The notes below the pieces were generated by a model. It was not told the origin of the DNA, searched no databases, and saw only the letters and a program-made list of their open reading frames with translations. Both the position numbers and the translations under genes were made by a program. A stretch of DNA of 49,653 bases from an uncultured Clostridia bacterium. Lineage in GTDB: Bacteria; Bacillota; Clostridia; Oscillospirales; Acutalibacteraceae. The stretch lies in the NCBI GenBank assembly GCA_945863885.1, contig CAMAZY010000020.1, positions 1 to 49,653 on the forward strand. Direction: 5' to 3'. Positions 1 through 49,653 of this stretch are shown here, in pieces. Position 1 is the stretch's first letter; every line of letters starts with the position of its first letter.

Positions 1-1390
1 GTCTGTCAACGATGATTTCAAGGTGAAGCTCGCCCATACCGGCGATGATGGTCTGACCGGTTTCTTCATCGGTATAGCAGCGGAACGTCGGGTCTTCTTC
101 TGCAAGCTTTGCAAGAGCAATACCCATCTTCTCCTGACCTGCCTTGGTCTTGGGCTCAATGGCAACACGGATAACAGGCTCGGGGAAGTTCATCGATTCG
201 AGAATAACCGGTGCTTTTTCGTCGCAGAGCGTATCGCCCGTTGTTGTGTTCTTAAGACCGACTGCAGCGGCAATATCACCGGCATAAACGGTTTCAATGT
301 CTTCACGGTGGTTTGCGTGCATCTGAAGAATACGTCCCAATCTTTCTCTGCTGTCCTTGACCGAGTTATATACGGTTGTACCGGCATTGACGGTACCCGA
401 GTAAACACGGAAGTAACAAAGCTTACCAACGAACGGGTCGGTTGCAATTTTGAAAGCAAGGGCAGCAAACGGCTCGCTGTCGGAAGAATGTCTGAATTCT
501 TCTTCATCGGTTTCAGGGTTTACACCCTTGATGGATTCAATGTCTGTCGGAGCAGGCATGAAATCAACAATTGCGTCAAGAAGCGGCTGAACGCCCTTGT
601 TACGATAAGCGGTACCGCAAGTTACGGGAACCATATCGTTGGCAATCGTTGCTTTTCTGATGACCTTTTTCATTTCTTCGACAGTCGGCTCTTCGCCTTC
701 AAGATACTTTTCCATAAGAGCTTCATCGTGCTCAACGATCGTTTCGATCATGTTGGTACGATATTCTTCAGCAAGCTCTTTCATATCTTCGGGGATCGGT
801 TCGTGTCTGATGTCTTTTCCGAGATCGTCGTAATAAACGATTGCATCATTGTTAAGAAGATCAATGATGCCCCTGAAATCGCTTTCAGCGCCGATGGGCA
901 GCTGAATGGGAACGGCTTCGCAGTTGAAGCGTTCCTTGACCATATCCAGAACACGGAAGAAATCGGCACCCATAATGTCCATCTTGTTGACGAAAATCAT
1001 TCTGGGAACCTTATACTCGTCGGCCTGACGCCATACAGTCTCCGACTGAGGCTCAACGCCGCCCTTTGCGCACAAAACGGTTACGGAACCGTCAAGAACA
1101 CGCAGAGAACGCTGAACTTCAACGGTAAAGTCAACGTGGCCCGGAGTGTCGATAATATTGATACGATGGTTTTTCCAGAAGCATGTGGTGGCAGCAGAAG
1201 TGATGGTAATACCTCTCTCCTGCTCCTGCGCCATCCAGTCCATTGTTGCAGAACCGTCATGGGTCTCACCGATCTTATGGTTTACGCCGGTATAGTAGAG
1301 AATTCTCTCGGTAGTGGTCGTTTTACCGGCGTCGATATGAGCCATAATACCAATATTTCTTGTTTTTTCAAGAGATACCTTTCTTGGCAT
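1..1390 (-). CDS. fusA: Elongation factor G, N-terminal part (truncated by window edge)
   Basis: Ribosomal translocase GTPase, which moves tRNA and mRNA after peptide bond formation. The minus strand reads from an ATG at 1390, preceded by a strong GGAGG at about 1396-1400. The N-terminus reads [20 protein letters not shown] followed by AGKTT, the EF-G-type P-loop. About 463 codons are visible, through domain II into domain III, ending around the stretch [15 protein letters not shown]. The C-terminal domains lie beyond the left edge. It is the third gene of the rpsL-rpsG-fusA str-type operon, 54 nt after rpsG; tuf would be expected next but is not visible. The long plus-strand frame across it is antisense shadow. 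The distinction from TypA is clear, because a separate TypA gene is present at 46916-48745. Confidence 0.97.
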
Positions 1391-1444
1391 AATAACCTCC
1401 ATATAGTTATGCTAAGGTTTTTAAACACACACAGCGTAAGAAAA

Positions 1445-1996
<552 letters not shown>

Positions 1997-2023
1997 TCAA
2001 ATATATATACACTCTCACATCAA

Positions 2024-2041
2024 AGACAGCCTCGGCTGTCT
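2024..2041 (-). other. Hairpin in the rpsL-rpsG spacer
   Basis: A perfect 8-bp inverted repeat (AGACAGCC/GGCTGTCT, 2-nt loop) lies in the 190-nt gap between rpsL and rpsG. On the minus strand only a short TTT follows, so it is a poor terminator. It may be an attenuator, a processing site or part of an S7-binding leader. The rest of the gap shows no open frame or promoter that I can defend. Confidence 0.4.
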
Positions 2042-2105
2042 GCCTGCAAGAAGATTTGTCGATTCATTTTCCGCATTTTGCGGCTTCAAGACTTAACAAT
2101 AAGTC

Positions 2106-2528
2106 TTACTTTTTGGCAGCCTTCGGACGCTTTGCACCGTACTTGGAACGGGCCTGCATTCTTCCGTTAACGCCCTGGGTATCGAGTGTGCCGCGGACGA
2201 TGTGGTAACGAACACCGGGAAGATCCTTAACTCTGCCGCCACGGATGAGAACAACACTGTGTTCCTGAAGGTTATGACCGACACCGGGAATGTAAGCGGA
2301 AACTTCGATTCCGTTGGTAAGACGTACTCTGGCGATCTTACGAAGAGCTGAGTTCGGCTTTTTCGGGGTAGCCGTCTTAACCGCCGTGCAAACACCGCGC
2401 TTTTGGGGAGAATCATGATCGGTCATGATGTTCTTCTGAGAATTGAGTCCCTTAAGAAGAGCGGGAGCCTTCGGCTTTTTGGTGAGTGTTTCTCTGCCGT
2501 TTCTGACTAACTGGTTAAAGGTAGGCAA
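2106..2528 (-). CDS. rpsL: 30S ribosomal protein S12 (uS12), TTG start
   Basis: Decoding-centre protein of the small subunit. The frame opens at an ATG at 2537, but that ATG directly abuts the GGAG of the ribosome binding site and cannot be used with it. The TTG at 2526-2528 has AAAGGAG with 8-nt spacing and gives [13 protein letters not shown], the normal S12 N-terminus, and a 140-aa product. The segments [19 protein letters not shown] and GVRYHIVRG, and the C-terminal [11 protein letters not shown], are family hallmarks. An insert of about 15 residues before PQKRGVC is typical of Firmicute S12. The streptomycin-determinant lysine in TPKKPN is wild type. First gene of the rpsL-rpsG-fusA operon, with its own promoter at 2584-2612. 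Confidence 0.97.
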
Positions 2529-2583
2529 ATACAGCATCTCCTTTCTTAAAAAATTTGTTGCAGACTAAACTGCATACCTTGGT

Positions 2584-2612
2584 ATATTACACTATTTTTC
2601 CCGTTTTGTCAA
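2584..2612 (-). promoter_or_regulatory. Promoter of rpsL-rpsG-fusA
   Basis: On the minus strand, TTGACA (2612-2607), a 17-bp spacer, then TAATAT (2589-2584). The predicted transcript start near 2577 leaves a leader of about 50 nt before the TTG start of rpsL. No other promoter is visible before the ribosomal genes. Confidence 0.85.
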
Positions 2613-2730
2613 CCTTTTTACACCGATTGCGCAGCTTTGGCTCTTTTCACAGCAACAAAAGTCGGCTTTTTGGATATTTTGTGCAAAAAGTACCCGGATA
2701 AACACTTCTTGCCTGTATTTTTGACTGCAA

Positions 2731-2764
2731 AAGGAAAAGCCGCCCGAAAAGTTCGGACGGCTTT
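2731..2764 (-). terminator. Terminator of the structured RNA
   Basis: On the minus strand a 13-bp stem (2764-2752 with 2748-2736, one G-U pair, 3-nt loop) is followed by TTTTCC. On the plus strand the same stem would contain an A-C mismatch, so the minus orientation is favoured. It lies 10 nt after the closing stem of the RNA at 2775-2873. It shares about 30 nt of sequence with the rpoC terminator at 3417-3451. Confidence 0.8.
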
Positions 2765-2885
2765 ATCAATAAGCGGTTATTCGGCAGGCGCGCCATCCTC
2801 CTGCATCTCTCGGGTTTCCCCTGTCAGTACCATCGGCGTGTGGTCGACGCGAAATTTACCACCTCGAATAACCTATTCTTATCCT
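2731..2885 (-). ncRNA. Stand-alone structured RNA with 5S-like segment
   Basis: This RNA gene has no open frame but has a full transcription unit: consensus promoter (2892-2920), predicted start near 2885 and terminator at 2731-2764. The core (2775-2873, 99 nt) is closed by a perfect 9-bp stem, GGTTATTCG with CGAATAACC. Inside are a GTGGT/ACCAC hairpin, a CGCC/GGCG stem and an apical GGG-GAAA-CCC hairpin. The segment GCCGATGGTACTG matches the loop E/helix IV strand of many clostridial 5S rRNAs, and GAGAG on the other side recalls the partner strand. However, the 5S loop C/helix III arm (CCGAACACGG...) is absent and the molecule is about 20 nt too short. It could be a degenerate 5S copy or an unrelated RNA class. 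I do not recognise a riboswitch, SRP, 6S or tmRNA signature. Confidence 0.65.
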
Positions 2886-2891
2886 ACTTAT

Positions 2892-2920
2892 ATTATATAC
2901 GAATTATACCGAATTGTCAA
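2892..2920 (-). promoter_or_regulatory. Perfect consensus promoter of the structured RNA
   Basis: TTGACA (2920-2915), 17-bp spacer, TATAAT (2897-2892) on the minus strand. It is a full-consensus sigma-A promoter. The -35 box lies inside the last codons of the upstream nuclease pseudogene. Confidence 0.88.
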
Positions 2921-3302
2921 CATCATGATTTTTTGCATAAAGAATTTTCTTGTTTCTCAAATATTTATCCCACTTTTTATCATCGACTTTCAAAAAAGTT
3001 ATAACCGAATTCTTATAATCATTCGGATCATAGGCGGTTTTCAGTCTTAAAATCAATTGATAATTCTTCCCGTTGTCAACAATATGCTTTAAAATAAAAG
3101 CCGTATCCGGTTTGTTTGCTTCAAGAATATAATCGGGGTTTTCCACTATTTCTTTAATATAGACACAATACCTCTCTATATCATCCGGATGTCTCTCTTT
3201 AATGTGTTCAATTTGCTTATCGGTTATGATTACTTCATCAGTCGTAATATTCTCGGTAACACAACTGTAAATCTATCTGTCGATTTTTCCTATATAATGC
3301 AC
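2904..3302 (-). pseudogene. PBECR-type nuclease/toxin-like gene with an early in-frame stop
   Basis: The minus strand reads from a GTG at 3302 (GGAG with 8-nt spacing) as VHYIGKIDR, then TAG at 3275-3273, then continues in the same frame to 2904. The downstream part begins IYSCVTENITTDEVIITDK and contains HIKERHPDDI and VENPDYILEANKPDTA. This layout resembles the PBECR (phage-Barnase-EndoU-ColicinE5/D-RelE-like) nuclease fold family; family assignment is from memory of motifs. Apart from the stop, the frame is open for 133 codons with no frameshift. A strong promoter precedes it. It lies between rpoC and the structured RNA, where no accessory gene is expected, so a small insertion there is likely. 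A short product from an internal start (for example the GTG at 3146) cannot be excluded. Confidence 0.62.
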
Positions 3303-3330
3303 TTTCGTCGCTCCGCAAAGGTTTTTATTC

Positions 3331-3358
3331 ATTATATCTGTTTTGTCGACATTGTCAA
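3331..3358 (-). promoter_or_regulatory. Promoter of the nuclease-like pseudogene
   Basis: TTGACA (3358-3353), 16-bp spacer, TATAAT (3336-3331) on the minus strand, about 30 nt upstream of the GTG start at 3302. The control region is intact although the reading frame has a stop. Confidence 0.78.
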
Positions 3359-3416
3359 TGCCGAAAGCTTTGTTCCGACCACTTAAAACAAATCGAGAAA
3401 GTTTTTGACTGCAAAA

Positions 3417-3451
3417 GGAAAAGCCGCCCGAAGAACACGTCTCCGAACGGC
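3417..3451 (-). terminator. Terminator of rpoBC
   Basis: About 24 nt after the rpoC stop, an 11-bp stem including G-U pairs (outer GCCG/CGGC) with a 7-nt loop is followed by TTTTCC on the minus strand. The U-tract and the sequence beyond it repeat those of the terminator at 2731-2764. Confidence 0.78.
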
Positions 3452-3474
3452 AGTAATCTTTTAAAAGTCAGCTA

Positions 3475-7101
<3,627 letters not shown>

Positions 7102-7131
7102 ATAACTGCCAGCCCTTTCCTTGAAATATTA

Positions 7132-10100
7132 TTAGTCCTCATCGTGCATCAAAGAATCGAAATCGATTTGATCTTCGTCCGGATCGTCGGAATCGTCGAG
7201 CATGAGATCGTCGTCAAGGATCAGATTGTCCTCATCAAGCGTAAACTCATCGGAATCCTCATCCTCTTCGTCCTCGTCCGGGTCAGCTTCATCGGCGGTT
7301 TCACCCATCATGTCCTCATCGATTACCTGAGCCGGCTCACCGAAGTCATCCTTTCTCTTCAGCTGTCTGACGTCGTCGTCATCGTCGATATTCTGTTTCA
7401 GTTCGATTTCGTTGTTGTCCTCGTCAAGAACCTTAATATCAAGACCGAGAGACTGAAGCTCTTTGATAAGAACCTTGAACGATTCGGGAACGCCCGCCTG
7501 CGGAACGTTTCTTCCGTCAACAATCGCTTCGTAGGTCTTGACTCTGCCGACGATGTCGTCGGACTTGACGGTAAGGATTTCCTGAAGTGTGTAGGCGGCG
7601 CCGTAGGCTTCAAGTGCCCAGACTTCCATTTCACCGAAACGCTGACCGCCGAACTGCGCTTTACCGCCGAGCGGCTGCTGCGTAACGAGCGAGTACGGTC
7701 CGATGGAACGGGCGTGCATCTTATCGTCAACAAGGTGGTGGAGCTTGAGGAAGTACATAACACCGACCGTAACGGGGTTATCGAATTTTTCACCCGTACG
7801 TCCGTCGGTCAGAATCGATTTACCGTTCGTGGGAAGACCGGCAAGCTCAAGAGCGGCACGGATATCGTCTTCGTGTGCGCCGTCGAAAACGGGAGTCATG
7901 ATCTTCCAGCCGAGTTCACGGCAGGCAAAGCCGAGGTGAACCTCGAGAACCTGTCCGATATTCATTCGGGACGGAACGCCGAGGGGGTTAAGAACGATAT
8001 CAAGCGGTGTACCGTCCTCAAGGAAGGGCATATCCTCCTGCGGAAGAACACGGGAAACAACACCCTTGTTTCCGTGACGACCCGCCATCTTGTCGCCGAC
8101 CTGAATCTTTCTCTTCTGTGCGATATAGCAGCGGACAACCTGGTTGACTCCCGGGCTTAATTCGTCGCAGTTTTCTCTTGTGAATTCCTCAACCTTGACG
8201 ACGATACCGTATTCGCCGTGGGGAACACGAAGCGAGGTGTCACGGACTTCTCTTGCCTTTTCACCGAAGATGGCACGAAGCAGTCTTTCTTCGGCGGTCA
8301 TTTCGGTTTCACCCTTCGGGGTTACCTTACCGACAAGAATGTCGCCGGACTTAACTTCGGCACCGATACGGATAATACCTCTTTCGTCAAGATCCTTGAG
8401 CGGTTCTTCACCGACATTCGGAATGTCTCTTGTAATTTCTTCGGGTCCGAGCTTGGTGTCACGGGACTCGAGTTCGTATTTTTCAATGTGAATCGATGTA
8501 TAAACATCGTCACGGACAAGCTTTTCGTTAATCAGGACGGCGTCCTCGTAGTTGTAACCCTCCCAGGTCATGAAGCCGATGAGAGCGTTTTTACCGAGGC
8601 TGAGCTCGCCGTTCTGTGTTGCCGGACCGTCGGCGATAATCTGATTGGTCTCGACTCTGTCGCCGACCTTGACGACCGGCTTCTGATTGATGCAGGTGCC
8701 CTGGTTCGAGCGCATGAACTTGATAAGCTCATAAGTCGTGATGACATTGTCGTCGCCCATGACTTCAACCTTGTCTGCGCTGACATAAATGACTTTACCG
8801 GGAGCCTTGGCAAGAACGCAGACGCCCGAGTCGGTCGCCGCCTTGTATTCCATACCGGTACCGACCATCGGAGAATCGCAGGTAAGAAGCGGAACAGCCT
8901 GACGCTGCATGTTTGAGCCCATGAGCGCACGGTTTGCGTCATCGTTTTCAAGGAACGGAATCAGAGCGGTCGCAACAGAGACAACCATCTTCGGCGAAAC
9001 GTCCATGTAGTCCGCTCTCGACTTGTCGATTTCAAGGAACTCGTCACGGTAACGGGCGTTGACCTTGTTGCGGACAAAGCGACCGTCTTCGTCAAGCTTT
9101 TCGTTCGCCTGAACAACGATATATTCGTCTTCTACGTCGGCGGTCATGTACTCATAGGTATCGAGGACAACGCCGGTTTCTTTATCAATCGGACGATACG
9201 GTGCTTCAATGAAGCCGTATTCGTTGATTCTTGCAAAAGTAGCAAGATAGGAGATAAGACCGATGTTCGGACCTTCCGGCGTCTCGATCGGGCACATGCG
9301 TCCGTAGTGGGAGTAGTGAACGTCACGAACATCGAAGCCTGCACGGTCTCTTGAAAGACCACCGGGGCCGAGAGCCGAAAGACGTCTTTTATGCGTAAGC
9401 TCGGCAAGGGGGTTATTCTGATCCATGAACTGGGAAAGCGGTGAAGAACCGAAAAATTCACGGACCGCGGCGATAACCGGTCTTGTATTGATAAGAGCCT
9501 GGGGAGAAACCTTTTCGGGCTCCTGCGCCTGAAGGGTCATTCTCTCTTTTACGACTCTTTCCATTCTTGCGAAGCCGACACGGAACTGATTCTGAAGAAG
9601 CTCACCGACAGAGCGGATTCTTCTGTTTCCGAGGTGGTCGATATCGTCCGTATGACCGACGCCGCAGGCAATGCAGTTGAGGTAGTTGACGGAAGCGAAG
9701 ATATCGTCAAGCGTAATGTGCTTCGGAATCAGTTCATCAGCCCTTTCGGCAATGTAAGAAAGCGCTTCGGCGTGTTCCATGCCGTCAATTGCGTCAAGCA
9801 CTTCAAGCATGACCTTGTAGCAAACGTTTTCGTTGATGCCGATTTCGTCAAGCTCTTCTTTTGTGAAGTCGGGAAGATAGGGCTTGATGTCAACCATGTT
9901 GTTGGAGATGACCTTGACGGGATCCTCTCTGCCCTCGACGCTGACGTAAGCGATCTTTGCGCCGGTCTGCTCGATTTCGTGGGCTCTTTCCTTGGTAATC
10001 AGCTCGCCCTCTTCGGCTACGATTTCGCCGGTTCTTTCGTCAACGATCGGAGCGGCAAGACGGAATCCTCTGATTCTGTCGGAAAGGGAAAGCTTCTTAT

Positions 10101-10929
10101 TGTATTTATAGCGGCCGACTCTTGAAAGGTCATAGCGTCTGTCGTCGAAGAAAAGACCCTCGAGGTGGCTTTGTGCGCTTGAAAGAGTGGCAGGCTCGCC
10201 CGGACGAAGCTTCTTATAAACTTCGATCAGAGCGTCCTCCTCGTTCTTGGTGGTATCCTTTTCGAGTGTAGCTTCGATTCTGTCGTCGTAGCCGAAGAAC
10301 GCACGGATATCCTCGTTTGAGGAAAGACCGAGTGCACGAAGGAAGGTTGTGATATAAATCTTTCTGTTCTTGTCGATACGGACATAGAAAAGGTCGTTCT
10401 GATCCGTCTCGTATTCAAGCCATGCGCCTCTATTCGGGATAACGGTCGTCGAATACAGCTTCTGGCTTGTGATGTTGTGGGTCATTCCGTAATAGACACC
10501 CGGAGAACGGACAAGCTGAGAGACGATAACACGTTCTGCGCCGTTGATGATGAACGTACCGCTGTCGGTCATAAGCGGGAAATCGCCCATATAGATTTCG
10601 CTTTCCTTGAGGTCGCCCGTCGCTTTGTTATAAAGTCTTACGGTGACTCTCATCGGAGCCGCATACGTCGCTTCCCGTTCCTTACATTCGGTCACGCTGT
10701 ACTTGGACTTGCTTTCCATGCGGTAATCGACGAAGCTTAAAACGAGATTGTTCGTGTAGTCGGTGATGTCGGCTACATCTCTCAATACTTCCTTAAGACC
10801 GGTTTCAAGGAACCATCTGTAAGAGTCTTTCTGCACCTGAATCAGGTTCGGCATCTGCATGACTTCTTGAATCTTACCGAAGCTTTTGCGGGTGTTGGTG
10901 CCGAGTTTGACGTCGGTAACATTTACCAT
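7132..10929 (-). CDS. rpoB: RNA polymerase subunit beta
   Basis: Second catalytic subunit of RNA polymerase. The frame extends to 11064, but those 45 extra codons cover the leader. The ATG at 10929 has GGAG 10 nt upstream and gives [20 protein letters not shown], a normal start, for 1265 aa. The rifampicin region ([20 protein letters not shown]) is typical and intact. The last 85 or so residues are a strongly acidic Asp/Glu tail, a feature that varies between Clostridia. No rplJ/rplL precedes it here; instead it has its own promoter at 11085-11114, and rpoC follows after 30 nt. Confidence 0.99.
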
Positions 10930-11008
10930 TGGCTTACCACTCCATATCCTTTTATTTGCCTTTCGTCGGCATACGCTGTGACAGTTCACAGAATTTTTAA
11001 AAAAGCAC

Positions 11009-11272
11009 TTGACTTTTTCTCTCAATAATGTTAATATGCTCTTAGAAAATGGAAACAAGGGCACATTTCCACATTAGTTGAACGATTTTACCATATCCGC
11101 GCACCTGTTGTCAAGGGTGTTGCGGCGTTTTTTTGCTCTTTTTTCGTTTGTTTGAAGCAAAAATGTTGATTTTTTGCCGATATTTTTCTAAATTGCAAAA
11201 TAAAAAACTGATTCCGGACAAAAATCTGTCGGGCAGGGTCAAGTACGACTCTGCCCGACGTTTTGTCTTTTT
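11009..11272 (+). ncRNA. Candidate plus-strand transcript across the rpoB promoter
   Basis: On the plus strand a promoter-like TTGACT-17-TAATAT (11009-11037) is followed about 190 nt later by a terminator-like hairpin (11228-11259, 13-bp stem with one G-U, loop AAGTAC) and GTTTTGTCTTTTT. No plausible reading frame lies between them. The transcript (about 11044-11272) would be antisense to the first 35 nt of the rpoB leader and cross the rpoB promoter. Both ends could also be chance or remnants of a lost gene. The rest of this 495-nt gap (11273-11424) is AT-rich and shows nothing I can name. Confidence 0.35.
11085..11114 (-). promoter_or_regulatory. Promoter of rpoBC
   Basis: TTGACA (11114-11109), 18-bp spacer ending TGG, TAAAAT (11090-11085) on the minus strand; the TG gives an extended -10 element. 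The predicted start near 11078 leaves a leader of about 150 nt before rpoB. Confidence 0.78.
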
Positions 11273-11424
11273 GAAATATAATTTTCTAAATATTAAATTT
11301 AAATATCGAAAACACGAGGCGTGGTGGACAATTTTGTCGGTTTCCCGACAGACTTCTGTCACCTGTCAGACCCTACTTATTCTGTTTTGCACCGCACCTA
11401 TGACAATAGGCTTCATTTTCTTTT

Positions 11425-11634
11425 ATGAGATTAAAAGAGATAAGAAAAAAACGGGGCATTGCTCAACTGAAGCTTGCCATGGATTTAAATATCAGCCAGA
11501 ACACAATCAGCCGATACGAAACCGGCGAAAGAGAAGCCGACTACGCCACCCTGATCCGTCTTGCCGATTATTTCAATGTCTCGCTTGACTATCTTCTTGA
11601 ACGCACAGACGATCCGACTTTCTATAAAGCCTGA
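11425..11634 (+). CDS. Small XRE-family helix-turn-helix regulator
   Basis: A 69-aa protein that is essentially a single HTH_3/Cro-CI domain: MRLKEIRKKRGIAQLKLAMD, then the recognition helix around NISQNTISRYETGE (residues 23-36), ending in FNVSLDYLLERTDD. Such proteins bind DNA as dimers and usually control their own or a neighbouring promoter. No good ribosome binding site is visible upstream, so translation may be weak or leaderless. It stands alone, divergent from rpoB and convergent with the zinc-ribbon gene. A bidirectional terminator follows. No phage or toxin-antitoxin partner is seen beside it, and its target is unknown. Confidence 0.85.
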   Translation: MRLKEIRKKRGIAQLKLAMDLNISQNTISRYETGEREADYATLIRLADYFNVSLDYLLERTDDPTFYKA

Positions 11635-11671
11635 TCGAAAAAAGTCGCCCTTTATCGGCGCGGATATAGAA

Positions 11672-11705
11672 AAAACGTGTTTTGCCGCAAAGCAAGACAC
11701 GTTTT
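11672..11705. terminator. Bidirectional terminator
   Basis: A 14-bp stem (AAAACGTGT-type arms, 6-nt loop) with T-rich flanks on both sides. It serves the XRE gene on the plus strand and the zinc-ribbon gene ending at 11759 on the minus strand. Confidence 0.75.
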
Positions 11706-11758
11706 CCTATTTGTGATTTCTTGATGATCCGTCTTAAAAAGACCGGATATTGATGCTC

Positions 11759-12505
11759 TTACAATCTGCTTCCGGCTCCCGGATTAGACGACGCCGACGG
11801 AACGGCAGCTGCACGGCGGGAAGCCGGACTGCCTTTTGATTTTGCCACAATAACAACAAGTATCGTTGCAATACTTTCAAAGAAAAAGATCCATCCGAAG
11901 AAGCCGAGCGACATGACTCCCGAACCGATTTCTTCTGAAAGGGCAGAAAAAAGAACGATCGCAAAAATTGCATAGATAACAAACGAGTAGATAGTCGAAA
12001 CACCGGCAGCTATCATCTGCGGCGTATCGATACCCTTTTTCTTGAAAAATGCATTATAAGCGATAAACACAGCAGCAACAACCGTCAGGAACGGTGCGAG
12101 ATATAACAGAAACTTGAAGAACGATAAGCCCGCACTGCTTTCCTCGAACCTTTGATAAACATCAATCAGACCGGCAGCCGTATACTTCGTCTGGATATAG
12201 TCAGAAAGCCAAAAATCGTCGGCATTTAGCTTGAAGTTCTTCGCACAGATGAGAATTGCATTCAAAATCAGCATTACCATGCTGACAATCGACCACAGTA
12301 TATCCTGTGACAGTGCCGGCGAAATACCGTTCGTTGACGGATTTACGGGATTTGTCCGAGTCGTTGTTCTTGGTTGAAATTGAGTTTGTGCCGAAGACGA
12401 ATCCCCTGTTGTCGGAGCATTTGCTCCCACCTGTTGTGCTCCGCAAAACGGGCAGAATTTTTGTCCGTCTTCAATTTTCTTTCCGCAATTACCGCAAAAA
12501 GCCAT
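11759..12505 (-). CDS. Zinc-ribbon membrane protein, paralog A
   Basis: A 248-aa protein of unknown function. The N-terminus is a double CxxC zinc ribbon (CGNCGKKIEDGQKFCPFCG, Cys at 4, 7, 18, 21), followed by a Ser/Thr/Pro/Gln-rich linker to about residue 60. About four hydrophobic segments follow (near 68-88, 128-152, 162-185 and 196-220), then a basic, Ser/Ala-rich tail starting AKSKGSPASRR. The layout resembles the many Firmicute 'zinc ribbon plus TM' proteins with a cytoplasmic ribbon. It is a paralog of the next gene upstream (12733-13467), with shared segments such as FFKFLLYLAP, TIYSFVIY and LGFFGWIFFF. The start is supported by AGGAGG 8 nt upstream. Promoter and leader are nearly identical to those of paralog B. 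Confidence 0.85.
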   Translation of the reverse strand: MAFCGNCGKKIEDGQKFCPFCGAQQVGANAPTTGDSSSAQTQFQPRTTTRTNPVNPSTNGISPALSQDILWSIVSMVMLILNAILICAKNFKLNADDFWLSDYIQTKYTAAGLIDVYQRFEESSAGLSFFKFLLYLAPFLTVVAAVFIAYNAFFKKKGIDTPQMIAAGVSTIYSFVIYAIFAIVLFSALSEEIGSGVMSLGFFGWIFFFESIATILVVIVAKSKGSPASRRAAAVPSASSNPGAGSRL

Positions 12506-12621
12506 TGTTTTACCCTCCTGTCAGGCGCCGGCATGATCCGACAACCCAAATTAAATTTTCCCAGTAATCTTTACCGTTTTTTATTGTCTATCATTATATA
12601 AACTCACACTTATTTTGTCAA
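12506..12621 (-). promoter_or_regulatory. Promoter and structured leader of zinc-ribbon gene A
   Basis: TTGACA (12621-12616), 17-bp spacer, TATAAT (12598-12593) on the minus strand, then a leader of about 85 nt. The leader contains GTAA-AGA-TTAC and, just before AGGAGG, a TGTCGG/CTGACA stem. The same element precedes paralog B at 13468-13581 with about 90% identity. Confidence 0.8.
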
Positions 12622-12676
12622 GAGAAAATGAACACGGTTTTCAAAGTTTCTCATACGAGATAAAAGAAAGAAAACG

Positions 12677-12699
12677 GGCTGTCGCATTCTGCGACAGCC
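12677..12699 (-). terminator. Terminator of zinc-ribbon gene B
   Basis: A perfect 10-bp stem, GGCTGTCGCA/TGCGACAGCC with a 3-nt loop. On the minus strand it is followed by a C-G pair and TTTTCTTTCTTTT. It lies 34 nt after the stop of the gene at 12733. Confidence 0.8.
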
Positions 12700-12732
12700 T
12701 CGTCAGACAAATATCAATTACAACAAATTATC

Positions 12733-13467
12733 TTATACGTTTCTGCCAATTCCGGTTCTTGAAGAAGCGGAAAAACGAGGAGAAGAGGCAGGTCCCTTCG
12801 ACTTTGCCACAACGATAACCAGCGCCGTTGCAACACAGAGAAAGAAGAAAATCCAACCGAAAAAGCCAAGCTTAAAGGGGCTGTAATCCAAATAGCCGGT
12901 AACATCATCAAGTTTTACAAAAAATACGATCGTTCCGATCAGATAGATAACAAACGAGTAAATAACCGACGCACCTGCAACGATAAACTGCGTCATATCA
13001 ACACCTTTTTTCTTAACAAAGGCGTTATAGCCAATAAACGCAATCGAAGCAATCATGAGAACAGGCGCAACATACAAAAGGAACTTCAAAAAGCCAATTC
13101 CGCCGCTTTTACCCCATTCTTCTTCACCGAATCTGATGGCGGCCCAGATCGTATATTTTGACAGAATATAATCCTCGCCTCTTGTATTGAGCTTGAAATT
13201 TCCTGCGCAGTAAAGAATCGTGTTCAGAAGCAACATACCCATGCTGATCAGAGACCAGACGGTTCCCGGCGTAAACGTCAGTGTAAATCCGTTCTGCAGC
13301 GGATGAAATCCGTTCTTTACCGGAGGTTGGGCTCCCGTGCCGCCCGAAAATCCCTGTGTAGAAAATCCCGACGATGCGCCGCCCGCATCCACCTGTTGTG
13401 CTCCGCAAATCGGGCAGAATTTCTGTCCGTCTGCAATTTCCTTTCCGCAACTACTGCAAAAAGCCAT
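12733..13467 (-). CDS. Zinc-ribbon membrane protein, paralog B
   Basis: A 244-aa paralog of the gene at 11759-12505, with the same architecture. The zinc ribbon CSSCGKEIADGQKFCPICG is at residues 4-22, then a Gly/Ser/Phe-rich linker to about 60, four hydrophobic segments, and a short Ser/Arg tail after VVAKSKGPASS. Overall similarity to paralog A is moderate (roughly half the residues by eye) but very high in the last two membrane segments. The linkers differ completely. Each copy has its own full promoter and terminator, so they are tandem monocistronic duplicates, not an operon. Function is unknown. A membrane stress or signalling role is only a guess. Confidence 0.85.
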   Translation of the reverse strand: MAFCSSCGKEIADGQKFCPICGAQQVDAGGASSGFSTQGFSGGTGAQPPVKNGFHPLQNGFTLTFTPGTVWSLISMGMLLLNTILYCAGNFKLNTRGEDYILSKYTIWAAIRFGEEEWGKSGGIGFLKFLLYVAPVLMIASIAFIGYNAFVKKKGVDMTQFIVAGASVIYSFVIYLIGTIVFFVKLDDVTGYLDYSPFKLGFFGWIFFFLCVATALVIVVAKSKGPASSPRFSASSRTGIGRNV

Positions 13468-13581
13468 TTTTTACCCTCCTGTCAGGCGTCAGCACGACCC
13501 GACAACCCAAATTAAATTTCCCAGTAATCTTTACCGTTTTTTATTATCTTTAATTATATGAACTCATACTTATTTTGTCAA
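13468..13581 (-). promoter_or_regulatory. Promoter and structured leader of zinc-ribbon gene B
   Basis: TTGACA (13581-13576), 17-bp spacer, TATAAT (13558-13553), then a leader of about 80 nt with the same hairpins as gene A. The 7-bp stem TGTCGGG/CCTGACA sits directly before the AGGAGG of the gene. Confidence 0.8.
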
Positions 13582-13600
13582 GAGAAAATCTTCCTGATTG

Positions 13601-14617
13601 TCACTTTTTCTTTGTATTCGAAAATGCACTTATCAATGTCTCATATTCCGCTTCGGTTATCGCAAGAACACTTCCGTGTCTCGGGTTTTCACCGAGGCAA
13701 TAGTCGCTTCGCTTCACCTTGACAAAATTCTCAAAATCGGTCGTCTGCTGCATAAAGAAGCGGTTTTTGCCGTACTCGTCCATAATCATGACCCAGGTGT
13801 CCGTGCCGGTGATATTGTACATCGTACTGCCCTCAACGCCCGACGGAGCCAACGATACAACCACCGATTCCTCACTGTACGGGCCGTTCGGCTTGTCGGC
13901 GGTGACGTAGGCGATCGTCTGATCCTCATCGTGCTTGAAGTACATATAATACTTGCCGTTCTTTTCGTTATACACGATGTCTCCGTCAATGGCCTGGATT
14001 CCCTCTCGTCTGTAAAGGAGTACAGGCTTCGTCATCGTCTTGAAGTCGTTTGTATAAGCGTAGTACATGGCGGCAACGTCGTCCTCCTCGGTCGAGTTTG
14101 CCCAATAGACCATGTACTGTCCTTTTTCGCTGTCGTAGATCGCCTGCGGCGCCCACGCACGGTTGGTGTTCCTGAATTCGCCGCCGAAGTCACGGATATC
14201 GAGTATTGTTTCGTCCGTCCACGTCACGAGGTCTTCCGACCTCCACGTCACAAGCGCATGATTGCTTGTCCAGCCCTCCTCACTTTTCATGTCCGTACCA
14301 ATGATATAGAAACAGCCGTCCTCGCCTCGGAGTATGTACGGGTCACGCACGCACTGCTTGCCTTTTGTCTGTATGATAACCGGCTCACTGCCGTTAAGTT
14401 CCGTAAAGTTGTAGCCATCCTGACTTACCGCAAAATGGATTCGCTCCTTTTCCGGCTCGTTTCCGACGAAATGCACGAACAGATAGGCGCCGTCCCGGCT
14501 TTGGGCGGGCTTTGCGAAGTGTATTACCCCTGTCATATATAAAACTCCCACGGTGATAACCGCCGCCGTCGCAAGCAATCCGGCACAAACGGCAATTATC
14601 TTTTTTCCTTTTGTCAT
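13601..14617 (-). CDS. Membrane-anchored GH43-like glycosidase
   Basis: A 338-aa protein with an N-terminal membrane anchor or uncleaved signal (residues 6-30) and a five-bladed beta-propeller of the glycoside hydrolase family 43 type. Candidate catalytic residues fit the GH43 pattern: base D92 in RDPYI, pKa modulator D211 or D213 in AIDGDIVY, and acid E262 in GVEGSTMY. Blade repeats such as VTWRSEDLVTWTD and ENFVKVKRSDY are typical. GH43 enzymes act mainly on arabinose- or xylose-containing glycans, but the substrate cannot be read from the sequence. The start has GGGAG 8 nt upstream. It lies 23 nt behind rpoD with no terminator between, so it is probably co-transcribed with dnaG-rpoD, an unusual neighbour. 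No terminator is evident before the promoter of the zinc-ribbon gene downstream. Confidence 0.82.
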   Translation of the reverse strand: MTKGKKIIAVCAGLLATAAVITVGVLYMTGVIHFAKPAQSRDGAYLFVHFVGNEPEKERIHFAVSQDGYNFTELNGSEPVIIQTKGKQCVRDPYILRGEDGCFYIIGTDMKSEEGWTSNHALVTWRSEDLVTWTDETILDIRDFGGEFRNTNRAWAPQAIYDSEKGQYMVYWANSTEEDDVAAMYYAYTNDFKTMTKPVLLYRREGIQAIDGDIVYNEKNGKYYMYFKHDEDQTIAYVTADKPNGPYSEESVVVSLAPSGVEGSTMYNITGTDTWVMIMDEYGKNRFFMQQTTDFENFVKVKRSDYCLGENPRHGSVLAITEAEYETLISAFSNTKKK

Positions 14618-14640
14618 GTGTTTTTCTCCCGTCAGAAGAA

Positions 14641-15732
14641 TTATAAATCCTTAAGATGCTTGCTTCTTGACGGGTGGCGAAGCTTCCGAAGAGCTTTCGC
14701 TTCGATCTGACGGATTCTTTCTCTTGTGACACCGAAAGCGTTTCCGACTTCTTCAAGTGTCTGCTGTGTGCCGTCCTTGAGACCGAAACGAAGCCGTAAA
14801 ACCTCCGCCTCTCTCGGCGTGAGTGTTTCCAGAACGTCGTTGACCTTTGATTTTAAGAAGGTCATCGCCGCCGCATCGGCCGGGGAGAGGGCGTCGTCGT
14901 CGGGAATAAAGTCGCCTAAGTGACTGTCCTCCTCCTCACCGATCGGGGTTTCGAGAGAAACCGGCTCCTGAGAAATACGAAGAATGTCCCGTACCTTGTC
15001 AACGGACATACCGAGCTCTTTTGCAATATCCTCGGGCGTCGGGTCCTTGCCGTCACGGTGAAGCAGCATATTGCTGGTCTTTTTGACCTTGTTGATGGTT
15101 TCTACCATATGAACGGGAATTCTTATCGTTCTGCCCTGGTCGGCAATCGCTCTTGTAATCGCCTGACGAATCCACCATGTCGCATAGGTCGAGAATTTGA
15201 AGCCCTTTGTATAGTCGAACTTGTCAACCGCCTTGATAAGACCTAAATTACCCTCCTGAATCAGGTCAAGGAACATCATACCTCTGCCGACGTAGCGTTT
15301 GGCGATGCTGACAACAAGTCTTAAGTTAGCCTTTGTCAGCCTGTCCTTGGCTTCCTGGTCACCGTCCTTAATCCGGATAGCAAGCTCGATTTCCTCTTCC
15401 GGAGACAGAAGCGGCACCCGGCCGATTTCTTTCAGATACACCTTGACGGGGTCGTCAATGGCAATATTTTTGCTGTCGGCAACCGGAGCGGCACTTTCGT
15501 AGTCCTTCGGGATATCAATATCCATCGTGATGTTGTCAAAAACGTCCGCATCGGTCGGCTCAACCACCTCAACGTTGTTCGCCTCAAGCTCGGTATAAAT
15601 CTTCTCGATATCTTCGACCTCAAGGTCGGCTTCAATCGTAAGAGCATCGATGTCGGTCAGGTCGATTTTACCGGCCGCCTTGCCCTTTTCGATCAGCGCT
15701 TTCATCATCAGTTTCTTTTCATTGTTTTCCAT
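14641..15732 (-). CDS. rpoD: Primary sigma factor (sigma A)
   Basis: Housekeeping sigma-70 factor of 363 aa, the length normal for Firmicutes, which lack the long E. coli insert. Region 1.1 is at about 1-80, region 1.2 begins at [11 protein letters not shown], region 2 contains [20 protein letters not shown] and the -10-recognising [18 protein letters not shown], and region 4 ends with [19 protein letters not shown], the -35-binding helix. It follows dnaG by 36 nt, the conserved dnaG-rpoD arrangement. The many TTGACA/TATAAT promoters seen in the window are consistent with this factor. Confidence 0.99.
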
Positions 15733-15768
15733 AAGTATTACCTTACCTTTCCGTGGATTCCTTTTATA

Positions 15769-17541
15769 TCAATTGTCTTTTTTCGGTTTGAATCTATCGA
15801 ACGCTTTCGAAAACTCTTCATCGTTCATCTGACTGGGCAAAACTTTTCCGTCTTTGTTTTTCTCCGCGAGGATAACATTTATACAATCGGAAAATTCTTT
15901 TTTTGTCGATGTAAGCCCGTCGGCACTTCGTACAAGAGAGACAAGCGCACTCATTTCGCTGTCTGAAAGCGTTTCGGCAAAGCAGCCGAGTTCCAGACTG
16001 TCTCCGTTTTTGATTTTTTCCGAAAGAACGGTGAAAAGCTTTTTGTATGTCTCATCCGAGAAATCGCCGATATCGATGTTCCCGTCAAGAAGCGGCAGAA
16101 AATCGGGGTTTCGGAAAAGCAAAGAAAGAATACGCTTTTCCGCTTTTAAAACCCGTATCGGTTTTCCGGTTCTGAGTGCTTCCCGGTTCGTTTCGGTCAG
16201 CGTCTTTTGCTCGATTGCGCTGAATTTCTGCTTTTGCCGGACATTCATTTTTCTGCGCCGCAGTTGTCCGATCCGGACGGTTACCGTCTGCTTTTCAACG
16301 GCAAGCTCTTCGGCTAATTTCGAAGCGTAGATGTCCTGCGCTATCGAGTCGCCCGTATCGGCAAGAATTTCGCACGCTTTTGTCAGATATTTCATCTTGC
16401 CGTCGGAAGAAGCAAGATCAAAATCCTTTTTCGCTTTCAAAAGCTCAAATTCAATATCGTTCGATGCGCCGTCAATCAGATTGCGGAACCGTTCGGGCCC
16501 GTATTTTTTGAGGATTTCGTCCGGGTCCTTGCCGCCGGAAAGCTGCAGTACCCGAAGCTTCATTCCGATGGAAGAAAAAATGCCGATAGCCCGCTGCGTG
16601 GCTTTCTGACCGGCTTCGTCGGCGTCGTAGGAAAGAATGATTTCATCGGTATAACGGGAAAGAAGATGCGCCATTTCGCTCGTCAATGCCGTCCCGAGAC
16701 AGGCTATCGCATTGTCAAAGCCCGCCTGATGAAGCGAGATAGCGTCCATATAGCCCTCAACTAAAATCAGCGACTTTTCTTTCGAATTTTTCGCAAAGTT
16801 CAGTCCGAAAACACCGAGGCTTTTTTTATAAACAAGGGTATCGGAGGTGTTGACGTATTTCGGCTTGCTGTCGTCAAGCACCCGTCCGCCGAACGCCACA
16901 ACGTTCCCTCGCGGGTCGATAATCGGCACGATGACACGGTTTCGGAAGTTGTCATAAAAATTCACCTTGCCGTTTTTTTCGCTTTTGTTGGCAAGATTGG
17001 CGTCGTACAGTTCCTCGTACGAATAGCCCTTTTCTTTCATATGAAAAAGAAGCTTGCGCCAGTCATTCGGCGCATACCCCATTCCGAAACGGACGAGGGT
17101 CTTTTTGCTGTACCCACGGCTTTTATAGTAATCAAGTCCCGCCTTCCCCTCGGGGGAAAAGAGGGTTTCGTGGAAAAACCGTGCCGCCTCCCGGTTGATT
17201 TCGTACATTCGCTTTCTCTTTTGCGCCATGCTCGAATCGTACCCGTCCTCGGGCATATTCATGCCGGCTCTTTCGCAAAGGAAACGAACCGCTTCAACAT
17301 AGTCGAGGTTTTCGATCCGCCTGATGAAGCTGATAACCTCACCGCCCGCCGCACAGCCGAAGCAGTAAAAGCTTTCGGTTTCGGGATAAACGGTGAACGA
17401 GGGCGTTTTTTCGTTATGGAACGGACACAGCCCGACGAGATTTTTTCCTCTGCGCCTGAGAGGAACATAAGACGAGATAATCTGTTCAATATCACATCTC
17501 ATCCGAAGTTCAGACAAAAATTCATCGCTGAACCGAGCCAT
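15769..17541 (-). CDS. dnaG: DNA primase
   Basis: Synthesises RNA primers for replication with the DnaB helicase. The protein is 590 aa. The N-terminal CHC2 zinc site is C39, H42, C60 and C63. The catalytic core and Toprim domain follow, with the acidic motif LVEGYMDAISLHQAG near residues 260-275 and the SYDADEAG motif near 310. The C-terminal part (from about 440) is the helicase-binding region. The ATG start has GGGGGTG upstream. It lies 38 nt after dgt and 36 nt before rpoD, in a run of minus-strand genes. Confidence 0.98.
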   Translation of the reverse strand: MARFSDEFLSELRMRCDIEQIISSYVPLRRRGKNLVGLCPFHNEKTPSFTVYPETESFYCFGCAAGGEVISFIRRIENLDYVEAVRFLCERAGMNMPEDGYDSSMAQKRKRMYEINREAARFFHETLFSPEGKAGLDYYKSRGYSKKTLVRFGMGYAPNDWRKLLFHMKEKGYSYEELYDANLANKSEKNGKVNFYDNFRNRVIVPIIDPRGNVVAFGGRVLDDSKPKYVNTSDTLVYKKSLGVFGLNFAKNSKEKSLILVEGYMDAISLHQAGFDNAIACLGTALTSEMAHLLSRYTDEIILSYDADEAGQKATQRAIGIFSSIGMKLRVLQLSGGKDPDEILKKYGPERFRNLIDGASNDIEFELLKAKKDFDLASSDGKMKYLTKACEILADTGDSIAQDIYASKLAEELAVEKQTVTVRIGQLRRRKMNVRQKQKFSAIEQKTLTETNREALRTGKPIRVLKAEKRILSLLFRNPDFLPLLDGNIDIGDFSDETYKKLFTVLSEKIKNGDSLELGCFAETLSDSEMSALVSLVRSADGLTSTKKEFSDCINVILAEKNKDGKVLPSQMNDEEFSKAFDRFKPKKDN

Positions 17542-17579
17542 AAAAACACCCCCATTTCAATTCGTAATGCGCATTGTCC

Positions 17580-18578
17580 TTACCCCTGCCAGGAGCCGGG
17601 GATAAAGTAATCCGAAAAGGTTTTGACCGCATAGCCGTCGGTCATGCCGGCGATATAATCGCACGCCGCCCGTTCGGCGCCCTCTTTCCAGGCGATTTTG
17701 ATATATTCGTTCGGAAGCTCCTCCGGGTGCTCGCTGAAAAAGCGGTAAAGGCTTTGAATCATGGAAATTGCTTTACTTTCCTCGCTTTTGCAGACCGGGT
17801 TTGTATACACCATATCGAACATAAACTGATGCAGGTCGTCAAACGCCGCCTGAACGTCCGGGTCAAGCACAATTTCATCTTTCGTGTTGTTGATCGCCGA
17901 AAGAACCAAGGTGTTGATTCTTTGGCTTTTCGTTTTTCCTAAAATATTCACGCAGTAGTCCGGCAGGCTTTTTTCGCTGATGACTCCGCCCCGGATTGCG
18001 TCGTCGATATCGTGATTGATATAGGCGATCCGGTCGGCAAGCTTGACGATTCTTCCCTCAAGCGTCTTCGCCGGCGTGCCTTTTGTATGGCAGAGAATTC
18101 CGTTTCTCACTTCATAAGTCAGATTCAGCCCGGCACCGTCATTTTCAATCAAGTCAACCACCCGAAGACTTTGCTCATAATGGCGGAACCCGCCGGGAAA
18201 CACCTCATTGAGTGCTCTTTCGCCTGCGTGACCGAACGGCGTATGCCCGAGGTCGTGTCCCAAGGCAATCGCTTCGGTAAGATTTTCGTTGAGCGAAAGC
18301 CCGACCGCAATCGTTCGTGCGATCTGCGACACTTCAAGCGTATGGGTCAGTCTTGTACGGTAATGGTCGCTGTCGGGCGACAGAAAAACCTGAGTCTTGT
18401 GCTTAAGCCGACGAAAAGCGTTACAGTGAATGATGCGGTCACGGTCCCGTTGGTAAGCTGTCCGGATTTCACACTCCGGCTCGGGCCGCTGACGTCCTTT
18501 TGTATTCATACAAAGCATTCCGTATCCGGAGACGTTTTTTCTTTCATTCTCGAGCGTTTTCTCTCTTACGGTACTCAT
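17580..18578 (-). CDS. dgt: dGTPase-like HD-domain triphosphohydrolase
   Basis: Hydrolyses deoxynucleoside triphosphates to the nucleoside and triphosphate; in this short bacterial class the real substrates may be several dNTPs. The protein is 332 aa. The HD metal site is visible as H79 in RLTHTLEVSQ and H108-D109 in ALGHDLGHTPFGH, with a later conserved aspartate in KLADRIAYINHDIDDA. The N-terminal segment RDRDRIIHCNAFRRLKHKTQ is typical of the family. The gene lies directly before dnaG, a common Clostridia order. It starts at an ATG with GGGTGATG upstream. Confidence 0.93.
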   Translation of the reverse strand: MSTVREKTLENERKNVSGYGMLCMNTKGRQRPEPECEIRTAYQRDRDRIIHCNAFRRLKHKTQVFLSPDSDHYRTRLTHTLEVSQIARTIAVGLSLNENLTEAIALGHDLGHTPFGHAGERALNEVFPGGFRHYEQSLRVVDLIENDGAGLNLTYEVRNGILCHTKGTPAKTLEGRIVKLADRIAYINHDIDDAIRGGVISEKSLPDYCVNILGKTKSQRINTLVLSAINNTKDEIVLDPDVQAAFDDLHQFMFDMVYTNPVCKSEESKAISMIQSLYRFFSEHPEELPNEYIKIAWKEGAERAACDYIAGMTDGYAVKTFSDYFIPGSWQG

Positions 18579-18646
18579 TTTTCATCACCCGCCTACTTAT
18601 ATATACACCGTTTTTCGGGTTTTCCCCCTTAAAGACAAGAAAAAAA

Positions 18647-19267
18647 TCAGATTTGGGAAAATTTTTCGTCAACAATCTCACTGCGGAACTTTCCGTTGCT
18701 TTTATCAATGATATCGAGACTGAGTTTTTCATAGGAAGCTTCGTGAATCCGGAACGTAACGGTGACGCTGTCGGCGTATTCGGTATCTTCGACAATACCG
18801 CCCGCCTGAGCGATCAAAGGGGTAAGCCTCCCGTAAAAATTGTAGTCGCAGGTGACCTTTGCAATTTTACAAAGCGCCATCGTGATAATCCCGCCGGCGT
18901 CAACGGCAATTTTCGCCGTATGAGAGTATGCCCGGACAAGGCCGCCGGCACCGAGCATAATTCCGCCGAAATATCTTGTCGCCACCACGCAGACATCCGT
19001 CAGTTCCTCTTTTAAAAGCACGTCGAGCACGGGAATTCCCGCTGTCCCCTGCGGTTCGCCGTCGTCGCTGTACCGCCGTGTCTGACCGTCCCGCAAGACA
19101 TAGGCATACACGTTATGGGTGGCGTCCCAATGCTTGGATTTGATTGCATTGATAAATCCGACCGCCTCGTCAGCGGTTTTAACCGGCTTGACATATCCGA
19201 TGAAGCGGGACTTTTTGACGACAAATTCGTCCGCTGCTTCGTTTAAAACGGTTTTATATTCACTCAT
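18647..19267 (-). CDS. yigZ: YigZ/IMPACT family protein
   Basis: A 206-aa protein of the conserved YigZ (UPF0029/IMPACT) family. The N-terminal IMPACT domain includes KKSRFIGYVKPV, HNVYAYVLRDGQTRRYSDDGEPQGT (as separate conserved pieces) and RYFGGIMLGAGGLVRAY. A C-terminal ferredoxin-like DUF1949 domain runs from about residue 135. IMPACT proteins in eukaryotes modulate Gcn2; the bacterial role is not established. The start has GGTGATTTT upstream. It lies between rpmE and dgt on the same strand, separated from rpmE by a terminator. Confidence 0.93.
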   Translation of the reverse strand: MSEYKTVLNEAADEFVVKKSRFIGYVKPVKTADEAVGFINAIKSKHWDATHNVYAYVLRDGQTRRYSDDGEPQGTAGIPVLDVLLKEELTDVCVVATRYFGGIMLGAGGLVRAYSHTAKIAVDAGGIITMALCKIAKVTCDYNFYGRLTPLIAQAGGIVEDTEYADSVTVTFRIHEASYEKLSLDIIDKSNGKFRSEIVDEKFSQI

Positions 19268-19290
19268 AAAATCACCATATAAAGAAAATA

Positions 19291-19315
19291 AGACGGTACA
19301 AGATATGTGCCGTCT
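19291..19315 (-). terminator. Terminator of rpmE
   Basis: AGACGG/CCGTCT stem with a loop of about 13 nt, followed on the minus strand by TATTTTCTTT. It lies 22 nt after the rpmE stop. Confidence 0.65.
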
Positions 19316-19337
19316 ATTTACTCAGTTATAACGCTGA

Positions 19338-19547
19338 TTATTTGGTCTTGTTGAGATTGAAACGCTTATTGAAGCGGTCAACACGTCCACCGGTATCAAC
19401 AAGCTTCTGCTTACCGGTGAAGTACGGATGGCAGTTGGAGCAAATATCAACACGCATATCCTTTTTGGTTGAACCGGTCTCAAAAACCGCACCGCAGGCA
19501 CATCTTACCGTAGTCTGCTCATAATTGGGATGGATAGAATCTTTCAT
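19338..19547 (-). CDS. rpmE: 50S ribosomal protein L31 (bL31), zinc type
   Basis: A 69-aa large-subunit protein. Cysteines C16, C18, C36 and C39 (CAC...CSNC) form the zinc site, so this is the C+ type rather than the zinc-independent paralog used under zinc limitation. [16 protein letters not shown] and [20 protein letters not shown] are family signatures. Start ATG at 19547 with GAGGTG upstream. It is transcribed from its own promoter at 19591-19619. Confidence 0.98.
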
Positions 19548-19590
19548 TATATTTCACCTCATTTCGAACATTACCCATTTAGCAATCGAC

Positions 19591-19619
19591 ATTGTATCAC
19601 ACATCTTTCAAAAAATCAA
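19591..19619 (-). promoter_or_regulatory. Promoter of rpmE
   Basis: TTGATT (19619-19614), 17-bp spacer, TACAAT (19596-19591) on the minus strand, with a start near 19584 and a short leader. Confidence 0.65.
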
Positions 19620-19646
19620 CCGTTTAGGAAAAAAATTATTATTTGT

Positions 19647-19806
19647 CAAGCTCTAAAAACGCAAGGCGTTTGGCATAGTGCACAAATGATATCGGATTTC
19701 AGGCAAAATAAAGCAGGAATACTCTTTGTATTTCAAGGTTTTTGGGCGACAAAAACGGCATTAGTTGGGCATTAAGACGAATGTCGGGATGTTTTTAGAG
19801 GTTGCC
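19647..19806. repeat. Inverted-repeat element, copy 1 (about 160 bp)
   Basis: The left end CAAGCTCTAAAAACGCAAGG and the right end GATGTTTTTAGAGGTTGCC are imperfect inverted repeats. The left 30 nt match the right half of copy 2 (40986-41053), and the reverse complement of the right end matches its left half. No transposase is inside, so it behaves like a MITE or a palindromic intergenic repeat. It fills most of the gap between rpmE and the propeller gene. Confidence 0.7.
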
Positions 19807-19870
19807 GTTTATTGAATTGTGTAAGACCGGGGTATGCGGTACTTATTTGAAAGCCGTAACCGCCTTTCGG

Positions 19871-20722
19871 TCATGCACCGACTTTGTATGTCCGCAAAGC
19901 CGAATTGAACGAGTTGATAACGTCAAGCACATCAAGAAGCAAACTTCCGTCGTCTGCCGTTCTGACGGTAATCCCCTCCGCCTCGACGCTGTTCGTTCCG
20001 CTCTTTCTTTCAAGAACGGTTTTGATTTCGCCGCTTTCGGGGTCAACCGAATAAACGTGCTTGACCTTCGTTTCGTCGTTGCAGGAGATGTAAAGCCGCC
20101 CGTCATAGAATTCTGCGCCCTGAACACGGTGCAGCGAATGTTCAATCGGTTTTTTCTCGATAAGTTCGAGTGTGTCGATATTGAGTGCATTGACAAACTC
20201 ACCGCCTCTTGAAACGCCGGTATAAAGAATCCGGTTTTCCTCGTCAACGGCACACCACGGAAGATTGCCGTTGGGCTGAACGCTTTCGTCAAGGATCTTG
20301 TATTCGCCCGTAAATTCGAGCGTCTCCGCCGAAAAGACAGCAATACACGGGTGCTTTCTCATGATGTCCTCGACCGCAACGTAGATTTTGCCTTCAAAGT
20401 AGGTGCAGCCGCCGAGGTGATTGAAGCTTTGCTTTTTCAGCTCTTTCGGCATGGCGTTCGTGTTTTGTAAAACGACCTCGCCGGTTTCGATATCGATTTT
20501 CTCAAGTCCGTTAAAGCCTATAGCAACAACCGCGCCGGTCGTGTAGTAATACTCACCGTCGTTGGTGATACCCTGCGTCGAGCAGCGGGCATCGGCGCCG
20601 GCAAAGTACTTTGCGCCAAGGTATTCGGCGTTTTCAAGTGTGTTTTCTCCGCCGTTGTCGATTGCCGCAATCAGCGACAGCGAAAGACACAGAAACAGCG
20701 ATACAATTCTTTTCATAAGCAT
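19871..20722 (-). CDS. Secreted beta-propeller-like protein
   Basis: A 283-aa protein with a signal peptide (hydrophobic residues 5-20, cleavage near AAIDNG) and several short repeats of the WD/YncE or quinoprotein-like type, such as LEKIDIETGEVV, IAVFSAETLEFTGEYKIL, VNALNIDTLELIEKK and VYSVDPESGEIKTVL. This pattern fits a six- or seven-bladed propeller. No catalytic residues can be assigned, and gluconolactonase-type metal ligands are not evident. An in-frame ATG two codons later is an alternative start; GGAG lies about 11 nt upstream of the first. It lies downstream of nadE on the same strand, and a weak hairpin at 20754-20767 separates them. Confidence 0.7.
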   Translation of the reverse strand: MLMKRIVSLFLCLSLSLIAAIDNGGENTLENAEYLGAKYFAGADARCSTQGITNDGEYYYTTGAVVAIGFNGLEKIDIETGEVVLQNTNAMPKELKKQSFNHLGGCTYFEGKIYVAVEDIMRKHPCIAVFSAETLEFTGEYKILDESVQPNGNLPWCAVDEENRILYTGVSRGGEFVNALNIDTLELIEKKPIEHSLHRVQGAEFYDGRLYISCNDETKVKHVYSVDPESGEIKTVLERKSGTNSVEAEGITVRTADDGSLLLDVLDVINSFNSALRTYKVGA

Positions 20723-20753
20723 GGGTATTCTCTCTCCTTTATATTTATATAAA

Positions 20754-20767
20754 CCCGCCTCTGCGGG
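20754..20767 (-). terminator. Possible terminator of nadE
   Basis: CCCGC/GCGGG stem, 4-nt loop, followed on the minus strand by TTTATAT. Just upstream (20799-20830) ATTACGCATT-type tandem repeats lie between the nadE stop and this hairpin. Confidence 0.45.
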
Positions 20768-20822
20768 AAACAGCTGACCGTTTGCACTATGTCAGCCGCA
20801 ATTACGCATTACGCATTCCGAA

Positions 20823-22778
20823 TTACGCATTGAGCTTCTCCGCTCTTTCGAGCCAGCTTTTCGCCTGTGCATCGCTCGGCATTCTCCAGTCTCCTCTCGG
20901 AGAAAGACAGACCGAACCGACCTTTACCCCGTCGGGCAGACAGCTTCTTTTAAACTGCTGAGAAAAGAAGCGGCGATAAAAGCTTTTAAGCCATCTGAGG
21001 ATTGTCTCCTTGTCAAACACGCCGTCAAACGCCTTTTCGGCAAGGAAGAAGATTTTTTCGGGTTCAAAGCCGAAACGAAGTACATAATATAGAAAGAAGT
21101 CATGAAGCGCATAGGGTCCGACAAGCTCCTCGGTCTGCTGACTGATCTTTCCGTTTTCGTCGGGCGGAAGAAGCTCGGGACTGATCGGCGTGTCAAGCAC
21201 ATCTTTGAGTACTTCGATGCTTTCGGGGAAAAGATTACAGCTGACCGTGCTGTCAATCAGCCACCGCACAAGCGTTTTCGGGATACTTGCGTTCACACCG
21301 TACATGCTCATGTGGTCGGCGTTATAGGTGCACCAGCCGAGGGCAAGCTCGCTTAAGTCGCCCGTTCCGACAACAAGGCCGCCGACCTTTCCGGCGTAGT
21401 CCATAAGTACCTGTGTGCGCTCTCTTGCCTGACTGTTTTCGTACGTCAGGTCGTACTTGTTTTCAGGCTGTCCGATATCCTTGAAATGCTGAAGGCAGGC
21501 GTCTTTAATCGGAATTTCGACCGCCGTCACGCCGAGCGTTTTCATCAGCTTCCATGCGTTCTGATACGTTCTGTCCGACGTCCCGAAGCACGGCATTGTA
21601 ATTCCGACAACATCGCTTGCTTTTCGTCCGACCCTTTCGGCGGCCTTGACGCTGACTAAAAGAGCCAACGTCGAATCAAGTCCGCCCGAAACCCCGATTA
21701 CAGGGCGGCAGTTTGTCACTTCAAGCCGCTTTTCAAGTCCCGAAACCTGCATATCGAAAATCTGCAAGCAGCGTTCTTCCCTTTCTTTCCGGCTGTCAGG
21801 AACAAACGGAAGACGGCTGACCCGGTAATACCGGGCATCGCTCCGGCTTTCGGTTTCTTTCACCGGAATAGTGCGGTAAGAAAGCTTCCCGGCGTACAGG
21901 GCGGCGCAGTCGTGAAAGCTCTTGTTTTTCTGCCGCTCATAAAAGAGCTTGCCCATGTCGATATCCGCCGTAAGCAGATAGTCCGAATCAAGATAATCCG
22001 TGTTTTCAGCGGTCACAACGCCGTTTTCACAAACAAGACTGTGTCCCGAGAAAATCAGGTCGGTCGTGGATTCTTTTTTACCGGCACTGACATACACATA
22101 GGCGCAAAGTAAGCTTGCCGACTGCTGAGAGACAAGCTGGCGGCGGTACTGCCGTTTGGAAATCGTTTCGTTTGAAGCGGAGATATTGACGATGAGGTTT
22201 GCGCCCTTTAACGCCGAAAACGTACTCGGCGCAAGCGGCGTCCAGAGATCCTCGCAGATTTCGATTCCGAGCTTTATGCCGTTTCCGAGGTCAAAAATCA
22301 GATCGGTTCCGACGGCAATTGCCTCCTCACTGTCGGAAATGCCGAGTGCGTAAGGGGTCGTCTCTTTCACGTCACATTCAGCCCCGGAGCAAAACCAGCG
22401 CTTTTCGTAAAACTCACCCGTAACGGGCAAGAACGTTTTCGGAACAATGCCAAGTACTACACCCCCGCTGATTACAAAAGCACAGTTATAAAGCTGACCG
22501 TTCAGTCTTGCCGGTGCGCCGACAACAACAGCCGCTTTCACCTCACGGCTTTTTTCGGCGATTTTTCCGATAGCCGAAGCCGCCTCGTCGATGAGAACCT
22601 TTTGGTTAAATAAATCCTGACAGGTGTAGCCCGTAACGGCAAGCTCGGGAAAGCAGACAAGAGAAGCGGTTGTATTCTTCGCCTCATCAAGCTTTTCGAT
22701 TATTTTTTGTGTATTAAATCCGACATCAGCGACGCTGACATCCGGCACGGCACAGGCTACGGTTATAAAATCAAACAT
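20823..22778 (-). CDS. nadE: Glutamine-dependent NAD+ synthetase
   Basis: Converts deamido-NAD to NAD using glutamine and ATP, the last step of NAD synthesis. The protein is 651 aa with two domains. The N-terminal nitrilase-type glutaminase has the triad E45 (PELAVTGY), K114 and C175 (GIEICEDLW). The C-terminal synthetase has the ATP-pyrophosphatase loop SGGLDST at 364-370 and the tail segment typical of the long form. Start ATG at 22778 with CGGAGG upstream, behind a promoter at 22819-22847. It is divergent from the FN3 gene. Confidence 0.97.
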   Translation of the reverse strand: MFDFITVACAVPDVSVADVGFNTQKIIEKLDEAKNTTASLVCFPELAVTGYTCQDLFNQKVLIDEAASAIGKIAEKSREVKAAVVVGAPARLNGQLYNCAFVISGGVVLGIVPKTFLPVTGEFYEKRWFCSGAECDVKETTPYALGISDSEEAIAVGTDLIFDLGNGIKLGIEICEDLWTPLAPSTFSALKGANLIVNISASNETISKRQYRRQLVSQQSASLLCAYVYVSAGKKESTTDLIFSGHSLVCENGVVTAENTDYLDSDYLLTADIDMGKLFYERQKNKSFHDCAALYAGKLSYRTIPVKETESRSDARYYRVSRLPFVPDSRKEREERCLQIFDMQVSGLEKRLEVTNCRPVIGVSGGLDSTLALLVSVKAAERVGRKASDVVGITMPCFGTSDRTYQNAWKLMKTLGVTAVEIPIKDACLQHFKDIGQPENKYDLTYENSQARERTQVLMDYAGKVGGLVVGTGDLSELALGWCTYNADHMSMYGVNASIPKTLVRWLIDSTVSCNLFPESIEVLKDVLDTPISPELLPPDENGKISQQTEELVGPYALHDFFLYYVLRFGFEPEKIFFLAEKAFDGVFDKETILRWLKSFYRRFFSQQFKRSCLPDGVKVGSVCLSPRGDWRMPSDAQAKSWLERAEKLNA

Positions 22779-22818
22779 CGGATTCCTCCGTTCATTATTC
22801 GTTTGAAAATTTATCTTT

Positions 22819-22847
22819 ATTATACAAGTCTTTTAAGGTTATTTCAA
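22819..22847 (-). promoter_or_regulatory. Promoter of nadE
   Basis: TTGAAA (22847-22842), 17-bp spacer, TATAAT (22824-22819) on the minus strand. The opposite-strand promoter of the FN3 gene must overlap this 120-nt gap but is not clear. Confidence 0.75.
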
Positions 22848-22901
22848 GTATAAAAGCGCAGAATATATTGAATGATGTTCAAGAAAAAGGTTGGTGAGAA
22901 C

Positions 22902-24224
22902 ATGAAAAGAATCTTTTCTGTCTCATTTTGCGCTGTTCTTATTCTGTCTGCTTGTGCTTTCTTTGTGTCGGCACAAACCGAAGGTACTCCCGTCGAAAGT
23001 ACGGTTACGAAATCCGATGAAACACAAATCGGCAAAGTCACCGGCATAAAAGCCGAAGTCGCTGACAACAGCAGTATCGCCCTTTGTTGGGACGAAGTCG
23101 AAAACGCAGACGGTTACAAAGTCTATTATAAAGCGGAGGGCGACAAAAAATACAGTTCGGTCGGTACGGTAAAAAATGCGTCCGTCGTTATGGATTCGTT
23201 AAACAGCGGCTCGGTCTACTCGTTTAAAATCAAAGCCTTTCGCTATAACGAAAAGAAAAAGCCTGTCTACGGCGCCCTCAGCGACGAGTTCAAAGCCGTC
23301 ACCGCCCCGAAAAAGGTGAAAAACATCGTCACAAAGACGATATCCGACAGCAGTATTACCCTTTCCTGGCCAGCTTCAGCGGGTGCAACCCATTACGAAA
23401 TCAGCTATTTCAGCCGGGAAGAGAACAAGTTTGTCATTCACGCCGTTGTCGCCGGTGAAACCTCTTTCGAAGTTTCCGGACTTGCCCCCGCAAGCATTTA
23501 CACCTTCCGTATCCGGGCGGTAAAAGTGCTCGGAACGCAGGAGGCTTTTGCCGACTACTCCGACGATTACAGCGAATTTACCGACAAGGACGGCACGCCG
23601 TACACAAAAGCGCAGATTGCAAGACGGTACAACACAGCAATCAATTCGCTCAAGGAGAAGAAGACCTTACAAGCAGATTACAGCAAAACCGTTTCGACCT
23701 ATGTGCTCGATTGCTCGTACTATTCACTTACCAACACCTGCAAAAACATTATGAGCCTCTTTGACGGAAAGCTGAAAAAATCGCTCACCTTCAAAAACGG
23801 CACGGCTGACGGATATACAGTCAACTCTCTCATCGAGCCGTATAACCGGAAAGCCGCTCTTAAGGGAAACGACATTTTGTCTTTTACCTACCAAAAAACA
23901 AAAGAAGGCACGACAATTTCCATCAAGCTCAAAAGCGAAAGTGCCGCTTACAAAAACAAGACGACCGCAAATCCGAAAAGCAACAAAACCGTTGCAAGCA
24001 CCGTCGAGCTTCAGAAGCTTCGCATCACCCCCGTAAAAATCAGCTCCGCCACGCAGACCTTTGACGGCGTTGAAATCGGGCTTACCGTATCCGGCGACCG
24101 GAAAAAGCAGACGCTCACTCTTACCAATCCCGTTTTAGTATCCGCCGACTGCAAGGTTTCAACCGTTTCTTTCAAGGTCAATGCGATGTATGAGATAGAG
24201 GAAACCTATGATTTTACGCTGTAA
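22902..24224 (+). CDS. Secreted protein with two fibronectin type III domains
   Basis: A 440-aa protein from the ATG at 22902, which has GGTGAG upstream; the earlier ATG at 22872 lacks one. Signal peptide at residues 1-25 (MKRIFSVSFCAVLILSACAF, with a possible lipobox-like LSAC). FN3 domain 1 is at about 43-135, FN3 domain 2 at about 140-225, with the usual WxxV...GYKVYY and YxFxIxA strand patterns. The C-terminal 200 residues are a Lys/Thr-rich domain I do not recognise. No enzymatic motif, LPXTG or dockerin is seen. FN3 modules in gut Firmicutes are usually spacers or carbohydrate/protein-contact modules on surface proteins. Confidence 0.78.
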   Translation: MKRIFSVSFCAVLILSACAFFVSAQTEGTPVESTVTKSDETQIGKVTGIKAEVADNSSIALCWDEVENADGYKVYYKAEGDKKYSSVGTVKNASVVMDSLNSGSVYSFKIKAFRYNEKKKPVYGALSDEFKAVTAPKKVKNIVTKTISDSSITLSWPASAGATHYEISYFSREENKFVIHAVVAGETSFEVSGLAPASIYTFRIRAVKVLGTQEAFADYSDDYSEFTDKDGTPYTKAQIARRYNTAINSLKEKKTLQADYSKTVSTYVLDCSYYSLTNTCKNIMSLFDGKLKKSLTFKNGTADGYTVNSLIEPYNRKAALKGNDILSFTYQKTKEGTTISIKLKSESAAYKNKTTANPKSNKTVASTVELQKLRITPVKISSATQTFDGVEIGLTVSGDRKKQTLTLTNPVLVSADCKVSTVSFKVNAMYEIEETYDFTL

Positions 24225-24335
24225 CCGAAGGCTGTTTGCACGCTGTCAGGCCAACGGAAGCGTTTTCTCGTCATTTTTCATGATTTTTCCCGACAGAAAG
24301 CGCTCAATTTCTTCAAAAAAATCTATAATTGTCTA

Positions 24336-24364
24336 TTGCAACGAAAGCAATAATTTGATATTAT
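24336..24364 (+). promoter_or_regulatory. Promoter of the scaffold-GGGtGRT operon
   Basis: TTGCAA, 17-bp spacer, TATTAT. The predicted start near 24371 leaves a leader of about 60 nt. A single TTCGTTGCA half-site resembling the LytTR-type repeats overlaps the -35 region on the opposite strand, but a second one at the 21-bp period is missing. Confidence 0.6.
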
Positions 24365-24430
24365 ATTGAGTGGTACAAGCATAAGAAACTCTTATGATGA
24401 CTAAACGAAAATCCGAAAGGAGAACTACAC

Positions 24431-25123
24431 ATGAATTATTCACATGAAGTTGAACAAATGTGCGTGGTCAGAAAAGGACCGCACCACGGCCCGGCTCCCA
24501 TTCCCGAAGAGGGCAAATGGGTCAAGGCTTACGAAATCAAGGACATCTCCGGCTTTTCACACGGTGTCGGCTGGTGTGCTCCGCAGCAGGGTACCTGCAA
24601 GCTTTCCCTCAACATCAAAAACGGTATTGTTGAAGAAGCGCTTGTTGAGACCATCGGCTGCTCGGGCATGACCCACTCCGCCGCTATGGCCGCCGAAATT
24701 CTTCCGGGCAAGACTCTTCTTGAGTGCCTGAACACAGACCTCGTCTGCGACGCCATCAACGTTGCGATGAGAGAAATTTTCCTCCAGCTCGTTTACGGAC
24801 GTTCCCAATCCGCATTCTCGGAGGACGGACTTCTTGTCGGCGCCGCTCTTGAAGACCTCGGCAAGGGACTTCGTTCTCAGGTCGGCACCATGTTCTCAAC
24901 GAACAAGAAGGGTGTCCGTTACCTTGAAATGGCTGAGGGCTATGTTACCAGAATGGCTCTTGACGAAAACGACGAGGTTATCGGCTACGAGTTCATCAGA
25001 CTCGGCAAGATGCTTGAGGACATCCGTCACGGCGTAAGCGCTGACGAAGCCCTCAAGAAGAACACCGGACATTACGGACGCTTCGATGATGCTGCCAAGT
25101 ACATCGATCCGCGTGAAGAATAA
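24431..25123 (+). CDS. NifU/IscU-like iron-sulfur scaffold protein
   Basis: A 230-aa protein related to the NifU N-terminal/IscU scaffold fold. Cysteines that could bind a cluster are C49 and C56 (GWCAPQQGTC), C77 (IGCSGMTH), C99 and C106. The segment IGCSGMTHSAAMAAEILPG resembles the scaffold core. The C-terminal 110 residues, ending in HYGRFDDAAKYIDP, are an extension not found in ordinary IscU. In Clostridia this protein is generally paired with a GGGtGRT protein, as here, 23 nt downstream. The actual client of any cluster it holds is not known. Strong GGAG ribosome binding site. Confidence 0.85.
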   Translation: MNYSHEVEQMCVVRKGPHHGPAPIPEEGKWVKAYEIKDISGFSHGVGWCAPQQGTCKLSLNIKNGIVEEALVETIGCSGMTHSAAMAAEILPGKTLLECLNTDLVCDAINVAMREIFLQLVYGRSQSAFSEDGLLVGAALEDLGKGLRSQVGTMFSTNKKGVRYLEMAEGYVTRMALDENDEVIGYEFIRLGKMLEDIRHGVSADEALKKNTGHYGRFDDAAKYIDPREE

Positions 25124-25146
25124 TACCGCAAAGGAGGACATCAACA

Positions 25147-26157
25147 ATGGCTAACAATGTACAGTTCGAAGGCAAAGAAAGAAGAATGGCTAAAATCGAA
25201 GCCTGCCTTAATGAGTACGGTATTGCTTCACTGGAAGACGCCCGTGACCTCTGCCTTTCCAAGGGAATCGACGTTGAATCAATCGTAAAGGGCGTTCAGC
25301 CCATCGCATTTGAAAACGCTGTCTGGGCTTATACCCTCGGCGTTGCCCTCGCAATCAAATCCGGCGTTACCGCCGCTTCCGAAGCCGCCGCTACTATCGG
25401 CAAGGGACTTCAGGCTTTCTGCATCCCCGGTTCGGTAGCTGAGCAGAGAAACGTAGGCCTCGGCCACGGAAACCTCGGCGCAATGCTTCTTAAGGAAGAA
25501 ACAAAGTGCTTTGCATTCCTTGCCGGTCACGAATCCTTCGCAGCAGCAGAAGGCGCAATCGGTATCGCAAGAACCGCAAACAAGGTTCGTAAAGAGCCCC
25601 TGAGAGTTATCCTCAACGGTCTCGGCAAGGACGCCGCTATGATTATTTCGAGAATCAACGGCTTCACCTATGTTCAGACCGACTACGACTTCTTCACCGG
25701 CGAGCTTAAAGTCGTCAACGAGACTCCGTACTCCAACGGCGAAAGAGCACTCGTTCGCTGCTACGGCGCAAACGACGTTCTGGAAGGCGTTGCCATCATG
25801 AAGAAAGAGGGCGTTGACGTTTCCATCACCGGCAACTCAACCAACCCGACAAGATTCCAGCACCTCGTTGCCGGCACCTACAAGAAGTGGGCGATGGAAA
25901 ACGGCGTCAACTACTTCTCCGTTGCTTCCGGCGGCGGCACAGGCCGTACGCTTCATCCGGACAACGTTGCAGCAGGTCCGGCTTCCTACGGTCTTACCGA
26001 CTCGATGGGTCGTATGCACGGCGACGCTCAGTTCGCAGGCTCGTCCTCCGTTCCCGCTCACGTTGAGATGATGGGACTGATCGGCATGGGCAACAACCCG
26101 ATGGTTGGTGCGACTGTGGCTTGCGCTGTTGCGGTTGAAGAGGCTATGAAAGGCTGA
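25147..26157 (+). CDS. GGGtGRT protein
   Basis: A 336-aa protein of the clostridial family named after its motif, here GGGTGRT at residues 262-268. Other conserved stretches are GLGHGNLGAMLLKEETKCF, FLAGHESFAAAEGAIGIA and the GLTDSMGRMHGDAQFAGSS region. Cysteines C20, C36, C92, C121 and C205 could serve in metal or cluster binding. Biochemical function is unknown. The fixed pairing with the scaffold-like gene upstream suggests an iron-sulfur-dependent enzyme or a maturation partner (inference). AAAGGAGG lies 9 nt before the ATG. A strong terminator follows at 26184-26217. Confidence 0.92.
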   Translation: MANNVQFEGKERRMAKIEACLNEYGIASLEDARDLCLSKGIDVESIVKGVQPIAFENAVWAYTLGVALAIKSGVTAASEAAATIGKGLQAFCIPGSVAEQRNVGLGHGNLGAMLLKEETKCFAFLAGHESFAAAEGAIGIARTANKVRKEPLRVILNGLGKDAAMIISRINGFTYVQTDYDFFTGELKVVNETPYSNGERALVRCYGANDVLEGVAIMKKEGVDVSITGNSTNPTRFQHLVAGTYKKWAMENGVNYFSVASGGGTGRTLHPDNVAAGPASYGLTDSMGRMHGDAQFAGSSSVPAHVEMMGLIGMGNNPMVGATVACAVAVEEAMKG

Positions 26158-26183
26158 TAAATAAAGGGTTTTCACGAAATTTT

Positions 26184-26217
26184 TCTCCTGTTCCGTTTCG
26201 GAGCAGGAGATTTTTTT
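26184..26217 (+). terminator. Terminator of the scaffold-GGGtGRT operon
   Basis: Stem TCTCCTG/CAGGAGA extended by TCCG/CGGA, loop TTT, followed by seven T. Confidence 0.92.
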
Positions 26218-26237
26218 GGCTCTTTGTCAATAGTTGG

Positions 26238-26343
26238 GGTAAAAAATAAGAGTGTCTCCTCCCGTAGGAATCAAAAATGATTCCGTTCAAATGGGTGACC
26301 AACACTCTATTGATAATTTAACACAAAAAGATAAGACTGTCAA
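26238..26343 (-). ncRNA. Compact hairpin RNA candidate with its own promoter
   Basis: On the minus strand TTGACA (26343-26338), 17-bp spacer, TAAATT (26320-26315) predict a start near 26308. That is the first base of an AGAGTGT/ACACTCT stem that encloses a GGAATCA-TTTT-TGATTCC hairpin. TATTTTTT follows the stem (26248-26241). The transcript would be a single terminator-like hairpin of about 68 nt with no open frame. It may also be the end of a lost insertion sequence, since such hairpins guard IS termini. Confidence 0.5.
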
Positions 26344-26397
26344 TAACAATTATATCTGTCCGCCAAGAACGAGTTCTCACCTTCCCTACCGCTTGTA

Positions 26398-26426
26398 TTG
26401 ATAATGCTGAAACAATATGCTATACT
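26398..26426 (+). promoter_or_regulatory. Promoter of the flavodoxin-fold gene
   Basis: TTGATA, 17-bp spacer, TATACT, 34 nt before the ATG at 26461. Confidence 0.72.
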
Positions 26427-26460
26427 GATTGAGGCGAAAACAATTAAAAGGAGCATCATA

Positions 26461-27815
26461 ATGAAATGTCTGATCTTAAACGGCAGCCCGAAGGGAAAAT
26501 ACAGTATCACATTACAGACGATAAAACTTCTTCAATTAAAAAATCCGACCCACGAATTTGAAGTTCTTCATGTCGGTCAGCAAATCAGGAAATTTGAAAA
26601 GGATTTTCCACGGCAAAAGAAGCAATTGAGAAAGCGGATCTTCTGATCTTTTCCTATCCTGTATATACCTTTATTGCGCCGTATCAGCTGCACCGTTTTA
26701 TCGAATTGATGAAGCAAAGCGATGTGAATGTGAACGGTAAATTCGCGACACAGCTTTCAACCTCAAAGCATTTTTATGATGTGACCGCTCACCGCTATAT
26801 CGAAGACAACTGCTATGATATGGGACTGAAATACATCCGGGGGCTTTCCGCCTATATGGATGATCTGCTTTGTGAAAAAGGACAGAAAGAGGCGCTCGAT
26901 TTCTTCTCCTATGTTTGTTGGAGTGTTGAGAATGACTGTTTCGAGAGATTTCCCGAAGAAATGCCTGCTCCCGCAAACGTCCCGGCAACCGTACCCGAGA
27001 ATAACGCCGAAAAATCGGGCGACGTTGTCATCGTTACCGACTGCGAAGAAGAAAACACACAGCTTCAGTCCATGATTGACCGTTTTCGTGCCGTATTTCC
27101 GCTGAAAACACGAATTGTCAATATTCGTGAATATCCGTTCAGCGGCGGCTGCTTAGGGTGCTTCAACTGTGCCGTTTCCGGCAAATGCGTTTATAAGGAC
27201 GGATTCGACGAATACCTGCGCAACAATATCCAAACGGCGCAGGCGATTGTGTATGCTTTTTCCATCAAGGATCATTCCATGGGTGCAAGATTCAAGATGT
27301 ATGATGACCGTCAGTTCTGCAACGGGCACCGAACCGTAACAATGGGGATGCCGTTCGGATATCTGGTCAGCGGCAATTACAGCAAAGAGACAAACCTGCG
27401 AACCATCATTGAGGGCAGAGCACAGGTGGGCGGCAACTTCCTTGCCGGTGTGGCAACCGATGAGATTGACACGGACGGTGAAATCGACAAGATGGCAGAC
27501 AAGCTTGTCTACGCACTCAGCAACCGCTATGCACCGCCGCAAAACTTCCTTGGTGTCGGCGGAATGAAGATTTTCCGCGACCTGATCAGGCAGATGCAGG
27601 GTATGATGCGTGCCGACCATAAGTTTTATAAAGCTCACGGTCAGTATGACTTTCCGCAGAAGAGAAAAGGCAGGATGATTGCCATGTATTTTGTGGGTGC
27701 AATGCTCGCCAACGAAAAAATCAAATCCAAAATGGGCAACAAAATGAATGAAGGCATGTTAATGCCGTATAACAAGCTCTTTGAAAAGCTGAAAAAAGAA
27801 AACGCAGATAATTGA
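26461..27815 (+). pseudogene. Two-domain flavodoxin-fold NAD(P)H/FMN reductase, frameshifted
   Basis: The first frame starts at ATG 26461 (AAAAGGAG upstream) as MKCLILNGSPKGKYSITLQT, the FMN-binding start of the NADPH-dependent FMN reductase fold. It then loses frame near 26603. The other frame continues FSTAKEAIEKADLLIFSYPVYTF without a gap. Restoring one T in the GATTTTCC run joins both into 451 codons. A second flavodoxin-like domain starts near the DVVIVTDCEEENTQ segment, with FSGGCLGCFNCAVSGKCVYK as its cysteine-rich FMN-reductase hallmark. So the intact protein has two tandem domains, the second perhaps receiving electrons through the CxxC cysteines (inference). Either a recent single-base deletion or a sequencing error explains the break, because the rest is undamaged. 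Confidence 0.8.
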
Positions 27816-27839
27816 AAAGAACGCAATATATAAAATCGA

Positions 27840-27881
27840 CCCCGGAGAATGTCTCGGCTTGCCTGAGATGATTCTTCGGGG
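27840..27881. terminator. Possible shared terminator between convergent genes
   Basis: An imperfect hairpin (outer CCCCG/CGGGG, inner GAAT/ATTC and CTC/GAG pairs) lies between the convergent flavodoxin-fold gene and the FN3/GLUG gene. On the minus strand it is followed by TCGATTTTATAT; on the plus strand the T-tract is poor. Confidence 0.45.
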
Positions 27882-27963
27882 TGAATTCTTGCTTTGCAAC
27901 ATGAAGTTGTTCTTCAATATGGTTTTTGTCGGTTTTAAGGAAGCTATGAATACAGTTTTCAGT

Positions 27964-30651
27964 TTACTTGGCCTTCACGGCTTTGACCGTAGAAAAATCA
28001 CTGTAAATAGTCTTTCCGCTGACAGTTGTATATGCCACAACTTTAAAATAATAGGTTTCACCCTTGGTAAGTCCTGCTTTGGTGTAACTTACTTTTGTAT
28101 TTCCCTGAAGTGTTGCAATCTTACTGTACTTCCCGTCTCTGGCGGTTGCCATATAGACAACATAGCCGGTTGCACCCGTTTGCTCGTTCCAGGAAAGTTC
28201 CGCTTTCTTTGATCCCGCAGTGACTGTCAGTGTCGGTTTACCGGGATTGGTCGTTGCGGTGACCGTTTGATAACCGGCTGACCAATAGGTCTTACCGTTT
28301 GCGGTTGTGTACGCTTTGACGGCGAACTCATAGCTTGTTCCGCTTTTCAGCTTGGTAACGGTATAGGAGGTTGCCGTTGTTGTCTTCAAAGCGGTATACT
28401 TTTTTGTTGACGGATTGTAATAATAGACCCTGTAACCGGTCGCTCCGGGGACTGCTTTCCATGTAAGCTTAACAGCAGACGAGGAGGTCTGTGTCGACAT
28501 CTTGCCGGTCACACCGGGAAGAGCAGTAGCGGTAACTGTTTTATAACCGGCTGACCAATAGGTCTTGCCGTTTGCGGTTGTATACGCTTTGACGGCGAAC
28601 TTATAGCTTGTTCCTGTTTGCAGCTTTGTAACGGTATAAGAGGTAGCAGTTGTCGTTTTCAAAGCGGTATACTTTTTCGTCGACGGGTTGTAATAATAAA
28701 CCCGGTAACCGGTTGCTCCGGGGACTGCTTTCCATGAAAGTACGGCAGATGAAGGGGAAACCTCTGTCGTCAGCCCGCCCGTCACACCGGGAAGAATTGT
28801 GAAAGACAGTGTTTTACTTCCCTTGTATCCGTTTTCTTTCACACCTTTGATGGTAAGTGAAGCCGTCCCGATCTTTGTGTTATTCTGATAGGTAACCGTG
28901 TAATGCGTACCGGCTGTCAGCGTCTTTTTTCCGTCTTTTACGGTGACGGCAGGAGTGATGGCCTTACCGGTATACACCTGAGACGAAATACCGCTTACGG
29001 TAAGAGCGGAAACCTCTGTCGTCTCAAGCGGCGGAATAAACTTTGTATCGGTTTCCGTATTACACATTGTACACGTTGCCGCCATACAGCCTTCGGAAGT
29101 ATACGTCGGCTTTGTCAGCCACTCCCATTCGCCGAATGTGTGATCAATCTTTTCGATTGCCTCGGTATACGATTCACCGCATACGCAGGAATAGGTCGTA
29201 ACGCCTTCCTCCTGACAAGTCGGCTTTCTTGTGACCGATGAAGTAAAATAATGCTCATGTTTTCCGTTTTCTTTCAGAAGCGGAAGATCATTTTCCCGGA
29301 AGGACCAGTACGCTTCGTCAAACTTCAGGATATCCTTGAAAAACTCCAGATACGTTGCGCTGATCCGACCACTGTCGTTAATTGTGATTACAACGGGACC
29401 TTCAATTTTATTATCGGTAACACTGTATTTCTTTTTCGAAACATATTTGGGGGATACATTCGTGTTGGCTACTTCTATAAAATTATCATAGACATTGACA
29501 CAGTTCGTATATTCCCAGGTGTCACAGTCACTCTGATTTCCGAACGGCCACTCGCCCTGCCAGAAATCTTGCTCCTTTGCGACTTTCCCGGCTCTGTCGG
29601 CGGTAACAACAACCTTACAATAAAGATTCTTATAAACCGCATTCCGGTGAATAATTCCGACTGCTCCGGCAAATCCGCCGACATCCTGCTCGCCTTTATC
29701 CGACTTTGAGCTTACGGTTCCGACAGCGTAGCAGTTTTCGATATTCACGTTTCCGTTTGCTCTTCCCGCATCGCCGCAAAAACCGCCGGCGTAATGAAGA
29801 TAGCTGTAACCCTGGCTTTCCAAGGCTTCGTCACCGATAAATCCGCTGCTTTCGGATATTACCGCACCGGAAAAGCTGCAGCCTTTGATATAGGTCTCAT
29901 TCGAAACATTACCGATAGCGCCGCCGATCTCGATGGCTCTGGCAGCTTTTGCCGAAACGGTACCCGAAACCCTTGCGTTTTGTATCATTCCGTAATTCAG
30001 ACCTCCGGTCAGTCCGCCGCAGTCAATGCTCATGGCACTTATTACATCAATGTTCACATTTTCAACGATACAGTTTTCAATATTCAGTTTACGAGCTCCG
30101 CATTTTCCGGCAACGGCGCCGACCGAAAAATCAGAGCCCATTCCGTTTGAAGCCTGCCACCCGCTTTGGGAACTGTCAAAAGCAATCACCGGATTTTTCA
30201 AAGTGAGATTTCTGACAGATCCACAGTTCATACCGAACAAACCGTATTGATAGATATCTTCAAAATCTCTCGTAATCTGCATATTTGAAATCGTGTAGCC
30301 GCCCCCGTCAAATACGCCGAAGAAGCCGTCCCACCCGTTTTCATTTTCTTTGAGTGCGCCGATCGGGAACCAGCAGTGTCCGGACAAATCGATATCCGCC
30401 GTAAGCTTATAGTAAGCTGCATTATAGTTTTTATCCTCCCGGTTTGTGAGCTTTGCAAGCAACGCAAGCTCCCCCGCCGAACCGATCCGGTACGGATCCT
30501 CCCGTGTGCCGGAGCCTGACGAAAAAGACCCGGCCGCATAATCCGTCCACAGATCGGATTCAGACTCACCGACAGCCGATGCGCCGATAAAACAACTGAG
30601 CATCAGACCGATTACGGCGAGCAAAGAAACAAGTAATCTTTTCCTTTTCAA
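27964..30651 (-). CDS. Large secreted GLUG/Cys-rich/FN3 surface protein, TTG start
   Basis: An 895-aa secreted protein. The frame opens with a GTG at 30660 that is itself part of the GAGGTG ribosome binding site. The TTG at 30651 is correctly spaced and gives a clean signal peptide (M)KRKRLLVSLLAVIGLMLSCF. Residues about 30-470 are a beta-helix of GLUG-type repeats (YGLFGMNCGSVRNLTLKN, GGLTGGLNYGMIQNARVSG). Next come two CxxC-containing modules (PTCQEEGVTTYSCVCGESY), an Ig/MBG-like domain starting YTGKAITPAVTVKDGK, and three FN3 domains to the C-terminus. FN3 domains 1 and 2 are almost identical, a recent duplication. GLUG modules occur in adhesins and IgA-protease-like proteins. No sortase, SLH or dockerin signal is visible. 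Confidence 0.85.
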   Translation of the reverse strand: MKRKRLLVSLLAVIGLMLSCFIGASAVGESESDLWTDYAAGSFSSGSGTREDPYRIGSAGELALLAKLTNREDKNYNAAYYKLTADIDLSGHCWFPIGALKENENGWDGFFGVFDGGGYTISNMQITRDFEDIYQYGLFGMNCGSVRNLTLKNPVIAFDSSQSGWQASNGMGSDFSVGAVAGKCGARKLNIENCIVENVNIDVISAMSIDCGGLTGGLNYGMIQNARVSGTVSAKAARAIEIGGAIGNVSNETYIKGCSFSGAVISESSGFIGDEALESQGYSYLHYAGGFCGDAGRANGNVNIENCYAVGTVSSKSDKGEQDVGGFAGAVGIIHRNAVYKNLYCKVVVTADRAGKVAKEQDFWQGEWPFGNQSDCDTWEYTNCVNVYDNFIEVANTNVSPKYVSKKKYSVTDNKIEGPVVITINDSGRISATYLEFFKDILKFDEAYWSFRENDLPLLKENGKHEHYFTSSVTRKPTCQEEGVTTYSCVCGESYTEAIEKIDHTFGEWEWLTKPTYTSEGCMAATCTMCNTETDTKFIPPLETTEVSALTVSGISSQVYTGKAITPAVTVKDGKKTLTAGTHYTVTYQNNTKIGTASLTIKGVKENGYKGSKTLSFTILPGVTGGLTTEVSPSSAVLSWKAVPGATGYRVYYYNPSTKKYTALKTTTATSYTVTKLQTGTSYKFAVKAYTTANGKTYWSAGYKTVTATALPGVTGKMSTQTSSSAVKLTWKAVPGATGYRVYYYNPSTKKYTALKTTTATSYTVTKLKSGTSYEFAVKAYTTANGKTYWSAGYQTVTATTNPGKPTLTVTAGSKKAELSWNEQTGATGYVVYMATARDGKYSKIATLQGNTKVSYTKAGLTKGETYYFKVVAYTTVSGKTIYSDFSTVKAVKAK

Positions 30652-30742
30652 TATGAACACCTCTTTATTATTTCGATTTTTGTGGTTTATTTTTTTGCCA
30701 CATGAAAGCTGATCCGAATTTGCAGCGAAGGGATCTTTTCAT

Positions 30743-30772
30743 AAAAGCCGTAACAGAAAAGCCACGGCTTTT
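30743..30772 (-). terminator. Terminator of the BspA-LRR gene
   Basis: AAAAGCCG/CGGCTTTT stem with a 14-nt loop, 11 nt after the stop of the LRR gene on the minus strand. The trailing T-tract is short, formed mainly by the stem end. Confidence 0.6.
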
Positions 30773-30783
30773 ATGCTTTCGTT

Positions 30784-33700
30784 TTATTTCACTTTAACGC
30801 TCTTGACGGACGAGAATTCACCGTAAATCTTCTGACCGTCGATCAGCTTATATCCTCTGACCTTGAAATAATAGGTCGTGCCTTTCTTCAGACCGGTCTT
30901 TACATACGATTCCGTATTCGAGTCGACCGTGACAAAGACGCCGTCAACATATCCGGCAGAAGCTCCGTCAAAATAGAAGCCGGTTTCTTCATAACTACCA
31001 TAGTTACTCTTTTGGGTTGCTATTTTTTTATAAGAGTTTCCGGATTTCATATAGAACTCATAACCGCTTGCATATTTGTCGGTCGCATAAAGACTCGCCT
31101 TCCCCTTACCGGCTACTACCTGAAGCTTCGGAGCCGCAGGAGCCGTTGCCGTCTTGACCATCGTATATCCGGTCGAATACGCCTTTTTCTGATCGATCGT
31201 CTTATACGCTGTCACCTTGATATGATATGTTCCGCCCGGCGTAAGCTTTGTAAACGTATAGGTGGTGTTGGCCGTGTAGGCATTCTTGATAGCATATCCG
31301 TCTTTATCGCAAAGCGTGACCCGATAGCCGGAAGCGCCCGTTACCGCTTTCCAGGTTGCCTTGATTGCGGTGGTCGACTGCTTAACGGCGATTTTGCTCG
31401 TTTTACCCGGAAGGATGTAGAAATACAGGGTTTTGCTTCCGCTGTAATTTCCGGTGAGCGTTACGGTAATGGAATATTTCCCGGTGTTCTTTCTTGCTGC
31501 GGGGGCCTTAAGGGTGTAATCTCTGTTCTTTACAAGAACCTTTCCCTTGCTGTCCTTGACTGTAATCTTCGGCGTCTTGGTATTCCCGTCATAGGTATAT
31601 TTCGTTGCTGAAAGCGTAATTGTGCTGACTTTCGGAATGACTGTCGTCCTGATCGTTTTCTTGCAGACAGAGCAGGCGGAAACAATCTTGCCGTCCTTAC
31701 CGGTTGTTGCCTTTGTGACGCCGTCCTTGACGGTGTGGCTCTTTTTCGCAACCGTCTTCTGTTCAACAAGAACGGTACCGCAAACGGAACAATGTTTCCC
31801 GGCTGTAAGTCCTTCTTTCGTACAGGTTGCGGCAACAGCCTTATCGGTTACAGCCTTATGAGCGGTTTTTTCAATAGTCTCCTTTTCTCTGCTGAGTTCA
31901 ACATGACAAGCCTTGCAATATACAACGGATTCGTAGGTGCCTTCCTTTGTGCAGGTCGCTTCGACTATGTTTTCTCTGACCGCCTCGGCGGCGATATGAC
32001 CGTGTGCCGAACCGGTATTGACGATCGTATCGGTTTCGTCGCAGCGGTCACACTTTGCGGTCTTGGTTCCGTCTTTTGTGCAGGTTGCGTTGCCGTCGGC
32101 AATATAATTGGTGAAGCTATGGCCGAGTTTCGGGGTATCCACAAATTCTCTGCTCAGTTCATCACCGCAGACCGAGCAATATACAACAGAATCATACCAG
32201 CCGTTTTCGATGCAGATAGCCGGCACTTCGCATTCTTTTACAGCTTCGGCAGGAACATGACCATGTGCCGAGCCGGTATTGACGATCGTATCGGTTACGC
32301 CGCAGCGGTCGCACTTTGCGCTCTTCGTTCCGTCTTCGGTACAGGTTGTGTTTCCGTCATCGATGTAATTTGTGAAACTGTGACCAAGCTTATCGGTATA
32401 ACCCTTCGTACGACTGATCTCTGCCTGACATACCAAACAGTAGACAACAGAATCGTATGAGCCGCCGTTGGTGCAGGTAGCTGCCCATTCATTTTCAATC
32501 ACCGGGTCTGAAGCGATATGTCCGGTTGCCGGAATCACTTCGTGACCTTCAACCCAGATTTCACAATACGGACAATAGAGTCCGTAAGTATAGCCCGGTT
32601 CTGTACAGGTAGCATCCTGTTGCCTTGTGTCTTCATTATACGGATGAGAACACGGAATCTCGATAATCGAGACATTTTTGTTTTCAAAATACTTCCAGCC
32701 GGTTGTGTTCTTAACGGTTGTTACCTCTGCAAGTAAACTGCATTCATTGAAGCTGTTGGACTGAATGCCGATAACAGTATCGGGAATATTGATTTTCTTA
32801 AGCTTGACACAGCCGTCAAAGGCATAAGAATCAATTATCATGAGACCCTGCGGAAGAACAATTTCCTCCATATTTTCACAATCTTTAAAAGCATACGAGC
32901 CGATTTCCGTAACACTCTGCGGCATCGTTACACTTTTAAGTAATTTTGCCTGAGCAAAAGTGTTTTTCGGGATCATCTGAATACCGTCTTCAAAAACAGC
33001 CGTTTCAAGTCCGCTGTTATAGAACGGATGGGACGCCGCTTTCAAGGTGTCCGGCAAGGAGACCTGCTTTAACTTTACGCAGTTTTCGAACAGACGGTGA
33101 CCCAATTCCTGTACATTCGAAAAATCAACCGACGCAAGCTCTCCGCAATTCAGGAAAGCGTAATCACCAACCGAGATAAGAGTTTCCGGAAAAGCCATTT
33201 CTGTAAGAGAAGAACAACTGTTGAATGCGTAGGTGCCGATACTTGTCACGCCCTCGGGAATCACTATTGATTCAAGGCTGCTGCAAGTGTCAAATGCGTA
33301 GCTGCCGATTGTTGTGACCGTATCCGGAATGAATACATTTTTCAAAGCCTTTGCATCGCCACAGGCTTTGTTCGGGATAACGAGTATTCCGTCCGCAAAA
33401 GTTACGGTTTCAAGTCCGCTGTTATAGAACGGATAGGACGCCGCTTTTAAGGTGTTCGGCAAGGAGACCTGCTTTAACTTTACGCAGTTTTCGAACAGGC
33501 GGTGGCCTAATTCCTGTACGTTCGAAAAATCGACCGATGCAAGCTTGCTGCAGTTAAGGAAAGAATGATCGTCAACGCTGATCAGAGACGACGGAAAAGC
33601 AAATTCCGAAAGGGAGGAGCAATCGCTGAATGCGTAGGAGCCGATGCTTGTTACACCCTCCGGGATCGCAATTGTCTCAAGGCTGCTGCAATCGTCAAAT

Positions 33701-34260
33701 GCATAGTTACCGATTGTCGTGACCGTGTCCGGTATCGAAACATTCTTCAGCGCTTTTGCCCCGGAACAGGCCTTGTCCGGAATACCGGTTATCCCGTCTT
33801 CAAAAATCACCGTTTCCAGTCCGCTGTTATAAAATACGGCCGCAGCGCTTCTGACGGTTTTCGGTATCGTAATCTGCCGAAGCTTTCCGCAGTTTTCAAA
33901 TGCTCTGTATCCGATTGTCTGTACATCAGAAAGCACGACTGATACAAGTTCGGCACAACCCAAAAATGCATGATCTTCGATCACCCTTACTGTCGAAGGG
34001 ATGATGATTTCTGTTATTTTATCACAATTTTTAAACGCATAATCCCCGATTGCCGTGACGGTGTCACCGGCAATTTCGGACGGAACCGTAACCGTTCCCT
34101 CGGCGGTATTTGAAACGTCGGTAATGACTACCGTTCCGTTTTCATAGCCGTATTCGAAAATGCCGCTTTCATCATAAGCCGCAAACGACACGACCGGCAG
34201 GCACTGAACGACTGAAACAGTCATAACCAATGCCATGAGTAATGATAAAACTTTTTTCAT
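30784..34260 (-). CDS. Secreted BspA-type leucine-rich-repeat protein with Cys-rich and FN3 modules
   Basis: A 1158-aa secreted protein. Signal peptide residues 1-27 (MKKVLSLLMALVMTVSVVQC). Residues about 60-520 carry roughly 20 BspA/LRR_5 repeats of about 23 aa of the kind AFxxCSSLxxIxIPxxVTxIG. About seven CxxC modules follow at about 530-890, each like TCTEDGTKSAKCDRCG or YCSVCGDELSRE. An Ig/MBG-like domain then starts at TYDGNTKTPKITVKDSK, and two FN3 domains end the protein, the last with an extra 25-residue insert around GFYFDGASAGYVDG. BspA repeats occur in adhesins of oral and gut anaerobes (known). Even numbers of Cys pairs in an exported protein suggest zinc binding or disulfides. 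It follows lemA by 85 nt with no clear terminator, so it may belong to the DUF3137-lemA transcript. Confidence 0.87.
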   Translation of the reverse strand: MKKVLSLLMALVMTVSVVQCLPVVSFAAYDESGIFEYGYENGTVVITDVSNTAEGTVTVPSEIAGDTVTAIGDYAFKNCDKITEIIIPSTVRVIEDHAFLGCAELVSVVLSDVQTIGYRAFENCGKLRQITIPKTVRSAAAVFYNSGLETVIFEDGITGIPDKACSGAKALKNVSIPDTVTTIGNYAFDDCSSLETIAIPEGVTSIGSYAFSDCSSLSEFAFPSSLISVDDHSFLNCSKLASVDFSNVQELGHRLFENCVKLKQVSLPNTLKAASYPFYNSGLETVTFADGILVIPNKACGDAKALKNVFIPDTVTTIGSYAFDTCSSLESIVIPEGVTSIGTYAFNSCSSLTEMAFPETLISVGDYAFLNCGELASVDFSNVQELGHRLFENCVKLKQVSLPDTLKAASHPFYNSGLETAVFEDGIQMIPKNTFAQAKLLKSVTMPQSVTEIGSYAFKDCENMEEIVLPQGLMIIDSYAFDGCVKLKKINIPDTVIGIQSNSFNECSLLAEVTTVKNTTGWKYFENKNVSIIEIPCSHPYNEDTRQQDATCTEPGYTYGLYCPYCEIWVEGHEVIPATGHIASDPVIENEWAATCTNGGSYDSVVYCLVCQAEISRTKGYTDKLGHSFTNYIDDGNTTCTEDGTKSAKCDRCGVTDTIVNTGSAHGHVPAEAVKECEVPAICIENGWYDSVVYCSVCGDELSREFVDTPKLGHSFTNYIADGNATCTKDGTKTAKCDRCDETDTIVNTGSAHGHIAAEAVRENIVEATCTKEGTYESVVYCKACHVELSREKETIEKTAHKAVTDKAVAATCTKEGLTAGKHCSVCGTVLVEQKTVAKKSHTVKDGVTKATTGKDGKIVSACSVCKKTIRTTVIPKVSTITLSATKYTYDGNTKTPKITVKDSKGKVLVKNRDYTLKAPAARKNTGKYSITVTLTGNYSGSKTLYFYILPGKTSKIAVKQSTTAIKATWKAVTGASGYRVTLCDKDGYAIKNAYTANTTYTFTKLTPGGTYHIKVTAYKTIDQKKAYSTGYTMVKTATAPAAPKLQVVAGKGKASLYATDKYASGYEFYMKSGNSYKKIATQKSNYGSYEETGFYFDGASAGYVDGVFVTVDSNTESYVKTGLKKGTTYYFKVRGYKLIDGQKIYGEFSSVKSVKVK

Positions 34261-34329
34261 AACAACATCTCCTTGTTTTTGTATTACTGTTTTAACGGTA
34301 GCAACGATTCATTCATTTGCTTGCCGTTA

Positions 34330-34351
34330 GCCTGATTCTAAGCAATCAGGC
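34330..34351 (-). other. Hairpin at the lemA stop
   Basis: GCCTGATT/AATCAGGC stem with a 6-nt loop that contains the lemA TGA stop in its first arm. No U-tract follows, so read-through into the LRR gene is likely; it may tune expression of the downstream gene. Confidence 0.45.
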
Positions 34352-34894
34352 ATTAAAAGAAAGCGTCACGTCCTGCTTTTCGGTTTCGGTAGCGGTGAAG
34401 TATTCTTCCGCAGTGACATTCATGATGCTTGCGACAAAGCAGCTCGGGATCGATTTGATCTTTCCGTTGTATTGTGAAACCTCGTTGTTGTAAAGTCTTC
34501 TTGTTGCCTGGATGGTATTTTCAATGTCATTGATCGATTCCTGAAGCTGAAGGAAGTTGGTGTTTGACTTAAGCTCAGGATATTGCTCTGCGATAATTCT
34601 GATATTGTCAATGGCGTTGCGCTGTTCGCTTTCAACCTGTGACAGCTCATTGAGATTGCTGCCGGCTCTGATCTGAGCGACGCCGAGATAAATTTTCGAT
34701 TCCTGACCGATGACGCCGTTGACGGTCTGATTCAGCTTTTCAAGAGTTGCTCTTCTGTTTGCCAGTGCGATCTCAATACCGGATCTCTGCTTTTCGATTT
34801 CTTCCTTTTGTCTGTTGAAGTAGTTGCTTGTTTTTACAAAGTAAATTCCTACGATTGCCGCAATAACAATAATTCCGATGATTAAATCCTTCAT
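34346..34894 (-). CDS. lemA: LemA family membrane protein
   Basis: A 182-aa protein with an N-terminal membrane anchor (residues 4-20, LIIGIIVIAAIVGIYFV) and the helical LemA domain, including NYFNRQKEEIEKQRSGIEIA, YPELKSNTNFLQLQESIND and RRLYNNEVSQYN. The LemA family is widespread but its molecular role is unsettled; in several bacteria it is encoded beside envelope-associated membrane proteins. It follows the DUF3137 gene by 12 nt, a known pairing. Start ATG with GGAG 8 nt upstream. Confidence 0.93.
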   Translation of the reverse strand: MKDLIIGIIVIAAIVGIYFVKTSNYFNRQKEEIEKQRSGIEIALANRRATLEKLNQTVNGVIGQESKIYLGVAQIRAGSNLNELSQVESEQRNAIDNIRIIAEQYPELKSNTNFLQLQESINDIENTIQATRRLYNNEVSQYNGKIKSIPSCFVASIMNVTAEEYFTATETEKQDVTLSFNA

Positions 34895-34906
34895 TTTAAT
34901 AACTCC

Positions 34907-35932
34907 TTATCTGATTGTTTGAAAATTTGAAAGCGGAAGGCCTTCTATAAGTTTTATAATTGCGTTTACCGTGTCTGCCGTTATGCTCTTCAGACAGTCA
35001 TCGGTATACAGCTCTTTATTCTTTGCCATTTTGGAATAGAATTTATACCGTGGATTCAGGTTGAGATCGGAATAACTCAAATCAATATTGATCACATTCC
35101 GGTTCAGTTCCATATCCTTGATTCTGTGGATCTTTCCGTAAGCCGTAATCGTTTCAAGCACATCGGGAGTAAGAGCCTTGTAAGCCGTCAGCTCATCTTC
35201 CGAATAAACCAGGTAATCAAAATCCTGCCGGTCCATTTTTATCCGGACAAGACCCTCTTCTTTCGGGACCTCATATTCGCCGGACATTTTATTCAACAGC
35301 TTTGAGGCTCTCTTCAGTATTCCTTTTTCATTGAACAACAGCTTATGAAGCTTTATTTTTGAATCAGCTCTGTTTTTGCCCAAGTATTGAACCGACACAT
35401 CCGAATCAATCGTCTCTGTCTGATAATCAACGACTTTTCCGCTCTGTGTTGTTGTTGTCTGAGAAACAACCGTTGTTCTTTCTTTATACAGCTTATAGGG
35501 AACCCCGTTGTATTTCCCCTGCAAGTTGATCCATCTGCTGTACAGGATCTGACCCGGAAAGACTTCTGCTTTTCCAAAGCCTTCATTTGTTTTGCTTGAG
35601 CCGGTTGCCTGAAGCTCTGCTTTTACGACTTCAAAGAATACCTCGTCGTAAAAACTGTTTTTCGCTCTCTTGAGAACAAGCCTGGCTTCTTTTTTGAATT
35701 TCCTTGAAATGAAGCCGAGCACGATCGCCAGCACCGTAATCAGAAAACCGATTCCGAGAATCATCTCATTGTTCGTACTGTTTGAAACAACCAGAAGGGC
35801 AAGTCCCGCAAGTAAGAAGAGCAGCGACAGCAGCAGGAAGATTCTTCGTTTTGTTTTGATCGGAGCCAGTTCGGATTCAACAGAATCGAAATAGCTCTCT
35901 GCGATTTTTTCGTAACTTGTTTTGCTTTCCAT
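34907..35932 (-). CDS. DUF3137 domain membrane protein
   Basis: A 341-aa protein. Two hydrophobic segments near residues 29-50 and 56-76 are followed by a soluble part with the DUF3137 pattern: GFGKAEVFPGQILYSRW (approx. residues 118-134), VPYKLYKERTTVV, then a region of conserved Asp/Tyr residues. Families with DUF3137 commonly neighbour LemA genes and are thought to act at the membrane; no enzymatic motif is visible. First gene of an operon with lemA. Its promoter carries a direct-repeat operator at 36140-36169 identical to that of the LytTR response regulator gene. Start with GGAG 6 nt upstream. Confidence 0.85.
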   Translation of the reverse strand: MESKTSYEKIAESYFDSVESELAPIKTKRRIFLLLSLLFLLAGLALLVVSNSTNNEMILGIGFLITVLAIVLGFISRKFKKEARLVLKRAKNSFYDEVFFEVVKAELQATGSSKTNEGFGKAEVFPGQILYSRWINLQGKYNGVPYKLYKERTTVVSQTTTTQSGKVVDYQTETIDSDVSVQYLGKNRADSKIKLHKLLFNEKGILKRASKLLNKMSGEYEVPKEEGLVRIKMDRQDFDYLVYSEDELTAYKALTPDVLETITAYGKIHRIKDMELNRNVINIDLSYSDLNLNPRYKFYSKMAKNKELYTDDCLKSITADTVNAIIKLIEGLPLSNFQTIR

Positions 35933-36104
35933 GTCATTCTCCGTTCTGCCGTCGATATCTGTCAGTTTACCATGAAACCCGACGGCGATTTTTTTACTTT
36001 TTTTCTGAAAAAAATCCTTGAAAGGCTAAATCAAAACCGAGCTCATTTTTAGAACCATCTCCTTTTTTCGTTGGTTTTTTTCGGTTTCGTTCCTTGTTGA
36101 CCCT

Positions 36105-36133
36105 ATGATATACCGTCTGAATCTTCGTTTCAA
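36105..36133 (-). promoter_or_regulatory. Weak promoter of DUF3137-lemA
   Basis: TTGAAA (36133-36128), 17-bp spacer, TATCAT (36110-36105) on the minus strand. The start near 36098 leaves a leader of about 165 nt. The -10 and -35 are off consensus, as expected for an activator-dependent promoter. The rest of the 405-nt gap holds the operator and the terminator of the gene at 36338. Confidence 0.65.
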
Positions 36134-36139
36134 TAGGAA

Positions 36140-36169
36140 AGCAACGAACGCACTTTTTCGAGCAACGAA
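36140..36169 (-). promoter_or_regulatory. LytTR-type direct-repeat operator, site 1
   Basis: Two exact copies of TTCGTTGCT on the minus strand with a 12-bp spacer (21-bp period). The proximal copy ends 6 bp before the -35 box of the DUF3137-lemA promoter. The same 9-mers and geometry precede the LytTR response regulator gene. Confidence 0.82.
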
Positions 36170-36246
36170 AACTCGTTACCGTTGCATTTTTTGAAAAACA
36201 GCCCTGAATTTATGTGCTCCTGTCTGCCCTGACGGAAGCCTTGGAA

Positions 36247-36292
36247 CAAAAAAATCAGCCATACAAGGCACATAACTGCACTTGTATGGCTG
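36247..36292 (-). terminator. Terminator of the LRR-transglutaminase gene
   Basis: A 12-bp stem CAGCCATACAAG/CTTGTATGGCTG with a 13-nt loop, followed on the minus strand by ATTTTTTT. Confidence 0.9.
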
Positions 36293-36337
36293 TTATCAGA
36301 TTGACTGAACGGGCTTTATGGCGGAAAGCAGACGGAA

Positions 36338-39300
36338 TTACTTTTTCTTTCCGAAAAGCCTTGCCAGAAATCTGCTGATTTTACCGAAGAACTGCTTGAT
36401 CTTTGCAATGAAAGAGTTTTCCTTTTTCCCGATCGTCGTTCCGCATTGGTCACAGACTCCGTCATTGTTTTTGTCGCTGTGGCCTGTTGCCGGGATCAGT
36501 TCCGGCTCGCTGAAATTATGCTCTTTACAGCGTGAGCAATACTCATAAGACGTCAGACCTTCTTCGGTGCAGGTGGCTTTCCGTTCCGGCACCGGGGTTC
36601 TGTACTGTTCTTCGTGCTTGCAAAGATTCTTGTTGCACCACTGGCAGCGGATTGAACCGGAAAGCGCCGTATGCCCGAGCTTACAGTTTCTGCTGAATTC
36701 ATTTCCGCATTTCGGACATTTATATTCCTCCTTGCCCGTACCGGAGCAGGGCTGTCCCGTATAGCCTATGAGCTCAAGAATATGACCGCAGCCTCCGTCA
36801 GCGATATAATCGCTTTCGGCAAAGCTGTATGCCTTAATTTCTGCGGGAGTCAACGCCCAGTTTTCTTCGTTCTCGTAAACCGGCGTAAAGGCGATATAGT
36901 CGTTCCCGATAAACTGCGCTTCCACGGAAGACTTCAGGAAATAGAAGACATCGCCCCGTGAGGAATCGTCTTCATCGGCGGCAAGGTAGGTATCAAGGTA
37001 ATACCATTTATCCGCTATCTTGACGATGTTGCAGGCATGAAGCAGCTTATCGCTGACAACGACACGGGTATCAAGACCGGCTTCAAGGGCAAGACGGTAA
37101 AACGCAAGAGAAAAGCCTTCGCACACGCCGCTGTTATTCACAAGTACCGAGTAAGCAGAGTGATGTACGTCGTTGTATGCCTTGTCATTCGGCGAAACGG
37201 CATTCACGTTGTCGCAAAGATACTCAAAAATCAACCGTGCCTTTTCATATTCCGGCTTATCGTTCAGTTGAAGAGATGCCGCAATTTCCGTAAGCTTGTC
37301 GGAAAGCAGGCTTTCCTGCTCAGCCGTGGTGTAATACTCAACGTCGAGCACTAAATATCCGTCGTCTAAAACCGCTCTGTTGATTTTCTTTACTGACCAC
37401 ATGAGGTTGTCGCCGGCCGCAGAATCCGCCTTGTCATAAGCAAAAACAACATCAAAGAACTTCACAAAATCGTTGTTGGACGTGAGTGCCGGAGCACCCT
37501 GCGGATAGGACAGAATGATATAACGATTTCTGTTTATCATCTGTCGGCGAACATAGTCCGCCACCGCTTCATAGCTGTCGGAGGCTTCAAGCGCAACAAA
37601 GCTTCTGTTATATTTTTCGGCATATTCCTGAGCGGTTGAAAGCTCGTAGCCATAGATCGTTGCACCGGACGGAATTGCTTCTTCGGTGTCGGGGATCGCA
37701 CAGCTTCTGTCTCTGATAATAAACGTCTTGAGGTTGTCTATGGCATAGAAAGCATTCTTTCCGACATCAGTCAGTCCGTTCTTCATATCAATCGTATGGA
37801 GAGCGGCCATATCGCGGCAAAAATACGAAGGAATCGTAGTGCCTTCAAAAATGATTGAGGTAATGTTGGAGCAGCCTTTGAAGGGGCTTGCTTTTCCGGT
37901 AGTATATTTCAGTGTTTCCGGTACCGTGATGACGGAAAGTCCGGTACACCCCGAAAACGCACTCGCTTCAAGGGTTTCAACCTTGTTAAGGTCAATGGTT
38001 TTGAGTGTTTTACAATTTGCAAATGCACTGTTTCCGATCGTTTTGACCGTATCCGGAATCACGATTTGTGTAATGGCCGGAGCAGATTTACAGACATTAT
38101 TTGCAATCTTTACCGTTCCCTCGGCAAAGATGACTTTCTTTAAATTCTTACAACCGGTAAAAATAGTGTCAGTGCTTACTATTGCTAAGGTTGCAGGAAT
38201 AGTAATTTCGCTAAGAGATTTGCAGTTAAGAAAAGCATGGACACCTATTTCCGTTATTCCTTCATTCAAATCGATTGATTTCAATAAGGTGCAATTATCA
38301 AACGCATAGCTGTCAATTACCGATACACTATTTGGTAAACTGACACTCTCCAAAACGCCGCAGTCTGCAAATGCCTTGTATCCGATTTCAGTAACGGTTT
38401 CAGGCAAAATAACCTCTTTCAGTTTTGAAGCGCCAACGCAAGCATGATCTACAACCCGAACGGTTCCCTGGGCAAAAGATATTTTGACTAAATTATCACA
38501 GCCGGTAAAAATGCCGTAATCACTCATATCCGTTACCGTTGAGGGAAATGTCAATTCAGTAAGAGAGGTACAATTAAGAAAGACATGGGCACCGAATCCC
38601 GTTATGCCTTCATGCAAATTTGATTGATTCCAATGAAGTACAATCACCAAAAACATAACTATCGAGCACTGTTATACCCTGTGGCAGATTGATACTCACT
38701 AAAGATTCACATCCCTCAAAAGCACCGCTCCCGATCTCAGTGATGTTTTCAGGCAAACGAATACTAAGTAAAGAGTTGCACCCATTAAAAGCATGATGTC
38801 CGATTTCGATAACAGACTCAGGCAGAACAACTTCCGTTACAGCTTGGGCATTGTTGCAAACATTGTCCGCAACTTTAACAGTTCCCTCGGCAAAAATGAC
38901 CTTCTTTAAATTGTCACAACCGGTAAAAATGCCGTAATCACCTGTCACTTCTGTCATGGTTGCAGGAATAGTGATTTCGCTAAGGGCTTTGCAGTTAAGA
39001 AAAGCATGGACACCGATTTCCGTTATACCCTCATTCAATTTAATTGATTTCAATGAAGTACAGTTTTCGAACGCATAGCTATCAATTATCGACACACCAC
39101 TTGGTAAACTGACACTCTCCAAAACGCCGCAGTCTGCAAATGCCTTGTATCCGATTTCAGTAACGGTTTCAGGTAAAACTACTTCTTTCAATTTTGAAGC
39201 TCCGACGCAAGCGTAATCTACAACTCGAACGGTTCCCTGGGCAAAAGATATTTTGACTAAATTATCACAACCGGTAAAAATGCCGTAATCACTCATATCC

Positions 39301-39650
39301 GTTACCGTTGAGGGAAATGTCACTTCAGTAAGGGAGGTGCAATTAAGAAAAGCATGGGCACCAAATGTCGTTATGCCCTCATTCAATTTAATTGATTTCA
39401 ACGAAGTACAGTTTTCGAATGCAGATGAACCGATCGCCATCACCGTATACCCGCCGAGCGTTTCGGGAATGGTCAGATTTTCAATGACCTCTCCGCTGAA
39501 GCCCGTTACGGTTGCCGTGGAGTCGCTGTTTACGGTATACGTCAGCCCGGCGTCCGAATAAACTTGTGTTGCGGCGCCCGCAAAAATACACGAGCTTGCC
39601 GTCAGAACAGACATGATGAAAATAAACAGAATTGAGAGCTTTGATTTCAT
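36338..39650 (-). pseudogene. Secreted BspA-LRR/transglutaminase-like protein, frameshifted
   Basis: Two overlapping frames form one gene. Frame 1 (38610-39650) has a signal peptide (residues 1-28) and BspA LRR repeats, ending FGDCTSLESIKFA. Frame 2 continues LHEGITGFGAHVF without loss. One extra T in the AAATTTG run at 38617-38619 explains the break; removing it gives 1103 aa. After the LRRs comes a transglutaminase-like domain. In frame-2 numbering its triad is Cys512 (NNSGVCEGFS), His540 (KLLHACNIV) and Asp555 (WYYLDTYL). Then come CxxC modules and a basic amphipathic tail ending FFGKISRFLARLFGKKK. A 200-residue LRR block is duplicated, and the frameshift lies between the copies. ATG at 39650 overlaps the kinase stop (ATGA) and has AGGAGG 7 nt upstream. 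Secreted transglutaminase-like domains can be peptidases or crosslinkers; the substrate is unknown. A shorter product from frame 1 alone is possible. Confidence 0.85.
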
Positions 39651-40969
39651 GAAACTTCCTCCTGTGATTGCAGTTTTATACTGATATCGGCAACGAACTC
39701 ACGGTCATCACACGACAGACGGAACTTTCCGCCGTACTTTTCTGCGATTCTGCCGACATTTTTCAGTCCGATACCATGGTTTTTCACGTCCGATTTTGAC
39801 GTCTTGATTCTGTTGTTTTTTATCACAACACGCTCGTTCACCGGATTCACAATCGAAAGAACAAAGAACAGCTCACGGGCATTCGCTTCAATCCGGATGT
39901 ACTTTTCGCCGCTCAGGCGCTTTGTACTTTCGATGGCATTGTCAACAAGGTTGCCCAGAATCGTGCAAAGGTCTGATGAAGCAATCCCCTTTTCCGGAAT
40001 TGTGCCGGTGAACGTCATTCTGATTCCCAGCTCTTCGGCAAGAGCGTTTTTGTTGTTCAGCATAGCGTCGGCGACAAAATTTCCGGTTGAAATCTGCCTT
40101 TTCTGAACACCCGAGGTGATCTTGATCGTCTCAAGATATTCTGCCGCCTCTTCATTCTTTCCGGCGTTGAGCAAAGCCGTGACAACCAACATGTGATTTT
40201 TGTAGTCATGCCGGAATTCTCTGAGCTGCTGATCGCTCGCAAGCATTCTTTCATAGTTTTCGTGCTGTTCGTTAAGCTGCTTGAGAATCTGCGTCTGCTG
40301 ATAGGAAAGCAGAAAGATTTTGTATACAAAATAAATGATACAGATAAAAATGCTGAGTGCCGAAAGAGAAAAGAAAATATTCAGCGGCAATTCATTGTCA
40401 TATCCGACATCGTGCTTGGCGAAATCCGCAAAAAAGACCGTGAAGTTCAAAAGGAACCAGACCGGCAGCAGCCACTTCGGAACCGTTTCATAAACATTTT
40501 TTATCAGATTGAAATTCGAAATCTTATTTGCAATCAGAATAGCGACCGTAATTGTGGTATACCCGATGATTGTTGCCGTATTATCCACGACGACCCATTC
40601 GATACTCCGGGCATCATTCTTGAAAATGAACCCGATAAATCCGATCAGTGCCTCCGAGGAAGACATAACCAGCGCTATTGCGCCGAGTGACTTCCAAAAT
40701 TGCCCCTTTGTGTTCAGAATGACAAACACAAAAATCGGCGGCAAAAGCATTGTCATTGTTTCCGGATCAAGCAGACTGTCTTCGGAAAAAGTACCGAAAT
40801 ATGTCCATAGTCCGCTGCCTACGGCAGTCAGAAAGCAAATAACGGACACGACAATCGTGACGCTTCTTTTGCGTTCCTTCAACCCGAAAACGGCGGTGAG
40901 AACCGAAATAAGGCATATCACCTCCACAATATCGTACAGGCCGCACAAAATTGATTTTGCCAACAGCAT
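39647..40969 (-). CDS. GHKL-type sensor histidine kinase (LytTR partner)
   Basis: A 440-aa kinase of the AgrC/ComD-like HPK10 group. Six or so hydrophobic segments (within residues 5-225) form a membrane sensor. The phospho-accepting H254 is in LREFRHDYKNHM. N340/N344 in LGNLVDNAIEST form the N box, and HGIGLKNVGRIAEKYGG the G box. In this group ligands are often peptides sensed through the membrane domain (known); the ligand here is unknown. It follows the response regulator by 82 nt, a gap filled by a repeat element, and its TGA overlaps the ATG of the LRR-transglutaminase gene by 4 nt, so the two are translationally coupled. Start ATG with GGAGG 6 nt upstream. Confidence 0.92.
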   Translation of the reverse strand: MLLAKSILCGLYDIVEVICLISVLTAVFGLKERKRSVTIVVSVICFLTAVGSGLWTYFGTFSEDSLLDPETMTMLLPPIFVFVILNTKGQFWKSLGAIALVMSSSEALIGFIGFIFKNDARSIEWVVVDNTATIIGYTTITVAILIANKISNFNLIKNVYETVPKWLLPVWFLLNFTVFFADFAKHDVGYDNELPLNIFFSLSALSIFICIIYFVYKIFLLSYQQTQILKQLNEQHENYERMLASDQQLREFRHDYKNHMLVVTALLNAGKNEEAAEYLETIKITSGVQKRQISTGNFVADAMLNNKNALAEELGIRMTFTGTIPEKGIASSDLCTILGNLVDNAIESTKRLSGEKYIRIEANARELFFVLSIVNPVNERVVIKNNRIKTSKSDVKNHGIGLKNVGRIAEKYGGKFRLSCDDREFVADISIKLQSQEEVS

Positions 40970-40985
40970 TTATCTTCCTCCTTTT

Positions 40986-41053
40986 AGGCAAGCTCTAAAA
41001 ACATCCCGGCATTCATCATAATGCCAAACGCCTTGAGTTTTTGGAGCTTGCCT
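40986..41053. repeat. Inverted-repeat element, copy 2 (68 bp), inside the two-component operon
   Basis: AGGCAAGCTC...GAGCTTGCCT is a perfect 10-bp terminal inverted repeat extended imperfectly by TAAAAAC/GTTTTTG. The element lies between the response regulator and the kinase. The regulator's stop codon TAG (41054-41052) is formed partly by the element's end. It matches both ends of copy 1 (19647-19806) joined together, as a deletion derivative would. Confidence 0.8.
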
Positions 41054-41753
41054 ATACTTTATACTTCAGATAGCTGAAATAGCTTTGTTCAAATGCGTCA
41101 TATCTCTTCGGACTGATCGGAACCCAGTCCCCGTTGGTAAGCGTAATATCCTTGCGGTTGAAATTGGAAACATACTTCAGATTAACGATAAACGACCGGT
41201 GGGTACGGAAAAACCGGGGATTGTTGATTTCGGTTTCGTATGCGGAAATCCCTTTGTTGGAGCGCAGTTTTCCCGATGTGGTTGTGATCTCGGTATATTT
41301 CTTCTGCGCTTCTATGTAAAGTACTTCGTCGATATCCAGACAATAATTCTGGTCGCCGAAGCTGACAACCATTTTTCTGTCGGTCTGATAGATCGTGACA
41401 AAGCTGTCAAGCGCTTCGGTGAGAACCGTTTCGCCTATCGGTTTTACAAGATACCGGAAGGTGTTCAACGAAAAACTTTCAAACACATGCTCCGGAAAAG
41501 AAGTAAGAAATATGATAAAGATGTCTTTGTTCTCCTGCCTGAGTTTTTTGGCGAACTCAATTCCGTCATCATCACCCGGTATACTGTAATCAAGAAACAC
41601 AAGGTCATAGTCATGATTCTTAATGTAAAAGCTCCTGAAATCCTCAAAGGCATCGATTCCGCAGGCAATATTCGCATTGTTCATGAACTGAACAGACATG
41701 GATTTAATTTCTTCCCGTAATTCTTTTTCATCATCGCAAATTGCAATTCTCAT
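41052..41753 (-). CDS. LytTR-family response regulator
   Basis: A 233-aa two-component regulator. Receiver domain residues 1-120: acidic pocket D7-D8 in ICDDEKE, phospho-acceptor D55 in LVFLDYSIPG, conserved T and K in FLTSF and LVKPIG. The LytTR DNA-binding domain (about 130-230) contains YIEAQKKYTEITTTSG, RSNKGISAYE, RFFRTHRSFIVNLKYV and the terminal PISPKRYDAFEQSYFSYLK. LytTR domains bind paired 9-bp repeats about 21 bp apart (known), and exactly such a pair lies upstream at 41877-41906. Start ATG with GGGAG 9 nt upstream. First gene of the operon with the kinase and LRR-transglutaminase genes. Confidence 0.95.
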   Translation of the reverse strand: MRIAICDDEKELREEIKSMSVQFMNNANIACGIDAFEDFRSFYIKNHDYDLVFLDYSIPGDDDGIEFAKKLRQENKDIFIIFLTSFPEHVFESFSLNTFRYLVKPIGETVLTEALDSFVTIYQTDRKMVVSFGDQNYCLDIDEVLYIEAQKKYTEITTTSGKLRSNKGISAYETEINNPRFFRTHRSFIVNLKYVSNFNRKDITLTNGDWVPISPKRYDAFEQSYFSYLKYKV

Positions 41754-41841
41754 TTTGACATTCTCCCTAATCTGAAAATTGAAAAAGGTAAAATTTCGGA
41801 TCGGTATTTTTCTGAACGGTTTTCCCTTTTTTCGTAAAGCA

Positions 41842-41870
41842 ATGATACAGTATCAAAATCATGATTACAA
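41842..41870 (-). promoter_or_regulatory. Weak promoter of the response regulator operon
   Basis: TTGTAA (41870-41865), 17-bp spacer, TATCAT (41847-41842) on the minus strand. The -10 hexamer equals that of the DUF3137-lemA promoter and the -35 is equally weak. Confidence 0.68.
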
Positions 41871-41876
41871 CCGCAA

Positions 41877-41906
41877 AGCAACGAATATTTTTTTTGAAGC
41901 AACGAA
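41877..41906 (-). promoter_or_regulatory. LytTR-type direct-repeat operator, site 2
   Basis: Two exact copies of TTCGTTGCT with a 12-bp spacer on the minus strand. The proximal copy ends 6 bp before the -35 box, the same geometry as site 1. It implies autoregulation of the two-component system. Confidence 0.85.
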
Positions 41907-42092
41907 AAGTTTGTTGTCGGATGAAAACCCTTCAACTCAGTATGTAAATTCAGAATATCGAATAATGTGAATTCTATAATAACATATTGTGTTGAGAATA
42001 GCAACCGTCAAAAGCGGAATGTTTCTTTTCTTAAACCTGTAAAATCAGTAGCGCAAAAGTAAATAAGTCCGAAAAAGCAGGCAATAAAACGG

Positions 42093-42136
42093 AACTCTCC
42101 TATGGCAGAAAAAAACTGCCATAGGAGAGTTTTTAT
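42093..42136. terminator. Strong hairpin between the lipoprotein operon and the regulator gene
   Basis: A perfect 16-bp stem AACTCTCCTATGGCAG/CTGCCATAGGAGAGTT with a 7-A loop. It has five T on the plus side, and CCGTTTTATT on the minus side. On the minus strand it would end the lipoprotein operon. The remainder of the 434-nt gap holds only the regulator promoter and operator. Confidence 0.75.
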
Positions 42137-42187
42137 CCCCGGACATTACAGACTTATCAGGTAATTTCGGCAAATCGGAATCCACTT

Positions 42188-42625
42188 TTACTCATCCAGC
42201 CACTTTAATAAATTGGCAAAGCCCTCATCAAAACTCAATAATTCTTCTTCGTTTACAGATATCTCTACAATCGGCATGACATAGCCGTCGCCGAAATATT
42301 TTGCGGCGGTAATAAAGTGAACCTGATCCCCGATTTTAATTTTCTCGTCTATACCGTTGTGTTGAACAATCGGCAAGTTATCACCAACAATTTTGAAACT
42401 ATTGTCATCAAATTGCGGATTCAAATCCGAAAATCCCAAATACAAGGCCGATCTGTCCTCATTATAAGAAATGTGCGTTACAATCCCTGTTGCATTCACA
42501 TAATTGCTTTTTTGTGAGTAATAGTTCTTCGTTTTTCCTGCCGTACAAGAAGTTAAGCAGACTAACAAACACAGCAAAAAGATTGCTAAGACAGACCTTT
42601 TAAAGCTTGAAATTCGATCTTTCAT
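42188..42625 (-). CDS. Small secreted lipoprotein
   Basis: A 145-aa lipoprotein of unknown function. Signal peptide with lipobox LTSC (Cys at residue 27 from the ATG at 42625; SVLAIFLLCLLVCLTSC). The mature part is a single small domain starting TAGKTKNYYSQKSNYVNATG and rich in beta strands (IVTHISYNEDRSALYLGFSD, DQVHFITAAKYFGDG). The frame opens two codons earlier with GTG, but that GTG overlaps the GGTGGAG ribosome binding site, so the ATG is chosen. It lies 23 nt after the second small membrane protein and is probably the last gene of that operon. Confidence 0.8.
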   Translation of the reverse strand: MKDRISSFKRSVLAIFLLCLLVCLTSCTAGKTKNYYSQKSNYVNATGIVTHISYNEDRSALYLGFSDLNPQFDDNSFKIVGDNLPIVQHNGIDEKIKIGDQVHFITAAKYFGDGYVMPIVEISVNEEELLSFDEGFANLLKWLDE

Positions 42626-42648
42626 TTTCACTCCACCTTTTGTACACG

Positions 42649-43017
42649 CTATTTATACAAAAGCCAACAAACCAAAATATGAAATGTATCTACGCCTAAC
42701 AAGATTCCGTATATCCAAAAAAAGGTTTCTGCTACTAACAGTTTATTATCCAATAAAAGATACAACAAGATGAAAGCAACAAAGAGCGCAATATATACGA
42801 AAGACATATAAAACTCAAGGTACAACCATTTTGGAATTTCGCTTTTTCTAAGTCCGAAAAGTTTTCTGAATCTTCTCCCCGGCATAATATATCGTTTCGG
42901 ATAATACTTTTTGTGAAATCCGATTTCTTTTATTAACTTTCTATTTGATATTGTAGCTGCATAACATCCCATAAAAGACAGTATACCAAATATCATGATT
43001 ACTGTATGATGCCCCAT
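42649..43017 (-). CDS. Small membrane protein, paralog 2
   Basis: A 122-aa integral membrane protein. Three hydrophobic segments (about 5-22, 68-87 and 93-115) flank a basic cytoplasmic-like stretch YPKRYIMPGRRFRKLFGL. The chosen ATG at 43017 aligns with the start of paralog 1 and follows AGGAGG, although the spacing (3 nt) is tight. An ATG at 43029 lies upstream but has no ribosome binding site. Function is unknown. Close homology to the preceding gene shows tandem duplication. Confidence 0.75.
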   Translation of the reverse strand: MGHHTVIMIFGILSFMGCYAATISNRKLIKEIGFHKKYYPKRYIMPGRRFRKLFGLRKSEIPKWLYLEFYMSFVYIALFVAFILLYLLLDNKLLVAETFFWIYGILLGVDTFHILVCWLLYK

Positions 43018-43076
43018 AATCCTCCTCATTTCATGTTCAGATTCAACTTTGACGCATATTGCTTTTTACACTCTAT

Positions 43077-43436
43077 CTATAAAATCACACATACAAAAAT
43101 CCGTAACATATCTACACCCATTATAATCACATATATCCAAAAGTAGGCTTCTGCTACTAATAGTTTGTTGTTCAATGATACATATAACAGCAAAAAAACA
43201 ACAAAGAGCGCTATATATACGAATGTCATACAAAATTCTATATATATCCATTTTGGAATTTTGCTTTTCTTAAGCCCGAAAAGTTTTCTGAATCTTCTTC
43301 CCGGCATGATATATCGTTTCGGATAATACTCTCTGTGAAAGAAGATTTCTTTTAACGCCTTTTTTGTCCCTATTGTGCCGCCTAATACTCCCCATAAAGT
43401 AAGTGTAGCAAATATCATTATTATCTGGCGATGCAT
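43077..43436 (-). CDS. Small membrane protein, paralog 1
   Basis: A 119-aa integral membrane protein with the same layout as paralog 2 and the identical block YPKRYIMPGRRFRKLFGL. The pair is about 60% identical by eye, highest in the basic block and the second membrane segment. GGAG is 8 nt upstream of the ATG. First gene of the operon with paralog 2 and the lipoprotein, under a strong promoter at 43558-43586. I do not recognise the family. Basic juxtamembrane residues may contact lipid or nucleic acid (speculative). Confidence 0.78.
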   Translation of the reverse strand: MHRQIIMIFATLTLWGVLGGTIGTKKALKEIFFHREYYPKRYIMPGRRFRKLFGLKKSKIPKWIYIEFCMTFVYIALFVVFLLLYVSLNNKLLVAEAYFWIYVIIMGVDMLRIFVCVIL

Positions 43437-43557
43437 AATAATTTCTCCTAATTAAACCGTCGAGCCGACCTGTCCATAAATTAGCATTGAATCGGCTTCG
43501 GTATGCAAAACGATCAAATTTCTTTATCATATACAAAAAATGTATTTGTCAATTTTC

Positions 43558-43586
43558 AGTATACACTTTTTCACTCTTTATGTCAA
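43558..43586 (-). promoter_or_regulatory. Promoter of the small membrane protein operon
   Basis: TTGACA (43586-43581), 17-bp spacer, TATACT (43563-43558) on the minus strand. A second TTGACA-17-TGATAA lies about 40 bp downstream, so two tandem promoters are possible. The other sequence in this 375-nt gap up to 43700 shows nothing recognisable. Confidence 0.78.
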
Positions 43587-43715
43587 TAATTGCATATACA
43601 CCGAATATATTTTGTTGTAATCAGTGTGGTAAAAAGGAATCTGCCCAAAGCCGCAAATCGTAATATGTACATAATAAAATTTACATGATATTCACATTAT
43701 TTTTATACAAGTTTA

Positions 43716-43744
43716 TTGTGCTTTTTCCGTATCGATGATAGAAT
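43716..43744 (+). promoter_or_regulatory. Promoter of the M28-type peptidase gene
   Basis: TTGTGC, 17-bp spacer, TAGAAT on the plus strand, about 68 nt before the ATG at 43812. Confidence 0.55.
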
Positions 43745-43811
43745 AATTTTTGTATCCGGCACAGTGGCTTAGTCTGCCGGGTAATCAATCAGCTGACTTG
43801 GAGGTCATAGA

Positions 43812-45158
43812 ATGAAAGAGGAAAACAAAAAGTATGCCAAAGAGGCATACGAAATCGTAACACATGCCGCAAAGAAGATCGGCTCCCGTCTTCCCGGCTC
43901 GGAAAATGAAAGAAAATACGCACGCTATATGGGTGATAAGCTTCGTGAAATCGGAATTGAACCGAAGACCGAGGAATTTGCCGTTTCCCCGAGAGCATCC
44001 ATCGGCGGCATTCCGTATGCAGGCTACGTCGGCCTTGCCCTTTGCGTGCTCACTTATTTTGCTCAGGCAAATCTCAACATCTGGATTGCAATGGCGTTTG
44101 TATCGGTTGTGACGCTTGTCTGGCTCGTATGCAGCGTATTCCTTTACAAAACTTGGTTTGATATGTTCTTCAGACAGAAAATCTCCCAAAATGTTTACGG
44201 TGAGCTTCTTCCCGAGGACGGAAACTATGATTATACGATTTTCATTTCGGGACACACCGACACAAGCTGGAACTGGAAACATTCCGAGCATGCGTACCGT
44301 TACAAAGACAAGCCGATACTCGGAATCCTTATCACATACGCAAAAGTCGGCTTTGGTGCTGTCTGTGCCATCTTCATGATGTGTGCTTCTATTGCCATGG
44401 GCATTATCTTAACCGGCAATCTTTTCGGTGCCGCCTGGGCATACGCCGCAACTCAGTCCGCTTCTTTCAACACCTTTTTAATTGTGATGGACTTCATGCC
44501 GATGATTTGTGCAGTCGGCTGCGGTCTTTTAATCATGTGGTGTGATCCTCACGAGGAAAACGCCTCGCGAGGTGCTATGGACAACGCAACAGGCTGTGCG
44601 TTAAGCTACGAGGTTATCAAGTACTTCAAAGAAAATCCCGATAAGATGCCGAAAAATTGCAGAATCGTAGATTTCAACTGCGGAAGTGAGGAGGCCGGTC
44701 TTCGCGGCTCGATTGCTTTTGCGAAAGAACACAAGAATGACGGCATGCTTAAAAACGCTTATCACATCAACATTGACTCGATTGCCGACAAGGATTACTT
44801 CGAGGCTATCATTAAGGACGACTGGCAGTTCACCCGTTTTGATACCGACCTTGAAAAGATGTTCATGGACACATTCAAGGAGCTTGGTATCGAAAGCAAA
44901 ACAGGCGGCAATATTCATAATCCCGTCGGCGGCTGCGACAGTACGCCGATGACGAAGGCCGGTGTAAAATCTATTACCTTTGCCGCTCAGAATCCTGTTC
45001 TGACTTATTACTATCATACATGGAGAGATCTTCCTGAGCGTTTCGATGTTGATACGGTACATACCGGCTTTGATGTTATCCTTTCGGTTATCGATAAAAT
45101 CGCCGCATTCCAGGAAACAAACGGCTATAACGGGCCGCAGAAAAAGGCAAAGAAATAA
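43812..45158 (+). CDS. Membrane-embedded M28-family zinc peptidase
   Basis: A 448-aa protein with the M28 (aminopeptidase Y/glutamate carboxypeptidase-type) fold. Metal and catalytic residues fit: H148 in SGHTD, D257 in GAMDNATG, the E293-E294 pair in GSEEAGLRGS, D322 in NIDSIAD and H402 in YYHTW. Unusually, the fold is interrupted by two pairs of hydrophobic segments (about 67-113 and 172-243), the second between the first metal histidine and the bridging aspartate. This suggests a peptidase integrated in the membrane. M28 enzymes remove N-terminal residues or hydrolyse small peptides; the substrate here is unknown. TTGGAGG lies upstream of the ATG. It is the only plus-strand gene in its area. 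Confidence 0.88.
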   Translation: MKEENKKYAKEAYEIVTHAAKKIGSRLPGSENERKYARYMGDKLREIGIEPKTEEFAVSPRASIGGIPYAGYVGLALCVLTYFAQANLNIWIAMAFVSVVTLVWLVCSVFLYKTWFDMFFRQKISQNVYGELLPEDGNYDYTIFISGHTDTSWNWKHSEHAYRYKDKPILGILITYAKVGFGAVCAIFMMCASIAMGIILTGNLFGAAWAYAATQSASFNTFLIVMDFMPMICAVGCGLLIMWCDPHEENASRGAMDNATGCALSYEVIKYFKENPDKMPKNCRIVDFNCGSEEAGLRGSIAFAKEHKNDGMLKNAYHINIDSIADKDYFEAIIKDDWQFTRFDTDLEKMFMDTFKELGIESKTGGNIHNPVGGCDSTPMTKAGVKSITFAAQNPVLTYYYHTWRDLPERFDVDTVHTGFDVILSVIDKIAAFQETNGYNGPQKKAKK

Positions 45159-45195
45159 GTAACGGAAAAAGAAAAAAGGGGCGGTAATGCGTGGG

Positions 45196-45390
45196 TGTCT
45201 AGAGGACACTCACACAGTTTTATTCGCCTTTCGGCGAGTGATATTGCTTCGCAGTTATATAATGCTACGCATTGTGATATTGTCCTTCGGACAGTTTTAT
45301 GCGAATAAAATAACACTGAAATCGAAGATTTCAATATCACTATGCCGAAAAGTGCATAATATCACTCTTTCCGAAGGAAAGAATATCACT
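45196..45390. repeat. Array of mini-hairpins with 3-nt loops
   Basis: At least six short stem-loops of 3-7 bp with mostly TTC, TAC or GAA loops follow each other: CGCC/GGCG at 45225, TGC-TTC-GCA at 45245, AATGC-TAC-GCATT at 45261, TGTCC-TTC-GGACA at 45281, GAAATC-GAA-GATTTC at 45318 and CTTTCC-GAA-GGAAAG at 45367. In the left half they are joined by GTGATATT, in the right half by its inverse AATATCAC, so the whole block is one large imperfect palindrome centred near 45305. There is no open frame. It occupies the gap between the M28 gene and the DUF2812-like gene. Confidence 0.8.
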
Positions 45391-45443
45391 TGAAGTTAAA
45401 GGCGCACTTACTCACCACCTTTAGTGGCAGTGCAAAAAAAGTA

Positions 45444-45482
45444 AGAGTTAATGTAGTTTTTTGCTACATTAACTCTTTTTTA
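45444..45482. terminator. Bidirectional terminator
   Basis: A perfect 13-bp stem AGAGTTAATGTAG/CTACATTAACTCT, 7-nt loop, six T on the plus side and TTACTTTTTTT on the minus side. It separates the convergent M28 and DUF2812-like genes. Confidence 0.9.
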
Positions 45483-45531
45483 TCCTTTAGAGTACGACTC
45501 AAATAATGCCCCTTTTTCTTTATTCCAAAAA

Positions 45532-46083
45532 TCAATGATGAACAGTTCCGTCATGTTCATATTTTCTGCATTTAGACCGTTGCTTGCAATAACCGTAGAA
45601 ATAATAAACCGTCGGGCATATGCATACGGCCATAATGGCTGTTATCACCATCAAATCGGGTTTGTTTAGCGTTGACAGGGTTACAGAGAGGAAAAATAAG
45701 ACTGCAAAAATAATCGTAAGAGCGAGCCATGTCAAAGCATATTCCAAAAGTTTGCTTCTTATATAATCCATTCTTACTTCATAGAGCAACGATAAGCTGT
45801 CTTTCTTTTCTTTGGTTCTGTAAAAGGAATAACAACTCCCTTTTGATTCGATCGGTTTTGCGTCATGTTCCGACTGCAAAATGTATTCACATTGAAGCAT
45901 ACTTCTTCCGCCTCTTGAATAGTGCGACAGAAAATAACACATTTGCTTAGGGGTTGACTGCTTAAAAGTGAACCAATGAGAATAGCTGACGCCGGTTAAA
46001 CGGTATCCGCTTTTTTCCATCTCTTCAAGTGTGTTTTCGAGTTTTTCAATATCCCACATAGGGAAATATATGTATTTTTTCAT
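45532..46083 (-). CDS. DUF2812-like membrane protein
   Basis: A 183-aa protein. Its N-terminal half, KKYIYFPMWDIEKLENTLEE followed by MEKSGYRLTGVSYSHWFTFK, has the tryptophan/glycine pattern of DUF2812. Two hydrophobic segments lie at about 115-140 and 145-168, followed by a basic Cys-containing tail. The frame extends to 46134, but that part is remnant RHS sequence. The ATG at 46083 has GAGGTGA at suitable spacing. DUF2812 proteins are usually encoded with a PadR-type regulator; none is seen next to it, so it may have lost its partner. Family assignment is from pattern only. Confidence 0.7.
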   Translation of the reverse strand: MKKYIYFPMWDIEKLENTLEEMEKSGYRLTGVSYSHWFTFKQSTPKQMCYFLSHYSRGGRSMLQCEYILQSEHDAKPIESKGSCYSFYRTKEKKDSLSLLYEVRMDYIRSKLLEYALTWLALTIIFAVLFFLSVTLSTLNKPDLMVITAIMAVCICPTVYYFYGYCKQRSKCRKYEHDGTVHH

Positions 46084-46139
46084 ACCGGTCACCTCATGAG
46101 AAGTATCTCTTGAATGCCTTTTCAGATAGCGCAATTTGC

Positions 46140-46366
46140 ACCGGAATTGTACTTGCAGCAGACTGCCGCAGTTTGTCTTTCCGACCGTATCATAGCTGTA
46201 AGATACGGTCTTGGTCGCCGTTCCTACGGTGCCGGTGGTGTACGGATATTCTTTCTTCGACGTAAGGTTTCCGCCGTTATCATAAGTATAAACAATTGTC
46301 TTGTTTAAGTCAACATTGTTTCTCCGGTGAAACGTCTCAAATCGTCATAAGTATAGCCGTTGTTGC
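46140..46366 (-). pseudogene. RHS-repeat fragment
   Basis: On the minus strand the sequence reads RNNGYTYDDLRRFTGE, then after a 1-nt shift NNVDLNKTIVYTYDNGGNLT and onward to ATKTVSYSYDTVGK. These are YTYD/SYSYD repeats of RHS-type polymorphic toxin proteins. No start, no toxin domain and no complete repeat block remains. The missing A in GGAGAAACAATG breaks the frame. It directly abuts the truncated sigma-factor gene. Confidence 0.78.
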
Positions 46367-46476
46367 GTAGTATCGGAAGCGACATCGATATCCTTGATTC
46401 TTGAAACACAGAATTTATAGATATCGTCATAGTGACGATTGGTCATTTCTTCAATTTCCGCCTTTGAAAGTCCCAT
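46345..46476 (-). pseudogene. Truncated sigma-70 family (ECF-type) sigma factor N-terminus
   Basis: ATG at 46476 with AGGAG 6 nt upstream starts MGLSKAEIEEMTNRHYDDIY and continues KFCVSRIKDIDVASDTTQ, the region 2 helix pattern of small clostridial sigma-70-like factors. After about 38 residues homology stops, and the frame runs into RHS sequence and a stop at 46345. Regions 2.3-4 are missing, so it cannot be a functional sigma factor. The promoter at 46508-46536 looks intact. Confidence 0.72.
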
Positions 46477-46507
46477 GGTGTTCTCCTGCACATATTTTTC
46501 ACTTTAT

Positions 46508-46536
46508 ACTATATCATAAAATAAGTGGTTTGTAAA
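46508..46536 (-). promoter_or_regulatory. Promoter of the truncated sigma gene
   Basis: TTTACA (46536-46531), 17-bp spacer, TATAGT (46513-46508) on the minus strand. The 439-nt stretch from 46477 to the typA stop otherwise holds an AGCACGG/CCGTGCT hairpin near 46575-46605, repeat copy 3 and the typA terminator, but no gene. Confidence 0.65.
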
Positions 46537-46689
46537 GTGAATTTCATGTCAGCCCCACAAATAAGGGGGGGAGCACGGTCGTCCGGAGAAAACAGCCCGT
46601 GCTTATAAAAAATTGAAGAGTATCAAATTGAAAAAGCGAAGCTTTTTTCGCCGGCGGACACAGCTGAACCCCGTTTTCAAATATTCCTG

Positions 46690-46717
46690 AGTGCCGGGAC
46701 GGTTTCAGAGGTTGCCT
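46690..46717. repeat. Inverted-repeat element, copy 3 (one end only)
   Basis: GTGCCGGGACGGTTTCAGAG followed by GTTGCC resembles the right end of copy 1 (ATGTCGGGATGTTTTTAGAG followed by GTTGCC). No matching left end is clear, so this is a decayed or partial copy. Confidence 0.5.
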
Positions 46718-46840
46718 GTACTATATAAGACGCTTTTTGACGGCAAAATGTGACAGGAAAAAGACAAATTTTTTGTTTTTTTGTCGTCAGACACCGCTCA
46801 GAGAGAAAATCCTTTTTCTTTCCGGTCTGAATCGCCGAAA

Positions 46841-46875
46841 AAAGCAGAGGCCGAAAAAATTGTCGCCTCTGCTTT
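46841..46875 (-). terminator. Terminator of typA
   Basis: An 11-bp stem AAAGCAGAGGC/GCCTCTGCTTT with a 13-nt loop, then TTTCGG on the minus strand, 41 nt after the typA stop. Confidence 0.8.
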
Positions 46876-46915
46876 CCTGATCCTATTCCGGCTGACCGTT
46901 TCCGGTCACACTGCC

Positions 46916-48745
46916 TTATTTTCTGAACTGCTTCTTGAGTCTTTGCTCCTTAGAAAGAATCACCTTACGAAGTCTAAGCGAAGTGGGGGTTACTTCAAGA
47001 AGCTCATCATCTTTAATAAACTCCATGCACTGTTCAAGGCTCAAGGTGGTGGGTGGTACAAGTCTGAGTGCATCGTCCGAGCCGGCAGCACGGGTGTTCG
47101 TCAACTGCTTTTTCTTGCAGACGTTGCACGTTACGTCCTCACTCTTGGCACATTCGCCGACAATCATGCCCTCATAGACCGGCACGCCGGGACCGATAAA
47201 CAGACGGCCTCTGTCCTGCGTATTGAAAAGACCGTATCCCGTGCTTTCGCCCGTCTCGTGGACAACAATCGAGCCTCTGTCTCGTGTCTGGATATCGCCC
47301 TTGTACGGCTCGTAGCCGGCAAACAGCTGATTCATAATGCCGTTGCCGTTGGTGTCGGTCATAAACTCGCTGCGGTAGCCGATCAGACCTCTTGCGGGAA
47401 TTCTGAACTCAAGATGCGTCATGCCGCCGTCTCTCGTTCCCATGTTTTCAAGCTCCGCCTTTCTCGATCCGAGCTTTTCCATAACCGCACCGACATAGCT
47501 TTCGGGAACTTCAACAATTAAAAGTTCAATCGGCTCCATTAAAACGCCGTTCTCTTTTTTCATGATAACCTTCGGGCGTGAAACCTGGAACTCATAGCCC
47601 TGGCGGCGCATCGTTTCAATCAGAATCGAAAGATGAAGCTCACCTCTGCCGCTGACCTTGAAGGTGTCGGTCGAGTCGGTCTCCTCGACTCTCATGCTGA
47701 CGTTGGTTTCAACCTCCTTGAAAAGGCGGTCACGGATATTCCGGGAGGTTACGAACTTGCCCTCTTTTCCGGCGAACGGGCTGTCGTTGACAATGAAATT
47801 CATCGAAATCGTCGGTTCATCAATTTTGACAAACGGGAGCGGCTCAACGCATTCGGGGTCACAGGCGGTTTCGCCGATATTGAGATCGGCAATACCCGAT
47901 ACGCAAATCAGGTCACCGAGCGTTGCCGAATCAACCTCCACTCTTTTCAGTCCCTCAAACTGATATAGCTTCGAAATCCGGACGTTCTGTGTCGTACCGT
48001 CGGCTTTGCAAAGAACAACCTGCTGACCGTGCTTGACCGACCCTCTTTCCACTCGGCCGACGCCGATTCTTCCGATATAGTCGTCATAGTCAAGGCTCGA
48101 AAAACGAATCTGTAACGGGCCGTTCCTATCGCCCTTCGGCGGTTCGATATTTTCAAGAATCGAATCAAGAAGCGGCCTCATGTCACCCTCACGCACATCG
48201 CTGTCAAGGGAGGAATAGCCGTCCTTTGCCGAAGCGTAAACAACCGGGAACTCAAGCTGATCCTCATCGGCTCCAAGCTCGATAAACAAATCGATAACCT
48301 CGTCAATGACCTCCGCCGGTCTTGCACCCGGACGGTCGATTTTATTGACGACAACGATGACCTTTTTCTTGACGTCAAGCGCCTTTTTGAGAACAAATCT
48401 TGTCTGCGGCATACAGCCCTCAAAAGCGTCAACAAGCAGCAGCACCCCGTCAACCATGAGCATGATACGCTCCACCTCACCGCCGAAGTCGGCATGACCC
48501 GGGGTGTCAACGATATTGATTTTCGTATCTTTATAATGGATTGCCGTATTCTTAGAAAGAATCGTGATACCTCTTTCCCTTTCAAGGTCGTTAGAGTCCA
48601 TGACCCGTTCGGCGACCTGCTCATTAGAACGGAACGTGCCGCTCTGGCGAAGCATCTGATCGACAAGGGTTGTCTTACCGTGGTCAACGTGCGCAATAAT
48701 CGCCACATTACGCACTTCATTTCTGATATCCATAAATTCACCCAT
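46916..48745 (-). CDS. typA: Ribosome-associated GTPase TypA/BipA
   Basis: A 609-aa translational GTPase involved in ribosome assembly and stress or cold adaptation. G1 is AHVDHGKTT at residues 18-26, then ERERGITI (switch I region), [12 protein letters not shown] and [10 protein letters not shown]. The TypA-specific C-terminal domain includes [17 protein letters not shown] and the [16 protein letters not shown] region. Length is normal. The ATG at 48745 and one four codons later (48733) are both possible; upstream signals do not decide, and the family usually starts close to [15 protein letters not shown]. Single gene with its own promoter and terminator. Confidence 0.97.
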
Positions 48746-48782
48746 TTCCTATCTGTTTCGACATATTAAAATTCAACGCTTT

Positions 48783-48811
48783 ATTTTATCACTATCAGCC
48801 GCATTTGGCAA
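48783..48811 (-). promoter_or_regulatory. Promoter of typA
   Basis: TTGCCA (48811-48806), 17-bp spacer, TAAAAT (48788-48783) on the minus strand, about 38 nt before the ATG. Confidence 0.68.
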
Positions 48812-48863
48812 GTTGAATTTGCACAAGCGAAAACCGCCTATTTTGTGCAATTTGACTATTCTT

Positions 48864-49481
48864 TTACTTTTCATCTATTATTATACGCCGTTCGGCGTAA
48901 TAGCTTTTAATATCTGCCGAAACGGTTTCGTCGTCAAGCCGTTCGGCGTAATCGCAAAGAAGCACCGCTATCTTTTCGATTGTTTTTTGTCGGAGTGCTT
49001 CGTCGTATTTCCTGCTGACAAAGCCGGCGGTATTTTTGATATCATCGGGAAAGCCGCCCTCGGGCGCAAAAAGATTGATGCCGATTCCGATAACGATAAA
49101 ATCGGTTTTCCCGTTTTTCGACTGTGCCTTGGTTAAAATTCCGCAAATCTTTTTCCCGTCAAGGTAGACATCGTTGACCCATTTGATCCGGGTTTTCACG
49201 CCGAAAATTTTATCGAGCGTCCGGCTTACCGCCACCGCCGCCATCGGCGTCACATCAAGAAGCCTGTCCTGTTTTACATTCCGCAAAATCACCGACATAT
49301 AGATACCCGTTTTTCCGGGCGAAAAAAAGCTTCTTCCGTTCGTGCCCTTTCCACCGGTCTGTTCTCTTGCGGTCACGGTCGTACCGTTTTCGGCTCCGTT
49401 CTCCGCAAGCAAATATGCCTCGTCGTTCGTGGAGACACAGCGATCGAGGGAGATGATTTTAGTTTTTTGATTTTCGTTCAT
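48864..49481 (-). CDS. birA: Biotin protein ligase, catalytic domain only
   Basis: Attaches biotin to carboxylase carrier lysines via biotinyl-AMP. The protein is 205 aa. Biotin/ATP binding motif TGGKGTNGRSFFSPGKTG (residues 42-59), KWVNDVYLDGKKICGIL (from about 99) and IGIGINL are conserved. There is no N-terminal HTH, so it is a group I enzyme without repressor function. The usual C-terminal SH3-like domain of about 50 residues is missing: the protein stops after RRIIIDEK, and no other frame downstream restores it. It may still be active, or be a truncated copy. GGAAGG lies upstream of the ATG. Confidence 0.9.
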   Translation of the reverse strand: MNENQKTKIISLDRCVSTNDEAYLLAENGAENGTTVTAREQTGGKGTNGRSFFSPGKTGIYMSVILRNVKQDRLLDVTPMAAVAVSRTLDKIFGVKTRIKWVNDVYLDGKKICGILTKAQSKNGKTDFIVIGIGINLFAPEGGFPDDIKNTAGFVSRKYDEALRQKTIEKIAVLLCDYAERLDDETVSADIKSYYAERRIIIDEK

Positions 49482-49529
49482 GTGAAATCATATTCCTTCC
49501 GTAAAAACGTTTTGTGCCGAACGGGTCGG

Positions 49530-49653
49530 CAAATAAAAAGAGCGGTAAATTTTAGTTTATATGTCTAACAGTTGGTTGTTCTTTTTTGGAGTTGACTCCT
49601 TCTATATCTTTACCTTTGCGCTAATGCCGCGCGGGCACTTACTTTCTGACCGA
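49530..49653. repeat. Start of a repeat-like intergenic block at the window edge
   Basis: Contains GGAGTTGACTCC (a small palindrome) and, at the very end, GCGCTAATGCCGCGCGGGCA and CTTACTTTCTGACC. It resembles, from memory, the GGGCACTTACTTTCT hairpin repeats scattered in related clostridial genomes, whose other arm would lie beyond the window. No gene is seen in it. Confidence 0.35.

Follow-up and report, generated by a model that had tools for sequence, protein, structure and literature searches.

The window, i.e., the whole analyzed stretch of 49,653 bp from an uncultured Clostridia bacterium, contains two identical pairs of 9-bp direct repeats, each located just upstream of a promoter, and the adjacent genes very probably encode an autoregulated LytTR two-component system that also controls one neighboring surface/membrane gene cluster. 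The repeat-pair observation was confirmed to be real and not a product of chance. Of all 9-mers in the window built from three or more different letters, only TTCGTTGCT formed identical pairs at two places separated by over 200 bp, whatever the period (10–60 bp), and no 9-mer formed two pairs at period 21 in any of 200 dinucleotide shuffles. At this period, the window held nine overlapping identical pairs (shuffle mean 0.23), grouped in four places; besides the two operators, these were 13285, inside a zinc-ribbon gene, and 20800, in a simple repeat, both of which were dropped. The whole-genome scan proposed in the initial annotation placed both matches of the exact pattern within this window and none elsewhere in 2.6 Mb; with the spacer set at 11–13 bp, these two operators were found against one match of the reversed-pattern control. 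The 21-base pattern with TTG, allowing up to three mismatches, gave no further site in this genome (control, 1). A relaxed search of the same genome (shorter repeats, two mismatches) yielded 80 matches versus 61 controls and was not used because these were mostly background.

Operators, promoters and genes of the window

All four repeat copies were equal to TTCGTTGCT, with spacers of 12 bp in both pairs, so that the repeats reported earlier proved exact to the base (Table 1). The promoter geometry was likewise reproduced at both sites, with 6 bp from the proximal copy to a weak −35 box and 17 bp from there to the −10 box. The description of the promoters as unlinked was wrong, since the distance between them is 5.7 kb and both lie before neighboring operons of one strand. 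No Rfam match was found near the operators.

Table 1. Features of the regulator operon and of the cluster behind operator 2
Feature	Position	Strand	Remarks
Operator 1, TTCGTTGCT-N12-TTCGTTGCT	41877–41906	minus	Predicted LytTR site 5' of response regulator gene; copies 41877–41885 and 41898–41906
Promoter 1, TTGTAA-N17-TATCAT	41842–41870	minus	6 bp 3' of operator 1; −35 at 41870–41865, −10 at 41847–41842
Response regulator, 233 aa	41052–41753	minus	Receiver and LytTR domains (Pfam PF00072, PF04397, above cut-off)
Regulator–kinase gap with strong palindrome	40970–41051	minus	−36.6 kcal/mol, z −6.5
GHKL sensor histidine kinase, 440 aa	39647–40969	minus	Pfam PF14501
Secreted BspA-type LRR gene, 5' part	38610–39650	minus	Pfam PF13306; signal-peptide-like N-terminus
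LRR gene, 3' part	36338–38656	minus	LRR and transglutaminase-like domain (Pfam PF13306, PF01841)
Operator 2, TTCGTTGCT-N12-TTCGTTGCT	36140–36169	minus	Predicted LytTR site 5' of DUF3137-lemA; copies 36140–36148 and 36161–36169
Promoter 2, TTGAAA-N17-TATCAT	36105–36133	minus	6 bp 3' of operator 2; −35 at 36133–36128, −10 at 36110–36105
Promoter-plus-leader stretch, 200 bp	35999–36198	minus	86% identity in G020, before a different gene
Candidate leader mini-ORF, 6 codons	36026–36046	minus	3' of AAGGAG box; in both leader copies
DUF3137-like membrane protein	34907–35932	minus	25.2 bits vs. curated Pfam cut-off of 26.1
LemA family protein	34346–34894	minus	Pfam PF04011, 124 bits; 12 bp 3' of DUF3137
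Large secreted LRR-fn3 protein gene	30784–34260	minus	85 bp 3' of lemA

The kinase has four hydrophobic segments in its N-terminal half and an FRHDYKNH stretch. The proposed peptide-type sensor is a family-level inference only, from the GHKL assignment of the kinase, but a profile scan of 10 window proteins in and around the operon detected no AgrB; AgrB genes adjoin two other LytTR systems of the same genome (C11 and C5). A 30-base part of the palindrome between the regulator and kinase genes recurs at 19645 with three mismatches; at the related loci L090 and L092, this gap is 11 bp. The end of the kinase gene and the beginning of the LRR gene share 4 bp. Both domains of the annotated LRR/transglutaminase gene were recovered, but the gene is frameshifted in this assembly and split into two overlapping ORFs in different frames, while at L090 and L151 both domains lie within one ORF.

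Behind operator 2, the DUF3137-like protein has two hydrophobic segments. No promoter- or terminator-like match was found on the minus strand of the gap between lemA and the LRR-fn3 gene, which is possibly co-transcribed with DUF3137-lemA; the N-terminus of its product resembles that of the first gene product behind the G020 operator. For the leader mini-ORF considered as an attenuator, the leader fold was not unusual (z 0.37). As a regulon member, DUF3137-lemA looks specific to this genome: the DUF3137 protein had no match in any of the 35 relatives searched, and in G020 a different secreted gene lies behind the conserved promoter and leader.

Distribution of the sites in the genus

A search of 34 genus genomes, including that of the window, was performed with the pattern repeat, N12, repeat, N6, TTG and its reversed form as a control. 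The looser pattern gave 25 sites in nine genomes (control, 1); eight relatives had two to four sites apiece and the window's own genome two. All 25 sites had TANNNT 15–17 nt after the −35 box (16 at 17, 8 at 16 and 1 at 15 nt), and in 24 of them an ORF of 80 aa or more started within 200 nt. Sites were present in all seven genomes with a regulator match below 1e-60 and in 2 of the 27 others (Fisher p 6.7e-6); in one genome with a site and without such a match, G009, the contig breaks off within an LRR-type gene immediately before the site. Eight sites in seven of the 34 genomes (own included) directly preceded the regulator gene, while most of the remaining ones preceded secreted, lipoprotein or membrane genes. 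At nine loci (the window, L089, L090, L091, L092, L093, L099, L138 and L145), a second site was found 56–168 bp after the LRR stop. The suggested scan of related genomes returned sites upstream of genes, with the position after the LRR gene and the promoter spacing kept. Taken from sequence comparison, these data support LytTR-type operators with autoregulation geometry and a small regulon of secreted or membrane targets; the DUF3137 cargo is not conserved.

Departures from this arrangement were also observed. At L151 (42% regulator match), no site was found in the 260 bp before the regulator gene, and 0.9 kb separates the LRR stop from the second site. The only site at L149 is degenerate, as judged by eye, and at L094 the LRR gene is not followed by a second site. 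Few places show the exact TTCGTTGCT form: the window's own genome, G020 and one half of each L145 site. G020 contains the operator, but its regulator match is just 40%, and the promoter of that regulator has a different repeat. A looser search gave 23 rows in seven genomes (6 control matches), of which L084, L086 and L087 failed the stricter repeat; L084 and L087 have no TTG at 6 bp. A regular expression recognized the LRR gene at 2 of 80 loci; because known cases, L145 for example, escaped it, tblastn was adopted instead (11 of 80). De novo repeats of 20–22 bp (pairs with at most one mismatch and a promoter-like tail) were found before 6 regulator genes in the 77 of 80 GTDB loci with a sufficiently long upstream stretch, compared with about 0.5 in shuffles, which was too weak for a general claim.

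The repeat varied together with the regulator: the loop SPKR corresponded to TTCGTTGCT, S[SA]QK to TTCGTTCCC and SRRN to ACCGTTCAT-type operators. Site position and promoter spacing are retained across the regulator clades, between which the operator sequence differs. The −35 box was near-consensus at seven of the eight regulator-promoter sites (mean over all eight, 5.62 of 6 matches) and weaker at the 17 target sites (mean 3.88 of 6).

Known systems and alternative explanations

In Agr/Com-type systems (AgrC-AgrA), a GHKL kinase acts with a LytTR response regulator that recognizes paired repeats at 21 bp. The window system shares the kinase, the regulator and the repeat period, and differs in the LRR protein of its operon and in the lack of AgrB among the 10 proteins scanned. 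The presence of a LemA domain agrees with a LemA/DUF3137 operon. LytTR autoregulation via such repeats is already published: the sites described in PMC6193735 have repeats of 9 bp, in most cases with a spacer of 12 bp and a distance of 10 bp to the −35 box, and in this canonical register the distance in the window would also be 10 bp. The two 9-bp repeats 5' of the −35 box of a LytTR regulator's own promoter agree with membership of the window system in this direct-repeat group. According to the same paper, Streptococcus mutans HdrRM and BrsRM (LRS) likewise have 9-bp direct repeats with a 12-bp spacer just 5' of the −35 box of their own promoters, and repeats at target promoters, as here. Unlike LRS, where the regulator is paired with a membrane inhibitor and no kinase is present (PMC6193735), the window system combines a receiver-bearing regulator with a GHKL kinase; its third gene encodes a secreted LRR/transglutaminase protein, and its cargo consists of surface and membrane proteins. 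The passages of PMC6222199 concern an OmpR-type regulator, and this paper was set aside as a comparison. The literature search returned no paper joining LytTR response regulator, direct repeat and leucine-rich repeat and, by title, nothing related on LytTR with BspA, transglutaminase, ubiquitin or Ruminococc histidine kinase.

In the preferred reading, the GHKL membrane kinase would sense a signal, perhaps jointly with the secreted LRR/transglutaminase protein, and phosphorylate the regulator, dimers of which would bind the two direct repeats at the observed 21-bp period just 5' of the −35 box. The bound regulator would help RNA polymerase at both promoters, giving positive feedback at promoter 1 and driving DUF3137-lemA, possibly with the LRR-fn3 gene behind it, from promoter 2.

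The sign of regulation is not given by sequence alone, and the near-consensus −35 boxes of most regulator promoters would hardly need help; nevertheless, repression (negative autoregulation), or action only with the unphosphorylated regulator, is unlikely, since the repeats lie upstream of the −35 box and not over it, as in the activator arrangement of HdrR (PMC6193735), and the target promoters have the weaker −35 boxes. It is very unlikely that the operators serve another LytTR regulator: the genome has three LytTR domains besides that of the window (C5, C11 and C38), and LytTR sites resemble each other, but across the 34 genomes the sites follow the clade of the adjacent regulator and directly precede it in seven, and no further TTCGTTGCT pair (up to three mismatches, TTG at 6 bp) occurs in the genome and hence none near these three. 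The common TATCAT box and identical geometry could suggest that operator 2 is a non-regulatory remnant of a duplicated promoter 1. This appears extremely improbable, as the flanks and spacers of the two operators are unlike each other, many genomes have retained the operator pair with its promoter spacing in front of varying genes, and promoter and leader are 86% identical in the G020 copy.

A proposed slot for exchangeable surface genes

It is proposed from the genus comparison that the operator after the LRR gene marks a slot that recurs with different genes downstream in different species. The most unexpected cargo was found in G001, G009 and G022, where the second site is followed by a membrane-anchored row of ubiquitin-like genes, absent from the window, with Ubl (YukD-like, membrane segment) and E1-like genes; G001 and G022 also have E2 and JAB. 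The row includes RING and zinc-ribbon membrane proteins and, on contigs that extend far enough, a trypsin-like protease and the E2, which has HPN and cysteine motifs. Bacterial ubiquitin-like gene clusters were described by Iyer et al. 2006 (PMC1779556), and these clusters share Ubl and E1-like genes with all three relatives and E2 and JAB with G001 and G022; unlike them, the relatives' row has a membrane segment in its YukD-like Ubl, a LytTR operator in front, and RING, trypsin-like and zinc-ribbon membrane proteins together. No paper joining bacterial ubiquitin, RING and YukD was found in the literature search. It may tentatively be suggested, with somewhat more doubt than confidence, that the LytTR-kinase-LRR system is a switch whose cargo slot is exchangeable and has been filled with different surface modules by different species, including a membrane-anchored ubiquitin-like conjugation operon in three relatives.

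If so, a two-component system that senses its signal with a secreted LRR/transglutaminase protein would govern bacterial ubiquitin-like modification at the envelope; the promoter slot, gathering different surface genes, would be a natural experiment and would offer a regulatory handle on the membrane-anchored bacterial ubiquitin-like gene row. For the window itself, large secreted LRR/transglutaminase proteins would be tied to a sensor kinase whose gene overlaps theirs, and a signaling system of uncultured gut Clostridia would gain a bounded, testable regulon, with its operator read out by comparison.

Operators, promoters and genes in the window

Both repeat pairs proposed in the initial annotation were found on the minus strand, with 12-bp spacers, 6 bp to TTGAAA or TTGTAA and a further 17 bp to TATCAT. 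The operator 9-mer was the sole 9-mer with at least three different letters paired at two window places more than 200 bp apart at any period of 10–60 bp, and a 9-mer paired twice at period 21 was obtained in none of 200 dinucleotide shuffles; the window repeats are not due to chance. In the whole source genome (2.6 Mb, 67 contigs, 98% completeness; the window lies in contig C20), the exact pair occurred solely at these two places (one match in the control with the reversed pattern), and allowing three mismatches in a 21-base pattern including TTG added no site (control, one match).

Coordinates of the operators and associated features in the window and in loci of relatives (L-numbers)
Feature	Position	Strand	Remark
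Operator 1 (regulator gene)	41877..41906	-	
Operator 2 (DUF3137-lemA)	36140..36169	-	
Operator 2, promoter and leader	about 35999-36198		200 bp
Mini-ORF in operator 2 leader	36026-36046		six codons, with AAGGAG box; same in G020 before a different gene
Frame change in LRR gene	38610-38656		
Palindrome, regulator-kinase gap	40970-41051		-36.6 kcal/mol, z -6.5
Partial copy of palindrome	19645		30 bases, 3 mismatches
Gut-1 RNA	45215-45285	+	Rfam match above threshold
Skipping-rope RNA	2776-2872	-	Rfam match above threshold
Tandem operator and promoter copies	L144:8159, 8387, 8617		G423
Stretches after kinase gene	L102:8640-9440		G020
Ubl gene row	L092:1400-12023	-	
Ubl gene row	L091:8260-18714		
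Ubl gene row	L138		
Ubl gene row	L099		

Operator 1 is followed by the genes of the LytTR response regulator, a GHKL kinase and a BspA-type LRR protein with a transglutaminase-like domain in its second half. The window LRR gene consists of two ORFs in different frames, a split reflecting either an assembly error or a real lesion; in loci L090 and L151, both domains lie within one ORF. A 4-bp overlap between the kinase stop and the LRR start is present in the window, L090, L091, L092, L145 and L151 and absent in L146 and L149. The LRR protein, whose gene overlaps that of the kinase, is a candidate partner of the kinase. The GHKL kinase agrees with the peptide-type sensor initially suggested; however, an Agr peptide is a less likely signal, since AgrB genes adjoin the LytTR systems on contigs C11 and C5 of the source genome and none was found among the 10 window proteins scanned around the operon. 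The regulator-kinase gap, which holds a strong palindrome in the window, measures just 11 bp in both L090 and L092. The C-terminus of secreted LRR proteins in the genus is frequently a short, basic, amphipathic tail, e.g., FKKLFRLFKKK (L089–L093, L099, L138), and the window LRR protein (36338 ORF) ends in RFLARLFGKKK. Operator 2 precedes the gene of a DUF3137-like membrane protein (slightly below the Pfam cut-off), followed by lemA 12 bp on and by a large LRR-fn3 gene a further 85 bp on, and this last gap contained no terminator- or promoter-like match on the strand of the genes.

Distribution of the operator and the regulator clade

Regulator matches at 46–47% identity (E <1e-60) were detected in six other genus genomes (G001, G004, G018, G019, G022 with two copies, and G028), and in all six the operator pair TTCGTTCCC preceded the regulator gene, its distal copy somewhat changed. 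In these six and the source genome, a repeat search gave 23 rows versus six control matches; a stricter repeat was present in 20 of the 23 rows, and in each of the 20 the proximal copy was followed by TTG at a distance of exactly 6 bp. The pattern TTNGTTNCN-N12-TTCGTTNCN-N6-TTG yielded 25 sites in 9 of 34 genus genomes, against one match for the reversed control. Repeats and TTG are present at these sites by construction, because the search pattern contains both, and the independent evidence comes from the −10 box and the gene start: TANNNT lay 15–17 nt past TTG at 25/25 sites (taking the best among five spacings), and at 24 of them an ORF of 80 aa or more started within 200 nt (at L133, the start scored by the script was an internal start of the regulator gene). 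Sites were found in 7/7 genus genomes with a close regulator versus 2/27 others (p 6.7e-6), namely, G009 and G020 (40% regulator). The G009 contig breaks off a short way upstream of the site, within an LRR-similar gene that has the same C-terminal tail; the G009 regulator therefore probably lies on a contig that is missing. Among 394 genomes of the order (the source genome and other genera), a near pattern with one mismatch was matched in three (the source genome, G423 and G417; one control match). G423, from another genus, carries three tandem near-identical TTCGTTCCC operator and promoter copies about 230 bp apart.

The paired repeats stand upstream of, and next to, a weak −35, which suggests activation. 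Across the genus, the −35 match averaged 5.62/6 at regulator promoters (8 sites) versus 3.88/6 at target promoters (17 sites). This difference is what one would expect if the regulator had a basal supply and its targets depended on activation. The window departs from it, its −35 boxes being TTGTAA for the regulator and TTGAAA for DUF3137.

In 80 GTDB loci, partly overlapping the genus genomes (L147 and L150 = G022, L148 = G004, L152 = G021, L156 = G033), the LRR gene was directly downstream in all seven whose regulator shares 42% identity or more and on the other side in 3/4 at 37–39% (the fourth, L152, is cut by a contig end); of the other 69 loci, one had it within 4 kb. The LRR gene itself is a marker of the regulator clade. 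For the distant clade (37–40%), ACCGTTCAT-type pairs before TT were sought in eight upstream regions, seven of them distinct (G033 = L156), with a script scored against, and thus leaning towards, that consensus. Both repeats matched at 7/9 positions or more in five rows, with TTG 10 bp away in G033, L156 and G020 and 11 bp away (period 20) in G006 and L152; the repeats were weaker in L153 and L154, and no such pair was found upstream in G025. One study (PMC6193735) reports 10 bp as the preferred distance to the −35 in LytTR systems. Since the window motif corresponds to positions 5–13 of the 13-bp form ACCGTTCATTCCC, the window sites would also lie 10 bp from the −35 in that register.

In AgrA, the loop before the last LytTR helix contacts DNA. 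This loop reads SPKR in the window, GPKN in L145, S[SA]QK in the 47% clade and SRRN in L153, L154 and L156, and changes in step with the operator sequence; L146 (SAKN with TTCGTTCCC) and L149 (SSIV with a degenerate site) depart somewhat. After the G020 kinase gene, three consecutive stretches carry paired CGTT repeats, −10-like boxes and stem-loops, with no long ORF on reading by eye; two share TTTCAACACCCTTCATAA, which is absent from the window. These stretches are possibly LytTR-driven small RNAs.

Proposed target genes and the second operator

A second site was located 56–168 bp past the LRR gene at nine loci (window, L089–L093, L099, L138, L145); it was not found after the LRR gene of L094, and lies 0.9 kb further on in L151, and in L098, L146 and L149 the contig stops short of that position. 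Eight of the 25 genus sites precede the regulator. The other 17 precede a protein with a signal-peptide or lipoprotein N-terminus read by eye (nine sites, including L119, where the signal starts at an internal methionine), a zinc-ribbon protein (five sites; one strongly hydrophobic segment followed the zinc ribbon in the four run through hydropathy), the DUF3137 membrane protein (one), a WG-repeat protein with one hydrophobic segment (one) or, in G020 contig C223, no ORF of 80 aa. The proposed envelope regulon fits 15 or 16 of these 17 sites, but the target gene varies between species. In L145, whose regulator is the closest relative (56%), the second site is followed by a lipoprotein. The DUF3137 protein was matched in none of the 35 other family genomes.

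The operator 2, promoter and leader stretch had 86% identity to G020 contig C122, the only match among 34 genomes (at most 22 first-look candidates scored per genome). The next gene there encodes a secreted protein whose N-terminus is 75% identical over 28 residues to the window LRR-fn3 protein, and past an opposite-strand ORF lies a transglutaminase/fn3 protein with 56% identity over 469 residues to the window LRR-fn3 protein. On the simplest interpretation, either one lineage gained DUF3137-lemA by insertion between the promoter and the secreted gene, or the other lineage lost it. The large LRR gene had only tentatively been named as a target; the promoter and leader kept in G020 before a secreted gene with an LRR-fn3-like N-terminus support this assignment.

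A ubiquitin-like gene row in three relatives

Behind their second operator, G001, G009 and G022 (two copies) carry, all in one direction, genes for a zinc-ribbon/TPR membrane protein, another zinc-ribbon protein, a RING-type protein (not separately resolved by the ORF call in L091), a YukD-like Ubl that has a membrane segment, and an E1 of ThiF type. The contigs of L091 and L092 extend further and add a lipoprotein-like gene and genes for an E2-FHA protein, a trypsin-like protease and a JAB protein. Pfam was applied to representatives only (RING, L138; YukD and E2-FHA, L092; ThiF, L091 and L092; trypsin and JAB, L091), and the other copies were recognised by sequence. In the E2, an HPN motif is followed by a cysteine; the JAB protein carries an HTHP...S..D motif. 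In PADLOC, the E1 and JAB genes showed similarity to the E1-E2, BilD and JAB families, and the trypsin-like gene had matches of protease type; nothing was matched for the Ubl or E2-FHA protein. Given the common direction and the gaps of 7–72 bp in L092, the row genes may form one transcript. Full-length Ubl was limited to these four copies in the 34 genus genomes, 4/4 behind the operator; a fifth strong match to the query, in G005, was without the Ubl part, and the rest, including the source genome, were weak partial matches.

LytTR autoregulation by such repeats is already known. Among open-licence PubMed Central papers, none was found that describes the LRR partner, the recurrent second site whose cargo is exchanged, or the Ubl row that follows this site. 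The observation of the paired operators stands, and comparison of genomes supports the proposed regulon well, while its link to LemA/DUF3137 appears, as far as searched, to be a property of this genome only.
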